Source: Flavobacteriales bacterium
GTDB lineage: Bacteria; Bacteroidota; Bacteroidia; Flavobacteriales; TMED113
DNA: 47,188 nt
Assembly: GCA_002722215.1 (NCBI GenBank)
Contig: PBKX01000008.1
Location: 1-47,188 of the forward strand
Direction: 5' to 3'
How positions within the stretch are numbered: the first letter of the stretch is position 1; each line of letters begins with the position of its first letter. Shown in pieces: positions 1-47,188 of this stretch. The position numbers were made by a program, and so were the translations under genes. The notes beneath the pieces were generated by a model. The model made no database searches and was not told the origin of the DNA. It worked only from the letters and a program-made list of their open reading frames with translations.

Positions 1-1342
1 CTCCAGCTATTAAAGCATTTGGATCATAGTCACACGCTGTTTGATCCATACAGCCTACACATGATTCATATTCACAAGAACCATCATCATCTGTAGCATC
101 TAAGTCATAATTACATGCTAATTCCTCTGTACATCCGTCAATTTCAAATTCATTACAAATACTATCTGCGTCTATATCATTTATGCAGTTACCATCACAA
201 TCATAATAAATTTCTGCATACTCACATGAGCCATCACTAATACTTGCTGACTCGTCATAATTACACGCTGAAGGATCAATACATCCTGCACAAAATTGAT
301 ATTCACATGAACCATTATCACATACAGCGCTAGCATCATAATTACATGCTATTTCATCTGTGCAACCATCTGGCAATATACATGATTGATCATCACATAC
401 AGCACTAGCATCATAATTGCAAGCTACAACGTTTGTACAGCCATCTGGCAAATTACATGAACTGTCATCATCTGTAGCTATTAGACTATAATTACAAGCT
501 TCGGGATTGGTACAACCTGCGATTTCAAACTCATCACACACACCATCAGAATCAGCATCATTTACACAGTTACCATCACAATCATAACCTATATTTGCTG
601 CAGGCTGATCACAACCACAACCTAAATCATTATTGTAACATGATCCATCATCTATAGTTGCAGATTCATCATAATTACAGCCTAATCCGTCCGTACAACC
701 GGCACATGTTTCATATTCACATGAATCATCTAATATGGTAGCACCTGCATCATAATTACAGGCTATTTCATCTGTGCAGCCATAGCAAGAGTAGTCACAA
801 GTTGCATCATCTATAGTGGCAAACTCATCGTAATTACATGCTAGTTCATCTGTACAGCCAGAACAAGACAAATACTCACATGATTCATCATCTATCGTAG
901 AACCATTGTAATTACAGGCTAATTCATCTGTACAGCCATAGCAAGAGTAATCACACGTTGCATCATCTATAGTTGCAAACTCATCATAATTACATGCTAA
1001 TTCATCTGTACAGCCTACACATGATTCATATTCACAAGATGCATTATCTATAGTTGCAAACTCATCATAATTACATGCTAATTCATCTGTACAGCCTACA
1101 CATGATTCATACTCACAAGAATCATTATTCTCAAAAATAAAATCAGCATCATAGTTACAAGCTTCTAGATCTAGACAGCCGTAACATGTTTCATAGTCGA
1201 AACAATCACTAGGAATAGTAGCACTAGCATCATAATCACACGCCATTTCATCCATGCATCCTACACAAGAATCATATTCGCAACTAAAATCTTCTTCTGT
1301 AGCACTAGGATTATAATTACAAGCATTAGGATCTGTACAGCC
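1..1342 (-). repeat. Protein-coding GCTDxxACNYxxxAxxDDGSCxY repeat array
   Basis: About 15 units of roughly 23-50 residues run from residue 805 to the window edge. Each has the core GC[TMIL]D..ACNYD..A...D.SC.Y with four or more cysteines. Two units carry an inserted YDCDGNC...D.DSDGVCDE stretch resembling calcium-binding thrombospondin type-3-like motifs. Several neighbouring units (around 1010-1090 and 800-850) are nearly identical at DNA level, which points to recent tandem duplication. Such arrays recur in secreted proteins of marine Flavobacteriales (remembered knowledge); their function is not established. Confidence 0.85.
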
Positions 1343-3754
1343 AATTATTTCAAGTTCATCACATACACCGTCATTATCTGTATCATTATCTATAATTTGA
1401 ATGACATTATCTGTTCCATCTGAAATAAGACATTCACCTTGATAAATGCTTAAATTATATGAATCTGGTGATAATTCAACATCAAAAGACTCTTCATAAG
1501 CATCCCCAATACTAACAGAGCTAGCAGCACTTAAAGCATTAATTGTGAAAATATCCCCATCTACGGTGAGACCAGGTATAGCAGTCCATTCAATATCTAG
1601 ATTATAAACAACGCCACCTGAATTGATCAGCCAAACAATTTCTTGACCAGATGTGAATCCTTCATAAATGCCAGCTGATTGCGAATCATAACCCCACACA
1701 GCAACTTGGAGAGTTTCTTCTCCATTAAAAATAACATCACCACCAGACCATAGGCCACAAGTTGGATGAAGAAAAAAAGCTCCTATCTGATCACCCACTT
1801 GTAAGCTTGAAAGATTATTCAAAGCAACGGTATGATTCTCTGTTGCATTCCCTGTAAATGTATTGCCTAAACAATCTGAACCTTGGTTCCCCTCCCAAAT
1901 ATCAAAATCTAAATTTTCTAATCCCACACTTAAATCAGTACAGTCATCTCCATCATCTAAACAAATCGAGTAAATCCCGGAAGGACCATCCACATATACA
2001 GTTAATAGACCTATTTCACAATCAACACTTTCCAAAGAATAAGAAAGAGTTACATCCACAGATTCTAATATTTCTACAGAAAGATCTGGAAGCGGACAAT
2101 TAGAATTATTATTATCAAAAGAAATGGTATAATCTCCAGGGACATTTATATTATATACAATATCATATAAGGAATTTGTTTCCACACTTGCAATTTGAGG
2201 GGAAATAATTTCTCCCGAGCTAGAGGTGAAGATAGCGCTCACACCAGCTAAGCCAACAATTTCAGAATCATACTGAAAATCGAAATACACTTCCCAAAGA
2301 CCATCACATAAATTAGTAAGAATAGGCTGCACAATTACATTACAATCTACTTCGTCCCAATCACAAACACCATTATCATCTTGATCATTATCAATTATTT
2401 CACCATTCTCACATGTTTCACATATATTATCAATATACAGGCAACAATCTTGATCATCTTCTATTTCTAAAACATAATATCGTTCTATATTGCCCGGAGC
2501 GTCGTTCCAAAAACCAGGAGATGCTGCATTTGAAGAAAAAACTTCCACGAAATTTTCATTGCCGCCTCCATTTGGTTCACCATCATTCCAATTAAGATAG
2601 GAGAGATCTTCCCCATTCACCCACGCAAAACTCCCTTCGACATTTACATCATTTAAACCTATCCAGTAATTATTAGGAATAACTGAATTGACACTATTAT
2701 AAATAAATTCGTCTTCTTCTTGAGAACTAATAGATGCTAAATAGCCACCCAATGATATACTGATATTATTCGCATATTCCCAAGTTTCTTTAGTATTAGA
2801 AATATAATAAGCATGACCATCTAATAAACCAAGGAATTCATAACCTTCAATTTCTTCACCAGGAATTGCGCAATCAATATTAACATTTTCATTATAATTA
2901 CATGCTAACTCATCAGAACATCCTAAAAAAACTAAATTAGCACAAGAACCATTATCAAAATCAGCCTCAAAACCTTGCGTATAGTATTCTAAATAAATTG
3001 GATCCACACACCCCTCATAAAGACAAGAGCCATCATCTATATTACAATTATTGCAATAATTTAGTGCTTGACTATCAGTGCATCCTTCTTCATCTACACA
3101 AACTTGATAAGTGCCAAATTCTATTGGATTAGCATTATCTTCAGCATATGTCCACTCAGAGATATCAAAGCTTACATAATCAGATGCTAAATCACCTGTT
3201 GCACTATTAAAAACAGTAGCATTTTCTTCCCATGGATTTGGGCCTAAATGAGGACCAAAACAATCTAATCTCTTTGCCCAACCTCCAGTAATTGTGTAAT
3301 CAGAATTATTACTAGCCCAAAAATCGACCGTTTGTGGCTCAACACTATCCCAATCGGGAGCATATAAAATTTCTATAATAGACTCAGCACCACCATAAAA
3401 ATTTAAAGCATTTAATTGATAATCAGCAGAAAATCCATGTAAATTTTCAAAAGAAGCTAAACTCCTAGTAAGATAGATAAAGTCACCCGAGGAAAAAGAA
3501 CCGGAAGGAAATTGATAAGCACCCCCACTCTGATCTCCTGCCTCAGTGTTATTACTGGTTGCAAATCCATAAACACTTAAATCTGGTATATCTTCTAACA
3601 CATATAGTTCTATTGATCTTGCTTGACCAGAAACACCATTATTTGGATATGGGCTATCTGGACGCGAAATCCCTGTTAACACTAAAGAGGTCTGCTGTGC
3701 AGGCAAAAAATGACCAAAAATGAAAAGAAAAATGAAAAAATAAATTTTATTCAT
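1..3754 (-). CDS. Giant secreted Cys-rich adhesin-like protein (lamin-tail-like, C-type lectin, GCTD repeats), 3' end beyond window
   Basis: The minus frame from ATG 3754 is open for 1251 codons to the left edge with no stop, so the ORF track lists only shadows here. The N-terminus is a signal peptide ending in PAQ (about residues 1-21). Residues 25-200 look like a lamin-tail-like beta domain. At 224-296 there are three degenerate GCTD Cys-rich units. Residues 305-432 form a C-type lectin domain with WIGL, EPN and FWND motifs. At 638-725 lies a module with VGDQIGAF and VAVWGYD, also present in the protein at the right edge. From 805 onward come at least 15 GCTDxxACNY units. A T9SS C-terminal signal would be expected, but it lies outside the window. 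Function is inferred: a cell-surface or released carbohydrate- or particle-binding protein. There is no enzymatic domain that I recognise. The ORF is certain; the role is not. Confidence 0.9.
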   Translation of the reverse strand, partial: MNKIYFFIFLFIFGHFLPAQQTSLVLTGISRPDSPYPNNGVSGQARSIELYVLEDIPDLSVYGFATSNNTEAGDQSGGAYQFPSGSFSSGDFIYLTRSLASFENLHGFSADYQLNALNFYGGAESIIEILYAPDWDSVEPQTVDFWASNNSDYTITGGWAKRLDCFGPHLGPNPWEENATVFNSATGDLASDYVSFDISEWTYAEDNANPIEFGTYQVCVDEEGCTDSQALNYCNNCNIDDGSCLYEGCVDPIYLEYYTQGFEADFDNGSCANLVFLGCSDELACNYNENVNIDCAIPGEEIEGYEFLGLLDGHAYYISNTKETWEYANNISISLGGYLASISSQEEDEFIYNSVNSVIPNNYWIGLNDVNVEGSFAWVNGEDLSYLNWNDGEPNGGGNENFVEVFSSNAASPGFWNDAPGNIERYYVLEIEDDQDCCLYIDNICETCENGEIIDNDQDDNGVCDWDEVDCNVIVQPILTNLCDGLWEVYFDFQYDSEIVGLAGVSAIFTSSSGEIISPQIASVETNSLYDIVYNINVPGDYTISFDNNNSNCPLPDLSVEILESVDVTLSYSLESVDCEIGLLTVYVDGPSGIYSICLDDGDDCTDLSVGLENLDFDIWEGNQGSDCLGNTFTGNATENHTVALNNLSSLQVGDQIGAFFLHPTCGLWSGGDVIFNGEETLQVAVWGYDSQSAGIYEGFTSGQEIVWLINSGGVVYNLDIEWTAIPGLTVDGDIFTINALSAASSVSIGDAYEESFDVELSPDSYNLSIYQGECLISDGTDNVIQIIDNDTDNDGVCDELEIIGCTDPNACNYNPSATEEDFSCEYDSCVGCMDEMACDYDASATIPSDCFDYETCYGCLDLEACNYDADFIFENNDSCEYESCVGCTDELACNYDEFATIDNASCEYESCVGCTDELACNYDEFATIDDATCDYSCYGCTDELACNYNGSTIDDESCEYLSCSGCTDELACNYDEFATIDDATCDYSCYGCTDEIACNYDAGATILDDSCEYETCAGCTDGLGCNYDESATIDDGSCYNNDLGCGCDQPAANIGYDCDGNCVNDADSDGVCDEFEIAGCTNPEACNYSLIATDDDSSCNLPDGCTNVVACNYDASAVCDDQSCILPDGCTDEIACNYDASAVCDNGSCEYQFCAGCIDPSACNYDESASISDGSCEYAEIYYDCDGNCINDIDADSICNEFEIDGCTEELACNYDLDATDDDGSCEYESCVGCMDQTACDYDPNALIAG

Positions 3755-3833
3755 AATAAGATATAAATGTTAATCGTGCTATAACAATTAATCACAAGAG
3801 TTAAAAATACATAATTTGATTCAATTCTTAAAA

Positions 3834-6800
3834 TTAATCGGCAACAATTAAATGCTTAAGATTAGGCTTAACAATAACATTTTGATTGTTAATCAATTTA
3901 TCCTTCAACAACCACCGCTTCTTAATCAAAGTAGCATTTTTAAAAATTGGAAATTCGCCATTATTGAGGATACAAAAAGAATTATTCAACGGCTGAAGCC
4001 AAAAATTTTTAAGTTCTAATTGAATGCCATCGGAGACACAGAGCTCATTATTATTTACATTATAAGTGGCAGAAAAAGCGTTGTATACAAAAGCATCCTT
4101 ACCATATGTAAAAGAAGTTAAGGAGCCTGGATTCGAGATATTCTCATTTTTCAAATCTAATTCCAAGGTATTTAAATCAAAAAATGCGATATCATAATCA
4201 ATCAAATAATTAAGCATTGGAAATAAAAACCGATCATTATTACTAAAAATTAAAACACTATTATTATCAAAATTATATTCAAGACTAACTCCTTTGACAA
4301 ATAATTGATTTTCTTGTGCTTTTAATTGATTCGGAATAATAAAATTGGCATCTGCACACACAACACCACTATTAGAGTAATAATAATGTGATGACTGAAT
4401 ATTAAACAAAGAAGTCATAAAATCACCACTACCATTTAAATTCTCTCCATCAAAATAAATATCACCTAAAAAATAAAATTGATCATATAGAGTAAACAAG
4501 TCATCAATTGATTTAATAAGAAATTTATTATCATAAGGGAACAAATTAAGCATCGCAGAATTAACAGAAAAAGGAGTAGCAGACAATGAATTACCATTAA
4601 TTATATTATTAGAAAATCCCACCATTTTACCTGAAAGTATTTCAATTTTATTAGCCTGAAACTCTATATATTTAGAATAAAAATCACCCGACCCAAAAAG
4701 ACCTTTTTCACTTAAATCTAACACCCCATCTAATTTGACTAATCCTTTATATAGTGCAACACTATCTTCCTCAATAACAGTATATAGATTATTAGTTTCA
4801 TTGAAAAATAAATCACTATTTAAATCTGTTTGATAACTATCTAAGTATAAAGACCCCGAAAATGACAAATTAGATAATGACATATCACTTAAATATGTCA
4901 ACTCAAATGGATTAATCAAAAAAACAACCGGATTGTTGTCATAACTTAAAAACGATGATTGAAATGATCGAAATTTTGGAAAATTGTTCAGTTTTTTTTC
5001 TCCTGACTTATTGTTGAGTGAATCTATGGCAAGGACACCTTTATCAAAATGAATTAATGAGGATGAAATTTCTGACTCATTATTTTGAAGAAAAGATAAA
5101 ATGGAATTATTACTAAAATGAAACGAAAAATCATCATATTCAAATCTTATATTTTTACCTGAAAAAGCAAAAGAACCAATATCTATATTGCCATCCATTA
5201 CAAAGCTTTTGTTTTTAAAAAAATGTAACCTATTCGACATTGGATAAATATTAAAAGGAAATCTATTTGTAATATTCATTTTTTGGACTCGATATATATC
5301 CATTGTATTTAAATACAAATCGATTTCTGCCACCGTGTCACCAATAGCAGCTAAAGATTCAATCATAAAGGAATCATGATCATGCTCCTTGATATAAGAT
5401 TCTGAAAACTGAAAAGCCCAAGGATTAATTTTAAACAATTGACCAAAACGAGTATAATCTATAAACCCGAAGATTTCAAGATCTATCAATAAATTTAATG
5501 ATGACTGCTCATCTAGCCCAATGTATTTAGCGAATTCTTGTAATTTATATTCCCCGTCCAAGTCTTTACCTTCATAAAATTGCATCAATAAAGCAAGTGG
5601 ATTGACATCAAATCTTGCAATATCCCGATATCTACTTTCATCAAAATATTGATCAGACTCAAATAACACCTGAATATCCCTGCCTGGAGAATAGTGAAAC
5701 AGTAAACAGTTATCTTCTACTAAATCAATTTCCATTCTATCTACATACATATTTAAGCCATGTAATGTGTTTCTAATCGGATTTAATCCTCTTTTACCTG
5801 ACAATCTACCTATTGAAATTTGTTTTTGTTGATCATCATATGAAAACTGAACATAAGGGTGATGAATAGAGCCAAATTGATTTTGAATAGAAAATTCTAC
5901 ATTATTACTTAGTAATTTTCCATCAATTAGTTGAAAATTATCGGAGAAAAACAAATACTTCATATTATCATCCTGAAACTTGATATCAATAACCTCACCA
6001 CCCCTATTAAAAACAATATCATCACCCTTTAATTGCAAACCACTTACAAAATGAAAGTCATCGAATATAATGAGACTTTCATTGTGTGTATTTGATTTAA
6101 AACTAGGATATTTATTAGATGAGGTCAATTGATTCTTATAAACCCCTTGACAAGTGCTGTTTACAACGCCGACACAAGAAAAAGAAGTATTTTCGATTTG
6201 AAAAAATTTCTTTTTGAAGTCTAATGAAAAATTAGAAAAATCAAATTCCACAAAAAGATCATCATTTAAAAAATCTGACTCAGCGGAAATCCCACTAAAA
6301 ATATTTTCTATAATATCATAATCGCCAGTGGCATTAAAAAACTGAATAGTATCACGATGGTTAAATAATATGAGTTCAGAATCTGAAAAATGAAAATTCA
6401 AATTGCCATTATCCTCAAAAAATACATTAAAATCTCCAGAACATTTCCAACTAAAACCCTCTCCAATATATAATGTGTTAGATATTAAAAATCTCTCGAT
6501 ATTAGAGAATAAGTGTTTTAAGTGCAGGTCCGTATATACGTCATTATTTTCAATTAAAAAATCTAACAAATCAGAAAAAACGAGACTTTTCTTATTGTTT
6601 CCATGACACTCTAGAAATAAATTAAAAAAGGGGACATAATGAGAATTAAAATACAAACCCCTATCATTGAACTCAGCTAAAACTTGATTGATTTTATATT
6701 TTTGATCCTCTGATAGTTCACGAGAATTTAAAATTCTAAAAAACTTTCTTGCTTTTTTCCTGACTTTCGATTTGGAATTGTCTTTCATTAATGCATATAT

Positions 6801-6890
6801 ATCTGACTTGAAATCTATCTCCTGAGCTGTTAAAAATGACGTAAAAGAACAGAAAATAAATAAGATACATACTTTATAAAACCAATTCAT
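3834..6890 (-). CDS. Large exported beta-rich protein of unknown function (1018 aa)
   Basis: I do not recognise a named family. The N-terminus is a clear signal peptide with a hydrophobic core ending LTAQ near residue 23. Residues 30-120 are charged and probably helical. The rest is rich in Phe, Asn, Asp and Ser with short alternating strands, suggesting an extended beta fold. Phrases of the type GSGDF recur (near 'LFGSGDF' and 'LNGSGDF'), as in repetitive exported Bacteroidota proteins. There is no lipobox, no T9SS C-terminal domain and no catalytic motif. It is the last gene of the DUF1599-BT_3928-permease-tpiA run, 24 bases after tpiA, so it is probably cotranscribed. Periplasmic or outer-membrane-associated location is inferred. 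Residue 1018 is followed directly by the stop, so the gene looks complete. Confidence 0.85.
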   Translation of the reverse strand: MNWFYKVCILFIFCSFTSFLTAQEIDFKSDIYALMKDNSKSKVRKKARKFFRILNSRELSEDQKYKINQVLAEFNDRGLYFNSHYVPFFNLFLECHGNNKKSLVFSDLLDFLIENNDVYTDLHLKHLFSNIERFLISNTLYIGEGFSWKCSGDFNVFFEDNGNLNFHFSDSELILFNHRDTIQFFNATGDYDIIENIFSGISAESDFLNDDLFVEFDFSNFSLDFKKKFFQIENTSFSCVGVVNSTCQGVYKNQLTSSNKYPSFKSNTHNESLIIFDDFHFVSGLQLKGDDIVFNRGGEVIDIKFQDDNMKYLFFSDNFQLIDGKLLSNNVEFSIQNQFGSIHHPYVQFSYDDQQKQISIGRLSGKRGLNPIRNTLHGLNMYVDRMEIDLVEDNCLLFHYSPGRDIQVLFESDQYFDESRYRDIARFDVNPLALLMQFYEGKDLDGEYKLQEFAKYIGLDEQSSLNLLIDLEIFGFIDYTRFGQLFKINPWAFQFSESYIKEHDHDSFMIESLAAIGDTVAEIDLYLNTMDIYRVQKMNITNRFPFNIYPMSNRLHFFKNKSFVMDGNIDIGSFAFSGKNIRFEYDDFSFHFSNNSILSFLQNNESEISSSLIHFDKGVLAIDSLNNKSGEKKLNNFPKFRSFQSSFLSYDNNPVVFLINPFELTYLSDMSLSNLSFSGSLYLDSYQTDLNSDLFFNETNNLYTVIEEDSVALYKGLVKLDGVLDLSEKGLFGSGDFYSKYIEFQANKIEILSGKMVGFSNNIINGNSLSATPFSVNSAMLNLFPYDNKFLIKSIDDLFTLYDQFYFLGDIYFDGENLNGSGDFMTSLFNIQSSHYYYSNSGVVCADANFIIPNQLKAQENQLFVKGVSLEYNFDNNSVLIFSNNDRFLFPMLNYLIDYDIAFFDLNTLELDLKNENISNPGSLTSFTYGKDAFVYNAFSATYNVNNNELCVSDGIQLELKNFWLQPLNNSFCILNNGEFPIFKNATLIKKRWLLKDKLINNQNVIVKPNLKHLIVAD

Positions 6891-6914
6891 AAATACATTT
6901 TTTACGTAAAAATA

Positions 6915-7673
6915 TCAACAGCTTGTATCTGAACATTCAATAATCTCTTTAAAATGCATGAAATCCAAAGAAGCTCCACCCACCAACAACCCATCAACAT
7001 TGTTTTGGTGAAGAATAGAAGAAGAATTTTTAACGCTACAGCTTCCACCATATAAAATAGGCATTTTAGAGGCATTATATTTTCCAATTTTTAACACTAA
7101 CATTTTTCTAATATAAGCATGCATTTCCTCAATTTGAGCAAGAGACGGTGTTTTCCCTGTACCAATTGCCCAAACAGGTTCATATGCTATGATACAATTA
7201 GACAAATGCTCATCAGGCAATAACATAATAGTCTCATTTAATTGACCTTCAATAACATTGAAATAATTACCAAGCTCTCTATCTTGCTCTTTTTCTCCAA
7301 CACAAAAAACAGGACGAATATTATATTTAAAAGCCATTGTTATTTTTTTATTTAAAATAACAGCTGTTTCTTGAAAATATTGCCTTCTTTCAGAATGGCC
7401 AATAATAGCGTATTTTACGTACTCACTTAACATAGCGGCTGATATTTCACCAGTATAGGCGCCAAAGTCCTCTGCAGCAAGATTTTGTGCTGCCAAATTA
7501 ATCTCTTTTGAGAACTGAAAACAATGAGGCAAGTGAATGACAGGAGGTGCAATTACGACATGACAATTGAAGTCATAAGTATCCTCCATTAAAAAAGATG
7601 ACAATTTTCTCATGAAATCAATTGACTCTGGAGCCGTTTTATTCATTTTCCAATTCCCAATAATATATTTCAT
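6915..7673 (-). CDS. tpiA: Triosephosphate isomerase
   Basis: Interconverts dihydroxyacetone phosphate and glyceraldehyde 3-phosphate in cytosolic glycolysis and gluconeogenesis. At 252 aa it has the usual length. All signature elements are present: NWKMNK at the N-terminus (N7, K9), IIGHSERR with the electrophile H93, AYEPVWAIGTGK with the catalytic base E165 and the flexible loop 6, and the phosphate-binding YGGS and GLLVGGASL near the end. The ATG start leaves seven bases after the upstream permease stop, indicating one transcript. tpiA downstream of DUF1599 and a BT_3928 gene is a recurrent Bacteroidota arrangement. The prmA gene that often follows it elsewhere is not here. Confidence 0.97.
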   Translation of the reverse strand: MKYIIGNWKMNKTAPESIDFMRKLSSFLMEDTYDFNCHVVIAPPVIHLPHCFQFSKEINLAAQNLAAEDFGAYTGEISAAMLSEYVKYAIIGHSERRQYFQETAVILNKKITMAFKYNIRPVFCVGEKEQDRELGNYFNVIEGQLNETIMLLPDEHLSNCIIAYEPVWAIGTGKTPSLAQIEEMHAYIRKMLVLKIGKYNASKMPILYGGSCSVKNSSSILHQNNVDGLLVGGASLDFMHFKEIIECSDTSC

Positions 7674-7680
7674 ATTTAAA

Positions 7681-8733
7681 TTAATTAATTGTTACCCTAG
7701 GATCTAACCAAAGATAAATTAAATCTACTAATATATTTATAACTATAAAACAGCTTGAAATGACTAAAATAACGCCCATAACCAAAGGAAAGTCGACACT
7801 CATCAAGGCATCAACCAGCAACTTTCCTAAGCCATTCCAACCAAAGATATATTCTATAAAAACAGCGCCCGAAAACATACCTGCAAACCAACCAGATGCA
7901 GCAGTAACAACAGAAGTCATAGAGTTTTTTAAAGCATGAAACATAATCACATATATCATCCCAAAACCCTTTGAACGAGCTAATAAAATATAATCAGCAC
8001 TTAATTCATCAATTAATGCTGATCGTGTCAAATGTACAATAACTCCCAAAGGCCTAATACCTAAAGTTAAAGCGGGAAGAATTAAATTTTGCAAGGATAA
8101 AACCCTACTGCCAGATAAATCATTAATCGTAAACAAACTACCTGTTATATTCAAATTAGTTAACCACTCAAACTTATATGCAAAGATATAGCCTATAAGA
8201 ACAGCACATAAAAAAGAGGGCAACGACATTCCCAATACACTAACAAGTGAAATAAATTTATCTAAAAAACTATCTTTAAAATATGCAGCTAAAACACCTG
8301 TCGGAACACCAATACATAATGCGAAAAAAATGGCGGCAAATGCTAACACAATAGTATTAAGAAATGCGTTGGAAATTAAATCAGAGACTAAAATATTTTT
8401 TTGATAAAAAGAAGTGCGCAAATAAGGCATCTTTAAAACTAATAACATATTATTAATCTTTAACACAGGGACATAGGAAGGATATACAGGAGAGTCAAAA
8501 TGTATAGATAATGGAGATAAATCATTTATGTAATAAAAATATTGCTTATATAGAGGTTGATTAAAATGATATTTTTTATTTAATAACTCTAACTGTCGCT
8601 CATTATCTCGATCACCGAGCATCATTTTAGCCGGATCAGCAGGAATAACATTAAATAAAAAAAATATAACAGTTATCACTCCAAACAACACAAGCGTAGA
8701 ATATAACAGTTTATGAATAAGATAATTAAACAA
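7681..8733 (-). CDS. OppB/DppB-type ABC transporter permease
   Basis: Inner-membrane permease subunit of the dipeptide/oligopeptide/nickel class, 350 aa. The first helix (residues 5-30) is followed by the family-typical NVIPADPAKMMLGDRD segment and a periplasmic loop. About five more membrane helices follow, with the cytoplasmic EAA-like loop seen as SALIDELSADYILLARSKGFG, which normally docks on the ATPase. A long insertion before the second helix resembles versions found in Bacteroidota. No OppC partner, ATPase or solute-binding protein is adjacent, so the substrate cannot be told. It sits between the BT_3928 gene (14 bases) and tpiA (7 bases). Confidence 0.9.
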   Translation of the reverse strand: MFNYLIHKLLYSTLVLFGVITVIFFLFNVIPADPAKMMLGDRDNERQLELLNKKYHFNQPLYKQYFYYINDLSPLSIHFDSPVYPSYVPVLKINNMLLVLKMPYLRTSFYQKNILVSDLISNAFLNTIVLAFAAIFFALCIGVPTGVLAAYFKDSFLDKFISLVSVLGMSLPSFLCAVLIGYIFAYKFEWLTNLNITGSLFTINDLSGSRVLSLQNLILPALTLGIRPLGVIVHLTRSALIDELSADYILLARSKGFGMIYVIMFHALKNSMTSVVTAASGWFAGMFSGAVFIEYIFGWNGLGKLLVDALMSVDFPLVMGVILVISSCFIVINILVDLIYLWLDPRVTIN

Positions 8734-8747
8734 TAATATTGATTTAT

Positions 8748-9929
8748 TTAATTGGTAATATGATCTAAATTATCAGGCAAATCTCGCCAATGCCACTTTT
8801 CTTGTACAACACCTTTACTTAAAAGAAAAACACCCGGGTTAGCTCTGATCATAGTTTTTAAAGTTGTCTGATCAACCAAAAAGTAAGGATATAACAATTC
8901 TGATTGTGATAATTTATTTTTCACTTCAGCAGTAGAAGAAGATGATAGACCATAAACTGGTAAATTAGGTCCTAATACATTAGCAATAAATTTATCAACA
9001 ACACCATGTGCCTGAACATCTGTTTTTTGAATATCATAAGACACAACTAACAGCACCTTATCTAAAGATAATATACTATCAGTCATCTCAATATCATTGA
9101 CAGCGTCAACAATGTCAAAATCATGTATTTTTGGCTCATCTCCTTTAATTAGTAATTTTGTTTTTCTATCCTTAAAAATCGCCCCATTTATTTTCCATGG
9201 CTCATCTGATGTTTCAAACTCTTTAACAATACCATCAATCTCATAATACCAAACATCTTGATACACATCTTTTTTCGCATCTTCAGGGAGCTTTCTATCT
9301 TCATTAATATTAACGCCAACCTTATATGCCCTAAAGTCAATAAAAGGCAAATGTGATAAGGCATTAATAGGGATGAAGCATAAAATTAAACCCTTAATAA
9401 TTAATAATCTATTAACAGTTTGACGATGTAAGAATAGGCTAATTTTAGCCTGAGTGAAAAATAAGATCAAAGAAATAAATAAAAGATAAATATCCTTAGA
9501 GAAGGAAGTCCAGGGATCTAACTTCATGAAATCGCCAAAACATCCACAATCAGTAACTTTATTAAAATAGGCAGAAAAAAAAGTTAGAAATGTAAAAAAG
9601 ATCATTAATAATAAATTACCCCACATTACTTTTCTAATATGGATGCCATAAAATAAAAATAAACCTAAAAACAGTTCAAACAGAATAATGGAAACAGATA
9701 AAACTAAGCTTGCTGGAACAAGAAAATTGAGTCCAAACACCTCAAAATACTCTTGTAGTTTATATGAAAAGCCCAATGGATCAATTAATTTTACAAAGCC
9801 AGAAAATAAAAGAAAAATAGCATACGAGAATCGTAATATGTTGACCATAAATTTTTGAGTAAGCAATTTTGTTGCGAAAGATAAAATAGCAAGCACCTGG
9901 ATACTTAATAAAATAATTAAAAACTTCAT
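8748..9929 (-). CDS. BT_3928 family (DoxX/MauE-like) membrane protein
   Basis: The 393-aa protein begins with a hydrophobic helix, followed by a four-helix DoxX/MauE-like block (about 25-165) with GFVKLIDPLGFSYKLQEYF and a conserved DCGCFGD loop. One further helix follows (about 170-195). The soluble C-terminal half ends in a thioredoxin-fold-like part (LLVVSYDI, then FLLSKGVVQEKWHWRDLP). BT_3928 is a Bacteroidota family without an established reaction; a quinone- or thiol-linked redox function is an inference from the DoxX and MauE relatives. Its start overlaps the DUF1599 stop by four bases (ATGA), so the two are translationally coupled. Confidence 0.88.
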   Translation of the reverse strand: MKFLIILLSIQVLAILSFATKLLTQKFMVNILRFSYAIFLLFSGFVKLIDPLGFSYKLQEYFEVFGLNFLVPASLVLSVSIILFELFLGLFLFYGIHIRKVMWGNLLLMIFFTFLTFFSAYFNKVTDCGCFGDFMKLDPWTSFSKDIYLLFISLILFFTQAKISLFLHRQTVNRLLIIKGLILCFIPINALSHLPFIDFRAYKVGVNINEDRKLPEDAKKDVYQDVWYYEIDGIVKEFETSDEPWKINGAIFKDRKTKLLIKGDEPKIHDFDIVDAVNDIEMTDSILSLDKVLLVVSYDIQKTDVQAHGVVDKFIANVLGPNLPVYGLSSSSTAEVKNKLSQSELLYPYFLVDQTTLKTMIRANPGVFLLSKGVVQEKWHWRDLPDNLDHITN

Positions 9930-10462
9930 TTTTCTGATAATTTAATTAACGCAAAAATAGAATAATTAATCATGTCAAAATAATTTGCGTCTATTCCTTC
10001 TGAAACCAATGTTTCACCTTTATTATCTTCAATTTGTTTAACTCGCAGAAGCTTCTGAAGTATTAAGTCTGTAAATGATCCAACTCTCATATCCCTCCAC
10101 GCTTCATCATAATCATGATTTTTAGCAATCATTAAACTTTTTGCTTTTCCGATATATTGTTGATATAATTTTGAGGCTTCTTCTAAACTCAGATCTGCTG
10201 AATCTGAAAGCCCTTTTTCTAATTGAATCAATGCTATAATTGAATAATTAATAATACCCCTAAACTCACCATCGACTGTATCACTGACAGCCTGCTTCCC
10301 TTTATCTTCAATACTTCTAATTCGCTGCGCTTTAATGAAGATTTGATCTGTCAATGAACTTAATCTCAAAATCCTCCATGCACTACCATAATCAAGCATT
10401 TTTTTATTAAACAACGCATGACAATCATTGGTAATTAAATCAAAACTATCTGATGTCTTCAT
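9926..10462 (-). CDS. DUF1599 (nucleotide modification-associated domain 1) protein, tandem two-domain form
   Basis: The 178-aa protein contains two copies of one domain of about 75 residues. Copy 1 (about 12-85) has YGSAWRILRLSSLTDQI, a KAQRIRSIED motif and INYSIIALIQLE. Copy 2 (about 108-177) has YDEAWRDMRVGSFTDLI, RVKQIED and INYSIFALIKLSE. PF07659 is described as nucleotide-modification associated; the biochemical role in Bacteroidota is unknown. This is the first gene of the tpiA operon, divergent from folP across a 70-base gap that must hold both promoters. Confidence 0.9.
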   Translation of the reverse strand: MKTSDSFDLITNDCHALFNKKMLDYGSAWRILRLSSLTDQIFIKAQRIRSIEDKGKQAVSDTVDGEFRGIINYSIIALIQLEKGLSDSADLSLEEASKLYQQYIGKAKSLMIAKNHDYDEAWRDMRVGSFTDLILQKLLRVKQIEDNKGETLVSEGIDANYFDMINYSIFALIKLSEK

Positions 10463-10494
10463 ATGTATTTTTAAACATTAAAATCTATCTTTAG

Positions 10495-10502
10495 CAAAAA
10501 TA
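10495..10502 (-). promoter_or_regulatory. Candidate Bacteroidota -7 box for the DUF1599-tpiA operon
   Basis: The minus strand reads TATTTTTG, matching TAnnTTTG, 33 bases before the DUF1599 ATG. I see no TTTG at the expected 19-21 bases upstream, so this is a half-match in AT-rich DNA. Confidence 0.25.
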
Positions 10503-10532
10503 TAATAATTAATCAATCTTAACTTATCAACT

Positions 10533-11384
10533 TTGGATTTTTATAAAAAATTAAAGAAAAAAAACAGCATGCCATTAATTATGGGCATTTTGAATTTAAC
10601 ACCTGATTCATTTTATGATGGAGGTAAATACAACAACATAAAAAACGCCGTAAATCAAGCTCGAAATATGATATCAGAAGGGGCTGATATTATTGACTTA
10701 GGCGCATGTTCTTCTAGGCCCGGATCTCAGCCCATTTCTTTAAAAGAAGAAGAAAAAAGATTATTTCCAATATTACTAAAATTACGTGAAATTTTCCCCG
10801 AGATTATAATTTCTATTGACACATATAGGTATCAAATTGCAGGACAGGCAATAAACTATGGGGCAAATTTAATTAATGACATATATATAGAAAAAGATGA
10901 AGACAAAATGCTACAAACAATCCAAAAACATGATATACCCTATGTATTAATGCACATGTCTGGCAATCCAACCAATATGCAAAAAAAAATATCTTATAAT
11001 CACTTCGAAAAAGACATAAAAGATTTTTTTATACAAAAAATTAGAAAATTAGAAAATTATGAGATTACTAAAATTATTCTAGATCCTGGATTTGGGTTTG
11101 GTAAAACACTATATCAGAATTATGAATTAATCAATCTGCTACCAAAAATGATGCAATTAAAATATCCAATACTAACTGGAATTTCCAGAAAATCCATGAT
11201 TAGTAAAGCGTTAAACATACAGACTAATGACACTATTAATGGGACAACAGTATTAAATACCATTTGTCTGATGAAGGGGGCCAAAATAATTAGAGTACAT
11301 GATGTTAAAGAGGCCAAAGAAAGTTTGGAAATTTTTAAATTAGTAGCAAAAAATAATCCTAATCCCTCTATAATAAAGATTTGA
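10533..11384 (+). CDS. folP: Dihydropteroate synthase
   Basis: Condenses p-aminobenzoate with hydroxymethyl-dihydropterin diphosphate in folate synthesis. Signatures: MGILNLTPDSFYDGGKY near the N-terminus, GADIIDLGACSSRPGS (usually GGxSTRPG), the central SIDTYR and LINDIY, DPGFGFGKT, the LTGISRKSMI loop and the C-terminal RVHDVKEAK. The track's start is TTG 10533. The only ATG that fits (10569) would begin at MPLIMGILN and remove the short strand that normally precedes this motif, so TTG is kept, with doubt. The stop overlaps the TTG of the next gene (TTGA). In many Bacteroidota cdaA follows folP; here two lipoprotein genes follow. Confidence 0.95.
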   Translation: MDFYKKLKKKNSMPLIMGILNLTPDSFYDGGKYNNIKNAVNQARNMISEGADIIDLGACSSRPGSQPISLKEEEKRLFPILLKLREIFPEIIISIDTYRYQIAGQAINYGANLINDIYIEKDEDKMLQTIQKHDIPYVLMHMSGNPTNMQKKISYNHFEKDIKDFFIQKIRKLENYEITKIILDPGFGFGKTLYQNYELINLLPKMMQLKYPILTGISRKSMISKALNIQTNDTINGTTVLNTICLMKGAKIIRVHDVKEAKESLEIFKLVAKNNPNPSIIKI

Positions 11385-11962
11385 ACAAATACTCTTTTAT
11401 ACTGACCCTGATCTACTTATTTAGCTGTAACAATAACAGTACATATACATTATCTGATCAGGAGATTATATTTTCTATAAAAAAGAAAAATCATATAGAT
11501 AGTTTAAAAATTAAACGAAACGAAAAATTAAAAGTATTTTTTGCTATTGATCCAGAGTGTCCTTTATGTAAATCATATAGCAAAACAATGAATGATCTAT
11601 ATTCAAACTACCAAAATAATATTGATTTTTATGCATTTTTACCATCACCTATTTTTTTAAAAAATAAAATGGAACAATTTGTAGAAGAGTATTATTTTGA
11701 CATGAATGTAATCATAGACACAAATCAAATTTTAACTCATTTTCTGAATGCTACCATAACACCTGAATGTTTTCTGCTAGATAAAAACCTCAATATCATC
11801 TACCAAGGATTGATAGATGATTGGGTCAAGAAGCTAGGAAGAAAAGGACAGAAAATCAACCATAGATATTTAGAAGAAGCTATTGAATCTCATCTAAATG
11901 AGGAGTCAATTAATATCAATAAAACTAATGCAATTGGATGTCGTATACAAATATTAAAATAA
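11381..11962 (+). CDS. Thioredoxin-fold (redoxin-like) lipoprotein with CPLC motif
   Basis: The 193-aa protein starts at TTG 11381, overlapping the folP stop. A short hydrophobic leader ends in a lipobox-like LFSC (C16), predicting an exported lipoprotein. The thioredoxin-like core has a beta strand KVFFAID followed by PECPLCKSY (C60, C63) at the redox-active position, and later a probable cis-proline strand, TITPECFLLD, as in TlpA and redoxin proteins. The next gene, a cytochrome c/copper monooxygenase-like lipoprotein, starts 25 bases before this one ends. A role in reducing or assembling the heme or copper site of that partner is an inference. Confidence 0.82.
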   Translation: MNKYSFILTLIYLFSCNNNSTYTLSDQEIIFSIKKKNHIDSLKIKRNEKLKVFFAIDPECPLCKSYSKTMNDLYSNYQNNIDFYAFLPSPIFLKNKMEQFVEEYYFDMNVIIDTNQILTHFLNATITPECFLLDKNLNIIYQGLIDDWVKKLGRKGQKINHRYLEEAIESHLNEESININKTNAIGCRIQILK

Positions 11963-13296
11963 CATACTTTATATTATGCATTATCATAATGGGATGTACG
12001 AAAAATGAAACCACATTTCATCAAGACATTAAATATATTATTCATGAAAAATGTGCTGTGTGTCACCATCCAAAAGGTGCAGGACCTTTTAGTCTAATCA
12101 CGTACCAAGACCTAATAAAAAGAGCAGATATGATAAAAGAGGTTATAGAGGCAAAATATATGCCTCCCTGGCCGGCAGATCCAGAATATAGAAGCTTTTT
12201 ATATGAAAAATCCTTAACCCCTGATGAAATTGAGAAAATAACAATATGGCTAAATGGAAAGCAACAAAAGGGCGAATGGACTAATAATTCTTTTTTGGAT
12301 TCATTGCTAGTGAAAGATGAGAAAAGGAAGCCAGACTTACAATTAACAATGAAACAGAGTCATATTACTAATTCAACAAATCAAGATCAATTTTTAATGA
12401 TGAAATTTCCGTTTGAGTTAGAAAAAGATACATTTATTAGGCAAATTGAGTTTGTCCCTGGAAACACACAGATAGTACATCATATAAATGCTCATCTAAT
12501 CACATATAGTTCAACAGAAAAAACAAATTTATTTGATGGTGAATATATTGTTGACACGGAACTTTTCTCTGATGAAGCATGTTTTAAAAAATTAAATATT
12601 TTGAATGATAGCGGAGAATATCCAGTATTAACACCATCAGTATCGAATTATCTTCCTGGCTCTGAACAAACAATCTATCCAACTGGAATTGGTGGTTTTA
12701 CTGCAAAAAAACAAAATATTATTTTAGTTAATGATTTCCACTATGCTCCAACACCTTACTCAGTAAAAGACAGTTCTTATTTTAATATATACTTTAGTAA
12801 ACACCCCCCAAAAAGAAAAATTCAAGAAACACAATTAGGCACATTTGGAATATCTAAAATTAATCCTCCACTAATTATCCCTCCAAATGAAATTAAAAAG
12901 TTTACTACTCGTGCAAGGATAACAAAAGACATATCACTACTAACAATAAATCCACACATGCATTTGTTGGGCAAATCATTTTTAGCTTATGCTGTAACTA
13001 TTAATGATGACACAATACCATTAATCAAAATTGATGATTGGAATTTTAGATGGCAATATTTTTACACTTTTAAAAAGATGTTAAAAATTCCTGCTGGTTC
13101 AGAAATCATAGTAGAAGCGACATATGATAATACATCGAACAACCCTGACAACCCATTCTCTCCACCTACAACAGTCTCAGAAAGAGTAAATTTTAATGGA
13201 AGAGGAAGTATGAAAACATCAAATGAAATGTTACAATTTATAATTAACTACTTACCATATGAAGAGGGGGATGAAGACATCCATTTAGGAATTTAA
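11938..13296 (+). CDS. Lipoprotein with cytochrome c motif and type II copper ascorbate-dependent monooxygenase-like (PHM) domain
   Basis: At 452 aa, the leader ends in IIIMGC (C20, lipobox). A short cytochrome c-like domain carries CAVCH (C39, C42, H43) and the likely axial Met in YMPPWPADP (M75). The C-terminal two thirds resembles the peptidylglycine alpha-hydroxylating monooxygenase core, with a complete set of candidate copper ligands: VHHINAH (H181, H182), DFHYAP (H268), NPHMHLLGK (H340, H342) and NEMLQF (M431). The substrate is unknown. In some other phyla a redoxin, cytochrome c and this domain occur in one polypeptide (remembered knowledge); here the redoxin is a separate overlapping gene. 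Its stop overlaps that of convergent pyrD by 12 bases. Confidence 0.85.
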   Translation: MSYTNIKITYFILCIIIMGCTKNETTFHQDIKYIIHEKCAVCHHPKGAGPFSLITYQDLIKRADMIKEVIEAKYMPPWPADPEYRSFLYEKSLTPDEIEKITIWLNGKQQKGEWTNNSFLDSLLVKDEKRKPDLQLTMKQSHITNSTNQDQFLMMKFPFELEKDTFIRQIEFVPGNTQIVHHINAHLITYSSTEKTNLFDGEYIVDTELFSDEACFKKLNILNDSGEYPVLTPSVSNYLPGSEQTIYPTGIGGFTAKKQNIILVNDFHYAPTPYSVKDSSYFNIYFSKHPPKRKIQETQLGTFGISKINPPLIIPPNEIKKFTTRARITKDISLLTINPHMHLLGKSFLAYAVTINDDTIPLIKIDDWNFRWQYFYTFKKMLKIPAGSEIIVEATYDNTSNNPDNPFSPPTTVSERVNFNGRGSMKTSNEMLQFIINYLPYEEGDEDIHLGI

Positions 13297-14316
13297 TAAT
13301 TTAGTATTAATATCTTTGACAAGTGATGGCCCACTATATATAAATCCTGTATAAATTTGAACCAAACTTGCACCAGCATTTAACATCTCAACAGCATCGC
13401 TAGCTTTCATAATGCCGCCAACGGCAATCAATGGTAAAGTTCCTCCTGATTTTTTAGATATATAACTAACAATTTGTTTAGACCTAGTGAATAATGGCTT
13501 GCCACTTAATCCTCCCACCCCCTTTGCTTCAATATCACTTTTGTTACTTATTAAAGATTCACGCTTTGAGGAGGTATTTGTAGCAATAATACCAGATATT
13601 TTAAATTCGCTTACCAAATCTAAAATATGGTCAATTTGAAAAAAGTTTAAATCCGGAGAAATTTTAATCAGAATAGGTTTATTATATTTTTTCTTATTAA
13701 TTTTCTGAACCTCCGAGAGTAAAAGTTTTAAATCTGATTTATTTTGTAGCTCGACTAGACCAGGAGTATTTGGGGAACTAATATTAAGGACTAAATAATC
13801 AACATAAGGAGCAATTTTCTCAAGACATATTTTATAATCTGATGAAGCACATTTATTATCTGTTATTTTATTTTTACCAATATTACCACCCACAATAATG
13901 TTAGCATATCTTTTTTTAAGTCGTTTAGCAATAACATCTACACCATCGTTATTAAAACCCATCCTATTAATTATAGCCTGATCCTTTTTTAATCTAAATA
14001 ATCTTGGTTTCTTATTACCAACTTGAGGCAAAGGAGTAACAGTACCTATCTCTACAAAACCAAAGCCCAAGGATGCAAATTCGTTAAACACTTTTGCATT
14101 TTTATCAAAACCTGCAGCCAAGCCTACTGGATTTTTAAATAAAATACCAAAAAGATTTTTTTCTAACCTTTTATCTTCTACAGCATAGAAGAATCGAAAA
14201 AGTTGACCAAAACCAGGAAGATAAAAACAAAATTTTAATAATTGAATAATTCGATCATGAATAAATTCTGGATTAAAAGCAAATAAAATAGGTCTAAATA
14301 AAATTTTATATAACAT
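13285..14316 (-). CDS. pyrD: Dihydroorotate dehydrogenase (quinone), class 2
   Basis: Oxidises dihydroorotate to orotate with membrane quinone in pyrimidine synthesis. It carries the class 2 N-terminal amphipathic segment (MLYKILFRPILFAFNPEFIHD), then NPVGLAAGFDKNA, the FMN-contacting VEIGTVTPLPQVGN, RMGFNNDG, NISSPNTPGL with the catalytic serine region, GVGGLSGKPL, and the GGIMKASDAVEM phosphate site. The track begins at GTG 14343. ATG 14316 gives the N-terminus normal for flavobacterial PyrD (starting M-Y/L-Y-K) and is preferred. The gene is transcribed towards the cytochrome c/PHM-like gene and divergently from the T9SS type B gene. Confidence 0.95.
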   Translation of the reverse strand: MLYKILFRPILFAFNPEFIHDRIIQLLKFCFYLPGFGQLFRFFYAVEDKRLEKNLFGILFKNPVGLAAGFDKNAKVFNEFASLGFGFVEIGTVTPLPQVGNKKPRLFRLKKDQAIINRMGFNNDGVDVIAKRLKKRYANIIVGGNIGKNKITDNKCASSDYKICLEKIAPYVDYLVLNISSPNTPGLVELQNKSDLKLLLSEVQKINKKKYNKPILIKISPDLNFFQIDHILDLVSEFKISGIIATNTSSKRESLISNKSDIEAKGVGGLSGKPLFTRSKQIVSYISKKSGGTLPLIAVGGIMKASDAVEMLNAGASLVQIYTGFIYSGPSLVKDINTKLLNS

Positions 14317-14388
14317 GTTGACTATAAAATTAAAAATTTGCACATTAAAAAAACAAGCAATTAGATAATAAATTTTTATTTTTACTAA

Positions 14389-17244
14389 ATGTTAAATTTA
14401 GACTGTCGTTTTTATTTATACGCTTTTGTAGCCTTACTTTTTTCTAACACTGCTGTATTAGCGTGTGATACAACACCATCGTTAACTGTAAGTAATGTAA
14501 TTGATAATGGAGATGACACATTTTACATGGATATTACAGCTTGCATTGGTTCTGAAGGATCTGCAGATGGATTTGATTTATATTTTAATAATGACATCAA
14601 TATATTAGGGACTACTGTCACTGAAATAGAGTCACCAGGATTAGGAAATGTGGCAACCGTTAGTGTCAGTAATGGTATTTGGTTAGCTTATTTTGAAGAA
14701 TATGATATCAATGGGACTTATTTTGAAAATGGTGCATGGGGGTTAGATTGCATTGAATTTGGTGTTATTGTAGATGATAATCCAGAAGGAGCCACTTTAT
14801 GTAGCGCTGGGATGAATGAAGATTGTTTAGGATGGACTTTTGATGACGTTTTTATTACATGTGCAGTCATACCTGGTCCTTGTGTGCCTAATTACTCAAT
14901 AACTGATAATGGAACTATTGATGGTGATGTTAGCGTTAGTGGACAAAACTGTAATTTTGCACCACTAAATGATGAAATTGTTGAACTAACTGTGACCTGT
15001 GATGGGGAATTTAATTTTTCATTAACACAAGATGAAAGTATAGGTTGGCCAGGTGAATCCTGGCTCACTATTGCTTTGGGTTGTTGCAGTGGTGTCCTAG
15101 AACAGACAATGTCTTTTTTTCTTGAGCCTACACTCACAATAGACACATACTTAACAGAGGGGACCTATTACGTCATTGTAGATATTGAAGGAAATGGATT
15201 TCCTGGAGATTATATTTTAGACATCACATCAAGTGCTGATGTGGGACTAGTTACTACTGCAAATGCGGGGGAAGATCAAGTAACTTGCGAAGAGGATATA
15301 GTATTAAACGGTAATCCGACTTTAAATGACAATGAAATAGGGACATGGAGTATTGTTAGCGGTAGCGGAAATTTTATAGAACCAAATAATCCAAATACCA
15401 CTGTAACAAATTTACTCAATGGAGAAAATCTATTTCAATGGGAAATTGCTAATGAGTGTTCAAATTCTACAGATTTAGTGGCTATAGAAGTAGCTAACAA
15501 TATCGTTATCGATGCCCCTGAAACAGTATATTGCCTAGATGACATTTCTTTATCAGCAATAGGAGCAAATAATAGTGGGGAATGGAGTGTAACACCAGAA
15601 TTTAATATCGAAATTAATGATATCAATTCGGACGATACATTTGCAACCGTAACAGCATATGGAACATATACTTTCACATATACAGTTTGTGATGAAGAAT
15701 TTTCGACAGTTGTAAATGTTGAAAGCATCACACCAAACCTGTCCTCACCATCAAATACATACTACTGCTTAGAAAGTTTTTCATTAATGGCAGACGTAAA
15801 TGGAGATCCTGGATATTGGGATTTTGAAGGGCCATTTATTGCAAATATTGACAATCCAATATCACTAAACCCAACAGTAACAGTAAATGGATATGGAACA
15901 TATACTTTTACATATTATGGCTGTGGATCTAGTAATAGTATTCAAATAAATATGGCTGGTTCTCCTCCCAATGCATTTGGGGAAGAAGAAACATATTGCC
16001 TCGAACCAATTGAATTAAATGCGCAAGTTGATGGAGATCCTGGATATTGGAGTTTTGAAGGACCTGGTAATGCAATTTTCAGCCAACAAGATGAATTAAC
16101 TACAACAGTGACAGTGGATGAGTATGGCACATATTTCTTCACATATAACGGATGTGGGGAATCGAGTAATACTATAATATTAAATTCATTAATTGCACAA
16201 CCCCAAATTATTGAACCAGAAGAAGAACTAACCATCTATTGTGATCTAAACACCAACTTAGAAGCCTACGTCTTAGGAGATCCTGGATATTGGGATTATG
16301 ATGGACCTGGAACCGCTATTTTTGAAAATCAAAATTCGCAAGCAACTATGGTCACGGTAGATCAATATGGTACTTATTCATTTACTTACCACGGATGTGG
16401 TACAGAAAGTTACCCCATAATAATAAATTTTGAAGTATTAGAGCCGATGATTAATGGGGATGACATTATTTACTGTGAATTAAACAATGAGTTAACCGCA
16501 TCAGTGTATGGAAGTGAAGGCATAGAATGGTTTATCAATAATCAGCCTACAAATGCAGATGCTACATTGAGCAATCTCAATTCTGCAAATACCACTCTAA
16601 CAGTATCAGATTACGGAATCTATGAAATAGGTTTAAATGGATGTGGCAGTACAGTGTTCACGGAAATTAGTTTTGAACCAGTTGCCCCTCATATTATTGC
16701 ACCAAATTTCCAAAATTGCATTTTAACTGCAACCCTCATAGCATATACTGACGATCCAAGTGGAGGAGGGCCTTGGGTACAAGAATCTGGCCCAGAGGGA
16801 GTAGTTTTTTCAAATATCGCATCTAATATGACCGAAATAACTGTTCCTGATTTTGGACTATATAGTTTTTCATATCCAGCCTGTGATACAAGCTCAATAA
16901 TTAGTATAGGGTTTGAATGTCCACTAATATTTCCAAATGTGCTGACACCAAATAATGATGGCAATAACGATTTTTTTATTATCCAAAATTTAAACTCGGA
17001 TATATATACAGAAAGTATTCTTACTATCTATAATAGATGGGGATCAATTATATATAATGGCAAAGAATATGGATTAAATGAAGAGTGGTGGAATGGAAAA
17101 ACAACATATAATAATGTAGAAATAGTAGACGGAGTATATTATTATGTTGTTGAAGTCTTTAATAATGTCAAGAAGCAGAAGGAAACATATTCTGGTGAAT
17201 TAAATGTATTCATTTCAAATTCATCATCTTCAAATGAAGAATGA
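14389..17244 (+). CDS. T9SS type B (gliding-associated C-terminal domain) secreted protein with Ig-like repeats
   Basis: The 951-aa protein has a signal peptide (1-25, ending VLAC) and a cohesin-like or other beta domain at 26-160. A segment at about 165-285 resembles the prepeptidase C-terminal (PPC) fold (EGTYYVIVDIEGNG). At about 292-370 there is a PKD-like domain starting ANAGEDQVTC. Six related Ig-like units follow (381-843). From about 844 the type B sorting domain is clear: FPNVLTPNNDGNND, LTIYNRWGSIIYN, VDGVYYYVVEV and GELNVFIS. This domain directs export through the T9SS and links the protein to the cell surface or gliding apparatus. There is no catalytic motif; an adhesin or matrix role is inferred. 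The gene stands alone and converges on a small exported-protein gene. Confidence 0.92.
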   Translation: MLNLDCRFYLYAFVALLFSNTAVLACDTTPSLTVSNVIDNGDDTFYMDITACIGSEGSADGFDLYFNNDINILGTTVTEIESPGLGNVATVSVSNGIWLAYFEEYDINGTYFENGAWGLDCIEFGVIVDDNPEGATLCSAGMNEDCLGWTFDDVFITCAVIPGPCVPNYSITDNGTIDGDVSVSGQNCNFAPLNDEIVELTVTCDGEFNFSLTQDESIGWPGESWLTIALGCCSGVLEQTMSFFLEPTLTIDTYLTEGTYYVIVDIEGNGFPGDYILDITSSADVGLVTTANAGEDQVTCEEDIVLNGNPTLNDNEIGTWSIVSGSGNFIEPNNPNTTVTNLLNGENLFQWEIANECSNSTDLVAIEVANNIVIDAPETVYCLDDISLSAIGANNSGEWSVTPEFNIEINDINSDDTFATVTAYGTYTFTYTVCDEEFSTVVNVESITPNLSSPSNTYYCLESFSLMADVNGDPGYWDFEGPFIANIDNPISLNPTVTVNGYGTYTFTYYGCGSSNSIQINMAGSPPNAFGEEETYCLEPIELNAQVDGDPGYWSFEGPGNAIFSQQDELTTTVTVDEYGTYFFTYNGCGESSNTIILNSLIAQPQIIEPEEELTIYCDLNTNLEAYVLGDPGYWDYDGPGTAIFENQNSQATMVTVDQYGTYSFTYHGCGTESYPIIINFEVLEPMINGDDIIYCELNNELTASVYGSEGIEWFINNQPTNADATLSNLNSANTTLTVSDYGIYEIGLNGCGSTVFTEISFEPVAPHIIAPNFQNCILTATLIAYTDDPSGGGPWVQESGPEGVVFSNIASNMTEITVPDFGLYSFSYPACDTSSIISIGFECPLIFPNVLTPNNDGNNDFFIIQNLNSDIYTESILTIYNRWGSIIYNGKEYGLNEEWWNGKTTYNNVEIVDGVYYYVVEVFNNVKKQKETYSGELNVFISNSSSSNEE
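15529..16917 (+). repeat. Six tandem Ig-like units with paired cysteines
   Basis: Units of about 70-80 residues open with [YN]C and close with a G-[TI/L]-Y..[FI]..[YNP].C pattern such as YGTYTFTYYGCG. Units 2-4 share GDPGYW and are the closest to each other; units 1, 5 and 6 are diverged. One cysteine at each end of every unit suggests an intradomain disulfide. Confidence 0.8.
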
Positions 17245-17259
17245 ATTGATGAATTTGAA
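17214..17259. terminator. Perfect 13-bp inverted repeat at a convergent gene junction (candidate bidirectional terminator)
   Basis: The arms TTCAAATTCATCA (17214-17226) and TGATGAATTTGAA (17247-17259) pair perfectly across 20 bases that themselves contain CTTCAAATGAAG. The structure covers the stop of the T9SS type B gene and lies just before the end of the convergent gene at 17278. There is no clean T-run on either strand, so terminator function is tentative. Confidence 0.4.
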
Positions 17260-17277
17260 TGAACACAAAATTAACTC

Positions 17278-17718
17278 CTATTTCTTTTTCTTTTCTCTGA
17301 TATCCAATGTGAAAGGATGTATAGAACGGATTAAATCATCATATTTTGATAATTGTTTTTTCTTAAGAGAGGCCTTAACTATTTCATCTCTTTTTTTAGA
17401 GAATCGAAGCATATATTGATGAGTTGCTTTTTGAGGATTTCTTTTATTATTTGCTACATCTTGGTCATCAGCTGATGGCCTTGCAGATTTTTTAATTGCT
17501 TTTTGCATATTATTTGCATACTCCGCAAATGCATTCATAAAAATCACTCTTTGCTTGTCATCTAACTTCAACTCCTTAGTTAAAAATTCAACTGCTTGAA
17601 CTGAATTTTTTTTAAGCTTCATTGATTCTTTCTGATTAGCGTGCATTTGTTGACCAAATGAAACAGAAAATATAGAGAGACATAAACATGTTAAAATTAT
17701 TTTTTTGATTGTATTCAT
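17278..17718 (-). CDS. Small exported helical protein (146 aa), unknown
   Basis: A signal peptide of about 22 residues (ending SFGQ) precedes a lysine-rich, predicted all-helical domain with ELKLDDKQRVIFMNAFAEYANNMQKA. The C-terminus ends in a run of lysines. The size, export signal and helix content resemble Spy/CpxP-type or 'LTXXQ' periplasmic proteins and other small Bacteroidota helical proteins, but no diagnostic motif is visible, so I leave it as hypothetical. It lies 87 bases downstream of the outer-membrane barrel gene on the same strand. Confidence 0.75.
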   Translation of the reverse strand: MNTIKKIILTCLCLSIFSVSFGQQMHANQKESMKLKKNSVQAVEFLTKELKLDDKQRVIFMNAFAEYANNMQKAIKKSARPSADDQDVANNKRNPQKATHQYMLRFSKKRDEIVKASLKKKQLSKYDDLIRSIHPFTLDIREKKKK

Positions 17719-17805
17719 AAGTATTTAGTATTTAAAGTTGCTGTATATAAGATTATAAAATCTATTCAATAAGGAAACGAAATTAATATTATTTTATTGC
17801 AATAA

Positions 17806-18741
17806 CTAATTAGAAAGGCTAAAACCAATCACAAAGTGAATAGCTCTAAGCTTAAAATTATTGTTCAAGACAGGAGAAGACACATCAAATGAGGCATAAG
17901 TATTCTCATCAACCGTAGAATTATAAATCTCAAAAAAATCATCATCTTTATTTTCAATTTCCTTAAAAAATGGTATCAGACCAACACTATACCTTAATGC
18001 GAGGTAAAAGGACTTTGTCTCATAACCAATACCTGTTAGAAAAGCAGCATTCCAACTAAACGGCCATTCATCTTTATCAAATCCGTGATTATCAATACCT
18101 GAATCCGAATCAAAAAATTCATAAATAACCTTTTCATCTAAGACAGGAACATATGAAGTATACTCTTGAGTTTCTACATCAAATGATCCAATAACACGAC
18201 TCTCTTCTGCTTTTAATAAAAACCCAAATTTCACACCTGCTTGAATAAATAAATTATCTGAGGGATATAACTTCAATACAAATGGAAAATTCAAATAATT
18301 AACGCGCCAAAAATAATTAGCTATTTTATATTGTCCATTATTTTCCAATCCGGATAGTGTAAAAATTACATCATTAAAAATTACATCATTTCCATTTTGA
18401 TAAACAATATGATTAAAATCTAATTGTTGATATTCAATTTCTGGTTGAATCGAAAGACCTTTAATAATAGGCATATTAAACCTAATACCTAGGACGCTAC
18501 CATTAATAACTTCAATATTATTAGAAAGATTATTGTCATTAAGTAAGGCTAAAGTTCCATCTGAAGGAAAATTAAAATCTAATAACCCATGATAATTCCC
18601 GATATCATCATAGATGGAGTTATAACCTATTGACGGTCCATAAAAAAAACCTATTGATGTTCTTTGAGCAAACAGAATAGATAATGACAAACAAAAGAAT
18701 ACCAGCAAACAAAACTTAATATAATTAGTCTGATTATTCAT
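17806..18741 (-). CDS. Outer-membrane beta-barrel protein (PorT-like family)
   Basis: The 311-aa protein has a signal peptide ending LFAQ (about residue 26). It continues with alternating amphipathic strands such as SIGFFYGPSIGYN, LSIQPEIEYQQLDF, YLNFPFVLKLY, LFIQAGVKFGFLL and FYLALRYSVGLIPFF. It ends with the strand FVIGFSLSN, a terminal aromatic-containing strand as barrel proteins have. This is the pattern of the PorT/OMP_b-brl_2 group in Bacteroidota. The cargo or partner is unknown. The start codon lies 24 bases downstream of the tRNA-Arg 3' end on the same strand. Confidence 0.85.
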   Translation of the reverse strand: MNNQTNYIKFCLLVFFCLSLSILFAQRTSIGFFYGPSIGYNSIYDDIGNYHGLLDFNFPSDGTLALLNDNNLSNNIEVINGSVLGIRFNMPIIKGLSIQPEIEYQQLDFNHIVYQNGNDVIFNDVIFTLSGLENNGQYKIANYFWRVNYLNFPFVLKLYPSDNLFIQAGVKFGFLLKAEESRVIGSFDVETQEYTSYVPVLDEKVIYEFFDSDSGIDNHGFDKDEWPFSWNAAFLTGIGYETKSFYLALRYSVGLIPFFKEIENKDDDFFEIYNSTVDENTYASFDVSSPVLNNNFKLRAIHFVIGFSLSN

Positions 18742-18765
18742 AATACGCGAGTTATCATTAACAAG

Positions 18766-18839
18766 TGACCCTGAAAGGATTCGAACCTTTAACCTCCTGA
18801 TCCGTAGTCAGGTACTCTATCCAGTTGAGCCACAGGGCC
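18766..18839 (-). tRNA. tRNA-Arg(ACG)
   Basis: The minus strand folds as a full cloverleaf of 74 bases. The acceptor arms are GGCCCTG and CAGGGTC with discriminator A. The D arm is GCTC/GAGT, the anticodon stem CCTGA/TCAGG with loop CTACGGA (anticodon ACG), and the T arm AAAGG/CCTTT with loop TTCGAAT. CCA is not encoded. A34 is expected to be edited to inosine. Its 5' end is four bases after the stop of the upstream redoxin gene, so it is probably released from a polycistronic transcript. Confidence 0.96.
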
Positions 18840-18843
18840 ATAA

Positions 18844-20217
18844 TTATTTATTTGACAAAAGGAATGATCGCAACTGATGGGTGCTTCTAGGCTTAGATAC
18901 AATTTCCATTTTATCATTGAATACAAAAAAAGTAGGGGTTTTTTTAATTTTAAAATCCAAACAAATTGGAGACTTATAAACTTTAAATTCACAAATATTA
19001 ATCCAATTAAAGTTATTATTATTAATTGCATTTTCCCAATTCTTTTGATTGCCATCTAATGACACAGCAATAACCTCAAAATTGCCATTTTTATTCTGAT
19101 TATACCAAGTAGAAAACCCAGGTAACTCAGCCATACAATGCTGACAATGAGATGCCCAAAACATTAGTACAGTATACTTGTTATTCTGACACGTTTTCTG
19201 TAAGTCAACACGCTTACCATTAATATCCAAAATATTAAAATTAGGGGGTACATTACCAATTTGTAAATTTTTAAATTGCGATGCTCTTTCTTTTAGCAGA
19301 TCACTAGGATCAACATCATCTCCACAGCCTTCACCAAAAATATATTCATCCATAATATAATTACACAACTCTCCCCATATTGGATTATTCTTCTTATCAG
19401 TTTGCCCAGTATTGTAGAATCCATCTAACATATTGTACATACAAAATTCGGCGACTTCATCATTCACTTTAGCGTACTCCATAATCACATCAATAGCATC
19501 ATGAAAGCCATATTTATTATTTGGCCAATTACTATAGGTTTGAAAATACGTCTGTATTCGACTGGGTAACAATGGACTTCGAACAATACATTCATCGGTA
19601 AAATCAATGTCATTAAAATATAAGTGAGAGGCATAAGGATTAGAAGACTGCATTTTAGAGACAATCATTCCAAAATATGTACCAGGATATTTTGCATCTA
19701 AACTCAAACCATATTCAAAAAGTTCATTTTGCAAACTTTTCATTTCAGCAAGCTTTTCATCCCTACTTTTCTTACTCTTTCTAATTAATTTAATTTGTTG
19801 ATTAACTGATTCCTCTTTAATGGTATATAATTTTTTTATTTCATTTTCATTTGATGAAGGAATGCTATAGCCTTTTTTAATTCTATAATTAGTAAAATCT
19901 AAGCTTAATTGATTTGATTCAGCTGGATTAATAACAAAATCAACTGAATTTGTGGCATTATTGAAGGAGAGTCTATATAACCCTGTTTGGTATTCTCTTT
20001 TCGAGAATGAAAATTTAGCAGATTGAACTCGAGCGCTATCAAGCAGATAATCATCATTTCCTTTAATTTCATAAAGAAACATAGTACCTGACTTGGCTTT
20101 AGAATTAGATTGAAAAGAGCCATTAATAATAACATCACCCTTAATATTTTTAGTATACTCTTGGGAATTTGCTTGAAAAAAGATAACAAATACAAATAAT
20201 CTTAAAAAATTTTGCAT
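18844..20217 (-). CDS. Exported TlpA-like thiol-disulfide protein (DUF4369-type N-terminus)
   Basis: The 457-aa protein has a signal peptide (1-18, ending ANSQ). The N-terminal beta domain (about 25-125) has the features of DUF4369 (GDVIINGSFQ, GTMFLYEIKGND, AKFSFSKREYQTGLYRL). A helical middle follows. The C-terminal thioredoxin fold from about residue 320 carries VLMFWASHCQHCMAELP, with redox cysteines C358 and C361, and the cis-proline strand KKTPTFFVF. Bacteroidota encode many such periplasmic redoxins; the physiological client is unknown. It lies 13 bases after folD and directly before tRNA-Arg. Confidence 0.9.
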   Translation of the reverse strand: MQNFLRLFVFVIFFQANSQEYTKNIKGDVIINGSFQSNSKAKSGTMFLYEIKGNDDYLLDSARVQSAKFSFSKREYQTGLYRLSFNNATNSVDFVINPAESNQLSLDFTNYRIKKGYSIPSSNENEIKKLYTIKEESVNQQIKLIRKSKKSRDEKLAEMKSLQNELFEYGLSLDAKYPGTYFGMIVSKMQSSNPYASHLYFNDIDFTDECIVRSPLLPSRIQTYFQTYSNWPNNKYGFHDAIDVIMEYAKVNDEVAEFCMYNMLDGFYNTGQTDKKNNPIWGELCNYIMDEYIFGEGCGDDVDPSDLLKERASQFKNLQIGNVPPNFNILDINGKRVDLQKTCQNNKYTVLMFWASHCQHCMAELPGFSTWYNQNKNGNFEVIAVSLDGNQKNWENAINNNNFNWINICEFKVYKSPICLDFKIKKTPTFFVFNDKMEIVSKPRSTHQLRSFLLSNK

Positions 20218-20230
20218 AATATTAAAAAAT

Positions 20231-21118
20231 TTATGTAGACGAATATATTACTTTTTTGGCAGAGTATAAAGTATTTTTTAACAGCGAAGCTATTGTCATA
20301 GGCCCAACTCCACCAGGGACAGGTGTAATATGGGAAACATAATTTTGGACATCATTAAAATCGACATCACCAACTAATTTATATCCTGACTTGGTTTGTG
20401 TCGACTCAATTCTATGAATACCAACATCAATAATAATAGTATTTTTTTTAATCATGGAGGACTTTAAAAAATTCGGCGAGCCAATTGCGACAATAATAAT
20501 ATCGGCTTCCATAGTTAATTTATCCAAATTTTTTGTTCTACTATGAGCTAAAGTGACAGTTGCATTTCCTAATCTTGTATTACGGGACAGTAAAATACTA
20601 ATTGGCGTGCCAACAATATGACTTCTACCTAAAACAAGACATTTCTTGCCAGATGTTTCAATATTATACTCATCTAACAAACTGACGATACCAAAAGGAG
20701 TAGCAGGTAAAAAAGTAGGTAAACCAAGAACCATTCTCCCAATATTCACTGGATGAAAACCATCAACATCCTTTTTATGAGAAATACTGTGAGTAATATC
20801 ATTCTCATCAATATGATGAGGGAGAGGCAATTGAACTATTAAGCCGTCTATATTATCATCATCATTAATTTCAAAAATTTTATCTAATAAAGTATTTTGG
20901 GAAACATCATTAGGATATCGGAATACAGAGGATTCAAAACCTATTTCTCTACAAGCCTTCATTTTAGCATTGACATATGTATCAGATGCTGGATCGTCAC
21001 CCACTAATATAGCAGCTAAATGAGGTGCTTTTTTATTTTCATCTAGCAAACGTTGAACTTCATTAGACAAGTCTAATTTAATCTTTTGAAATAATGCTTT
21101 TCCATCTAATAGAATCAT
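20231..21118 (-). CDS. folD: Methylenetetrahydrofolate dehydrogenase/cyclohydrolase
   Basis: Bifunctional cytosolic enzyme interconverting 5,10-methylene-, methenyl- and 10-formyl-tetrahydrofolate. Motifs: AILVGDDPASDTYVNAKMKAC with the catalytic Lys, DGLIVQLPLP, KDVDGFHPVN, PATPFGI, the NADP-binding VLGRSHIVGTP, and ITPVPGGVGPMT near the C-terminus. The track starts at ATG 21151, inside ffh. ATG 21118 (MILLDGKALF) matches the family N-terminus and leaves a four-base gap after the ffh stop, so it is preferred (295 aa). ffh followed by folD is a known Bacteroidota adjacency. Confidence 0.95.
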   Translation of the reverse strand: MILLDGKALFQKIKLDLSNEVQRLLDENKKAPHLAAILVGDDPASDTYVNAKMKACREIGFESSVFRYPNDVSQNTLLDKIFEINDDDNIDGLIVQLPLPHHIDENDITHSISHKKDVDGFHPVNIGRMVLGLPTFLPATPFGIVSLLDEYNIETSGKKCLVLGRSHIVGTPISILLSRNTRLGNATVTLAHSRTKNLDKLTMEADIIIVAIGSPNFLKSSMIKKNTIIIDVGIHRIESTQTKSGYKLVGDVDFNDVQNYVSHITPVPGGVGPMTIASLLKNTLYSAKKVIYSST

Positions 21119-21122
21119 TCTC

Positions 21123-22466
21123 TTATTGCTTGAAATTAGGAGGTAATCCACCTAAATTTTTCATCATATTATCAAATCCTCCGCTTTTCATCATTTTCAT
21201 CATTTTGCCCATTTGACTAAACTGTTTAATTAACTTATTAACATCCTCAATTTTAGAACCACTACCAGACGCTATTCGCTGACGTCTTGAATGATTAATA
21301 ATTTTTGGATCATTTCTTTCTTGTTCTGTCATTGAAAAAATCATAGATTCAATACCTTTAAATGCATCATCGTCAATATCCATATTTCTCACTGCTTTAC
21401 CTACTCCAGGTATCATGCCTAATAAATCTTTAATGTTTCCCATTTTCTTAATTTGTTTTATTTGCTTTAAAAAATCATTAAAAGTAAATTGATTTTTTAG
21501 CATTTTCTTCTCCATCTCCCTCGCTTCTTTTTCATCGAATTGCTGCTGAGCCCTTTCAACTAAAGAGACAACATCACCCATTCCTAAAATTCTATCTGCC
21601 ATTCTATTAGGATGAAAAATATCAATCGCATCCATTTTCTCACCAGTGCTAATAAATTTAATTGGCTTATGCACTTCACTTTTAATTGTAAGAGCAGCTC
21701 CACCTCTAGTATCTCCGTCTAATTTTGTCAACACAACACCATCATAATTAAGAACTTCATTAAATGTTTTCGCAGTATTAACTGCATCTTGACCAGTCAT
21801 AGAATCTACCACAAATAAAATTTCTGATGGAGACACTACATCCTTAATACATTTTATTTCTTCCATCATCTGATTATCTATAGCTAATCTACCAGCGGTA
21901 TCAATGATCACAATATTTTTACCCTCTTTTTTTGCGTACTCTATCCCTCTTTTAGCAATTTGAACAGGATCCTTTTCATTTAAATCTTTATAAACGGGGA
22001 CAGCAATAGAGGCCGCAACAACTTCCAATTGATCAATAGCTGCAGGCCTATACACATCACATGCAATAAGTAAAGGCTTAAGCTTTTTATGGGTTTGCAA
22101 ATAATTTGCCAACTTTGCTGAAAAAGTAGTTTTTCCTGAACCCTGTAATCCTGCAATTAAAACAACAGTGAACTTTGAGTCTAAATTTAGCTCTTGAGCC
22201 TTACTGCCCATTAACTGAGTTAATTCATCTTGAACAATTTTAATCATCAATTGACCAGGATTAATGGAAGTTAAAACATCTTGACCAATAGCTTTATCTT
22301 TGACTTGAGTTACAAAATTTTTAGCTGTATGATACGAAACATCTGCGTCTATTAATGCTCTTCTAACCTCTTTCAATGTTTGAGCAACATTGATTTCAGT
22401 AATTCTACCATGCCCCTTTAATAAACTAAAGGCTTTTTCTAATTTATCTGATAATTTTTCAAACAT
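21123..22466 (-). CDS. ffh: Signal recognition particle protein Ffh (SRP54)
   Basis: GTPase that binds the SRP RNA and signal sequences and docks on FtsY. The N domain (1-95) precedes the G domain, with GLQGSGKTT (106-114), DVYRPAAIDQL, DTAGRLAIDNQ, TKLDGDTRGG and the closing GEKMDAIDIFHPNRMADRILGMGDV. The M domain is methionine-rich with the RNA-binding RQRIASGSGSKIEDVN. At 447 aa it is of normal length. It lies 14 bases after argS and 4 bases before folD. The receptor gene ftsY is also in this window (34411-36090). Confidence 0.98.
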   Translation of the reverse strand: MFEKLSDKLEKAFSLLKGHGRITEINVAQTLKEVRRALIDADVSYHTAKNFVTQVKDKAIGQDVLTSINPGQLMIKIVQDELTQLMGSKAQELNLDSKFTVVLIAGLQGSGKTTFSAKLANYLQTHKKLKPLLIACDVYRPAAIDQLEVVAASIAVPVYKDLNEKDPVQIAKRGIEYAKKEGKNIVIIDTAGRLAIDNQMMEEIKCIKDVVSPSEILFVVDSMTGQDAVNTAKTFNEVLNYDGVVLTKLDGDTRGGAALTIKSEVHKPIKFISTGEKMDAIDIFHPNRMADRILGMGDVVSLVERAQQQFDEKEAREMEKKMLKNQFTFNDFLKQIKQIKKMGNIKDLLGMIPGVGKAVRNMDIDDDAFKGIESMIFSMTEQERNDPKIINHSRRQRIASGSGSKIEDVNKLIKQFSQMGKMMKMMKSGGFDNMMKNLGGLPPNFKQ

Positions 22467-22480
22467 ATAATTAAAATTTA

Positions 22481-24235
22481 TTACATTTTAAGTGGCACAT
22501 CAATTCCTAACAAACTCATTCCTCTAGAAATTAATTCCGCGACTTTTGTTGAAATCGTTACTCTAAAATTAATATCATTTTTATTAGGAGCACTTAAAAT
22601 AGGAATTTTTTGATAAAAATGATTATACTCCTTAGATAAAGAATATAAATAATTTGCTAAAAAGGAAGGGTTTAAATGAGTAGCAGAGTGATGTAAAACA
22701 GACGGATAATTTAAAATCAATTTAACAAGGATTTTTTCTTCGTCTAACAAAGACCTATTAACCTTAAACACTCTTTTGATTTGTTTTGACTTACTAATCA
22801 AAGAATTAATTCGAGCATATGCATATTGAATAAACGGTCCAGTATGACCATTAAAATCAATGGAATCCTCAGGGTTAAATAAAATCTCTTTCTTTGGATC
22901 AGGTTTTAAAATAAAGTATTTTAACGCAGCATCACCTATAAGCCTAGATAATTTATCAATATCTACGTTAGATTTATTAGATTTTAAAATAATGTCCTTT
23001 GATTTTACATACATCGAATCTAAAAGATCATCTATATCCACTACATTCCCTTCCCTTGATTTCATTTTACCGTCAGGCAAATTCACCATACCATAAGACA
23101 AGTGAAATAAATCATCCGACCAACTGAATTTCATTTTATTTAAAATACTAAAAAGAACATTGAAATGATGATTTTGCTCATTACCAACCACATAAATCAT
23201 TTTATCAAAGGATATTTCATCTTTACGTATAATAGCAGTTCCTAAATCTTGAGTCATATAAACAGCAGTGCCATCTGCTCTCAACAATAACTTTTCTTCC
23301 AAATTATAATTATCTAAATTAACCCAAATAGAATTATCTTTTTTTTGATAACAAAAACCTGAATCTAAGCCATTCAATACATATTCTTTACCAATTAAAT
23401 AAGTATCACTTTCATAGTATATTTTATCAAAATAAACACCGATCTTTTTATATGTTGACTCAAATCCCTCATACACCCAAGAATTCATTTGTTTCCATAA
23501 ATTTATTATGTCTGAATCCCCAGACTCCCATTTTCTTAACATTTCTTTCGCCTCATTCAAAAGAGAAGACTTTAATTTCGCTTCTTCAATAGAAAACCCT
23601 TTTTGAATTAATTGTTGTTGTTCTTCTTGATATTTTTTCTCAAAGACTACGTAATACTTGCCAACAAAATGATCACCTTTAATAGCAGAAGTATCTGGCG
23701 TTTCAGCATTTCCAAACTTTTTCCAAGCCAACATAGATTTACAAATATGTATCCCCCGATCATTAATAATCTGAACTCGTGTAACATGATATCCATCAGC
23801 GATTAATATATTTGCAATTGAATGTCCCAATAAAATATTTCTTAAATGACCTAAATGCAAAGGCTTATTTGTGTTTGGCGAACAAGATTCAATGACAATA
23901 TTTTCGTGTTTCTGATCATTAATTTCAAAATTTTCCAAAAAGCTAAATTCTAATCCTTCAAACCAAAAATTATCGGCAAACTGTAAATTCAAGAAGCCTT
24001 TAACTATATTAAAGCTCTCTAAGTAATCTAATTCTTTAATCAGATACGAGCCAATTTCATCACCTATTTGATCAAGAGGTTTTTTGATTAATTTTAGTAT
24101 TGGGAATAAAACAATCGTCCAATCACCTTCAAACTCTTTTCGTGTTTCCTGAATTTGAATATCCTCTACTGATAATCCAGTATAACACATGATTACTAAA
24201 TTGGAAATTTCTTCTATATGTTTTTTATAAATCAT
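22481..24235 (-). CDS. argS: Arginyl-tRNA synthetase
   Basis: Class I synthetase charging tRNA-Arg, 584 aa. The N-terminal additional domain (about 1-110) precedes SPNTNKPLHLGHLRN, with the HIGH-type signature HLGH at 127-130. It has YVVGNEQNHHFNVLF and a KMSKS-equivalent loop GKMKSREGNVV. The C-terminal anticodon-binding domain has IQYAYARINSLI, as in ArgS. A tRNA-Arg(ACG) gene lies in the same transcriptional direction 3.6 kb downstream. The upstream neighbours are two guanidino-substrate enzymes. Confidence 0.97.
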   Translation of the reverse strand: MIYKKHIEEISNLVIMCYTGLSVEDIQIQETRKEFEGDWTIVLFPILKLIKKPLDQIGDEIGSYLIKELDYLESFNIVKGFLNLQFADNFWFEGLEFSFLENFEINDQKHENIVIESCSPNTNKPLHLGHLRNILLGHSIANILIADGYHVTRVQIINDRGIHICKSMLAWKKFGNAETPDTSAIKGDHFVGKYYVVFEKKYQEEQQQLIQKGFSIEEAKLKSSLLNEAKEMLRKWESGDSDIINLWKQMNSWVYEGFESTYKKIGVYFDKIYYESDTYLIGKEYVLNGLDSGFCYQKKDNSIWVNLDNYNLEEKLLLRADGTAVYMTQDLGTAIIRKDEISFDKMIYVVGNEQNHHFNVLFSILNKMKFSWSDDLFHLSYGMVNLPDGKMKSREGNVVDIDDLLDSMYVKSKDIILKSNKSNVDIDKLSRLIGDAALKYFILKPDPKKEILFNPEDSIDFNGHTGPFIQYAYARINSLISKSKQIKRVFKVNRSLLDEEKILVKLILNYPSVLHHSATHLNPSFLANYLYSLSKEYNHFYQKIPILSAPNKNDINFRVTISTKVAELISRGMSLLGIDVPLKM

Positions 24236-24262
24236 GTAAAATAAGTTCTTGACTTTTTATTA

Positions 24263-25198
24263 TTATAAATGAGGTTCTAGAAATATCTCAGCAATCATGC
24301 ACCTTGCACTTCCCCCACCAAAATACTCAATGGTATTTAAAGGAGAATGGATAATTTGACACTTTTTTAAGATATTTGTTTTTTGCGGTCTAGTTAAAGC
24401 ATTAAAAGCAGATGAACTCATAACTAAAATAGATTCATTTTGGTTATTTTTTAACTCCAAGACATTACCTAGAAAACTATTCATTTGATGTTTGGAAATA
24501 TTTATAATTTCCTTATTTGTATCTCTAAATAAAGAGATTAACATTTTTTTTTGATTATCGTGAATAATAGCATCTAAGCAAATAAATACCATACTTTCAC
24601 ATACACTCATTAAAACATTAGTATGATATATCATACGATCACCATCCTTCGACTCAAATAAAACAGGCCTATAGCCCATTTTTTGGCACCAAGTATTAAA
24701 AAGATCTTCATTAGTTCTTTTTGAGATAGAAGCATAAGCAATTTTATTTTTCCTATCTAACACCATACTGCCAGTGCCCTCTAAAAATTGACAATTACGC
24801 TCATATACATCCGTTTCATTAAAAATATGTTTCACATTAAAATTAGATTCTAAATAATCAATTATATCCTGCCTTCTCTCAGCTCTTCTATTTAGGCATA
24901 ACATAGGGTAAATCCAAATAGATCCATCAAGATGAGTACTAATCCAATTATTTGGAAAAATAGAATCAGGTGTATATTGATCATTGTCATCTAAAAATTC
25001 TAAGACAGTAATACCTGCCTTTTTTAACACATCAACAAAAGCAGCAAATTCTAAATGTGCTTTTTTTGCTATATCTAAATCTAACACACCTTGCTTATCT
25101 GAATTTTGATATTTGTTATCAAATGCCGTTGACTCATTAAACCCAAAATTAGAGGGCCTGATCATTATAATTTTGTCTGCAAGTATTTTATGGTTCAT
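24263..25198 (-). CDS. Guanidino-group hydrolase, CtlX-like (arginine deiminase-related)
   Basis: The 311-aa protein belongs to the pentein superfamily. Candidate catalytic residues are E140 in FLEGTGS, H192 in YHTNV and the nucleophile C300 in GGGSARCM, spaced as in the group annotated as citrulline-utilisation hydrolase CtlX. FPNNWIS (81-87) is another shared motif. The likely reaction is hydrolysis of a C-N bond on a citrulline- or arginine-like compound; the substrate cannot be fixed from sequence. Its start overlaps the preceding amidinotransferase-like gene by 11 bases, indicating coupled expression. Confidence 0.85.
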   Translation of the reverse strand: MNHKILADKIIMIRPSNFGFNESTAFDNKYQNSDKQGVLDLDIAKKAHLEFAAFVDVLKKAGITVLEFLDDNDQYTPDSIFPNNWISTHLDGSIWIYPMLCLNRRAERRQDIIDYLESNFNVKHIFNETDVYERNCQFLEGTGSMVLDRKNKIAYASISKRTNEDLFNTWCQKMGYRPVLFESKDGDRMIYHTNVLMSVCESMVFICLDAIIHDNQKKMLISLFRDTNKEIINISKHQMNSFLGNVLELKNNQNESILVMSSSAFNALTRPQKTNILKKCQIIHSPLNTIEYFGGGSARCMIAEIFLEPHL

Positions 25199-26111
25199 TG
25201 GTTCGAATTAAAGGTAATGTAACACAACGCAAAAGCCCCCCCATTTTAGCAGTTTCTGAAAAAGGAATCTGCTCAACAATATATCCTTTTTCAATTAACA
25301 ATTGATTAATTCTAGAGAATTTTTTTTCTGAAACAATAATGTTATGAGAAATAGAAAATAAATTAACATACATATTTGACATTTCCTGTTTATTGATTAA
25401 AATAATATTTTCCTCACCAAACATATCATATATTAATTGTAGATCTTTTTGACACTTAAAACCATCTGCATGAAGTAATACGTGCCCTAAACCCAAGGGC
25501 TGAAAACAACAATCTAAATGCAAACAATTCTGAATCGAAATATCATCTGACTTATTTAACTCAAAGCCAATAATTTTTTTCGAGGGAAATTTTGTCGATA
25601 AAAAATCTAAAAATTTACCATTAGTTCTACTAACTTGAAATTGATAAAAATCAGTTTTTTTAGAATAGCCAACAAAAATAAAGTCACCTAAAAGAACTAC
25701 ATCTCCACCTTCAACAAATACATCTTTAGGTAGATGATTGATATGAGTACTGTTAATTTGTTTAAGTATCAGTTCAAAACCTAATATTTCTTGGCTCCGA
25801 TTTTTAATCATATTCGAAATAAAAAACTGATCCTCTATAACAAAACCAACATCCCGAGCAAAAACCTGATTACATTGAAAAAGATTATTGGGACGCAAAA
25901 CATTCACATGATACTTCTCAAACACACTTAGGAAACCATCTAATTCCATTTGAATATCTTTTTCTCTTGGAAAAGTATTGTTCATAATATGTTCTTTAGA
26001 TTTTGGATCATATGCATCTTTGAAATTTGGACAACCGCCAAAATCATTTGAAATACCAAGAATAACATCTTGAAGCTGACTAAACTCATCTCTAACAAAT
26101 GGAAAAATCAT
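25188..26111 (-). CDS. Dimethylarginine dimethylaminohydrolase/amidinotransferase-like pentein
   Basis: The 307-aa pentein has FARDVGFV (84-91), FVEGGDVVL (E134, D137), HLDCCFQPLG (H198) and a C-terminal nucleophile C296 in GGLLRCVTLPL, the Glu/His/Cys set of DDAH, arginine deiminase and glycine amidinotransferase. Choosing between hydrolase and transferase is not possible by eye. It is the first gene of the run that continues through ctlX-like, argS, ffh and folD. The region before it is an 89-base divergent gap shared with the enoyl-CoA hydratase gene. Confidence 0.85.
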   Translation of the reverse strand: MIFPFVRDEFSQLQDVILGISNDFGGCPNFKDAYDPKSKEHIMNNTFPREKDIQMELDGFLSVFEKYHVNVLRPNNLFQCNQVFARDVGFVIEDQFFISNMIKNRSQEILGFELILKQINSTHINHLPKDVFVEGGDVVLLGDFIFVGYSKKTDFYQFQVSRTNGKFLDFLSTKFPSKKIIGFELNKSDDISIQNCLHLDCCFQPLGLGHVLLHADGFKCQKDLQLIYDMFGEENIILINKQEMSNMYVNLFSISHNIIVSEKKFSRINQLLIEKGYIVEQIPFSETAKMGGLLRCVTLPLIRTNEP

Positions 26112-26136
26112 AACTTTATTTTAATGAAATTTTATT

Positions 26137-26144
26137 CAAATATA
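26137..26144 (-). promoter_or_regulatory. Candidate Bacteroidota -7 box before the amidinotransferase-like gene
   Basis: The minus strand reads TATATTTG (TAnnTTTG), ending 26 bases before the ATG at 26111. No upstream TTTG is visible at the usual spacing, so confidence is low. Confidence 0.3.
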
Positions 26145-26200
26145 TAGAGAACAAATAAAATTAATTAGCTTTATATTACATTTTATTTGTCAAAATATTT

Positions 26201-26986
26201 ATGAAAAAAAAATATGAGCATATTAAATCTAATATAATTCAGCATTCATTAATTATAACATTAAATAGACCAAATAAGAGAAATGCACTTAACCCGAAAA
26301 TGATTAATGAAATACAAGAAGTTTTTGACATCAACAAAAAAAACAATAATATTAGAGTTATTCTAATTGAATCTAGCTCTAATGTATTCTGTGCAGGTGC
26401 AGATATTGAATATTTAAATAAAATAAAAGAGTTTAGTTATGAAGACAATTTAATGGACTCTAAAACACTTATGAAGCTATTTAAAACAATGCTATCATAT
26501 CCAAAATTAATTATTTCAAAAGTTTGTGGTGCAGCTATGGGCGGAGGCTGTGGCATTGTAACAGCATCTGATATTATTTTTGCAACACATAATAGTAAGT
26601 TTGGGTATCCGGAAGTGAAAATTGGATTTACACCGGCATTAGTCAGCACTTTTTTAATTCAAAAAATTAATTTATCAAATACACAAGAGCTATTACTATC
26701 CGGTAAAATTATTGATGGGGAAAAAGCAAAAAAAATAGGATTAGTGAATTTTTTATTTTCAGAAAAAGATATACACAAAGAAATTCTGCAATTCATCGAC
26801 GATTTTACAGCCGAAACATCTAGTGATTCGATTCAAACGACTAAAGAAATACTATATTCACATCTTGAAATAGATAAAAAATTAGAACAAGCAGCAAAAT
26901 TTAATGCTGATTCTAGAAAAAATGCAGACTTTAAAAAAGGAATAACAGCCTTTTTGAATAAAAAAAAAATTAATTGGAGTAAATAA
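26201..26986 (+). CDS. Enoyl-CoA hydratase/isomerase family protein (methylglutaconyl-CoA hydratase-like)
   Basis: The 261-aa crotonase-fold enzyme has ITLNRPNKRNALNPKM, the oxyanion-hole segments SSNVFCAGADIEYL and GAAMGGGCGIV, and FGYPEVKIGFTPALVS with the conserved glutamate. The position after GGGC that is glutamate in classical enoyl-CoA hydratase is glycine here, as in 3-methylglutaconyl-CoA hydratases of leucine breakdown (remembered). The reaction is therefore probably hydration of a branched-chain unsaturated CoA ester, but substrate assignment is tentative. ftsK begins eight bases downstream on the same strand. Confidence 0.88.
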   Translation: MKKKYEHIKSNIIQHSLIITLNRPNKRNALNPKMINEIQEVFDINKKNNNIRVILIESSSNVFCAGADIEYLNKIKEFSYEDNLMDSKTLMKLFKTMLSYPKLIISKVCGAAMGGGCGIVTASDIIFATHNSKFGYPEVKIGFTPALVSTFLIQKINLSNTQELLLSGKIIDGEKAKKIGLVNFLFSEKDIHKEILQFIDDFTAETSSDSIQTTKEILYSHLEIDKKLEQAAKFNADSRKNADFKKGITAFLNKKKINWSK

Positions 26987-26994
26987 GATTAGAC

Positions 26995-29202
26995 ATGGTC
27001 AGTAGTTATGAAAAAATCAAATTATCTATTGCAGTTATTATAATCGCTTTATCTATATTAATCATCTTATCCTTTAATTCTTATTGGATCAATGGTATTT
27101 TTGATCAAAGTGAAATAATTGATAAAACCAAAAATTACATAAATGTCAAAAATGTTACAGGTGGACTAGGCGCCCTAGTCAGCAATTTCTTTATCACAAT
27201 TTTTGGAATAGCATCCTATGTATTGACATCATTCACAATACTAATCGGATGTAAAATTTTATTTGATCTAAAAAAAATTAAGATATTCAAAATACTAACA
27301 ATACACATGTTTTTATTGATTTGGATCCCATTATTTTGTAGCATATTTCCCAAGCCACATCTAACCGGAAAAATAGGATTAACAACATCACATGACCTAA
27401 CTATTTTAGTTGGTAATGCAGGACTAGTGACGCTTTTAACTATCTCATTATTTATCTTCTTACTATTAACATTAAATATTAATAAAAAACACTTAGCATT
27501 TATTAAACAAAAGGCATTACAATATGTTAATAATAAAAAATCAAACACAAATATTAAGCTAAAGAAAGATCAAGATGTTGCAAGACAAGACATACAAGAA
27601 AATGCAAATAATAACATTTTAAATATTGATACAAAAAAAACAGAGAATAAAGAAAGTAAGACTATTGTCAATGTAGCAAAAGATGAAAATACTGTGGATA
27701 AAAACAAAACATTAAAGGGTACAATAAATAATGACTTATTAGAATACAAGTTCCCAGATCTACATTTACTTAAAGAGTATCCTAAAAATAAAATATCTAT
27801 CGATGAAACCGAGGTTGAAACAAATAAAAAACTTATAGAAGATACATTGCGTGATTTTAAAATTGATGTCCAAATAAAACGTGCTACTATTGGTCCAACA
27901 ATCACTTTGTATGAGATTATTCCAAATAAAGGAGTTCAAATAGCTAAAATTAAAAATCTTGAAAATGATATCGCATTACGAATCAAAGCAATTGGTGTTC
28001 GAATTATTGCTCCATTACCAGGCAAAGGAACGGTAGGGATTGAAGTGCCAAATCAAAATCCAACAATTGTTTCAATGAAAAATGTTATTGAGTCAGAAAA
28101 ATTTCAAAATGCACAATTTGAATTACCTATTGCGCTAGGCAAAACAATATCTAATGAGACATTTGTACTAGACTTGACTAAAATGCCGCATCTATTAATT
28201 GCCGGTGCAACTGGGCAAGGAAAATCAGTTGGATTAAATACCATTCTCTGTTCTATCCTTTATAAAAAACACCCTTCACAAGTAAAATTTATTTTAGTAG
28301 ATCCTAAAAAAGTAGAACTGACATTATACAACAAAATAGAAAAACATTTCCTAGCAAAATTACCTGGTGAAGAAGATGCAATAATTACAGACACAAAAAA
28401 TGTAGTTAAAACATTAAAATCATTATGCATTGAAATGGATAGAAGATATGAATTATTGAAAAAAATAGAAGTAAGAAATATCCAAGAATACAATAGCAAA
28501 ATAAAATCATATCAAGCAAACAAGACGCAAAACCTAAAATCCCTACCATACTTGGTCCTCGTAATTGATGAATTCGCAGATTTAATTATGACAGCTGGAA
28601 AAGAAGTAGAGATTCCAATTGCTAGATTAGCACAATTATCAAGAGCAATTGGCATACATTTAATTATTGCTACACAACGACCAACCACTAATATTATTAC
28701 AGGAACAATAAAAGCAAATTTTCCAACAAGAATTGCATTTAGAGTCATACAAGGAGTGGATAGTAAAACTATTCTAGATGCTGTAGGCGCTAATCAATTA
28801 ATTGGAAGAGGTGACATGCTTATTTCAACTGGAAGCTCACTTACACGAATTCAATGTGCTTTTATTGACACAGAAGAAGTAGAGAAATTAACTACTTTTA
28901 TCGGGGATCAATTAGGTTACCATAATCCTTTTGATCTACCATTATTAGCAGATGAAGATGGAAAAAAAGATCAAGTAGATGAGAAAGATCGCGATCCATT
29001 ATTCCGAGATGCTGCACTATTAATTGTAATACATCAACAAGGATCAACCTCTATGATACAAAGAAAACTAAAACTTGGTTATAATCGAGCAGGAAGAATT
29101 ATTGATCAATTAGAAGCAGCGGGGGTATTGGGCCCACTAGAAGGAAGTAAAGGGCGCAAAGTATTAATTGAAACAGAAGAAGAATTAAATAAATTGATAT
29201 GA
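26995..29202 (+). CDS. ftsK: DNA translocase FtsK/SpoIIIE family
   Basis: The 735-aa protein has about four N-terminal membrane helices (15-175) that anchor it at the septum. A charged linker (175-245) follows. The alpha/beta translocase motor has Walker A GATGQGKS (404-411) and Walker B LVLVIDEFADL (about 520-530). The C-terminal winged-helix gamma domain (about 670-735) has HQQGSTSMIQRKLKLGYNRAGRI and would read the chromosome-orienting KOPS sites. It moves chromosome-terminus DNA at division and assists dimer resolution. The linker is short compared with E. coli, as usual in Bacteroidota. It overlaps the next gene by four bases (ATGA). Confidence 0.97.
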   Translation: MVSSYEKIKLSIAVIIIALSILIILSFNSYWINGIFDQSEIIDKTKNYINVKNVTGGLGALVSNFFITIFGIASYVLTSFTILIGCKILFDLKKIKIFKILTIHMFLLIWIPLFCSIFPKPHLTGKIGLTTSHDLTILVGNAGLVTLLTISLFIFLLLTLNINKKHLAFIKQKALQYVNNKKSNTNIKLKKDQDVARQDIQENANNNILNIDTKKTENKESKTIVNVAKDENTVDKNKTLKGTINNDLLEYKFPDLHLLKEYPKNKISIDETEVETNKKLIEDTLRDFKIDVQIKRATIGPTITLYEIIPNKGVQIAKIKNLENDIALRIKAIGVRIIAPLPGKGTVGIEVPNQNPTIVSMKNVIESEKFQNAQFELPIALGKTISNETFVLDLTKMPHLLIAGATGQGKSVGLNTILCSILYKKHPSQVKFILVDPKKVELTLYNKIEKHFLAKLPGEEDAIITDTKNVVKTLKSLCIEMDRRYELLKKIEVRNIQEYNSKIKSYQANKTQNLKSLPYLVLVIDEFADLIMTAGKEVEIPIARLAQLSRAIGIHLIIATQRPTTNIITGTIKANFPTRIAFRVIQGVDSKTILDAVGANQLIGRGDMLISTGSSLTRIQCAFIDTEEVEKLTTFIGDQLGYHNPFDLPLLADEDGKKDQVDEKDRDPLFRDAALLIVIHQQGSTSMIQRKLKLGYNRAGRIIDQLEAAGVLGPLEGSKGRKVLIETEEELNKLI

Positions 29203-29969
29203 AAAAACTAATAATATACCTGTTCATTATTTCTAACCAAATCATAGCTCAAGATATAAATAATGCGGACAAAATAATGGATCATATCTATAATAAATTA
29301 ATTAACACTGAGTCTGGATCATGTATAGAATTCACATATTCCTTCAAAAACGAAGCATATGAAATGAAAAATCCAATATATGGTAAATTATCATTATTCT
29401 CTAATAATAGATTTCATTTAGAGTTCAATAGAGAAGAAAATAAAATGATACAAATTTACAATGGAGATAATTTAAAAACCATACTTATAGAAGATGAAGA
29501 AATACAAATCGATAATATGGAAACAGAAAATGGATTAGTAATTCAAAGTGTATTTAGTAATTATAAATCAGACTTTAATGCAAAAATTATAGGTGAAGAA
29601 GAAGAAAAAACTATTATTCAGCTCAAACCAAATAAAAAATATAATCAATCTGTTTTTAATGACTGTATAGAGAAATTAGAATTACCTCATTGTCTAAAAT
29701 TACCTAATCAATGTAAGATTGGAATTCATCCGGCTAAACAAGAACAACTGAACAACTGCTTATATAAAAATAACGGATATGAAGAAACGAATATTGTAGA
29801 AGTTCAAGTTATAATTAATAGCATTAATTTAGAGTTAAAATCTATCATACAAACAAACAGATATAATGGAGAAGTGATTATTGACATCAATGACATAAAA
29901 AAAGCAAACTCAAATATATTAAGTATTCAGGGCATGTATAACAACTTTGAAATTATTGACCTGAGATAA
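29199..29969 (+). CDS. LolA-like outer-membrane lipoprotein carrier protein (probable)
   Basis: The 256-aa protein has a signal peptide (about 1-18, ending IIAQ). A domain with alternating strands follows, including SGSCIEFTYSFKNEAYEMKNPIYGKLSLFSNNRFHLEF, comparable to the open-barrel opening of LolA, then IQIYNGDNLKTILIEDEEIQID. The strongest argument is position: lolA directly after ftsK, with an ATGA overlap, is a common Bacteroidota arrangement. A stretch near residues 150-195 with three cysteines and CLKLPNQCKIGIHPAKQ is unusual for LolA. It would carry lipoproteins across the periplasm. Its stop is three bases from the end of the convergent gene. Confidence 0.65.
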   Translation: MKKLIIYLFIISNQIIAQDINNADKIMDHIYNKLINTESGSCIEFTYSFKNEAYEMKNPIYGKLSLFSNNRFHLEFNREENKMIQIYNGDNLKTILIEDEEIQIDNMETENGLVIQSVFSNYKSDFNAKIIGEEEEKTIIQLKPNKKYNQSVFNDCIEKLELPHCLKLPNQCKIGIHPAKQEQLNNCLYKNNGYEETNIVEVQVIINSINLELKSIIQTNRYNGEVIIDINDIKKANSNILSIQGMYNNFEIIDLR

Positions 29970-29972
29970 TAA

Positions 29973-31271
29973 TTAGTCGATTCTTTTACAATGAAAATCA
30001 TCGTATTGAAAAATTAATGTAGCGACATTTTTATCCCCGCCATTTTTAGATTTTTTAAAATCATAGGTTGTCCCCAATATAGTTCTAGGATCAGAATTCA
30101 CTAAATCTGATATACTAAACCCATCTTGCCAGAAAAAATCCATAAAATACAACCCTAGCTCATAACCTACCGAAGCATATTTTAAATGAGGGCTATAATT
30201 GTAATGATCATAAAAATTAATGATAAAATTACTCAGTTCCGCATTATTAAAAAATTGATTATGTGGAAAGGTAACATTCATATCCATCAAATCATATACA
30301 GAAATGTGATTAAAATTAGATAAAGTAGGCATCCCATATACAACCATATTTGTATCCCTACATGCATGCAACTTAGAAAGCAGATCGGCAACAAAAACAT
30401 TATCATCAGAGGGAATAATAATCACATTTTTCATACCCAGAGTATCTAATTCATGATGTATAGAATCAATAACATTTGATAGAACTTTGATTTCTTTAAA
30501 AGAAAACAATGAAGTATCAACACCATTTAATACAATTTGGCCATAATCAATGTCTGAGGGAATCAATGTATCTGTTTTAAGTTCCCATTCATTTAAGCCG
30601 GCAATCTTTTGATTCGTAACTTTAAGGATCGTATCTCTCCTTATCAATAACAAGTTATCATCAACATGATGATCAAAAATATATTGCGAAAAAAAGGATA
30701 AGTGATTTTTCACATGAGTAGCTAATTGGATTACATTTTCATTTCCATCAGTAATATGTGCTTTTTTTGAAAATGGTGATATAATAGGAATACCCGAATC
30801 AAATCTATCTTTAAAAAACACAAAATTATCGGTAAAAAGAGGACCAATAATAAGATCCATGTCTTCCAAATAACCCTCTCTTACAACATTTGCCAATATC
30901 TCCTTAGATTCTAGACCTTCCTTTATATCAAAAACTGAAATATCAATATCAATACTCTTAAATGCATTTAATGATAATAAAAATCCCAAATAAAAATCAA
31001 GTGAAATTTTAGTTTTTTTATATAAATCATAATCATCAATATTGACATCCTTCAATGAGTCAATACTATTAGATAGAATAAAGGTATTGTGATCTAAACA
31101 AAAGGGCAAAAGCAAGGAAATTTTATATTTGCTTTTATGATTGTTCTTAAAAGTAACATGTTTAGCCTTCTCAAATGTTGATTTAAATCTAAAATTATTA
31201 TCTACTTGAGATATACTTTTTGAAAAAAGAGAAATAGATAAAAAAAATAATATATATACCCTTATTCCCAT
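29973..31271 (-). CDS. Exported type I periplasmic-binding-fold protein (LpoA/LysM-protein relative lacking LysM)
   Basis: The 432-aa protein has a signal peptide (1-22). From about residue 50 the sequence follows the type I binding-protein fold: [45 protein letters not shown], and late [17 protein letters not shown]. In many Flavobacteriia the gene after guaA encodes LysM domains followed by this fold. Here only about 30 residues separate the signal peptide from the binding fold and no LysM motif is visible. It may bind peptidoglycan-linked or outer-membrane partners as LpoA does; this is inference. It starts inside the end of guaA (10-base overlap). Confidence 0.75.
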
Positions 31272-32791
31272 TCTATTGTCGCAGGTGGTTTAGAACTAAT
31301 ATCATATACAACTCGATTCACCCCTTTCACTTTATTAATAATCTCGTTAGAAACCTTAGCTAGAAAATCGTGAGGTAAATGAACCCAATCTGCAGTCATT
31401 CCATCTGTGGATGCTACAGCGCGTAATGCTACAACTTTCTCATATGTTCGTCCATCACCCATCACTCCGACACTATTATCTCCTAATAAAATAGCACCTG
31501 CTTGCCAAACATCATGATATAAGTTATGTTCTTTCAAATATTTTATAAAAATAAAATCAACATCTTGCAATATGGCAATTTTATCAGAATTGACCTCGCC
31601 CATAATTCTAATAGCTAAACCTGGTCCTGGGAAAGGATGCCTATTGATAATAGCTGGATCAATACCTAAAGCTAAACCCACCCTTCTGACCTCATCTTTA
31701 AATAATTTTTTTAATGGCTCGACAATTTGTAAATCCATTTTTTCAGGCAACCCACCAACATTATGATGGGATTTAATCGTCTCTGAGGGGCCTCCTGTAC
31801 CAGAAATAGACTCAATAACATCAGGATAAATCGTCCCTTGACCTAAGAATTTAATTCCACTATATTCTTGTGATACAGATTCAAATATATTAATAAAAGT
31901 TGAGCCTATAATTTTTCGTTTTTTTTCAGGGTCAACAATATTTGATAAATTTTTCAAAAATTCCAAGGATGCATCCACCCCCCTAATATTTAGCCCTATA
32001 TGTTCATAAGCCTTTAAAACATCTTGATATTCATTCTTTCGCAACAAACCATTATCAACAAATACACAAAATAAATTATTACCAATAGCTTTATGTAACA
32101 AGACAGCAGCTACAGTTGAATCAACACCTCCAGATAATGCCATTAACACTTTTTGAGAACCCACTTCGTTTTTTAATTTCTCTACAGTAGATGTAATAAA
32201 AGAATCTGAAGTCCAATTCTGATGAAAATCACATATATTAATTAGAAAATTAGATAAAATAAGCTTACCACATGTTGTATGATATACTTCTGGATGGAAC
32301 TGTAAAGCAAAAGTATTTTCGTTATTAATCGAAAAGGCAGCTATATTAACATCATCAGTACTAGCAATAATATAAGCATCTTGAGGTAATTCAAGTATTG
32401 TATCTGCATGCGACATCCAAACCTGTGATTTTTTACTTACAGAATTAAATAAATTATTTTCATGTACTAGTGATAAAGTTGAGCGACCATATTCTCTATT
32501 ATTAGATGTCTCAACATGCCCCCCTATTTTACTCGCTATTAATTGTGCACCATAACACAAAGCTAACAAAGGGACATGTTTTCTAATAAGAGATAAGTCA
32601 ATAGTAGGAGCGTCTATATTATTGACAGAAGCAGGACCACCAGATAATATAACACCCTTTACATGAGTTGGCAAAGACTTAAATTTGTCAAATGGGATAA
32701 TCTCTGAACATACATTCAATTCTCTAACTCGTCTTGCAATTAATTGGGTATACTGAGATCCAAAATCAATTATCAACAATACTTCTTTCAT
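31262..32791 (-). CDS. guaA: GMP synthase (glutamine-hydrolysing)
   Basis: Converts XMP to GMP with glutamine and ATP in the cytosol, 509 aa. The class I amidotransferase domain has [17 protein letters not shown], nucleophile C79 in LALCYGAQ and the H166/E168 pair in QFHPEVYHT. The ATP-pyrophosphatase domain has the P-loop ALSGGVDST (218-226). The C-terminal dimerisation domain has [15 protein letters not shown] and ends KPPATIEWE, the invariant terminus. The gene follows bshC by 23 bases. Confidence 0.98.
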
Positions 32792-32814
32792 AGTTTGAAA
32801 ATGTCAATTTATCT

Positions 32815-34404
32815 TTAGTCTTCTTCGGTTAAGATAATATATTTATTATCAAATATCGAACTTTCCTTTATTAAAGCATCAAAAAATTGCTTACCATATT
32901 TAATATAATATGGAATAAAACTTTCAGAACGTTCTTGAATATAATGCCCAGGAAATACTGCTTGATTAATTAATTTAATTTGTGTGACAGTATCTTTATT
33001 TTTTATTTTATCATATTTCAAAACTTTCTTTTCAAGTCTATTAAATTCATTTTCTAATCTTTTTTTAAAAACATAAAAAGAATCTATTGGAAAACCTTTA
33101 ATAAATTTTATTTTTTCTTCGAAAGCAAATAAAGAAGCATTAAAATTAGACAACTCCTGTTTCATATTAATTAAAGATTTTGAAGTAAGTATTTCTTTTA
33201 TTTGATTGTCATGATCTAAAAATAAATCCTCATCTAATAAGCCTAACTTATTTTTTAGAGCACTTATACGTTGAGAAAGAATTAAAAAGTGTGACCTTAA
33301 TCCTATCAAAGGATAATCAACATGCCTAAAATTAAACATTTTTTTTAACTGAATCCAATAAGCAACTTCTGAGGGGCCTCCTAAATATAAAATATTAGGC
33401 ATAATTAATTCTTGGTAAAGTGGACGTAAAAAAACATTTGGGCTAAATCTTTCTGGGAACTCATTAATTTCATTTAACAATTCATTTAAATTCCATGTTT
33501 TAGCATGATGATCTGTAAAATATGTTTTTTGATCAAACTTAATTTTTGATCGAATAGAATTAAATAAATAAAAAATATTATCCCTAAGAGGATTAATCTC
33601 AGGTTTATATTTTTTCTGAAGGAGATTATTCGTTTTTGAAACACTTTTATAGACAAAAGAATCAGTCAACTCACATTTTAAATGTGGAACAAATATCTTT
33701 TTTAATTGAGAATGATTACCATCAATAATTACTAGGCCATAATCACCAAATAAAGCAGTCAATAAAGACCGAGTGGCATTCGCATAATTATGATTTTTAC
33801 TATATGCAAAATGATATATAGTGAATAACTCTTTCCCATAATCAGTAGCATATAAAACTTTTTTAATTTTTATAAGAGTTTTTAAGAGTGATTTAGAAGA
33901 TAAATTACCAATACAATCTTGAGTTTCTAGTTCCCAATGATAATTTACACCTTCTAGATTACAAGATTGAATCTCCGCAAAATCATGATCCTCACTTGCC
34001 ATCCAAAAACATGGCACAAAAGAAACATTTTTTAGAGTATGATTTAAATAATTAGCATATGAAATAACTGAGATAATTTTATATATTAAAAACAGAGGGC
34101 TTGCAAATATATTTAGCTGATGTCCTGTAGTAATAGTATAGACACTATTATCTGATAATTTAGATACATTATTGTTCACAACAGATAGGTCTGTATTTAA
34201 AAAGAGTGTGTCGTCATATTGTTGCTTTAAAACATCCGATAAAATAGTTCGATGGTCTTTTTTCCTTTCTAATTTAGAATTAAGAGCATTCATGTTGAGG
34301 AAAGAATTAATAAATGGCTGTAAAGATGAATCAGATTCAATAAAATCACAAATTAATTTTGAGAATAAACGAGTTTTACTAAAAGAGATACTTTTCTTTT
34401 TCAA
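32815..34404 (-). CDS. bshC: Bacillithiol biosynthesis cysteine-adding enzyme
   Basis: Adds cysteine to GlcN-malate in the last step of bacillithiol synthesis. The 529-aa protein has TITTGHQLNIFASPLFLIYKI, the FVPCFWMASEDHDFAEI motif characteristic of BshC, NILYLGGPSEVAYW and YPLIGLRS, with coiled-coil-like helices in the C-terminal third. The start is TTG 34404. It gives the expected N-terminus (ISFSKTRLFSKLICDF), and an in-frame stop only two codons upstream excludes a longer form that uses a normal start. It follows ftsY by six bases. The BshA and BshB genes are not in this window. Confidence 0.93.
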   Translation of the reverse strand: MKKKSISFSKTRLFSKLICDFIESDSSLQPFINSFLNMNALNSKLERKKDHRTILSDVLKQQYDDTLFLNTDLSVVNNNVSKLSDNSVYTITTGHQLNIFASPLFLIYKIISVISYANYLNHTLKNVSFVPCFWMASEDHDFAEIQSCNLEGVNYHWELETQDCIGNLSSKSLLKTLIKIKKVLYATDYGKELFTIYHFAYSKNHNYANATRSLLTALFGDYGLVIIDGNHSQLKKIFVPHLKCELTDSFVYKSVSKTNNLLQKKYKPEINPLRDNIFYLFNSIRSKIKFDQKTYFTDHHAKTWNLNELLNEINEFPERFSPNVFLRPLYQELIMPNILYLGGPSEVAYWIQLKKMFNFRHVDYPLIGLRSHFLILSQRISALKNKLGLLDEDLFLDHDNQIKEILTSKSLINMKQELSNFNASLFAFEEKIKFIKGFPIDSFYVFKKRLENEFNRLEKKVLKYDKIKNKDTVTQIKLINQAVFPGHYIQERSESFIPYYIKYGKQFFDALIKESSIFDNKYIILTEED

Positions 34405-34410
34405 AATATC

Positions 34411-36090
34411 TTATTTAAATAAAGAGTCGACAAAACGCATTTTATCAAATAATTGAAGATCGCCAATACCCTCACCAACCCCTATATATTTAATAGGTAT
34501 ACTTAACTGATCACAAATTGAAATCACAACTCCACCTTTAGCGCTACCATCTAATTTGGTTAATGCTAAATGAGTAACCTTTGTAGATTTTAAAAATTGC
34601 TTCGCTTGTTCAAGAGCATTTTGCCCTGTGGAAGCATCTAAGACTAAAACCACTTCATTAGGAGCTTCAGGTAATAACTTATGAATTGCCTTATTAATTT
34701 TTTCCAACTCCATCATCAGATTAACTTTGTTATGTAATCTCCCAGCCGTATCAATTAATATATAATCCATATTATTAGAAATACCAGACTGAACTGTATC
34801 ATAGGCAACAGATGCTGGATCAGCGCCCATAGCTTGCCTTATAATTGGGACATCTATTCGTGTGGACCAAGACTCAAGCTGATCAATTGCTGCTGCCCTA
34901 AAAGTATCGGCAGCGCCCATTAAAACTTTCTTTCCACTCATCTTTAGCGAATTGGCTAATTTAGCAATAGTGGTAGTTTTCCCCACACCATTTACCCCTA
35001 CAAATAATATCACATATGGATGAGATGCATCTAATTCACTACTAATAGCATCTCCACCAACACTAAGTAAATTGACTATTTGTTGTTTTAAAATTTTTTT
35101 CAACTCAATTTCATCTAGATAGCTGTTCTTTTCTACATAATCTTCAATTAAATCGATGATCTTCACTGTGGTATCTACACCAACATCTGCTACTATTAAC
35201 ATTTCCTCTAAATCATCTAAGAAACTATCATCTATTTTATTTTTTCCAGAAAAAAATAATTTCATTTTACTAAAAAAACCCTCTCGAGTTTTATCTAGAG
35301 TCTTATCTAGTTTCTCCTCTTTTTTATCAGAAAAAAGATTATTCTGAGAACTAGATGAAGAATCATTAAATCCTGGTTCTGAAGTTATCTCTGGTTCTGA
35401 AGTTATCTCTGGTTCTGAAGCTAACTCTGGTTCTGAAGCTAACTCTGGTTCTGAAGTTATCTCTGGTTCTAAAGCTACCTCTAGTTCTGAAGTTATCTCT
35501 GGTTCTGAAGTTATCTCTGGCGCTGAAGCCAACTCTGATTCTGAAGTTATCTCTGGCTCTGAAGCCAACTCTGATTCTGAAGTTATCTCTGGTTTTGAAG
35601 CTAACTCTGGTTTTGAAGCTAACTCTGGTTCTGAAGCTAACTCTGGTTCTGAAGTTATCTCTAGTTCTGAAGCTAACTCTGGTTCTGAAGCTAACTCTGG
35701 TTCTGAAGTTATCTCTAGTTCTGAAGTTATCTCTAGTTCTGAAGCTAACTCTGGTTCTGAAGCTAACTCTGGTTCTGAAGTTATCTCTGGTTCTGAAGTT
35801 ATCTCTGGCTCTGAAGCCAACTCTGATTCTGAAGTTATCTCTGGTTCTGAAGCTAACTCTGGTTCTGAAGTTATCTCTGGCTCTGAAGTTATCTCTGTCT
35901 CTGAAGCCAACTCTGGTTCTGAAGTTGATGCTAGTGATGATTGTCGCTCTAGTTCCAATACTGAATCAGATTCTAAAACTATTTTTTCTAGATCTTTTTT
36001 ATCTAATCCTGTATTAGTTTTGTCTGTTTTCTCCTTGGATTTCTTAGAGGGAACACTAAAAATCCCTTTAATCTTATCAAAAATACCCAT
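34411..36090 (-). CDS. ftsY: SRP receptor FtsY with long acidic hexapeptide-repeat N-terminal domain
   Basis: Membrane-associated GTPase that receives Ffh-ribosome complexes. The C-terminal NG domain (about 255-559) is standard: FVGVNGVGKTTTIAKLA, MGAADTFRAAAIDQL, DTAGRLHNKVNLMMEL, LTKLDGSAKGG and GVGEGIGDLQLF near the end. Residues 1-50 are a lysine-rich start (MGIFDKIKGIF), probably amphipathic. Residues 57-242 are about 31 tandem hexapeptides of the type SEPELA or SEPEIT, making the protein 559 aa against a remembered length of about 320 for Bacteroidota FtsY. The acidic extension recalls the acidic A domain of E. coli FtsY in charge but not in sequence. The gene follows DUF4295 as is normal in this phylum. 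Confidence 0.95.
   Translation of the reverse strand: MGIFDKIKGIFSVPSKKSKEKTDKTNTGLDKKDLEKIVLESDSVLELERQSSLASTSEPELASETEITSEPEITSEPELASEPEITSESELASEPEITSEPEITSEPELASEPELASELEITSELEITSEPELASEPELASELEITSEPELASEPELASKPELASKPEITSESELASEPEITSESELASAPEITSEPEITSELEVALEPEITSEPELASEPELASEPEITSEPEITSEPGFNDSSSSSQNNLFSDKKEEKLDKTLDKTREGFFSKMKLFFSGKNKIDDSFLDDLEEMLIVADVGVDTTVKIIDLIEDYVEKNSYLDEIELKKILKQQIVNLLSVGGDAISSELDASHPYVILFVGVNGVGKTTTIAKLANSLKMSGKKVLMGAADTFRAAAIDQLESWSTRIDVPIIRQAMGADPASVAYDTVQSGISNNMDYILIDTAGRLHNKVNLMMELEKINKAIHKLLPEAPNEVVLVLDASTGQNALEQAKQFLKSTKVTHLALTKLDGSAKGGVVISICDQLSIPIKYIGVGEGIGDLQLFDKMRFVDSLFK
35365..35922 (-). repeat. 18-bp tandem repeat array (about 31 units) inside ftsY
   Basis: Plus-strand units read GGTTCTGAAGCTAACTCT or GGTTCTGAAGTTATCTCT, encoding SEPELA and SEPEIT hexapeptides on the minus strand. 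Every unit is in frame. Variants (SETEIT, SESELA, SKPELA, SELEIT, SAPEIT, SELEVA, LEPEIT) are single-base changes. Doublets and longer blocks of identical units recur, consistent with slippage or unequal recombination. Confidence 0.95.
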
Positions 36091-36163
36091 TAATACAAAA
36101 TTAAATGATTTGTTATATTTTAAAAATATAAAAGATTTATCTTAAAAGAAGAAAAACATTAAA

Positions 36164-36319
36164 TTATTTTTCCTGTAAAAAAGCGGCGACATGTTCTTTG
36201 AGAACAATTCTTTCTTTAAATGTATACGCACCCGTTTTGTCTGATTTAATCATCTTAATGGCTTTAGTATAACCTTTTCCACCCCCTTTTTGTAATGTAG
36301 CAACAACTTTCTTAGCCAT
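36164..36319 (-). CDS. DUF4295 small basic protein
   Basis: This 51-aa ORF was below the track cut-off. It reads MAKKVVATLQKGGGKGYTKAIKMIK, then SDKTGAYTFKERIV, and ends AAFLQEK. This is the Bacteroidota-specific DUF4295 family, normally encoded between rpmG and ftsY as here. It starts four bases after the rpmG stop. Its function is unknown; size, charge and its ribosomal-protein neighbours suggest ribosome association. Confidence 0.93.
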   Translation of the reverse strand: MAKKVVATLQKGGGKGYTKAIKMIKSDKTGAYTFKERIVLKEHVAAFLQEK

Positions 36320-36322
36320 AAT

Positions 36323-36505
36323 CTATTTTATCTCTTTATGAATTGTATATTTTTTTAATATAGGATTGAATTTTTTCAATTCTAAACGATCAGGTGTATT
36401 CTTCTTATTTTTAGTAGATATATATCTAGATGTTCCAGAAACACCACTAGACTTGTGCTCTGTACACTCTAATATTACCTGAACCCTATTACCTTTTTTT
36501 GCCAT
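36323..36505 (-). CDS. rpmG: Ribosomal protein bL33
   Basis: The 60-aa large-subunit protein begins [17 protein letters not shown] and contains [21 protein letters not shown] and [12 protein letters not shown], the conserved bL33 core. The zinc-ligand CxxC pairs of the C+ form are absent, so this is a zinc-independent type. rpmB normally precedes it directly; here a 1.6-kb peptidase gene and a 116-base gap separate them. Confidence 0.97.
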
Positions 36506-36549
36506 TATATTAAGTATATAAATTTTTAAAAATAGCAGCCAAATTTAAT

Positions 36550-36557
36550 CAAAAATA
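36550..36557 (-). promoter_or_regulatory. Candidate -7 box upstream of rpmG
   Basis: The minus strand reads TATTTTTG (TAnnTTTG) 44 bases before the rpmG ATG, in the 116-base gap created between the peptidase gene and rpmG. An own promoter here would be useful because the inserted gene separates rpmG from rpmB. No matching -33 TTTG is seen. Confidence 0.3.
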
Positions 36558-36621
36558 TATTGTAACCCAACTTTAAGAACTAATTTGTTCTATAATAATT
36601 AAAATTATTTAAAGTAAATAC

Positions 36622-38235
36622 TTAATCTATCTCATTGACGTCTATTAGAAATAACTCTTCCGCAACTTGAAATTCTTCAGCTATTATATCAGTTAATATG
36701 ACTTCTTTCCAATCTTGTTCTGGATAAATCCAACTATATGAAGCATTATTTATTTTGACCAATAAAGGCATGTCAAAAGATGGAGAAATAGATTTCCACT
36801 TAAAATTCAATATCACTGAATCATTCATATTAGTAAAAAAGTACTCAAAAACAGGTAGCTCATGATGCAATAAGTATTGTTCAAAAAATGAATCCAAATC
36901 ATATCCACATTGTTCTTCAATATATTCGATCACATCATTGGTATTTACAATTTGATGTCGGAAATTTATTTGCAATCCTTTTAAAATATTCATCCAAATA
37001 GAATCATTCTGCAGCATCGTTCTTAAAGTATGCAACATCCAACTACCCTTGTAATACATGTCTGTATTAGAATGATCATGATAAATAATAGGTTCTTTAT
37101 TTAATATTTTAGCTTTCTGGTGATTTAAATAAACTAACATAGCATCATAACCATATACTTGTTCCACATATAACGCTTCCGAATAAGTAGCAAATGACTC
37201 ATGAATCCACATATCGCGCCTATTTGCCATACTAACACTATTGCCCCACCATTCATGTGCTGTCTCATGTATAATAATAAAATCAAAGTCTATATTAGAG
37301 GGGAAAGCCCCTAAATAACCTTTCATGTATCGATTCCCATATGATATACAACTTTGATGCTCCATACCAACATAATTAGTTTCGACTAATTTATACCCAT
37401 CTTCATAGAATGGATATTCACCAAATAAATTTTCAAATACATGTAGCATCGGCTTAACCTGCTTAAAATGTTTTTTTGCTAAAAACAAATTGTGATCAAG
37501 TACATAATAATCTAAATTTAAAGACCCATTTTCACCTTGTAATGTATCTTGAAAATGTGCATAATTTGCAATATTACAAGTTACATTATAGCTATTAATT
37601 GGATTAACAACCAACCACTCAAATACATGATTTTTATTGTTATATTCATCTCTCCGTAAACTCATTAATTTTCCATTAGATACTGCGATATAGGGGACAG
37701 GAACACTTAAGCTTATTCTCATACTATCAGGCTCATCTGCCAAATTATGCTTACTCGGAAACCATAGTGCTCCACTTTCCTGTTGGCACGCTACTCCGAC
37801 CCAGTCTAAATGGTCATCATCATTAGCCCAAACAAAACCACCCGACCAGGGTGGATTTTCTGCTGTAATAGGAGATCCATGATAAAATACATCCACACAA
37901 AAAAAAGCATCTTTTTCAATATTTCCAATTACTAATAATTTATTAGATTCTTTCACAAAAGAAACTAACTTATTATCTAATAAAACACTATCTACAATTA
38001 GATTTTCGAATAGATCAAGAATCAGAGTATCTATAGAGCATTCGGATTTAAAATACATGGCATTAGAACCTTTGATCTCTTTATCAGATAAAGAGAATGT
38101 TACTTTTAAATACGAGTAATTTAAATCATAACAACCCAGAATCTCCTTATTTTGAAGTTCAAAAACTGGCTGTTCTTCAGAGCATGAAAAAATACAAAAT
38201 AAATATAAAAAGGCAACAAGAATTCGATAAATCAT
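36622..38235 (-). CDS. M1-family metallopeptidase lipoprotein
   Basis: The preferred start is ATG 38235 (537 aa): it yields a lipoprotein leader (MIYRILVAFLYLFCIFSC, lipid Cys at 18), while the track's start 38304 overlaps rpmB by 59 bases. An N-terminal beta-sandwich (25-220) precedes the gluzincin domain. There the substrate-recognition motif reads VGMEHQ (in place of GAMEN), followed by zinc-binding HETAHEWWGN (H322, E323, H326) and third ligand E345 in HESFATYSEAL. It is probably an aminopeptidase anchored at the outer or inner membrane facing the periplasm. It sits 10 bases after rpmB, between rpmB and rpmG, an unusual place. Confidence 0.9.
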   Translation of the reverse strand: MIYRILVAFLYLFCIFSCSEEQPVFELQNKEILGCYDLNYSYLKVTFSLSDKEIKGSNAMYFKSECSIDTLILDLFENLIVDSVLLDNKLVSFVKESNKLLVIGNIEKDAFFCVDVFYHGSPITAENPPWSGGFVWANDDDHLDWVGVACQQESGALWFPSKHNLADEPDSMRISLSVPVPYIAVSNGKLMSLRRDEYNNKNHVFEWLVVNPINSYNVTCNIANYAHFQDTLQGENGSLNLDYYVLDHNLFLAKKHFKQVKPMLHVFENLFGEYPFYEDGYKLVETNYVGMEHQSCISYGNRYMKGYLGAFPSNIDFDFIIIHETAHEWWGNSVSMANRRDMWIHESFATYSEALYVEQVYGYDAMLVYLNHQKAKILNKEPIIYHDHSNTDMYYKGSWMLHTLRTMLQNDSIWMNILKGLQINFRHQIVNTNDVIEYIEEQCGYDLDSFFEQYLLHHELPVFEYFFTNMNDSVILNFKWKSISPSFDMPLLVKINNASYSWIYPEQDWKEVILTDIIAEEFQVAEELFLIDVNEID

Positions 38236-38245
38236 ACTTAGAATC

Positions 38246-38479
38246 TTACAAAAGACCCTTTTTTTTAGCAATTTTAATGACTTCGGATATTCCTTTCTTA
38301 TCAATTGTTTTAAGAGTAGATGTTGTTACTTTCAAAGTAATCCACTCCCCTTTAGATGGAATATAAAATCGCTTTTTAATAAGATTTATATCAAAACGTC
38401 GCTTTGTTTTTTTATTTGAATGAGAAACATTATTCCCCACCATCGGTTTTTTACCACTTAATTGACATATTCTAGACAT
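38246..38479 (-). CDS. rpmB: Ribosomal protein bL28
   Basis: The 77-aa large-subunit protein has MSRICQLSGKKPMVGNNVSHSNKKTKRRF, a near-perfect bL28 N-terminus, then WITLKVTTSTLKTIDKKG. It is preceded by the cinA-type gene (54-base gap) as in other Flavobacteriia, but followed by the M1 peptidase gene rather than rpmG. Confidence 0.97.
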   Translation of the reverse strand: MSRICQLSGKKPMVGNNVSHSNKKTKRRFDINLIKKRFYIPSKGEWITLKVTTSTLKTIDKKGISEVIKIAKKKGLL

Positions 38480-38533
38480 AGCATTTAAAATAAATGAAGT
38501 GCGAATTTAACATTTTTGCATTAGAATAAAAAA

Positions 38534-39025
38534 TTATAGAATTTCTTTTCTAAATAGATTCAATAATCTATATGAAACATGAGAGATGTTTTCTAAGCGA
38601 CTTTGATTTAAAGGGACTAATTCGGAAATAGTATTATTTGCACTAGAAATACTAATCCAAGCATGCAAGGTTATATTTTTAGGGGCTGTATTCGTGTCAA
38701 AAAACTCAACATAACCGGTTGTTGCCAATCCATAATCAACACCATGTTTCTTCCTAACTGAATCTGCCATGTCATCAACTACCATTTTACTCACAACCCC
38801 ATGATTATTAATTACATTAGGATCAATACCCAATAGGCTCACTTTAGCTTCATTACTATATGTAATCAATGATCCTTTAAAAAAATTAGAAGCACCAGAT
38901 TTAGAGGTAAAAAAAGTAGAAATAAAGCCCCCAGTACAACTTTCAGCAACAGATACAGTGAGTCCTTTTTTGATCATAATTTCGGAAATAGAGTTTAACA
39001 ATAAGTGATCCAGATAAATTTGCAT
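38534..39025 (-). CDS. CinA C-terminal domain (PncC-like) protein, standalone
   Basis: The 163-aa protein corresponds only to the C-terminal nicotinamide-nucleotide amidohydrolase domain of CinA. It has VSVAESCTGGFIS, GASNFFKGSLITYSNEAK, LLGIDPNVINNHGVVSK and DYGLATTGYVE. Full-length CinA in this position usually also has an N-terminal molybdopterin-binding-like domain (total about 415 aa); no trace of it remains in the 13 bases between this start and rny. The family's conserved AGPxGGT segment after GLATTG is replaced by GYVEFFDTNTAP, so activity is uncertain. The usual role is deamidating NMN in pyridine-nucleotide recycling. Confidence 0.85.
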   Translation of the reverse strand: MQIYLDHLLLNSISEIMIKKGLTVSVAESCTGGFISTFFTSKSGASNFFKGSLITYSNEAKVSLLGIDPNVINNHGVVSKMVVDDMADSVRKKHGVDYGLATTGYVEFFDTNTAPKNITLHAWISISSANNTISELVPLNQSRLENISHVSYRLLNLFRKEIL

Positions 39026-39038
39026 ATTTAGAATAAAG

Positions 39039-40583
39039 TTATTTGGCTATGTTAATAGATCGTGTTTCTCTTATTACAACTACCTTAATCAAACCTGGAT
39101 AAGTCATTTCTTTTTGTATTTGTTTAGACAAATTATAAGAAATCTGTTTAGCTTTTTCATCTGAGATTTTTTCACTCTCTACAATCACTCGCAATTCTCT
39201 GCCGGCCTGTAAAGCATATGCTTTAATAACTCCTCTATATGCTAAAGCTAAGTCCTCTAATTCTTTTAAGCGATTTAAATAAGCCTCCACAACCTCTCTC
39301 CTTGCTCCTGGTCTGGCTCCAGAAATAGCATCACACACTTGAACAATTGCGGAAATTAAGCTATTCATTTCAATTTCATCATGATGTGCACCAATAGCAT
39401 TACAAATCTCTTTATTTTCACCATATTTTTCTGCCCATTTCATTCCTAAAATCGCATGGGGTAACTCGGGATTTTCCTCAGGGACCTTACCAATATCATG
39501 AAGCAATCCAGCACGCTTAGCTAATTTAGGATTTACACCTAATTCAGAAGCCATAATAGAACACAAATTAGCCACTTCTCTAGAATGTTGTAGTAAATTT
39601 TGACCATAAGAAGAACGATAACGCATTCTTCCCACAATCTTAATTAACTCCGAATGAAGACCATGAATTCCTAAGTCAATAACTGTTCTTTTACCTATAT
39701 TTAATATCTCTTGATCAATATCTTTTTTAGTTTTTTTAACAACTTCTTCTATTCTAGCTGGATGGATTCTTCCATCTAATACTAATTTTTTTAAAGCAAG
39801 ATGTGCAATTTCTCTTCGAACAGGATCAAAGCAAGATAAAATAATTGCCTCAGGTGTATCATCAACAATAATTTCAACACCAGTGGCCGCTTCAAGACTT
39901 CTGATATTTCTTCCTTCTCGACCAATAATCCGTCCTTTAATATCATCACTATCAATATTGAAAATAGAAACCGAATTATCAATAGATTCTTCGGCCGCTA
40001 CTCTTTGAATAGTTTGAATCACAATCTTTTTAGCTTCTTCATTAGCTGTTAATTTTGCCTCTTCAATAGTTTTTTGAACATGTGACATAGCATCTGTTTC
40101 AGCTTCTGCCTTAAGGGATTCTATAAGTTCTTTTTTTGCTTCAGATTTAGTCATACCAGAAATATTCTCTAATAGAGAAACCTGTTTATCTCGTGTATCA
40201 TCTATTTCTTTTTCCTTTCTATTCAGTAACTCTGTTCTTTCTGTAAAGCTTGCAAGATCTTGCGAAAAAGACTTTTTATTTCTATTATATTCTTCAAAGT
40301 TTGAATTAAGAGTCTGTTCTTTTTGTCGAATTTTTGTTGATCTTAATTCTAAATCCTTGTTCTTTTGAAAAATAGATTTCTCGTGAGCAGTTTTTAATTC
40401 AATGAATTTTTCTTTTGCTTGTAAAATTTTATCCTGCTTAATTTGCTCACCTTTTTTTCGTGCGTCTTTTAAGATGCGAATACTGTGATTTTTATACCTC
40501 CAATTATTAATAAATAATGTGAGAATAAAACCAACTAAAGAGCCAATTAAAAATAAAGCTATCAATATAAATACCTCGTTCAT
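39039..40583 (-). CDS. rny: Ribonuclease Y
   Basis: Membrane-anchored endoribonuclease initiating mRNA decay, 514 aa. The N-terminal helix (3-25) anchors it. A long charged coiled coil follows (30-190). The KH RNA-binding domain has [32 protein letters not shown] (about 210-245). The HD domain has LLHDIGKV (catalytic H362, D363) and IGAHHDE. The C-terminus ends with [14 protein letters not shown]. Gene order zapA-rny matches other Bacteroidota. Confidence 0.97.
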
Positions 40584-40634
40584 AATATCATTTTATAATA
40601 AAATATCAATAAAAAACGAGCATGTTGATATGAC

Positions 40635-40919
40635 TTAAATTACATTAGAAATACTTTTTTTTATTTCAGATATATCTGCTATAATTTTTTGCTTAGATAA
40701 GGATTTAGTAGCTTTTAGTTTTTCTAATTTTACACATAACTGAAGAGCACACATGGCTAATAAATCTTGATTATCTTTCACAGAATACTTGTCCCGTAAA
40801 TTTTTAAGACTTTCTTCAATTTTAGATGCGGATAATCGAATAACTTTTTCCTCTGAGCTATTCACATTCATCGGATACAATCTATTTGCTAAAGAAATTT
40901 TTATATTTAATTTTTCCAT
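40635..40919 (-). CDS. zapA: Cell division protein ZapA
   Basis: The 94-aa protein has a short beta-rich head (LNIKISLANRLYPMNVN), then a helix with SSEEKVIRLSASKIEESLKNLRDKY and the DLLAMCALQLCVKLEKL segment, the ZapA pattern. It binds FtsZ and stabilises the Z ring in the cytosol. It lies three bases after the coiled-coil partner gene and 51 bases before rny. Confidence 0.9.
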   Translation of the reverse strand: MEKLNIKISLANRLYPMNVNSSEEKVIRLSASKIEESLKNLRDKYSVKDNQDLLAMCALQLCVKLEKLKATKSLSKQKIIADISEIKKSISNVI

Positions 40920-40922
40920 AAA

Positions 40923-41222
40923 TCATTCATTCAATAATGATATACATTTATCAATTTGCCTAATTAAATTATTTACACGTCCCCTAGCAAAATCTGCAGA
41001 ATCATCATCCTTTATCGCTATTCCTTTTGCTATATCAACAATTTCAACTCGTTTTTTTAATTCTTTAATCTCTCTCTCTAACACATTCATCTTTTCTGAC
41101 ATCAACCGATTCTGATGAGCTAAACTCACATTCTTCTCTTTTTGCTCATTATATCTAGACAACATTACTCGAACAACCTTCTTTAAATCAAAAATATAAG
41201 GCGAAATAGAATCCACAATCAA
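40923..41222 (-). CDS. Small coiled-coil protein upstream of zapA
   Basis: The 99-aa protein (from TTG 41222) is a helical heptad-repeat protein (NRLMSEKMNVLEREIKELKKRVE) ending in RGRVNNLIRQIDKCISLLNE, a tail that recurs in Bacteroidota proteins encoded before zapA. A role with ZapA at the division site is inferred. There is no ATG before residue 20: candidates are TTG 41222 and GTG 41216. The promoter immediately upstream predicts a leader of only about 10-20 bases, compatible with either. Confidence 0.8.
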   Translation of the reverse strand: MIVDSISPYIFDLKKVVRVMLSRYNEQKEKNVSLAHQNRLMSEKMNVLEREIKELKKRVEIVDIAKGIAIKDDDSADFARGRVNNLIRQIDKCISLLNE

Positions 41223-41239
41223 AGAATTAGATACAGAGC

Positions 41240-41271
41240 CAAATATAAGTATTTAAAATTTTAGATTCAAA
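41240..41271 (-). promoter_or_regulatory. Consensus Bacteroidota sigma-A promoter for the coiled-coil-zapA-rny operon
   Basis: On the minus strand, TTTG (41271-41268) is followed after exactly 20 bases by TATATTTG (41247-41240), matching the -33 TTTG / 19-21 bp / -7 TAnnTTTG consensus. Transcription should start around 41232-41236, about 10-20 bases before the non-ATG start codon. Confidence 0.7.
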
Positions 41272-41330
41272 TACTAAAAATTGAGAATTTAAGTTATGAG
41301 AATAAAAGTTTTTAGTTTAATTTTCCATTA

Positions 41331-43004
41331 ATGAAAAAATATATATTATTAACTCTCACTATTTACTTCTTGCTACCTGGCATTAGCCAGACCAAGTATC
41401 CAAAAGATTTTTTTATAAGTCCAGTAGAATTTAAAATGGCTATTGCTGGAACATTTGGAGAATTAAGAAGTAATCATTTCCATTCAGGCATAGATATAAA
41501 AACAAAACAGAAAAAGAACATACCAATTTATGCTTCACAAAGTGGGTATATTTCCAGAATAAAAGTTTCCACACATGGTTTTGGGAAAGCAATATACATC
41601 AATCACCCAAATGGATTTACTACCGTGTATGCACACTTAGAAAATTTTGAAAAAAAAATAGAGGACAGAACACAAACAGAACAATATAAAAAAGAAAGCT
41701 TTGAAATTGACTTTTCTTTAAATAATACCGACATCCAAGTTGAAAAAGGAGACGTAATTGGCTTTAGTGGAAATACTGGCAGCTCCACAGCTCCACATTT
41801 ACACTTTGAAATCAGAGAAACTAAAACTCAAAAAATTATTAATCCAATGTTATTTGGGCTACCCATATTAGATAGAACAAATCCAATTATCAATTCAATA
41901 TTAATCTATCACGATAATGGTAAAAAAGAAATGATAAAAACTAGAAAAATTGATGACCATGAGTATCAATTGCTATATACACCAAATATTACCGGCCCTT
42001 TTAACATCGGTGTAAACACTTATGACTTATTAGACGCAGCCCCAAATAAAAATGGGGTATACGCAATTGAACTTTATATTAATGACTCATTACACTTTGC
42101 TAATTACATGAATCAATTTGCGTTTTCAGAAACAAGATATATCAATTCACATATTGATTATGAATACCATAAGAACACTGGATTAAAATTTCAAAAATGT
42201 TTTTTAGATATAAATAATCATATCAGCACAAATCAAAAATATACAACTGAAAAAATTGGCTCCAATACAAATAAGAAAAAACAGCAAATAAAATTAATTA
42301 TAAAAGATAGTTATGGAAATCATGCATTATTAGAATTCAACACAGAGTTACATAAAAAAGAAATTGATCAATCTAATAAACAAAAAAATATAACAGAGGG
42401 AAAATTAATCAATTGTAAACAAGTATTCGAATTTAAAGACACTCACTTTGAAATATATCTGCCAAACAATAGCTTGTATAAAGATTATATATTTAAATAT
42501 AGTAAAAGAGATGACCCCACTATGACATATCCTATTTACCAAATATTAGACGACTCAATACCATCACACAAAAGCTTTGTGATAGCTATCAAAGAAAATG
42601 CTTTACCTATTGAGCTTCGAAAAAAAGCACTCATCGGAAGATTAATAAATGAGGAAATACATTGTCTTAAAAGTAGGTGGAAAGAAAATTCAATTATTGG
42701 GAAATCAAATAAATTTGGTGAATTTACTATTGTTATCGATACAATAAAACCGAAAATTGAATATAAAAAAAACTATATAACAGATAATCAAATTCAATTT
42801 AAAATATCAGATGAATTATCTGGAATAAAAGAATATAGGGGAGAAATAAATGGGGAATGGATACTTATGGAGTATGACTTTAAAACGGATATATTAAAAT
42901 ATATTTTTAGAGAAGAACCATCTAACAAAACACATCAAATTAATGTTTCTGTAACCGATTATACTGATAATACGGAGAGTATCAATATTAATTTTGTTAG
43001 ATGA
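41331..43004 (+). CDS. Exported M23-family metallopeptidase
   Basis: The 557-aa protein has a signal peptide (1-20). The LytM/M23 domain sits unusually near the N-terminus: FGELRSNHFHSGIDI holds the first zinc ligands H51 and D55, and STAPHLHFEIR holds H156 and H158. The rest (200-557) consists of beta-rich domains, including FNIGVNTYDLLDAAPNKNGVY and a late Ig-like part with YTDNTESININ. M23 enzymes cut peptidoglycan crosslinks or peptides, and with all ligands kept this one should be active. The gene is divergent from the zapA operon and overlaps the receptor gene by four bases. Confidence 0.92.
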   Translation: MKKYILLTLTIYFLLPGISQTKYPKDFFISPVEFKMAIAGTFGELRSNHFHSGIDIKTKQKKNIPIYASQSGYISRIKVSTHGFGKAIYINHPNGFTTVYAHLENFEKKIEDRTQTEQYKKESFEIDFSLNNTDIQVEKGDVIGFSGNTGSSTAPHLHFEIRETKTQKIINPMLFGLPILDRTNPIINSILIYHDNGKKEMIKTRKIDDHEYQLLYTPNITGPFNIGVNTYDLLDAAPNKNGVYAIELYINDSLHFANYMNQFAFSETRYINSHIDYEYHKNTGLKFQKCFLDINNHISTNQKYTTEKIGSNTNKKKQQIKLIIKDSYGNHALLEFNTELHKKEIDQSNKQKNITEGKLINCKQVFEFKDTHFEIYLPNNSLYKDYIFKYSKRDDPTMTYPIYQILDDSIPSHKSFVIAIKENALPIELRKKALIGRLINEEIHCLKSRWKENSIIGKSNKFGEFTIVIDTIKPKIEYKKNYITDNQIQFKISDELSGIKEYRGEINGEWILMEYDFKTDILKYIFREEPSNKTHQINVSVTDYTDNTESININFVR

Positions 43005-45403
43005 ATAGAAAATTCTTAATCTATATAATTTTATTTTGTCTCTGTGCTCTATCTCAAGAAAATGAGCAATTAGTAGTACAGGGAAAAGTCATAGACAGAA
43101 ATACAAAAAAACCTCTATCAAATGTAAATTTAATATGCCAACAATACGGAGCCATTACTAATAAAAAAGGAGTATATAAACTTGTACTCAATAAAAATAA
43201 TAGTCTAATTAAAATAATTGCCTCACATCAAGGATATAAAAATGACACTACTATTATCACTGACATACAAAATAAAACAAACATCAAAGTAAATATCGAA
43301 TTAAATGCAATAGCTACCTCATTAGCCGAGATTGACTTAATTATAGATAATTCTAGAAAGCAAGGAATTACAAAAATAGATCCTAAAATGATCGACAAAC
43401 TCCCTAATACTACAGGCGGAATTGAATCTATCATTAAACTTCTACCTGGCGTAGCATCAAATAATGAATTAAGCAGTCAATATTCAGTGAGGGGAGGAAA
43501 TTATGATGAAAACTTAATTTATGTAAATAATATTGAAATATACAAACCTTTTTTAGTCAGAAATGGAGAACAAGAAGGTTTAAGTTTTATCAACCCAAAC
43601 ATGGTCTCTTCTGTGGAATTTTCTTCAGGTGGATTTCAATCCAAATTTGGGGACAAACTATCATCTGTTTTAAATGTAGAGTATAAAAATCCAACCGAAA
43701 GAAAGATATCCCTAGCAAGTAGTCTACTAGGCGCATCACTCAACATGGAAAATTACATAAATACAAAATCTCACAAATTATCTTACTTAATTGGAGGAAG
43801 AATAAGATCAAATAATTTATTATTAAACTCCCTAGATACAAAAGGTGATTATAAACCTTTTTTTCAAGACTTCCAAGCGTATCTAACATATAAAAATGCA
43901 AACTACTCTGACTGGGAATTTAGTTTATTGAATTACTATTCCCAAAACAAATACCAAATGATACCAAAAACAAGGGAGTCTAAATTTGGCACTGTTCAAG
44001 ATGCTTTACAAGTAACAATTTATTTTGAGGGGCAAGAAGTTGATAATTATGAAACTAACTTAACAGCTCTGAGTTCAACATACTCACCAAATGATGTGTT
44101 AAGATTACAATTTACATCATCGTTCTTTCAAACAAAAGAACAACAGTTTTATGATATTTTAGGAGAATATTGGCTAGGAGAATTAGACAATAATATAGGT
44201 TCTGATCAACTTGGTGAAGTTATTTTTTATAGAGGCGTAGGAGCATATATGAATCACGCACGAAATATATTTAATGCTAATGTGTTTAACCTATATCATG
44301 ACGGTAAATATATTTTAAGTAAACAAAATAAACTTCTTGAATGGGGATTTAAATATCAAATTGAAAATATTAATGATGAAATAAGAGAATGGATAATGAT
44401 AGATTCTGCTGGGTATTCTATTTCCCCTATTAATAATGACTATATGAACCTTTTTGAATTCCAAAGTGGGAATTCATCCCTTCAATCAAATAGATTTGCG
44501 TCATATGTGCAATTTGGCAACTCATTAAAAATAAATAACATAGATATTGATTACAATGTAGGGAATCGAATCAATTACTGGGATTTTAATCGAGAATTAT
44601 TTATAAGTCCAAGAGGGATGATCAGCATAACACCCGAGTGGGAAAAAGATTGGGTATTTAATATGGCATGTGGCTCATATAATCAATCTCCATTTTTTAA
44701 AGAATATAGAGATATTGAAGGTAATTTGAATCATAATATTAAATCACAAAAATCTATTCATTATATTATTAATTCTGATTATCAATTTAAATACTTAAAT
44801 AGACCATTTAAATTAACAACTGCAATATACTATAAACATCTTTGGGATATTATTCCATTTGAAATTGATAATCTAAGAATTATTTATCTGAATGAAAATA
44901 ATGCTCATGGTTATGCTACAGGTTTAGATATTAAATTATTTGGTGAATTTGTTCCAAATGTAGATTCTTGGATTAGTGTATCAGTACTCAAAACACAAGA
45001 AAATATTGATGGAGATGGACACGGCTATATACCAAGACCAACAGATAGAAGATTAAATGCCTCTATCTTTTTTCAAGATTATTTTCCAAAAAACCCAAAC
45101 TATAAAATGCAATTAAGTTTAATATATGGCACAGGATTGCCATTTGGAGCACCTAATTCTGAAAGATTTGAACAAACACGTCGCATACCATCATATAAAA
45201 GACTTGATATTGGATTTTCTAGAGTCATCAAGAAATACTATGATTTTAAATCTATTTGGGGCAGTATAGAGATATTCAATTTAATTGGCATTCAAAATAT
45301 ATCTTCATATATATGGGTTAGTGACTCTAGTAATCAATCTTACGCGGTACCAAACTATTTGACAGGTAGAATAGTTAATTTAAAGTGCAATATAAATTTT
45401 TAA
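43001..45403 (+). CDS. TonB-dependent receptor
   Basis: The 800-aa outer-membrane protein has a signal peptide (about 1-18). A carboxypeptidase-regulatory-like domain follows (22-105; VVQGKVIDRNTKKPLSNV, GVYKLVL). The plug domain (about 125-225) has SIIKLLPGVASNNELSSQYSVRGGNYDENLIYVNNIEIYKPF and VEFSSGGFQSKFGDKLSSVL. The beta-barrel continues to the C-terminus, closing near LTGRIVNLKCNINF. There is no SusD-like partner, so it is not a typical polysaccharide-utilisation pair; the substrate is unknown. ATGA coupling to the M23 gene suggests a single transcript. Confidence 0.94.
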   Translation: MNRKFLIYIILFCLCALSQENEQLVVQGKVIDRNTKKPLSNVNLICQQYGAITNKKGVYKLVLNKNNSLIKIIASHQGYKNDTTIITDIQNKTNIKVNIELNAIATSLAEIDLIIDNSRKQGITKIDPKMIDKLPNTTGGIESIIKLLPGVASNNELSSQYSVRGGNYDENLIYVNNIEIYKPFLVRNGEQEGLSFINPNMVSSVEFSSGGFQSKFGDKLSSVLNVEYKNPTERKISLASSLLGASLNMENYINTKSHKLSYLIGGRIRSNNLLLNSLDTKGDYKPFFQDFQAYLTYKNANYSDWEFSLLNYYSQNKYQMIPKTRESKFGTVQDALQVTIYFEGQEVDNYETNLTALSSTYSPNDVLRLQFTSSFFQTKEQQFYDILGEYWLGELDNNIGSDQLGEVIFYRGVGAYMNHARNIFNANVFNLYHDGKYILSKQNKLLEWGFKYQIENINDEIREWIMIDSAGYSISPINNDYMNLFEFQSGNSSLQSNRFASYVQFGNSLKINNIDIDYNVGNRINYWDFNRELFISPRGMISITPEWEKDWVFNMACGSYNQSPFFKEYRDIEGNLNHNIKSQKSIHYIINSDYQFKYLNRPFKLTTAIYYKHLWDIIPFEIDNLRIIYLNENNAHGYATGLDIKLFGEFVPNVDSWISVSVLKTQENIDGDGHGYIPRPTDRRLNASIFFQDYFPKNPNYKMQLSLIYGTGLPFGAPNSERFEQTRRIPSYKRLDIGFSRVIKKYYDFKSIWGSIEIFNLIGIQNISSYIWVSDSSNQSYAVPNYLTGRIVNLKCNINF

Positions 45404-45415
45404 CAAAATATGTTA

Positions 45416-47188
45416 TCAATTGTTAAGTTTTATCTTAACAAGACCATCACTATACCTATATAACAATAGCCCTCTTCTATCGGTTGATAATATGTGACGA
45501 CCTAATACATCAACTATATAAAGTAAATCGTGATTCAAACCTGTATCTAGATCTAACTGAAAAAAATCAACTACATTAACTGCGTCTATAGCATAATAAC
45601 TAGATCCCTCCTCAAAAAATACATCTATTTGATATTCAGTGTTGTCATGATAATCCCAGAATTTAAACAAGAGTTTTTCTCCTTCAGAAGCACCATCTTT
45701 TTCACTAGTAGTAGGATCATCTCCCCAAATCGTAACAGCAGTATATTCACCAAGTATTATACTTGTACCGATTAATAAACCATGTTGATCATAAACCCCA
45801 ATTTCATCATTTAAATTAAATATATGATTGCGTGTATGCATTGGGAATAGCACTGTCATATTATTACCTGTTACATTTGGATAATCAAAATAGAGATTAT
45901 CTATTTTGTCTGAAAAGCTATGCCTTCCATCAACTAAATCTGGGTAAGAAAAAGAAAAATTAAATAATGTTTTAATCTGATATCCTCGGCCAGGAAGCAT
46001 ATTAACGATAGAGTTAAGTCCATATTCAGGCCAATATACATTCCCGTTTTCATCCTTGATTATTTCGAAACCCTCTTGAAATGGACTAAAAAAACTAGTA
46101 ATATCGCCCGCCTCTTGATGTAAATAACCTATGAGATTCCATCCTTGATCTAAATTAATAGGCTGATCATAAGAAACAGCTAAACCTGACAAAAGCAAAG
46201 TTGCATCACTACTCATTTTAATTTGATAACCAGAACCTATTGTTAAATTACCAATAGAATTTAATTCATATTCTGGCCAATACACATTTCCATTTTCATC
46301 TTTAATAATGATAACATTACTTTCTATTTCTTCAAAAACAGAAATCATCGAACCTGTTTCTTCTATATAAGTCGACCACAGATTCCAGCCAGCATGAAGG
46401 TCTATAGACTGAATGAATATGATAGAGTTGCCATCACAATCATATCCATCTGGAGGAGCAGGATTGCCACATCCACAACCTAAATCCACATTACCATCAC
46501 AATCGCAAGCACCTTCTAAAATACCATTACCTCCGCATTCACCACATTCATCAATAATTAGATCACCTCCACATTCACCATTGCAATCTAGCTCTAAAAT
46601 ACAATCCCCATCACAATCATAATTTTCTAATGCATAAACACACGAATCATCATCAACTGTTGCTAAAAAATTATAATTACAGGCTATAGCATCGATGCAT
46701 CCATAAGTAATATTTTCAATACAAAAATTATGACTACTAGAGGATCCGAAATCACCTTCTCCTGAAACAATAGATTCTAAATTGCTGATAATTTCATAGC
46801 TTCCATCAATGCTACAACTACCCCATTGAGATCCTCCAAGTCCATCACCATAACTATCAGTAATAGTAAAAATATAGCAACCTACAGACAAACAAATATT
46901 TTCTTCAATTTCAGGCGCAGAATAATAATTAGTATTTTGAGAAGCAACAACAGCACCATTCTCATTGACAATACTCCATCCTATCTCCTCTGGCCAACAA
47001 TCAAATGAAATCATTAATGATGCTGTTTGATCACACACATATTCACAAGTTCCATCATTAACAGTAGCATCTACATTATAGTTTTCTGCTGAAATATCTG
47101 TACAGCCATACACAGCATCTCCATTACAAAATAAACTTTCGTTAGGGCATACATCGCCGTTTGTATTTTCACAGATCCAATCAATAAA
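45416..47188 (-). CDS. Cys-rich T9SS type A secreted protein, 5' end beyond window
   Basis: The frame is open to the right edge; the track's start is an internal GTG (47113), and at least 25 further residues precede it. The visible 590 residues contain GCTD/GCID Cys-rich units, a beta module with GCYIFTITDSYGDGLGG, and a DCDGxC/ECGGNG stretch. Two copies of a module with GWNL...IIKDENGNVYWPEY...GYQIK follow. Next is the NDEIGVYD...VTIWGDD module shared with the left-edge protein. The end (YIVDVLGRHIL...YRYSDGLVKIKL) matches a type A T9SS sorting domain. It is therefore exported across the outer membrane and probably attached or released by sortase PorU. No enzyme domain is visible in the part present. 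Confidence 0.9.
   Translation of the reverse strand, partial: FIDWICENTNGDVCPNESLFCNGDAVYGCTDISAENYNVDATVNDGTCEYVCDQTASLMISFDCWPEEIGWSIVNENGAVVASQNTNYYSAPEIEENICLSVGCYIFTITDSYGDGLGGSQWGSCSIDGSYEIISNLESIVSGEGDFGSSSSHNFCIENITYGCIDAIACNYNFLATVDDDSCVYALENYDCDGDCILELDCNGECGGDLIIDECGECGGNGILEGACDCDGNVDLGCGCGNPAPPDGYDCDGNSIIFIQSIDLHAGWNLWSTYIEETGSMISVFEEIESNVIIIKDENGNVYWPEYELNSIGNLTIGSGYQIKMSSDATLLLSGLAVSYDQPINLDQGWNLIGYLHQEAGDITSFFSPFQEGFEIIKDENGNVYWPEYGLNSIVNMLPGRGYQIKTLFNFSFSYPDLVDGRHSFSDKIDNLYFDYPNVTGNNMTVLFPMHTRNHIFNLNDEIGVYDQHGLLIGTSIILGEYTAVTIWGDDPTTSEKDGASEGEKLLFKFWDYHDNTEYQIDVFFEEGSSYYAIDAVNVVDFFQLDLDTGLNHDLLYIVDVLGRHILSTDRRGLLLYRYSDGLVKIKLNN
45420..45441. terminator. 8-bp perfect hairpin at the convergent end of the receptor and right-edge genes
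   Basis: TTGTTAAG (45420-45427) and CTTAACAA (45434-45441) pair across a six-base loop. The structure overlaps the last codons of the minus-strand gene and lies 17 bases past the receptor stop. No strong T-tract follows, so terminator function is only plausible. Confidence 0.35.
45971..46405 (-). repeat. Duplicated protein module (IIKDENGNVYWPEY)
   Basis: Two copies (46216-46405 and 45971-46161) begin with I[DN]L..GWNL and end with GYQIK. They share the exact stretch IIKDENGNVYWPEY followed by xLNSI. Synonymous differences separate the copies at DNA level, so the duplication is not brand new. Confidence 0.85.

Follow-up and report, generated by a model that had tools for sequence, protein, structure and literature searches.

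The known eukaryotic PHM and dopamine beta-hydroxylase (DBH) serve in neuropeptide and neurotransmitter pathways and are driven by ascorbate; DBH also has a DOMON domain. For the redoxin encoded beside the bacterial PHM-like protein analyzed here, the nearest solved chain is 2CVB (TTHA0593; 2.7e-6), and we know of no role of 2CVB-type proteins as lipoprotein partners of a monooxygenase. A literature search found no paper describing a pair of a redoxin and a cytochrome c-PHM protein. Such a pair is encoded in the window, i.e. the whole stretch of 47,188 nucleotides from a marine Flavobacteriales bacterium that was analyzed, where it is arranged with its neighbors as follows:

10533..11384, + strand, folP (dihydropteroate synthase), upstream neighbor (Pterin_bind, 6e-74)
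11381..11962, + strand, redoxin gene (ORF1; AhpC/TSA, thioredoxin fold, putative lipoprotein), TTG start, 193 aa
11938..13296, + strand, cytochrome c plus PHM-type dicopper monooxygenase gene (ORF2; putative lipoprotein), 452 aa
13285..14343, - strand, pyrD (dihydroorotate dehydrogenase), convergent neighbor (DHO_dh, 2.3e-86)

The coordinates of both ORFs and their 25-base overlap (11938-11962) agree exactly with those of the initial annotation. The end of folP overlaps the start of the redoxin gene by four bases, and pyrD on the minus strand overlaps the end of the PHM gene by 12 bases. Since folP and the redoxin gene overlap and pyrD runs into the tail of the PHM gene, the unit consists of folP, the redoxin gene and the PHM gene, and the convergent pyrD is its end. 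Relatives have the same gene order at the folP and pyrD flanks, and pyrD is kept within the family. The dN/dS values computed against three relatives are approximately 0.22-0.29 for the redoxin and 0.14-0.20 for PHM; such low values indicate purifying selection on both, and thus both are maintained genes. Neither the plasmid search nor the defence-system library gave a match.

The product of ORF2 carries the following features:

11995..11997, + strand, lipobox Cys C20 (IMGC), assigned by reading; Cys in 81 of 112 relatives
12052..12066, + strand, CAVCH heme c attachment motif, C39-H43, from sequence and alignment
12160..12162, + strand, M75 of MPPWPADP, probable heme axial ligand; invariant (112/112)
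12478..12483, + strand, H181-H182, CuH ligands by the PHM pattern and fold; invariant (112/112)
12739..12741, + strand, H268, predicted third CuH ligand; invariant (112/112)
12955..12963, + strand, H340-M-H342, predicted CuM ligands, profile-aligned to rat PHM H242/H244; invariant (112/112)
13228..13230, + strand, M431, predicted CuM Met ligand, paired with M314 of the rat PHM DEM motif; invariant (112/112)

Conservation was counted on an alignment of 112 homologs reaching down to about 25% identity, and a 79-row alignment served as an additional check. All six PHM-type copper ligands listed in the initial annotation (H181, H182, H268, H340, H342 and M431) proved to be exactly as stated, and Q373, N398 and E430 are also invariant in the 112 homologs. 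The CxxCH heme motif claimed at the same time is equally secure, with C39, C42 and H43 present in all 111 alignment rows that have letters at these positions. Together with M75 as the putative distal axial ligand, it gives ORF2 the features of a c-type cytochrome, and the Pfam cytochrome c models match it below their cut-offs only. The Pfam family Cu2_monoox_C matches ORF2 at 7.4e-7 (29.2 bits; curated cut-off, 23). No match to the N-terminal copper monooxygenase family was obtained for ORF2 at E values up to 1, which is a feature of model sensitivity, and that region is covered by the fold search.

An AlphaFold model of the ORF2 protein, built on 79 sequences, reached a mean pLDDT of 90.5 and a pTM of 0.85. 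Its best 31 PDB matches are all PHM or DBH (best E value 1.9e-13), and a shallower first model gave the same fold. The TM score to PHM is about 0.6, with an rmsd of 6-7 Å over both domains, which suggests that the two domains of the model stand at a different angle. Fold and conservation in combination predict that the copper sites converge. Because neither phmmer nor hmmsearch detected a solved PHM relative at the sequence level, fold and profile comparisons were used to relate ORF2 to the known enzymes. The profile alignment was based on rat PHM residues 236-329, a fragment that is present letter for letter in PDB chains, and it pairs rat H242, H244, Q272 and M314 with H340, H342, Q373 and M431. 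The copper-site residues of rat PHM are discussed in PMC6123673.

At an identity of about 12%, ORF2 and rat PHM (1PHM) have in common the two-domain fold, the HH..H ligands of CuH, the HxH..M ligands of CuM, and aligned Q272 and DEM positions; the fold and the copper ligand pattern are also those of DBH (4ZEL). In contrast to PHM, which relies on ascorbate, ORF2 carries a cytochrome c, and its family has no conserved disulfide cysteines. Where DBH has its DOMON domain, ORF2 has a c-type cytochrome domain, and it is a predicted lipoprotein with a separate redoxin partner. Moreover, R240, N316 and Y318, the anchors of the substrate carboxylate in PHM, have N338, Q433 and I435 as their aligned counterparts in ORF2, and the family varies or differs from PHM at these positions. 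A peptidylglycine substrate is therefore unlikely, and ORF2 lacks the anchor set of a peptidylglycine hydroxylase proper. The three-His CuH site, the HxH...M CuM site, the two-domain beta fold, and the C-terminal Pfam match are those of the copper type II (PHM/DBM) monooxygenase superfamily, and the PHM-type reading proposed initially is thus supported at the level of domains, ligands, and fold. Judged from sequence and model, ORF2 would be an unstudied variant within this superfamily, for which hydroxylase activity and copper binding are predicted.

The product of ORF1 matches the Pfam family AhpC-TSA at 3.5e-6, above the curated cut-off. The positions that matter for its interpretation are listed below:

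11426..11428, + strand, lipobox Cys C16 (LFSC), assigned by reading; Cys in 43 of 60 relatives
11558..11569, + strand, CPLC, residues 60-63; C60 and P61 invariant, C63 variable among 60 relatives
11936..11941, + strand, GGATGT, codons of redoxin Gly186-Cys187, containing the PHM ATG (11938-11940); common to all six members of the window's clade

Across the 60 redoxin relatives, C60, P61, G143 and G186 are invariant, and C187 is a cysteine in all but one, which has an ambiguous residue there. Although the protein had been called a CPLC redoxin, and CPLC does stand at residues 60-63 in the window, this motif is not a signature of the family because C63 is replaced by Ser, Ala or Thr in 18 of the 60. 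For the same reason, the family does not have the conserved CXXC pair of TlpA/ResA-type proteins; the PxxxT/SxxC active site of peroxiredoxins is also absent, with FFAIDPEC before C60, no Pro at C-7, and Asp at C-3. From the conservation pattern, C60 and C187 are likely the functional thiol pair. Both a CP cysteine and a C-terminal AIGCxI cysteine are shared with the TTHA0593-like thioredoxin-fold proteins (2CVB), which differ in having HCPY where the window redoxin has CPLC. The N-terminal lipobox Cys read in LFSC of the redoxin and in IMGC of the PHM protein suggests that both are lipoproteins; the surface location given in the initial annotation would be conjectural.

To examine the association of the two genes across genomes, 80 Bacteroidota loci were fetched by a contig scan with a Bacteroidota profile, of which 75 had enough upstream sequence; the genome groups searched were all centered on the genome of the window. 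A redoxin lies directly upstream of PHM in 50 of the 75 loci, as a separate gene in 49 and fused in one. Elsewhere, it is downstream of PHM (L127, L138 and L139) or divergent (L133). The association is far above chance, so that the link initially drawn between the two genes stands, and the opposite possibility, that the redoxin is never associated with the second gene, is rejected by the adjacency in these 50 loci. A redoxin is not strictly required next to PHM: the other 25 loci have no adjacent redoxin and keep all PHM ligands, and one paralog in the window's genome has none nearby. The two-gene form is the standard across Bacteroidota. Redoxins related to ORF1 are also found where the genome has no PHM match, and the redoxin family is therefore broader than its pairing with PHM.

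The window's genome, a marine genome of 1.43 Mb, has two further cytochrome c-PHM paralogs. One of them (G000:C4, L024:1751-4023) lies near a collagen-repeat protein, is preceded by a redoxin of its own, and bears a T9SS-type Por secretion tail; the other (G000:C35, L023:989-4102) is a protein of 1037 aa without an adjacent redoxin. At L033:2320-4414 (the same place as L093), the gene directly upstream of the PHM homolog is msrA (peptide methionine sulfoxide reductase), replacing the redoxin.

It had been proposed that the window pair is a split version of a fused enzyme. Fused homologs were indeed found, composed of the three modules of the window pair in unchanged order. Within the same family, two genomes of genus g2 (L036 and L037) carry at this locus a single redoxin-cytochrome c-PHM gene of 630 aa, the PHM part of which is 55-56% identical to the window PHM; a further entry, L046, is apparently identical to the L036 contig. 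In genus g7 (L049), the redoxin and PHM genes are in the same frame with only a stop between them. The fusion junction, whose mapping in fused homologs had been suggested as a check, falls at the C-terminal GCxIE of the redoxin: the g2 redoxin passes through this motif directly into the cytochrome, with neither a stop nor a second signal peptide, whereas in the window the genes are separate and both products have a lipobox. The GGATGT arrangement of the window is found in its five nearest relatives, and a 16-base overlap is common elsewhere because any GGN-TGY gives an NTG start. An enrichment of GGA at the Gly-Cys motif is not claimed, the overlap class itself being defined by the start codon.

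The direction of change at this locus was the reverse of that proposed. In the tree, the fused g2 pair is sister to the two-gene L049 (100/99) and lies inside a two-gene clade (100/99); larger trees agree with this nested position, and keeping the seven two-gene family members together was rejected by the AU test (p = 0.00011). A combined alignment of fused and split rows misaligned the redoxins and was left out. Since the g2 fusion is nested in a two-gene clade, fusion is the derived state here, and the idea that the window pair arose by splitting of a fused gene is rejected for this locus. At the family level, the window pair is thus the ordinary, older form and not a split fused enzyme, in line with two-gene ancestry within Bacteroidota. 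Two deeper fused forms were also detected, one of 599 aa in another family of the order (L124) and one of 629 aa on an IMG/VR contig with a GC content of 63.6%, which came from a viral contig scan (L153). The latter gene (L153:1104-2993) lies on its contig with phage-like genes. L124 and L153 group together in the trees of PHM (support 86) and of the redoxin (93), with long branches.

The location behind folP, which the initial annotation had noted, is correct for the window, where folP is directly upstream, but the closeness is secondary. The order in g7 and g2 is folP, cdaA, and then the redoxin-PHM pair or the fused gene (cdaA at L049:2674-3441 and L036:3808-4581), and proximity to folP therefore has little functional meaning. 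In the window's subclade, cdaA (c-di-AMP cyclase) is missing between folP and the redoxin gene (window 11381-11384), and no DAC domain was found in the searched genomes of this subclade, which are incomplete assemblies. The neighbors folP and pyrD give no clue to the substrate. Two genes before folP, the window encodes a MauE/DoxX membrane protein (8748-9929, - strand), and the two g2 loci with the fused gene likewise have a MauE homolog upstream of folP.

We consider it fairly probable that the two-gene unit provides a periplasm-facing heme-copper monooxygenase lipoprotein that is fed by its own heme c and has a dedicated thiol partner. The redoxin and PHM genes would be translated by overlap behind folP, and both products, as far as the lipoboxes indicate, would be membrane-anchored lipoproteins facing the periplasm. 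Electrons would pass from a periplasmic or respiratory c-type pool to heme c (C39/C42/H43, axial M75) and on to CuH (H181/H182/H268), heme replacing ascorbate as the electron donor. Oxygen would be activated at CuM (H340/H342/M431), and a C-H bond of a substrate other than peptidylglycine would be hydroxylated. The presence of a cytochrome c assembly gene in the genome favors this mechanism. The redoxin, with C60 and C187, would be a dedicated thiol partner whose likeliest role is maturation or protection of the heme-copper protein, either by keeping the heme cysteines reduced or by removing peroxide from uncoupled turnover. Apart from the lipid Cys and the pair in CXXCH, the PHM protein has no conserved cysteine, so that it offers the redoxin no conserved thiol target other than the heme cysteines. 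A classical CXXC reductant fits poorly with the replacement of C63 in 18 of 60 redoxins.

A more direct part for the redoxin, in which it would hand on electrons or thiol equivalents to the heme or the copper at each turnover, seems rather unlikely. The repeated physical coupling of the two proteins, by fusion and in several gene orders, and the invariant C60/C187 would fit such a relay, but one third of the loci keep all PHM ligands without an adjacent redoxin. No donor route of PHM is known to us in which thiols supply heme c, which also counts against it. That the two genes are unrelated and were brought together by genome packing is hardly credible and was rejected: related redoxins are indeed present by themselves in genomes that have no PHM match, but against this stand the association in 50 of 75 loci from several families, the conservation of the overlap, the fusions, and the alternative gene orders.

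Of the other alternatives, a true fission, in which a redoxin-cytochrome c-PHM gene, fused in the ancestor, was divided and its second part acquired a signal peptide in the overlap, survives only at the root of the whole family, which the joining of the deep fused L124 and L153 would allow to be fused. We regard this as improbable, as the branch of L124 is very long and the two-gene form surrounds the fused one in both the family and the phylum, in addition to the AU result. It is similarly doubtful that the PHM-like protein is a copper/heme oxidase, reductase or sensor with the same ligand set. The lost equivalents of R240, N316 and Y318 and the lack of a solved relative at the sequence level would suit such a protein; against it, the six copper ligands are invariant in the 112 homologs together with Q373 and E430, as expected for dicopper chemistry.

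Returning to the heme-fed monooxygenase with a dedicated thiol partner, we tentatively suggest that it may well stand for a widespread, uncharacterized Bacteroidota class: a lipoprotein monooxygenase of the PHM fold with a covalently built-in heme c in place of ascorbate and a non-peptide substrate, dependent on a C60/C187 partner to which it has been fused more than once, and encoded by three such genes in the 1.43-Mb genome. A bacterial PHM branch wired to cytochrome c would be a case of this fold being driven by a respiratory chain, and the ORF2 family could make the much-debated transfer of electrons between the two coppers accessible to experiment. The occurrence at one locus of two genes (window), two in-frame genes with a stop (L049), and a fused gene (L036/L037) allows direct tests of the effects of fusion. 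Elsewhere in the window, an FtsY-like GTPase ORF was recognized by reading at 34411-36090 (- strand); its N-terminal part contains a long SEPEITSEPELA-type repeat.

Follow-up and report, generated by a model that had tools for sequence, protein, structure and literature searches.

The SRP receptor FtsY encoded in our window, by which we mean the whole 47,188-nucleotide stretch of Flavobacteriales contig PBKX01000008.1, bears a long acidic array of tandem hexapeptides between a basic N-terminus and its GTPase core. We consider it moderately probable that the array represents the A domain of a genuine SRP receptor and that repeat turnover keeps rebuilding it while selection maintains its acidity and disorder. 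The identity of the gene, already proposed in the initial annotation, is well supported. The minus-strand open reading frame at 34411-36090 (559 aa) scores 338 bits against TIGR00064, above the curated FtsY cut-off of 260.7, and the ffh model scores well under its own cut-off on the same frame. Pfam SRP54 and SRP54_N agree, with all matches inside residues 273-558. The NG GTPase core (34414-35307, minus strand) has the SRP GTPase motifs GVNGVGKTT, DTFRAAA, DTAGR and TKLDG all intact, the corresponding columns of alignment A1 (G365-T373, D395-R398, D447-R451 and T511-G515) being invariant. The locus is otherwise ordinary, with the gene order rpmG, DUF4295, ftsY, bshC, guaA: rpmG (bL33; 36323-36505, minus strand, TIGR01023) is followed by the DUF4295 gene (36164-36319, minus strand, PF14128), which lies immediately upstream of ftsY and serves as a locus marker in relatives, and bshC (32815-34404) and guaA (31262-32791) come after it. 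Both SRP partners of FtsY were found in the genome, Ffh within the window (21123-22466, minus strand; TIGR00959, 597 bits) and 4.5S RNA outside it, as an RF00169 match on G000:C15.

Tandem Repeats Finder (TRF) recovers a single array at 35373-35926 on the minus strand (period 18, 30.8 copies, indels 0, score 751), entirely inside the ftsY frame and corresponding to residues 57-240. The copy number of about 31 given earlier is thus borne out, as is the statement that all units stay in frame; the earlier boundaries (35365-35922) were a few bases off. Read by unit, the array comprises 30 complete hexapeptides of the form S-E-P/S/L/T-E-LA/IT, chiefly SEPELA and SEPEIT, and a partial SEPGFN. The LA and IT types are equally frequent (15:15) and irregularly mixed, and are written in 12 distinct DNA unit sequences. 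Glutamate is invariant at unit position 4 and present at position 2 in 27 of the 30 units; the most variable position is 3 (P 22, L 4, S 3, T 1). This is the sole good match in the genome, a search for a SEPELA array elsewhere in it having returned none. On the opposite strand, the open frame at 35595-36017 (plus) was rejected as a by-product of the repeat: it encodes hydrophobic LVLKLS repeats, and no gene evidence was found for it.

The genome is in 39 contigs and 81% complete, and contigs of relatives break at this very position, so it could be argued that the array is chimeric or of wrong length. We regard such an artefact as extremely unlikely. The longest exact DNA repeat inside the array is 71 bp, which ordinary short reads can span, making a gross assembly error improbable; moreover, the 12 unit sequences are distinct, the frame is open throughout, and ten relatives possess analogous acidic regions.

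The order of the units had been taken as a sign of active expansion and contraction. Unit order does not support this part of the earlier claim: no run of more than three unit types recurs in the window array, and a recurring run of three is reached in 921 of 2000 order shuffles, so the order gives no sign of recent block duplication. What stands of the idea of expansion and contraction applies between species only, where the arrays of relatives do differ.

The charge profile and the predicted structure outline the anatomy of the protein. Residues 1-56 (35923-36090, minus strand) consist of the MGIFDKIKGIF start and a roughly neutral linker; residues 1-22 are net positive and the flanks of the array are near neutral. 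The array itself carries a net charge of -56 over 183 aa (-0.31 per residue). In an AlphaFold2 model computed with 12 NG-core relatives, pLDDT is below 50 across residues 52-255 and the array lacks secondary structure, whereas NG is folded from a predicted helix at residues 252-280 onwards; as A-domain relatives were absent from the alignment, the low pLDDT fits disorder without proving it. That helix (35251-35337, minus strand) sits at the A/NG boundary, in the position of E. coli alphaN1, as indicated by the model and by KLDKTLDKTREGFF compared with relatives. A weak helix is also predicted at residues 3-10, within the basic start, with a pLDDT of about 38. The earlier description of an acidic spacer separating a basic N-terminal helix from NG agrees with both the charge and the predicted disorder.

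The same succession of a helix, an acidic disordered A domain and NG is already known from E. coli, so the suggestion that the architecture was undescribed is not supported. E. coli FtsY has a basic N-terminal lipid-binding segment, an acidic disordered A domain of ~200 residues, alphaN1 and NG in the same order (PMC5533587; PMC6028451), and its A domain is nearly equally charged (net -46 over 195 residues, -0.24 per residue, vs -57 over 255, -0.22 per residue, for the whole A domain of the window protein). At its very N-terminus (alphaA1) the E. coli protein contacts lipids dynamically; the stable lipid mode, made by alphaN1, is inhibited by the acidic A domain, an inhibition that SRP lifts (PMC5533587). 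The unstructured A domain also engages SecYEG and frees NG for SRP (PMC6028451). Nevertheless, its role has been described as unclear (PMC5533587), and the domain has been called non-essential (PMC2780400). By analogy, the short basic N-terminal helix of the window protein would touch the membrane, connected to the NG GTPase by some 200 residues of disordered acidic chain. As in E. coli, such a chain would work through bulk charge and length, keeping the receptor close to the membrane and SecYEG, and its negative charge would hold NG away from acidic lipids until the arrival of SRP. A role at the membrane and translocon is inferred, as is selection on charge. The difference lies in construction: E. 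coli has no clean tandem array in this domain, in contrast to the family described below, whose A domains are built of short units that change within one genus.

To place the array in its family (f1), we used 12 species found by whole-genome search, from the window genome G000 to G011. All 12 share a basic M-x-x-F-x-x-[IL]-K start and an NG core, and 11 of the 12 have an acidic repetitive region between the two, clearly tandem in nine or ten, G006 and G011 being the less clear cases. The repeat units are mostly species-specific and differ even within genus g1, where SEPELA/SEPEIT in G000 is replaced by AETPLETVSDSSQEDILD (an 18-aa SDSSQEDILD type) in G001 and by an EP array in G002. Elsewhere in the family we found EEEPVV (G003), EVQQ/EVQE (G004), a short 25-aa SEPEL/PEPES region with two near-repeats (G006), SESNESLHDVSTTDLDV (G007), QEETLQVEEEVVD (G008), a further EP array (G009), EVVEQVEDPVIED (G010) and an irregular PEPESESK/SEPELE region (G011). 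The frame is interrupted within the array, perhaps through assembly error, by Ns and a frameshift in G010 and by a stop or frame change in G011. Array length ranges from about 25 to >160 aa, the values for G002, G003, G007 and G008 being partial because their contigs stop inside the array. The initial annotation was prepared to regard the array as an old domain if one identical, fixed version recurred in all relatives; the relatives' arrays are different. As a side observation, RF00169 had no match in three of the 12 family genomes, namely G008 and G010 (both g7 species) and G004, which may be due to incompleteness or divergence.

Acidity is retained throughout this replacement. The net charge of the repeats lies between -0.29 and -0.52 per residue in all 11 species with a repetitive region, compared with -0.03 to +0.14 in the flanks that follow the array. 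Among the other proteins of the window, a charge of -0.28 per residue is reached by 0.6% of 18-aa segments and 11% of 6-aa segments. Given their shared ancestry and common SEPE/EP theme, the species are not independent draws, and we claim no single probability for this constancy; acidity was perhaps inherited from an ancestral EP-rich linker, a point that counts against the interpretation we favour. The exception is G005, whose linker is non-repetitive and near-neutral and contains no array, and thus the array is dispensable in at least one relative.

In the NG tree, family f1 forms one clade (support 100/99). Most FtsY proteins in the remainder of the order measure 315-340 aa: these NG-only proteins, like those of most relatives in the phylum, have an orthologous NG core and share the MGxFxxxF..K start, but the basic start directly abuts LDKGLEKTK. 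Acidic arrays reappear in family f11 of the same order (9 of 14 sequences examined). Its FtsY has the layout of the window protein, with acidic (E/D)P repeats, but falls in a separate clade elsewhere in the NG tree, and its units are nearly always EP, DP or SEP. Mapped on the tree, presence of the repeat changes six times, and at least four of these changes are forced by well-supported branches; one gain followed by several losses and two or more independent gains both fit. The branch that bears the f11 sequences of G116 and G066 is very long, at 1.03 changes per site. In a phylum sample of 108 other genomes, each 90% complete or more, the three longest FtsY frames (G201, 439 aa; G258, 423 aa; G278, 380 aa) were rejected as upstream read-through, their proteins starting beside NG, and none contains a real extension; the remaining frames, judged by length, do not exceed 364 aa.

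A serious rival to selection on charge is mutational bias with weak selection. According to this scenario, a high rate of in-frame slippage would lengthen tolerant disordered tails, acidity would derive from the seed sequence and from the acidic character of disordered tails in this lineage, and the repeats would have no specific function in FtsY; we deem it possible, with a probability well short of even. Variable disordered regions of this kind, with no known function, are reported from many housekeeping proteins (Karamycheva et al., PMC9425974), and the species without an array, G005, is also in keeping with it. Further evidence comes from variation within the arrays themselves. In the window array, two of 11 distinct changes are synonymous, against an expectation of 24%. 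With no synonymous excess, purifying selection is not visible on this array, which seems to be of more recent origin than the EP arrays or under weaker constraint; this too is what growth by mutation would predict. In the older EP arrays of relatives most changes are synonymous, as they are in the EEEPVV and EVQ arrays, and the EP arrays thereby speak against a purely mutational origin. Synonymous to nonsynonymous counts are 25:3 and 19:5 in G002 and 14:1 in G009 (EP), 7:2 and 13:4 in G003 (EEEPVV), 9:8 in G004 (EVQ), and 33:6, 16:0 and 20:1 in the further arrays of G155, G150 and G073, where a synonymous share of about 17-22% is expected; choosing the stretches by their amino-acid pattern biases the counts towards synonymous change, above all in G150, but only a little in G002, G009, G073 and G155, where the stretch covers essentially everything between one flank (or the contig end) and the other. 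Also at odds with mutation-driven growth are the constancy of position and basic cap in 12 of 12 species and the persistence of repeats throughout the divergence of the family.

The remainder of the genome bears on the same question. We surveyed 767 kb (54% of the genome) for tandem arrays, and all those longer than ~100 bp (~80 bp in the second half surveyed) have periods divisible by three and lie in coding frames. They include repeats of surface proteins besides tails of other proteins. Repeats of the surface-protein type (GCTDELACNYDEFATIDDASCEY) also occur in the window at 305-1120, in a long minus-strand frame, with a similar kind on several other contigs. A Na/H exchanger (G000:C1:18574-19998, minus strand) ends in an acidic 13-aa repeat, KQTDDESEAGLDE, with a period of 39 bp, and bL31 (G000:C28:3-389, minus strand) has a tail of PVEEPVAEASPAESA repeats that is cut off by the end of the contig. 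An EEPKA array at the start of contig 19 (G000:C19:1-167), upstream of carA, is probably the tail of bL17, judging from relatives, in which the C-terminal tails of bL17 are acidic short repeats (EEEAPA, SSTEEKP, SSDEVVAEAP, VEETKVEEPK or EEPVVEDAPAT). This tail unit differs in most species, and in G002, G007 and G008 the tail is truncated by a contig end. SecG tails were considered as a related case and set aside, being acidic but short and without arrays. The occurrence of similar arrays in bL17, bL31 and the exchanger favours mutation-driven growth to the extent that part of the cause is lineage-wide rather than specific to FtsY, and a general slippage habit accounts for part of the FtsY arrays. 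Speaking against that growth, FtsY arrays are always acidic, whereas an 18-aa repeat at the end of contig 31, KQEKIDLNKATVTKTEPS (G000:C31:16387-17099, minus strand; no Pfam match), is non-acidic. The next frame after this protein is isocitrate-dehydrogenase-like. FtsY stands apart in its unvarying acidity and in the fixed position of its arrays, between the putative membrane helix and NG. A bolder proposal, to which we assign little probability, is that the FtsY A domain and the tails of bL17 and bL31, all species-specific acidic arrays that are quickly replaced, coat the site of cotranslational targeting and might form a co-evolving, charge-based and sequence-free layer between ribosome, receptor and membrane.

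In an alternative scenario, copy number would differ among cells and set the receptor-membrane distance or the efficiency of targeting, in the manner of contingency repeats. The units are multiples of three, allowing length to shift without frameshift; array length varies widely between species, as given above, and four of the relatives' contigs break inside the array. Such breaks are, however, expected at any repeat, and with identical adjacent units in just 6 of 29 pairs and no block duplications, the window array is not a perfect, highly mutable repeat. We hold this scenario to be very unlikely.

Returning to an A domain rebuilt by repeat turnover, we put forward that in-frame units arise via slippage or unequal exchange, spread, decay and would in time be replaced. 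If only charge and disorder are read, units could be freely replaced, and nearly each species would come to have its own. The data suggest that charge and floppiness matter in this tail and that the exact sequence does not. A comparable case is the haloarchaeal FtsY (csCOG halo9.00602), which likewise joins a conserved core to a variable disordered N-terminal region (PMC9425974). The haloarchaeal variable-region families as a whole set show short repeats and enrichment in P, S, T, D and E (PMC9425974); FtsY of this group differs in being archaeal, and the likeness is drawn at the level of general composition rather than unit by unit or by charge. Our literature search, with subscription papers mostly outside its reach, returned nothing specific on tandem-repeat FtsY. 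Nor did we find in the papers searched any description of an FtsY A domain that consists of clean tandem units and swaps them between species while staying acidic.

Family f1 can be regarded as a natural replacement experiment. The features that stay constant, namely the basic cap, acidity and predicted disorder, are likely those needed for function, and those that change, namely sequence, periodicity and length, are likely not needed by the A domain. The arrays of the different species thus provide ready variants for A-domain tests in E. coli assays, and the family shows that an essential housekeeping protein tolerates very fast repeat turnover.
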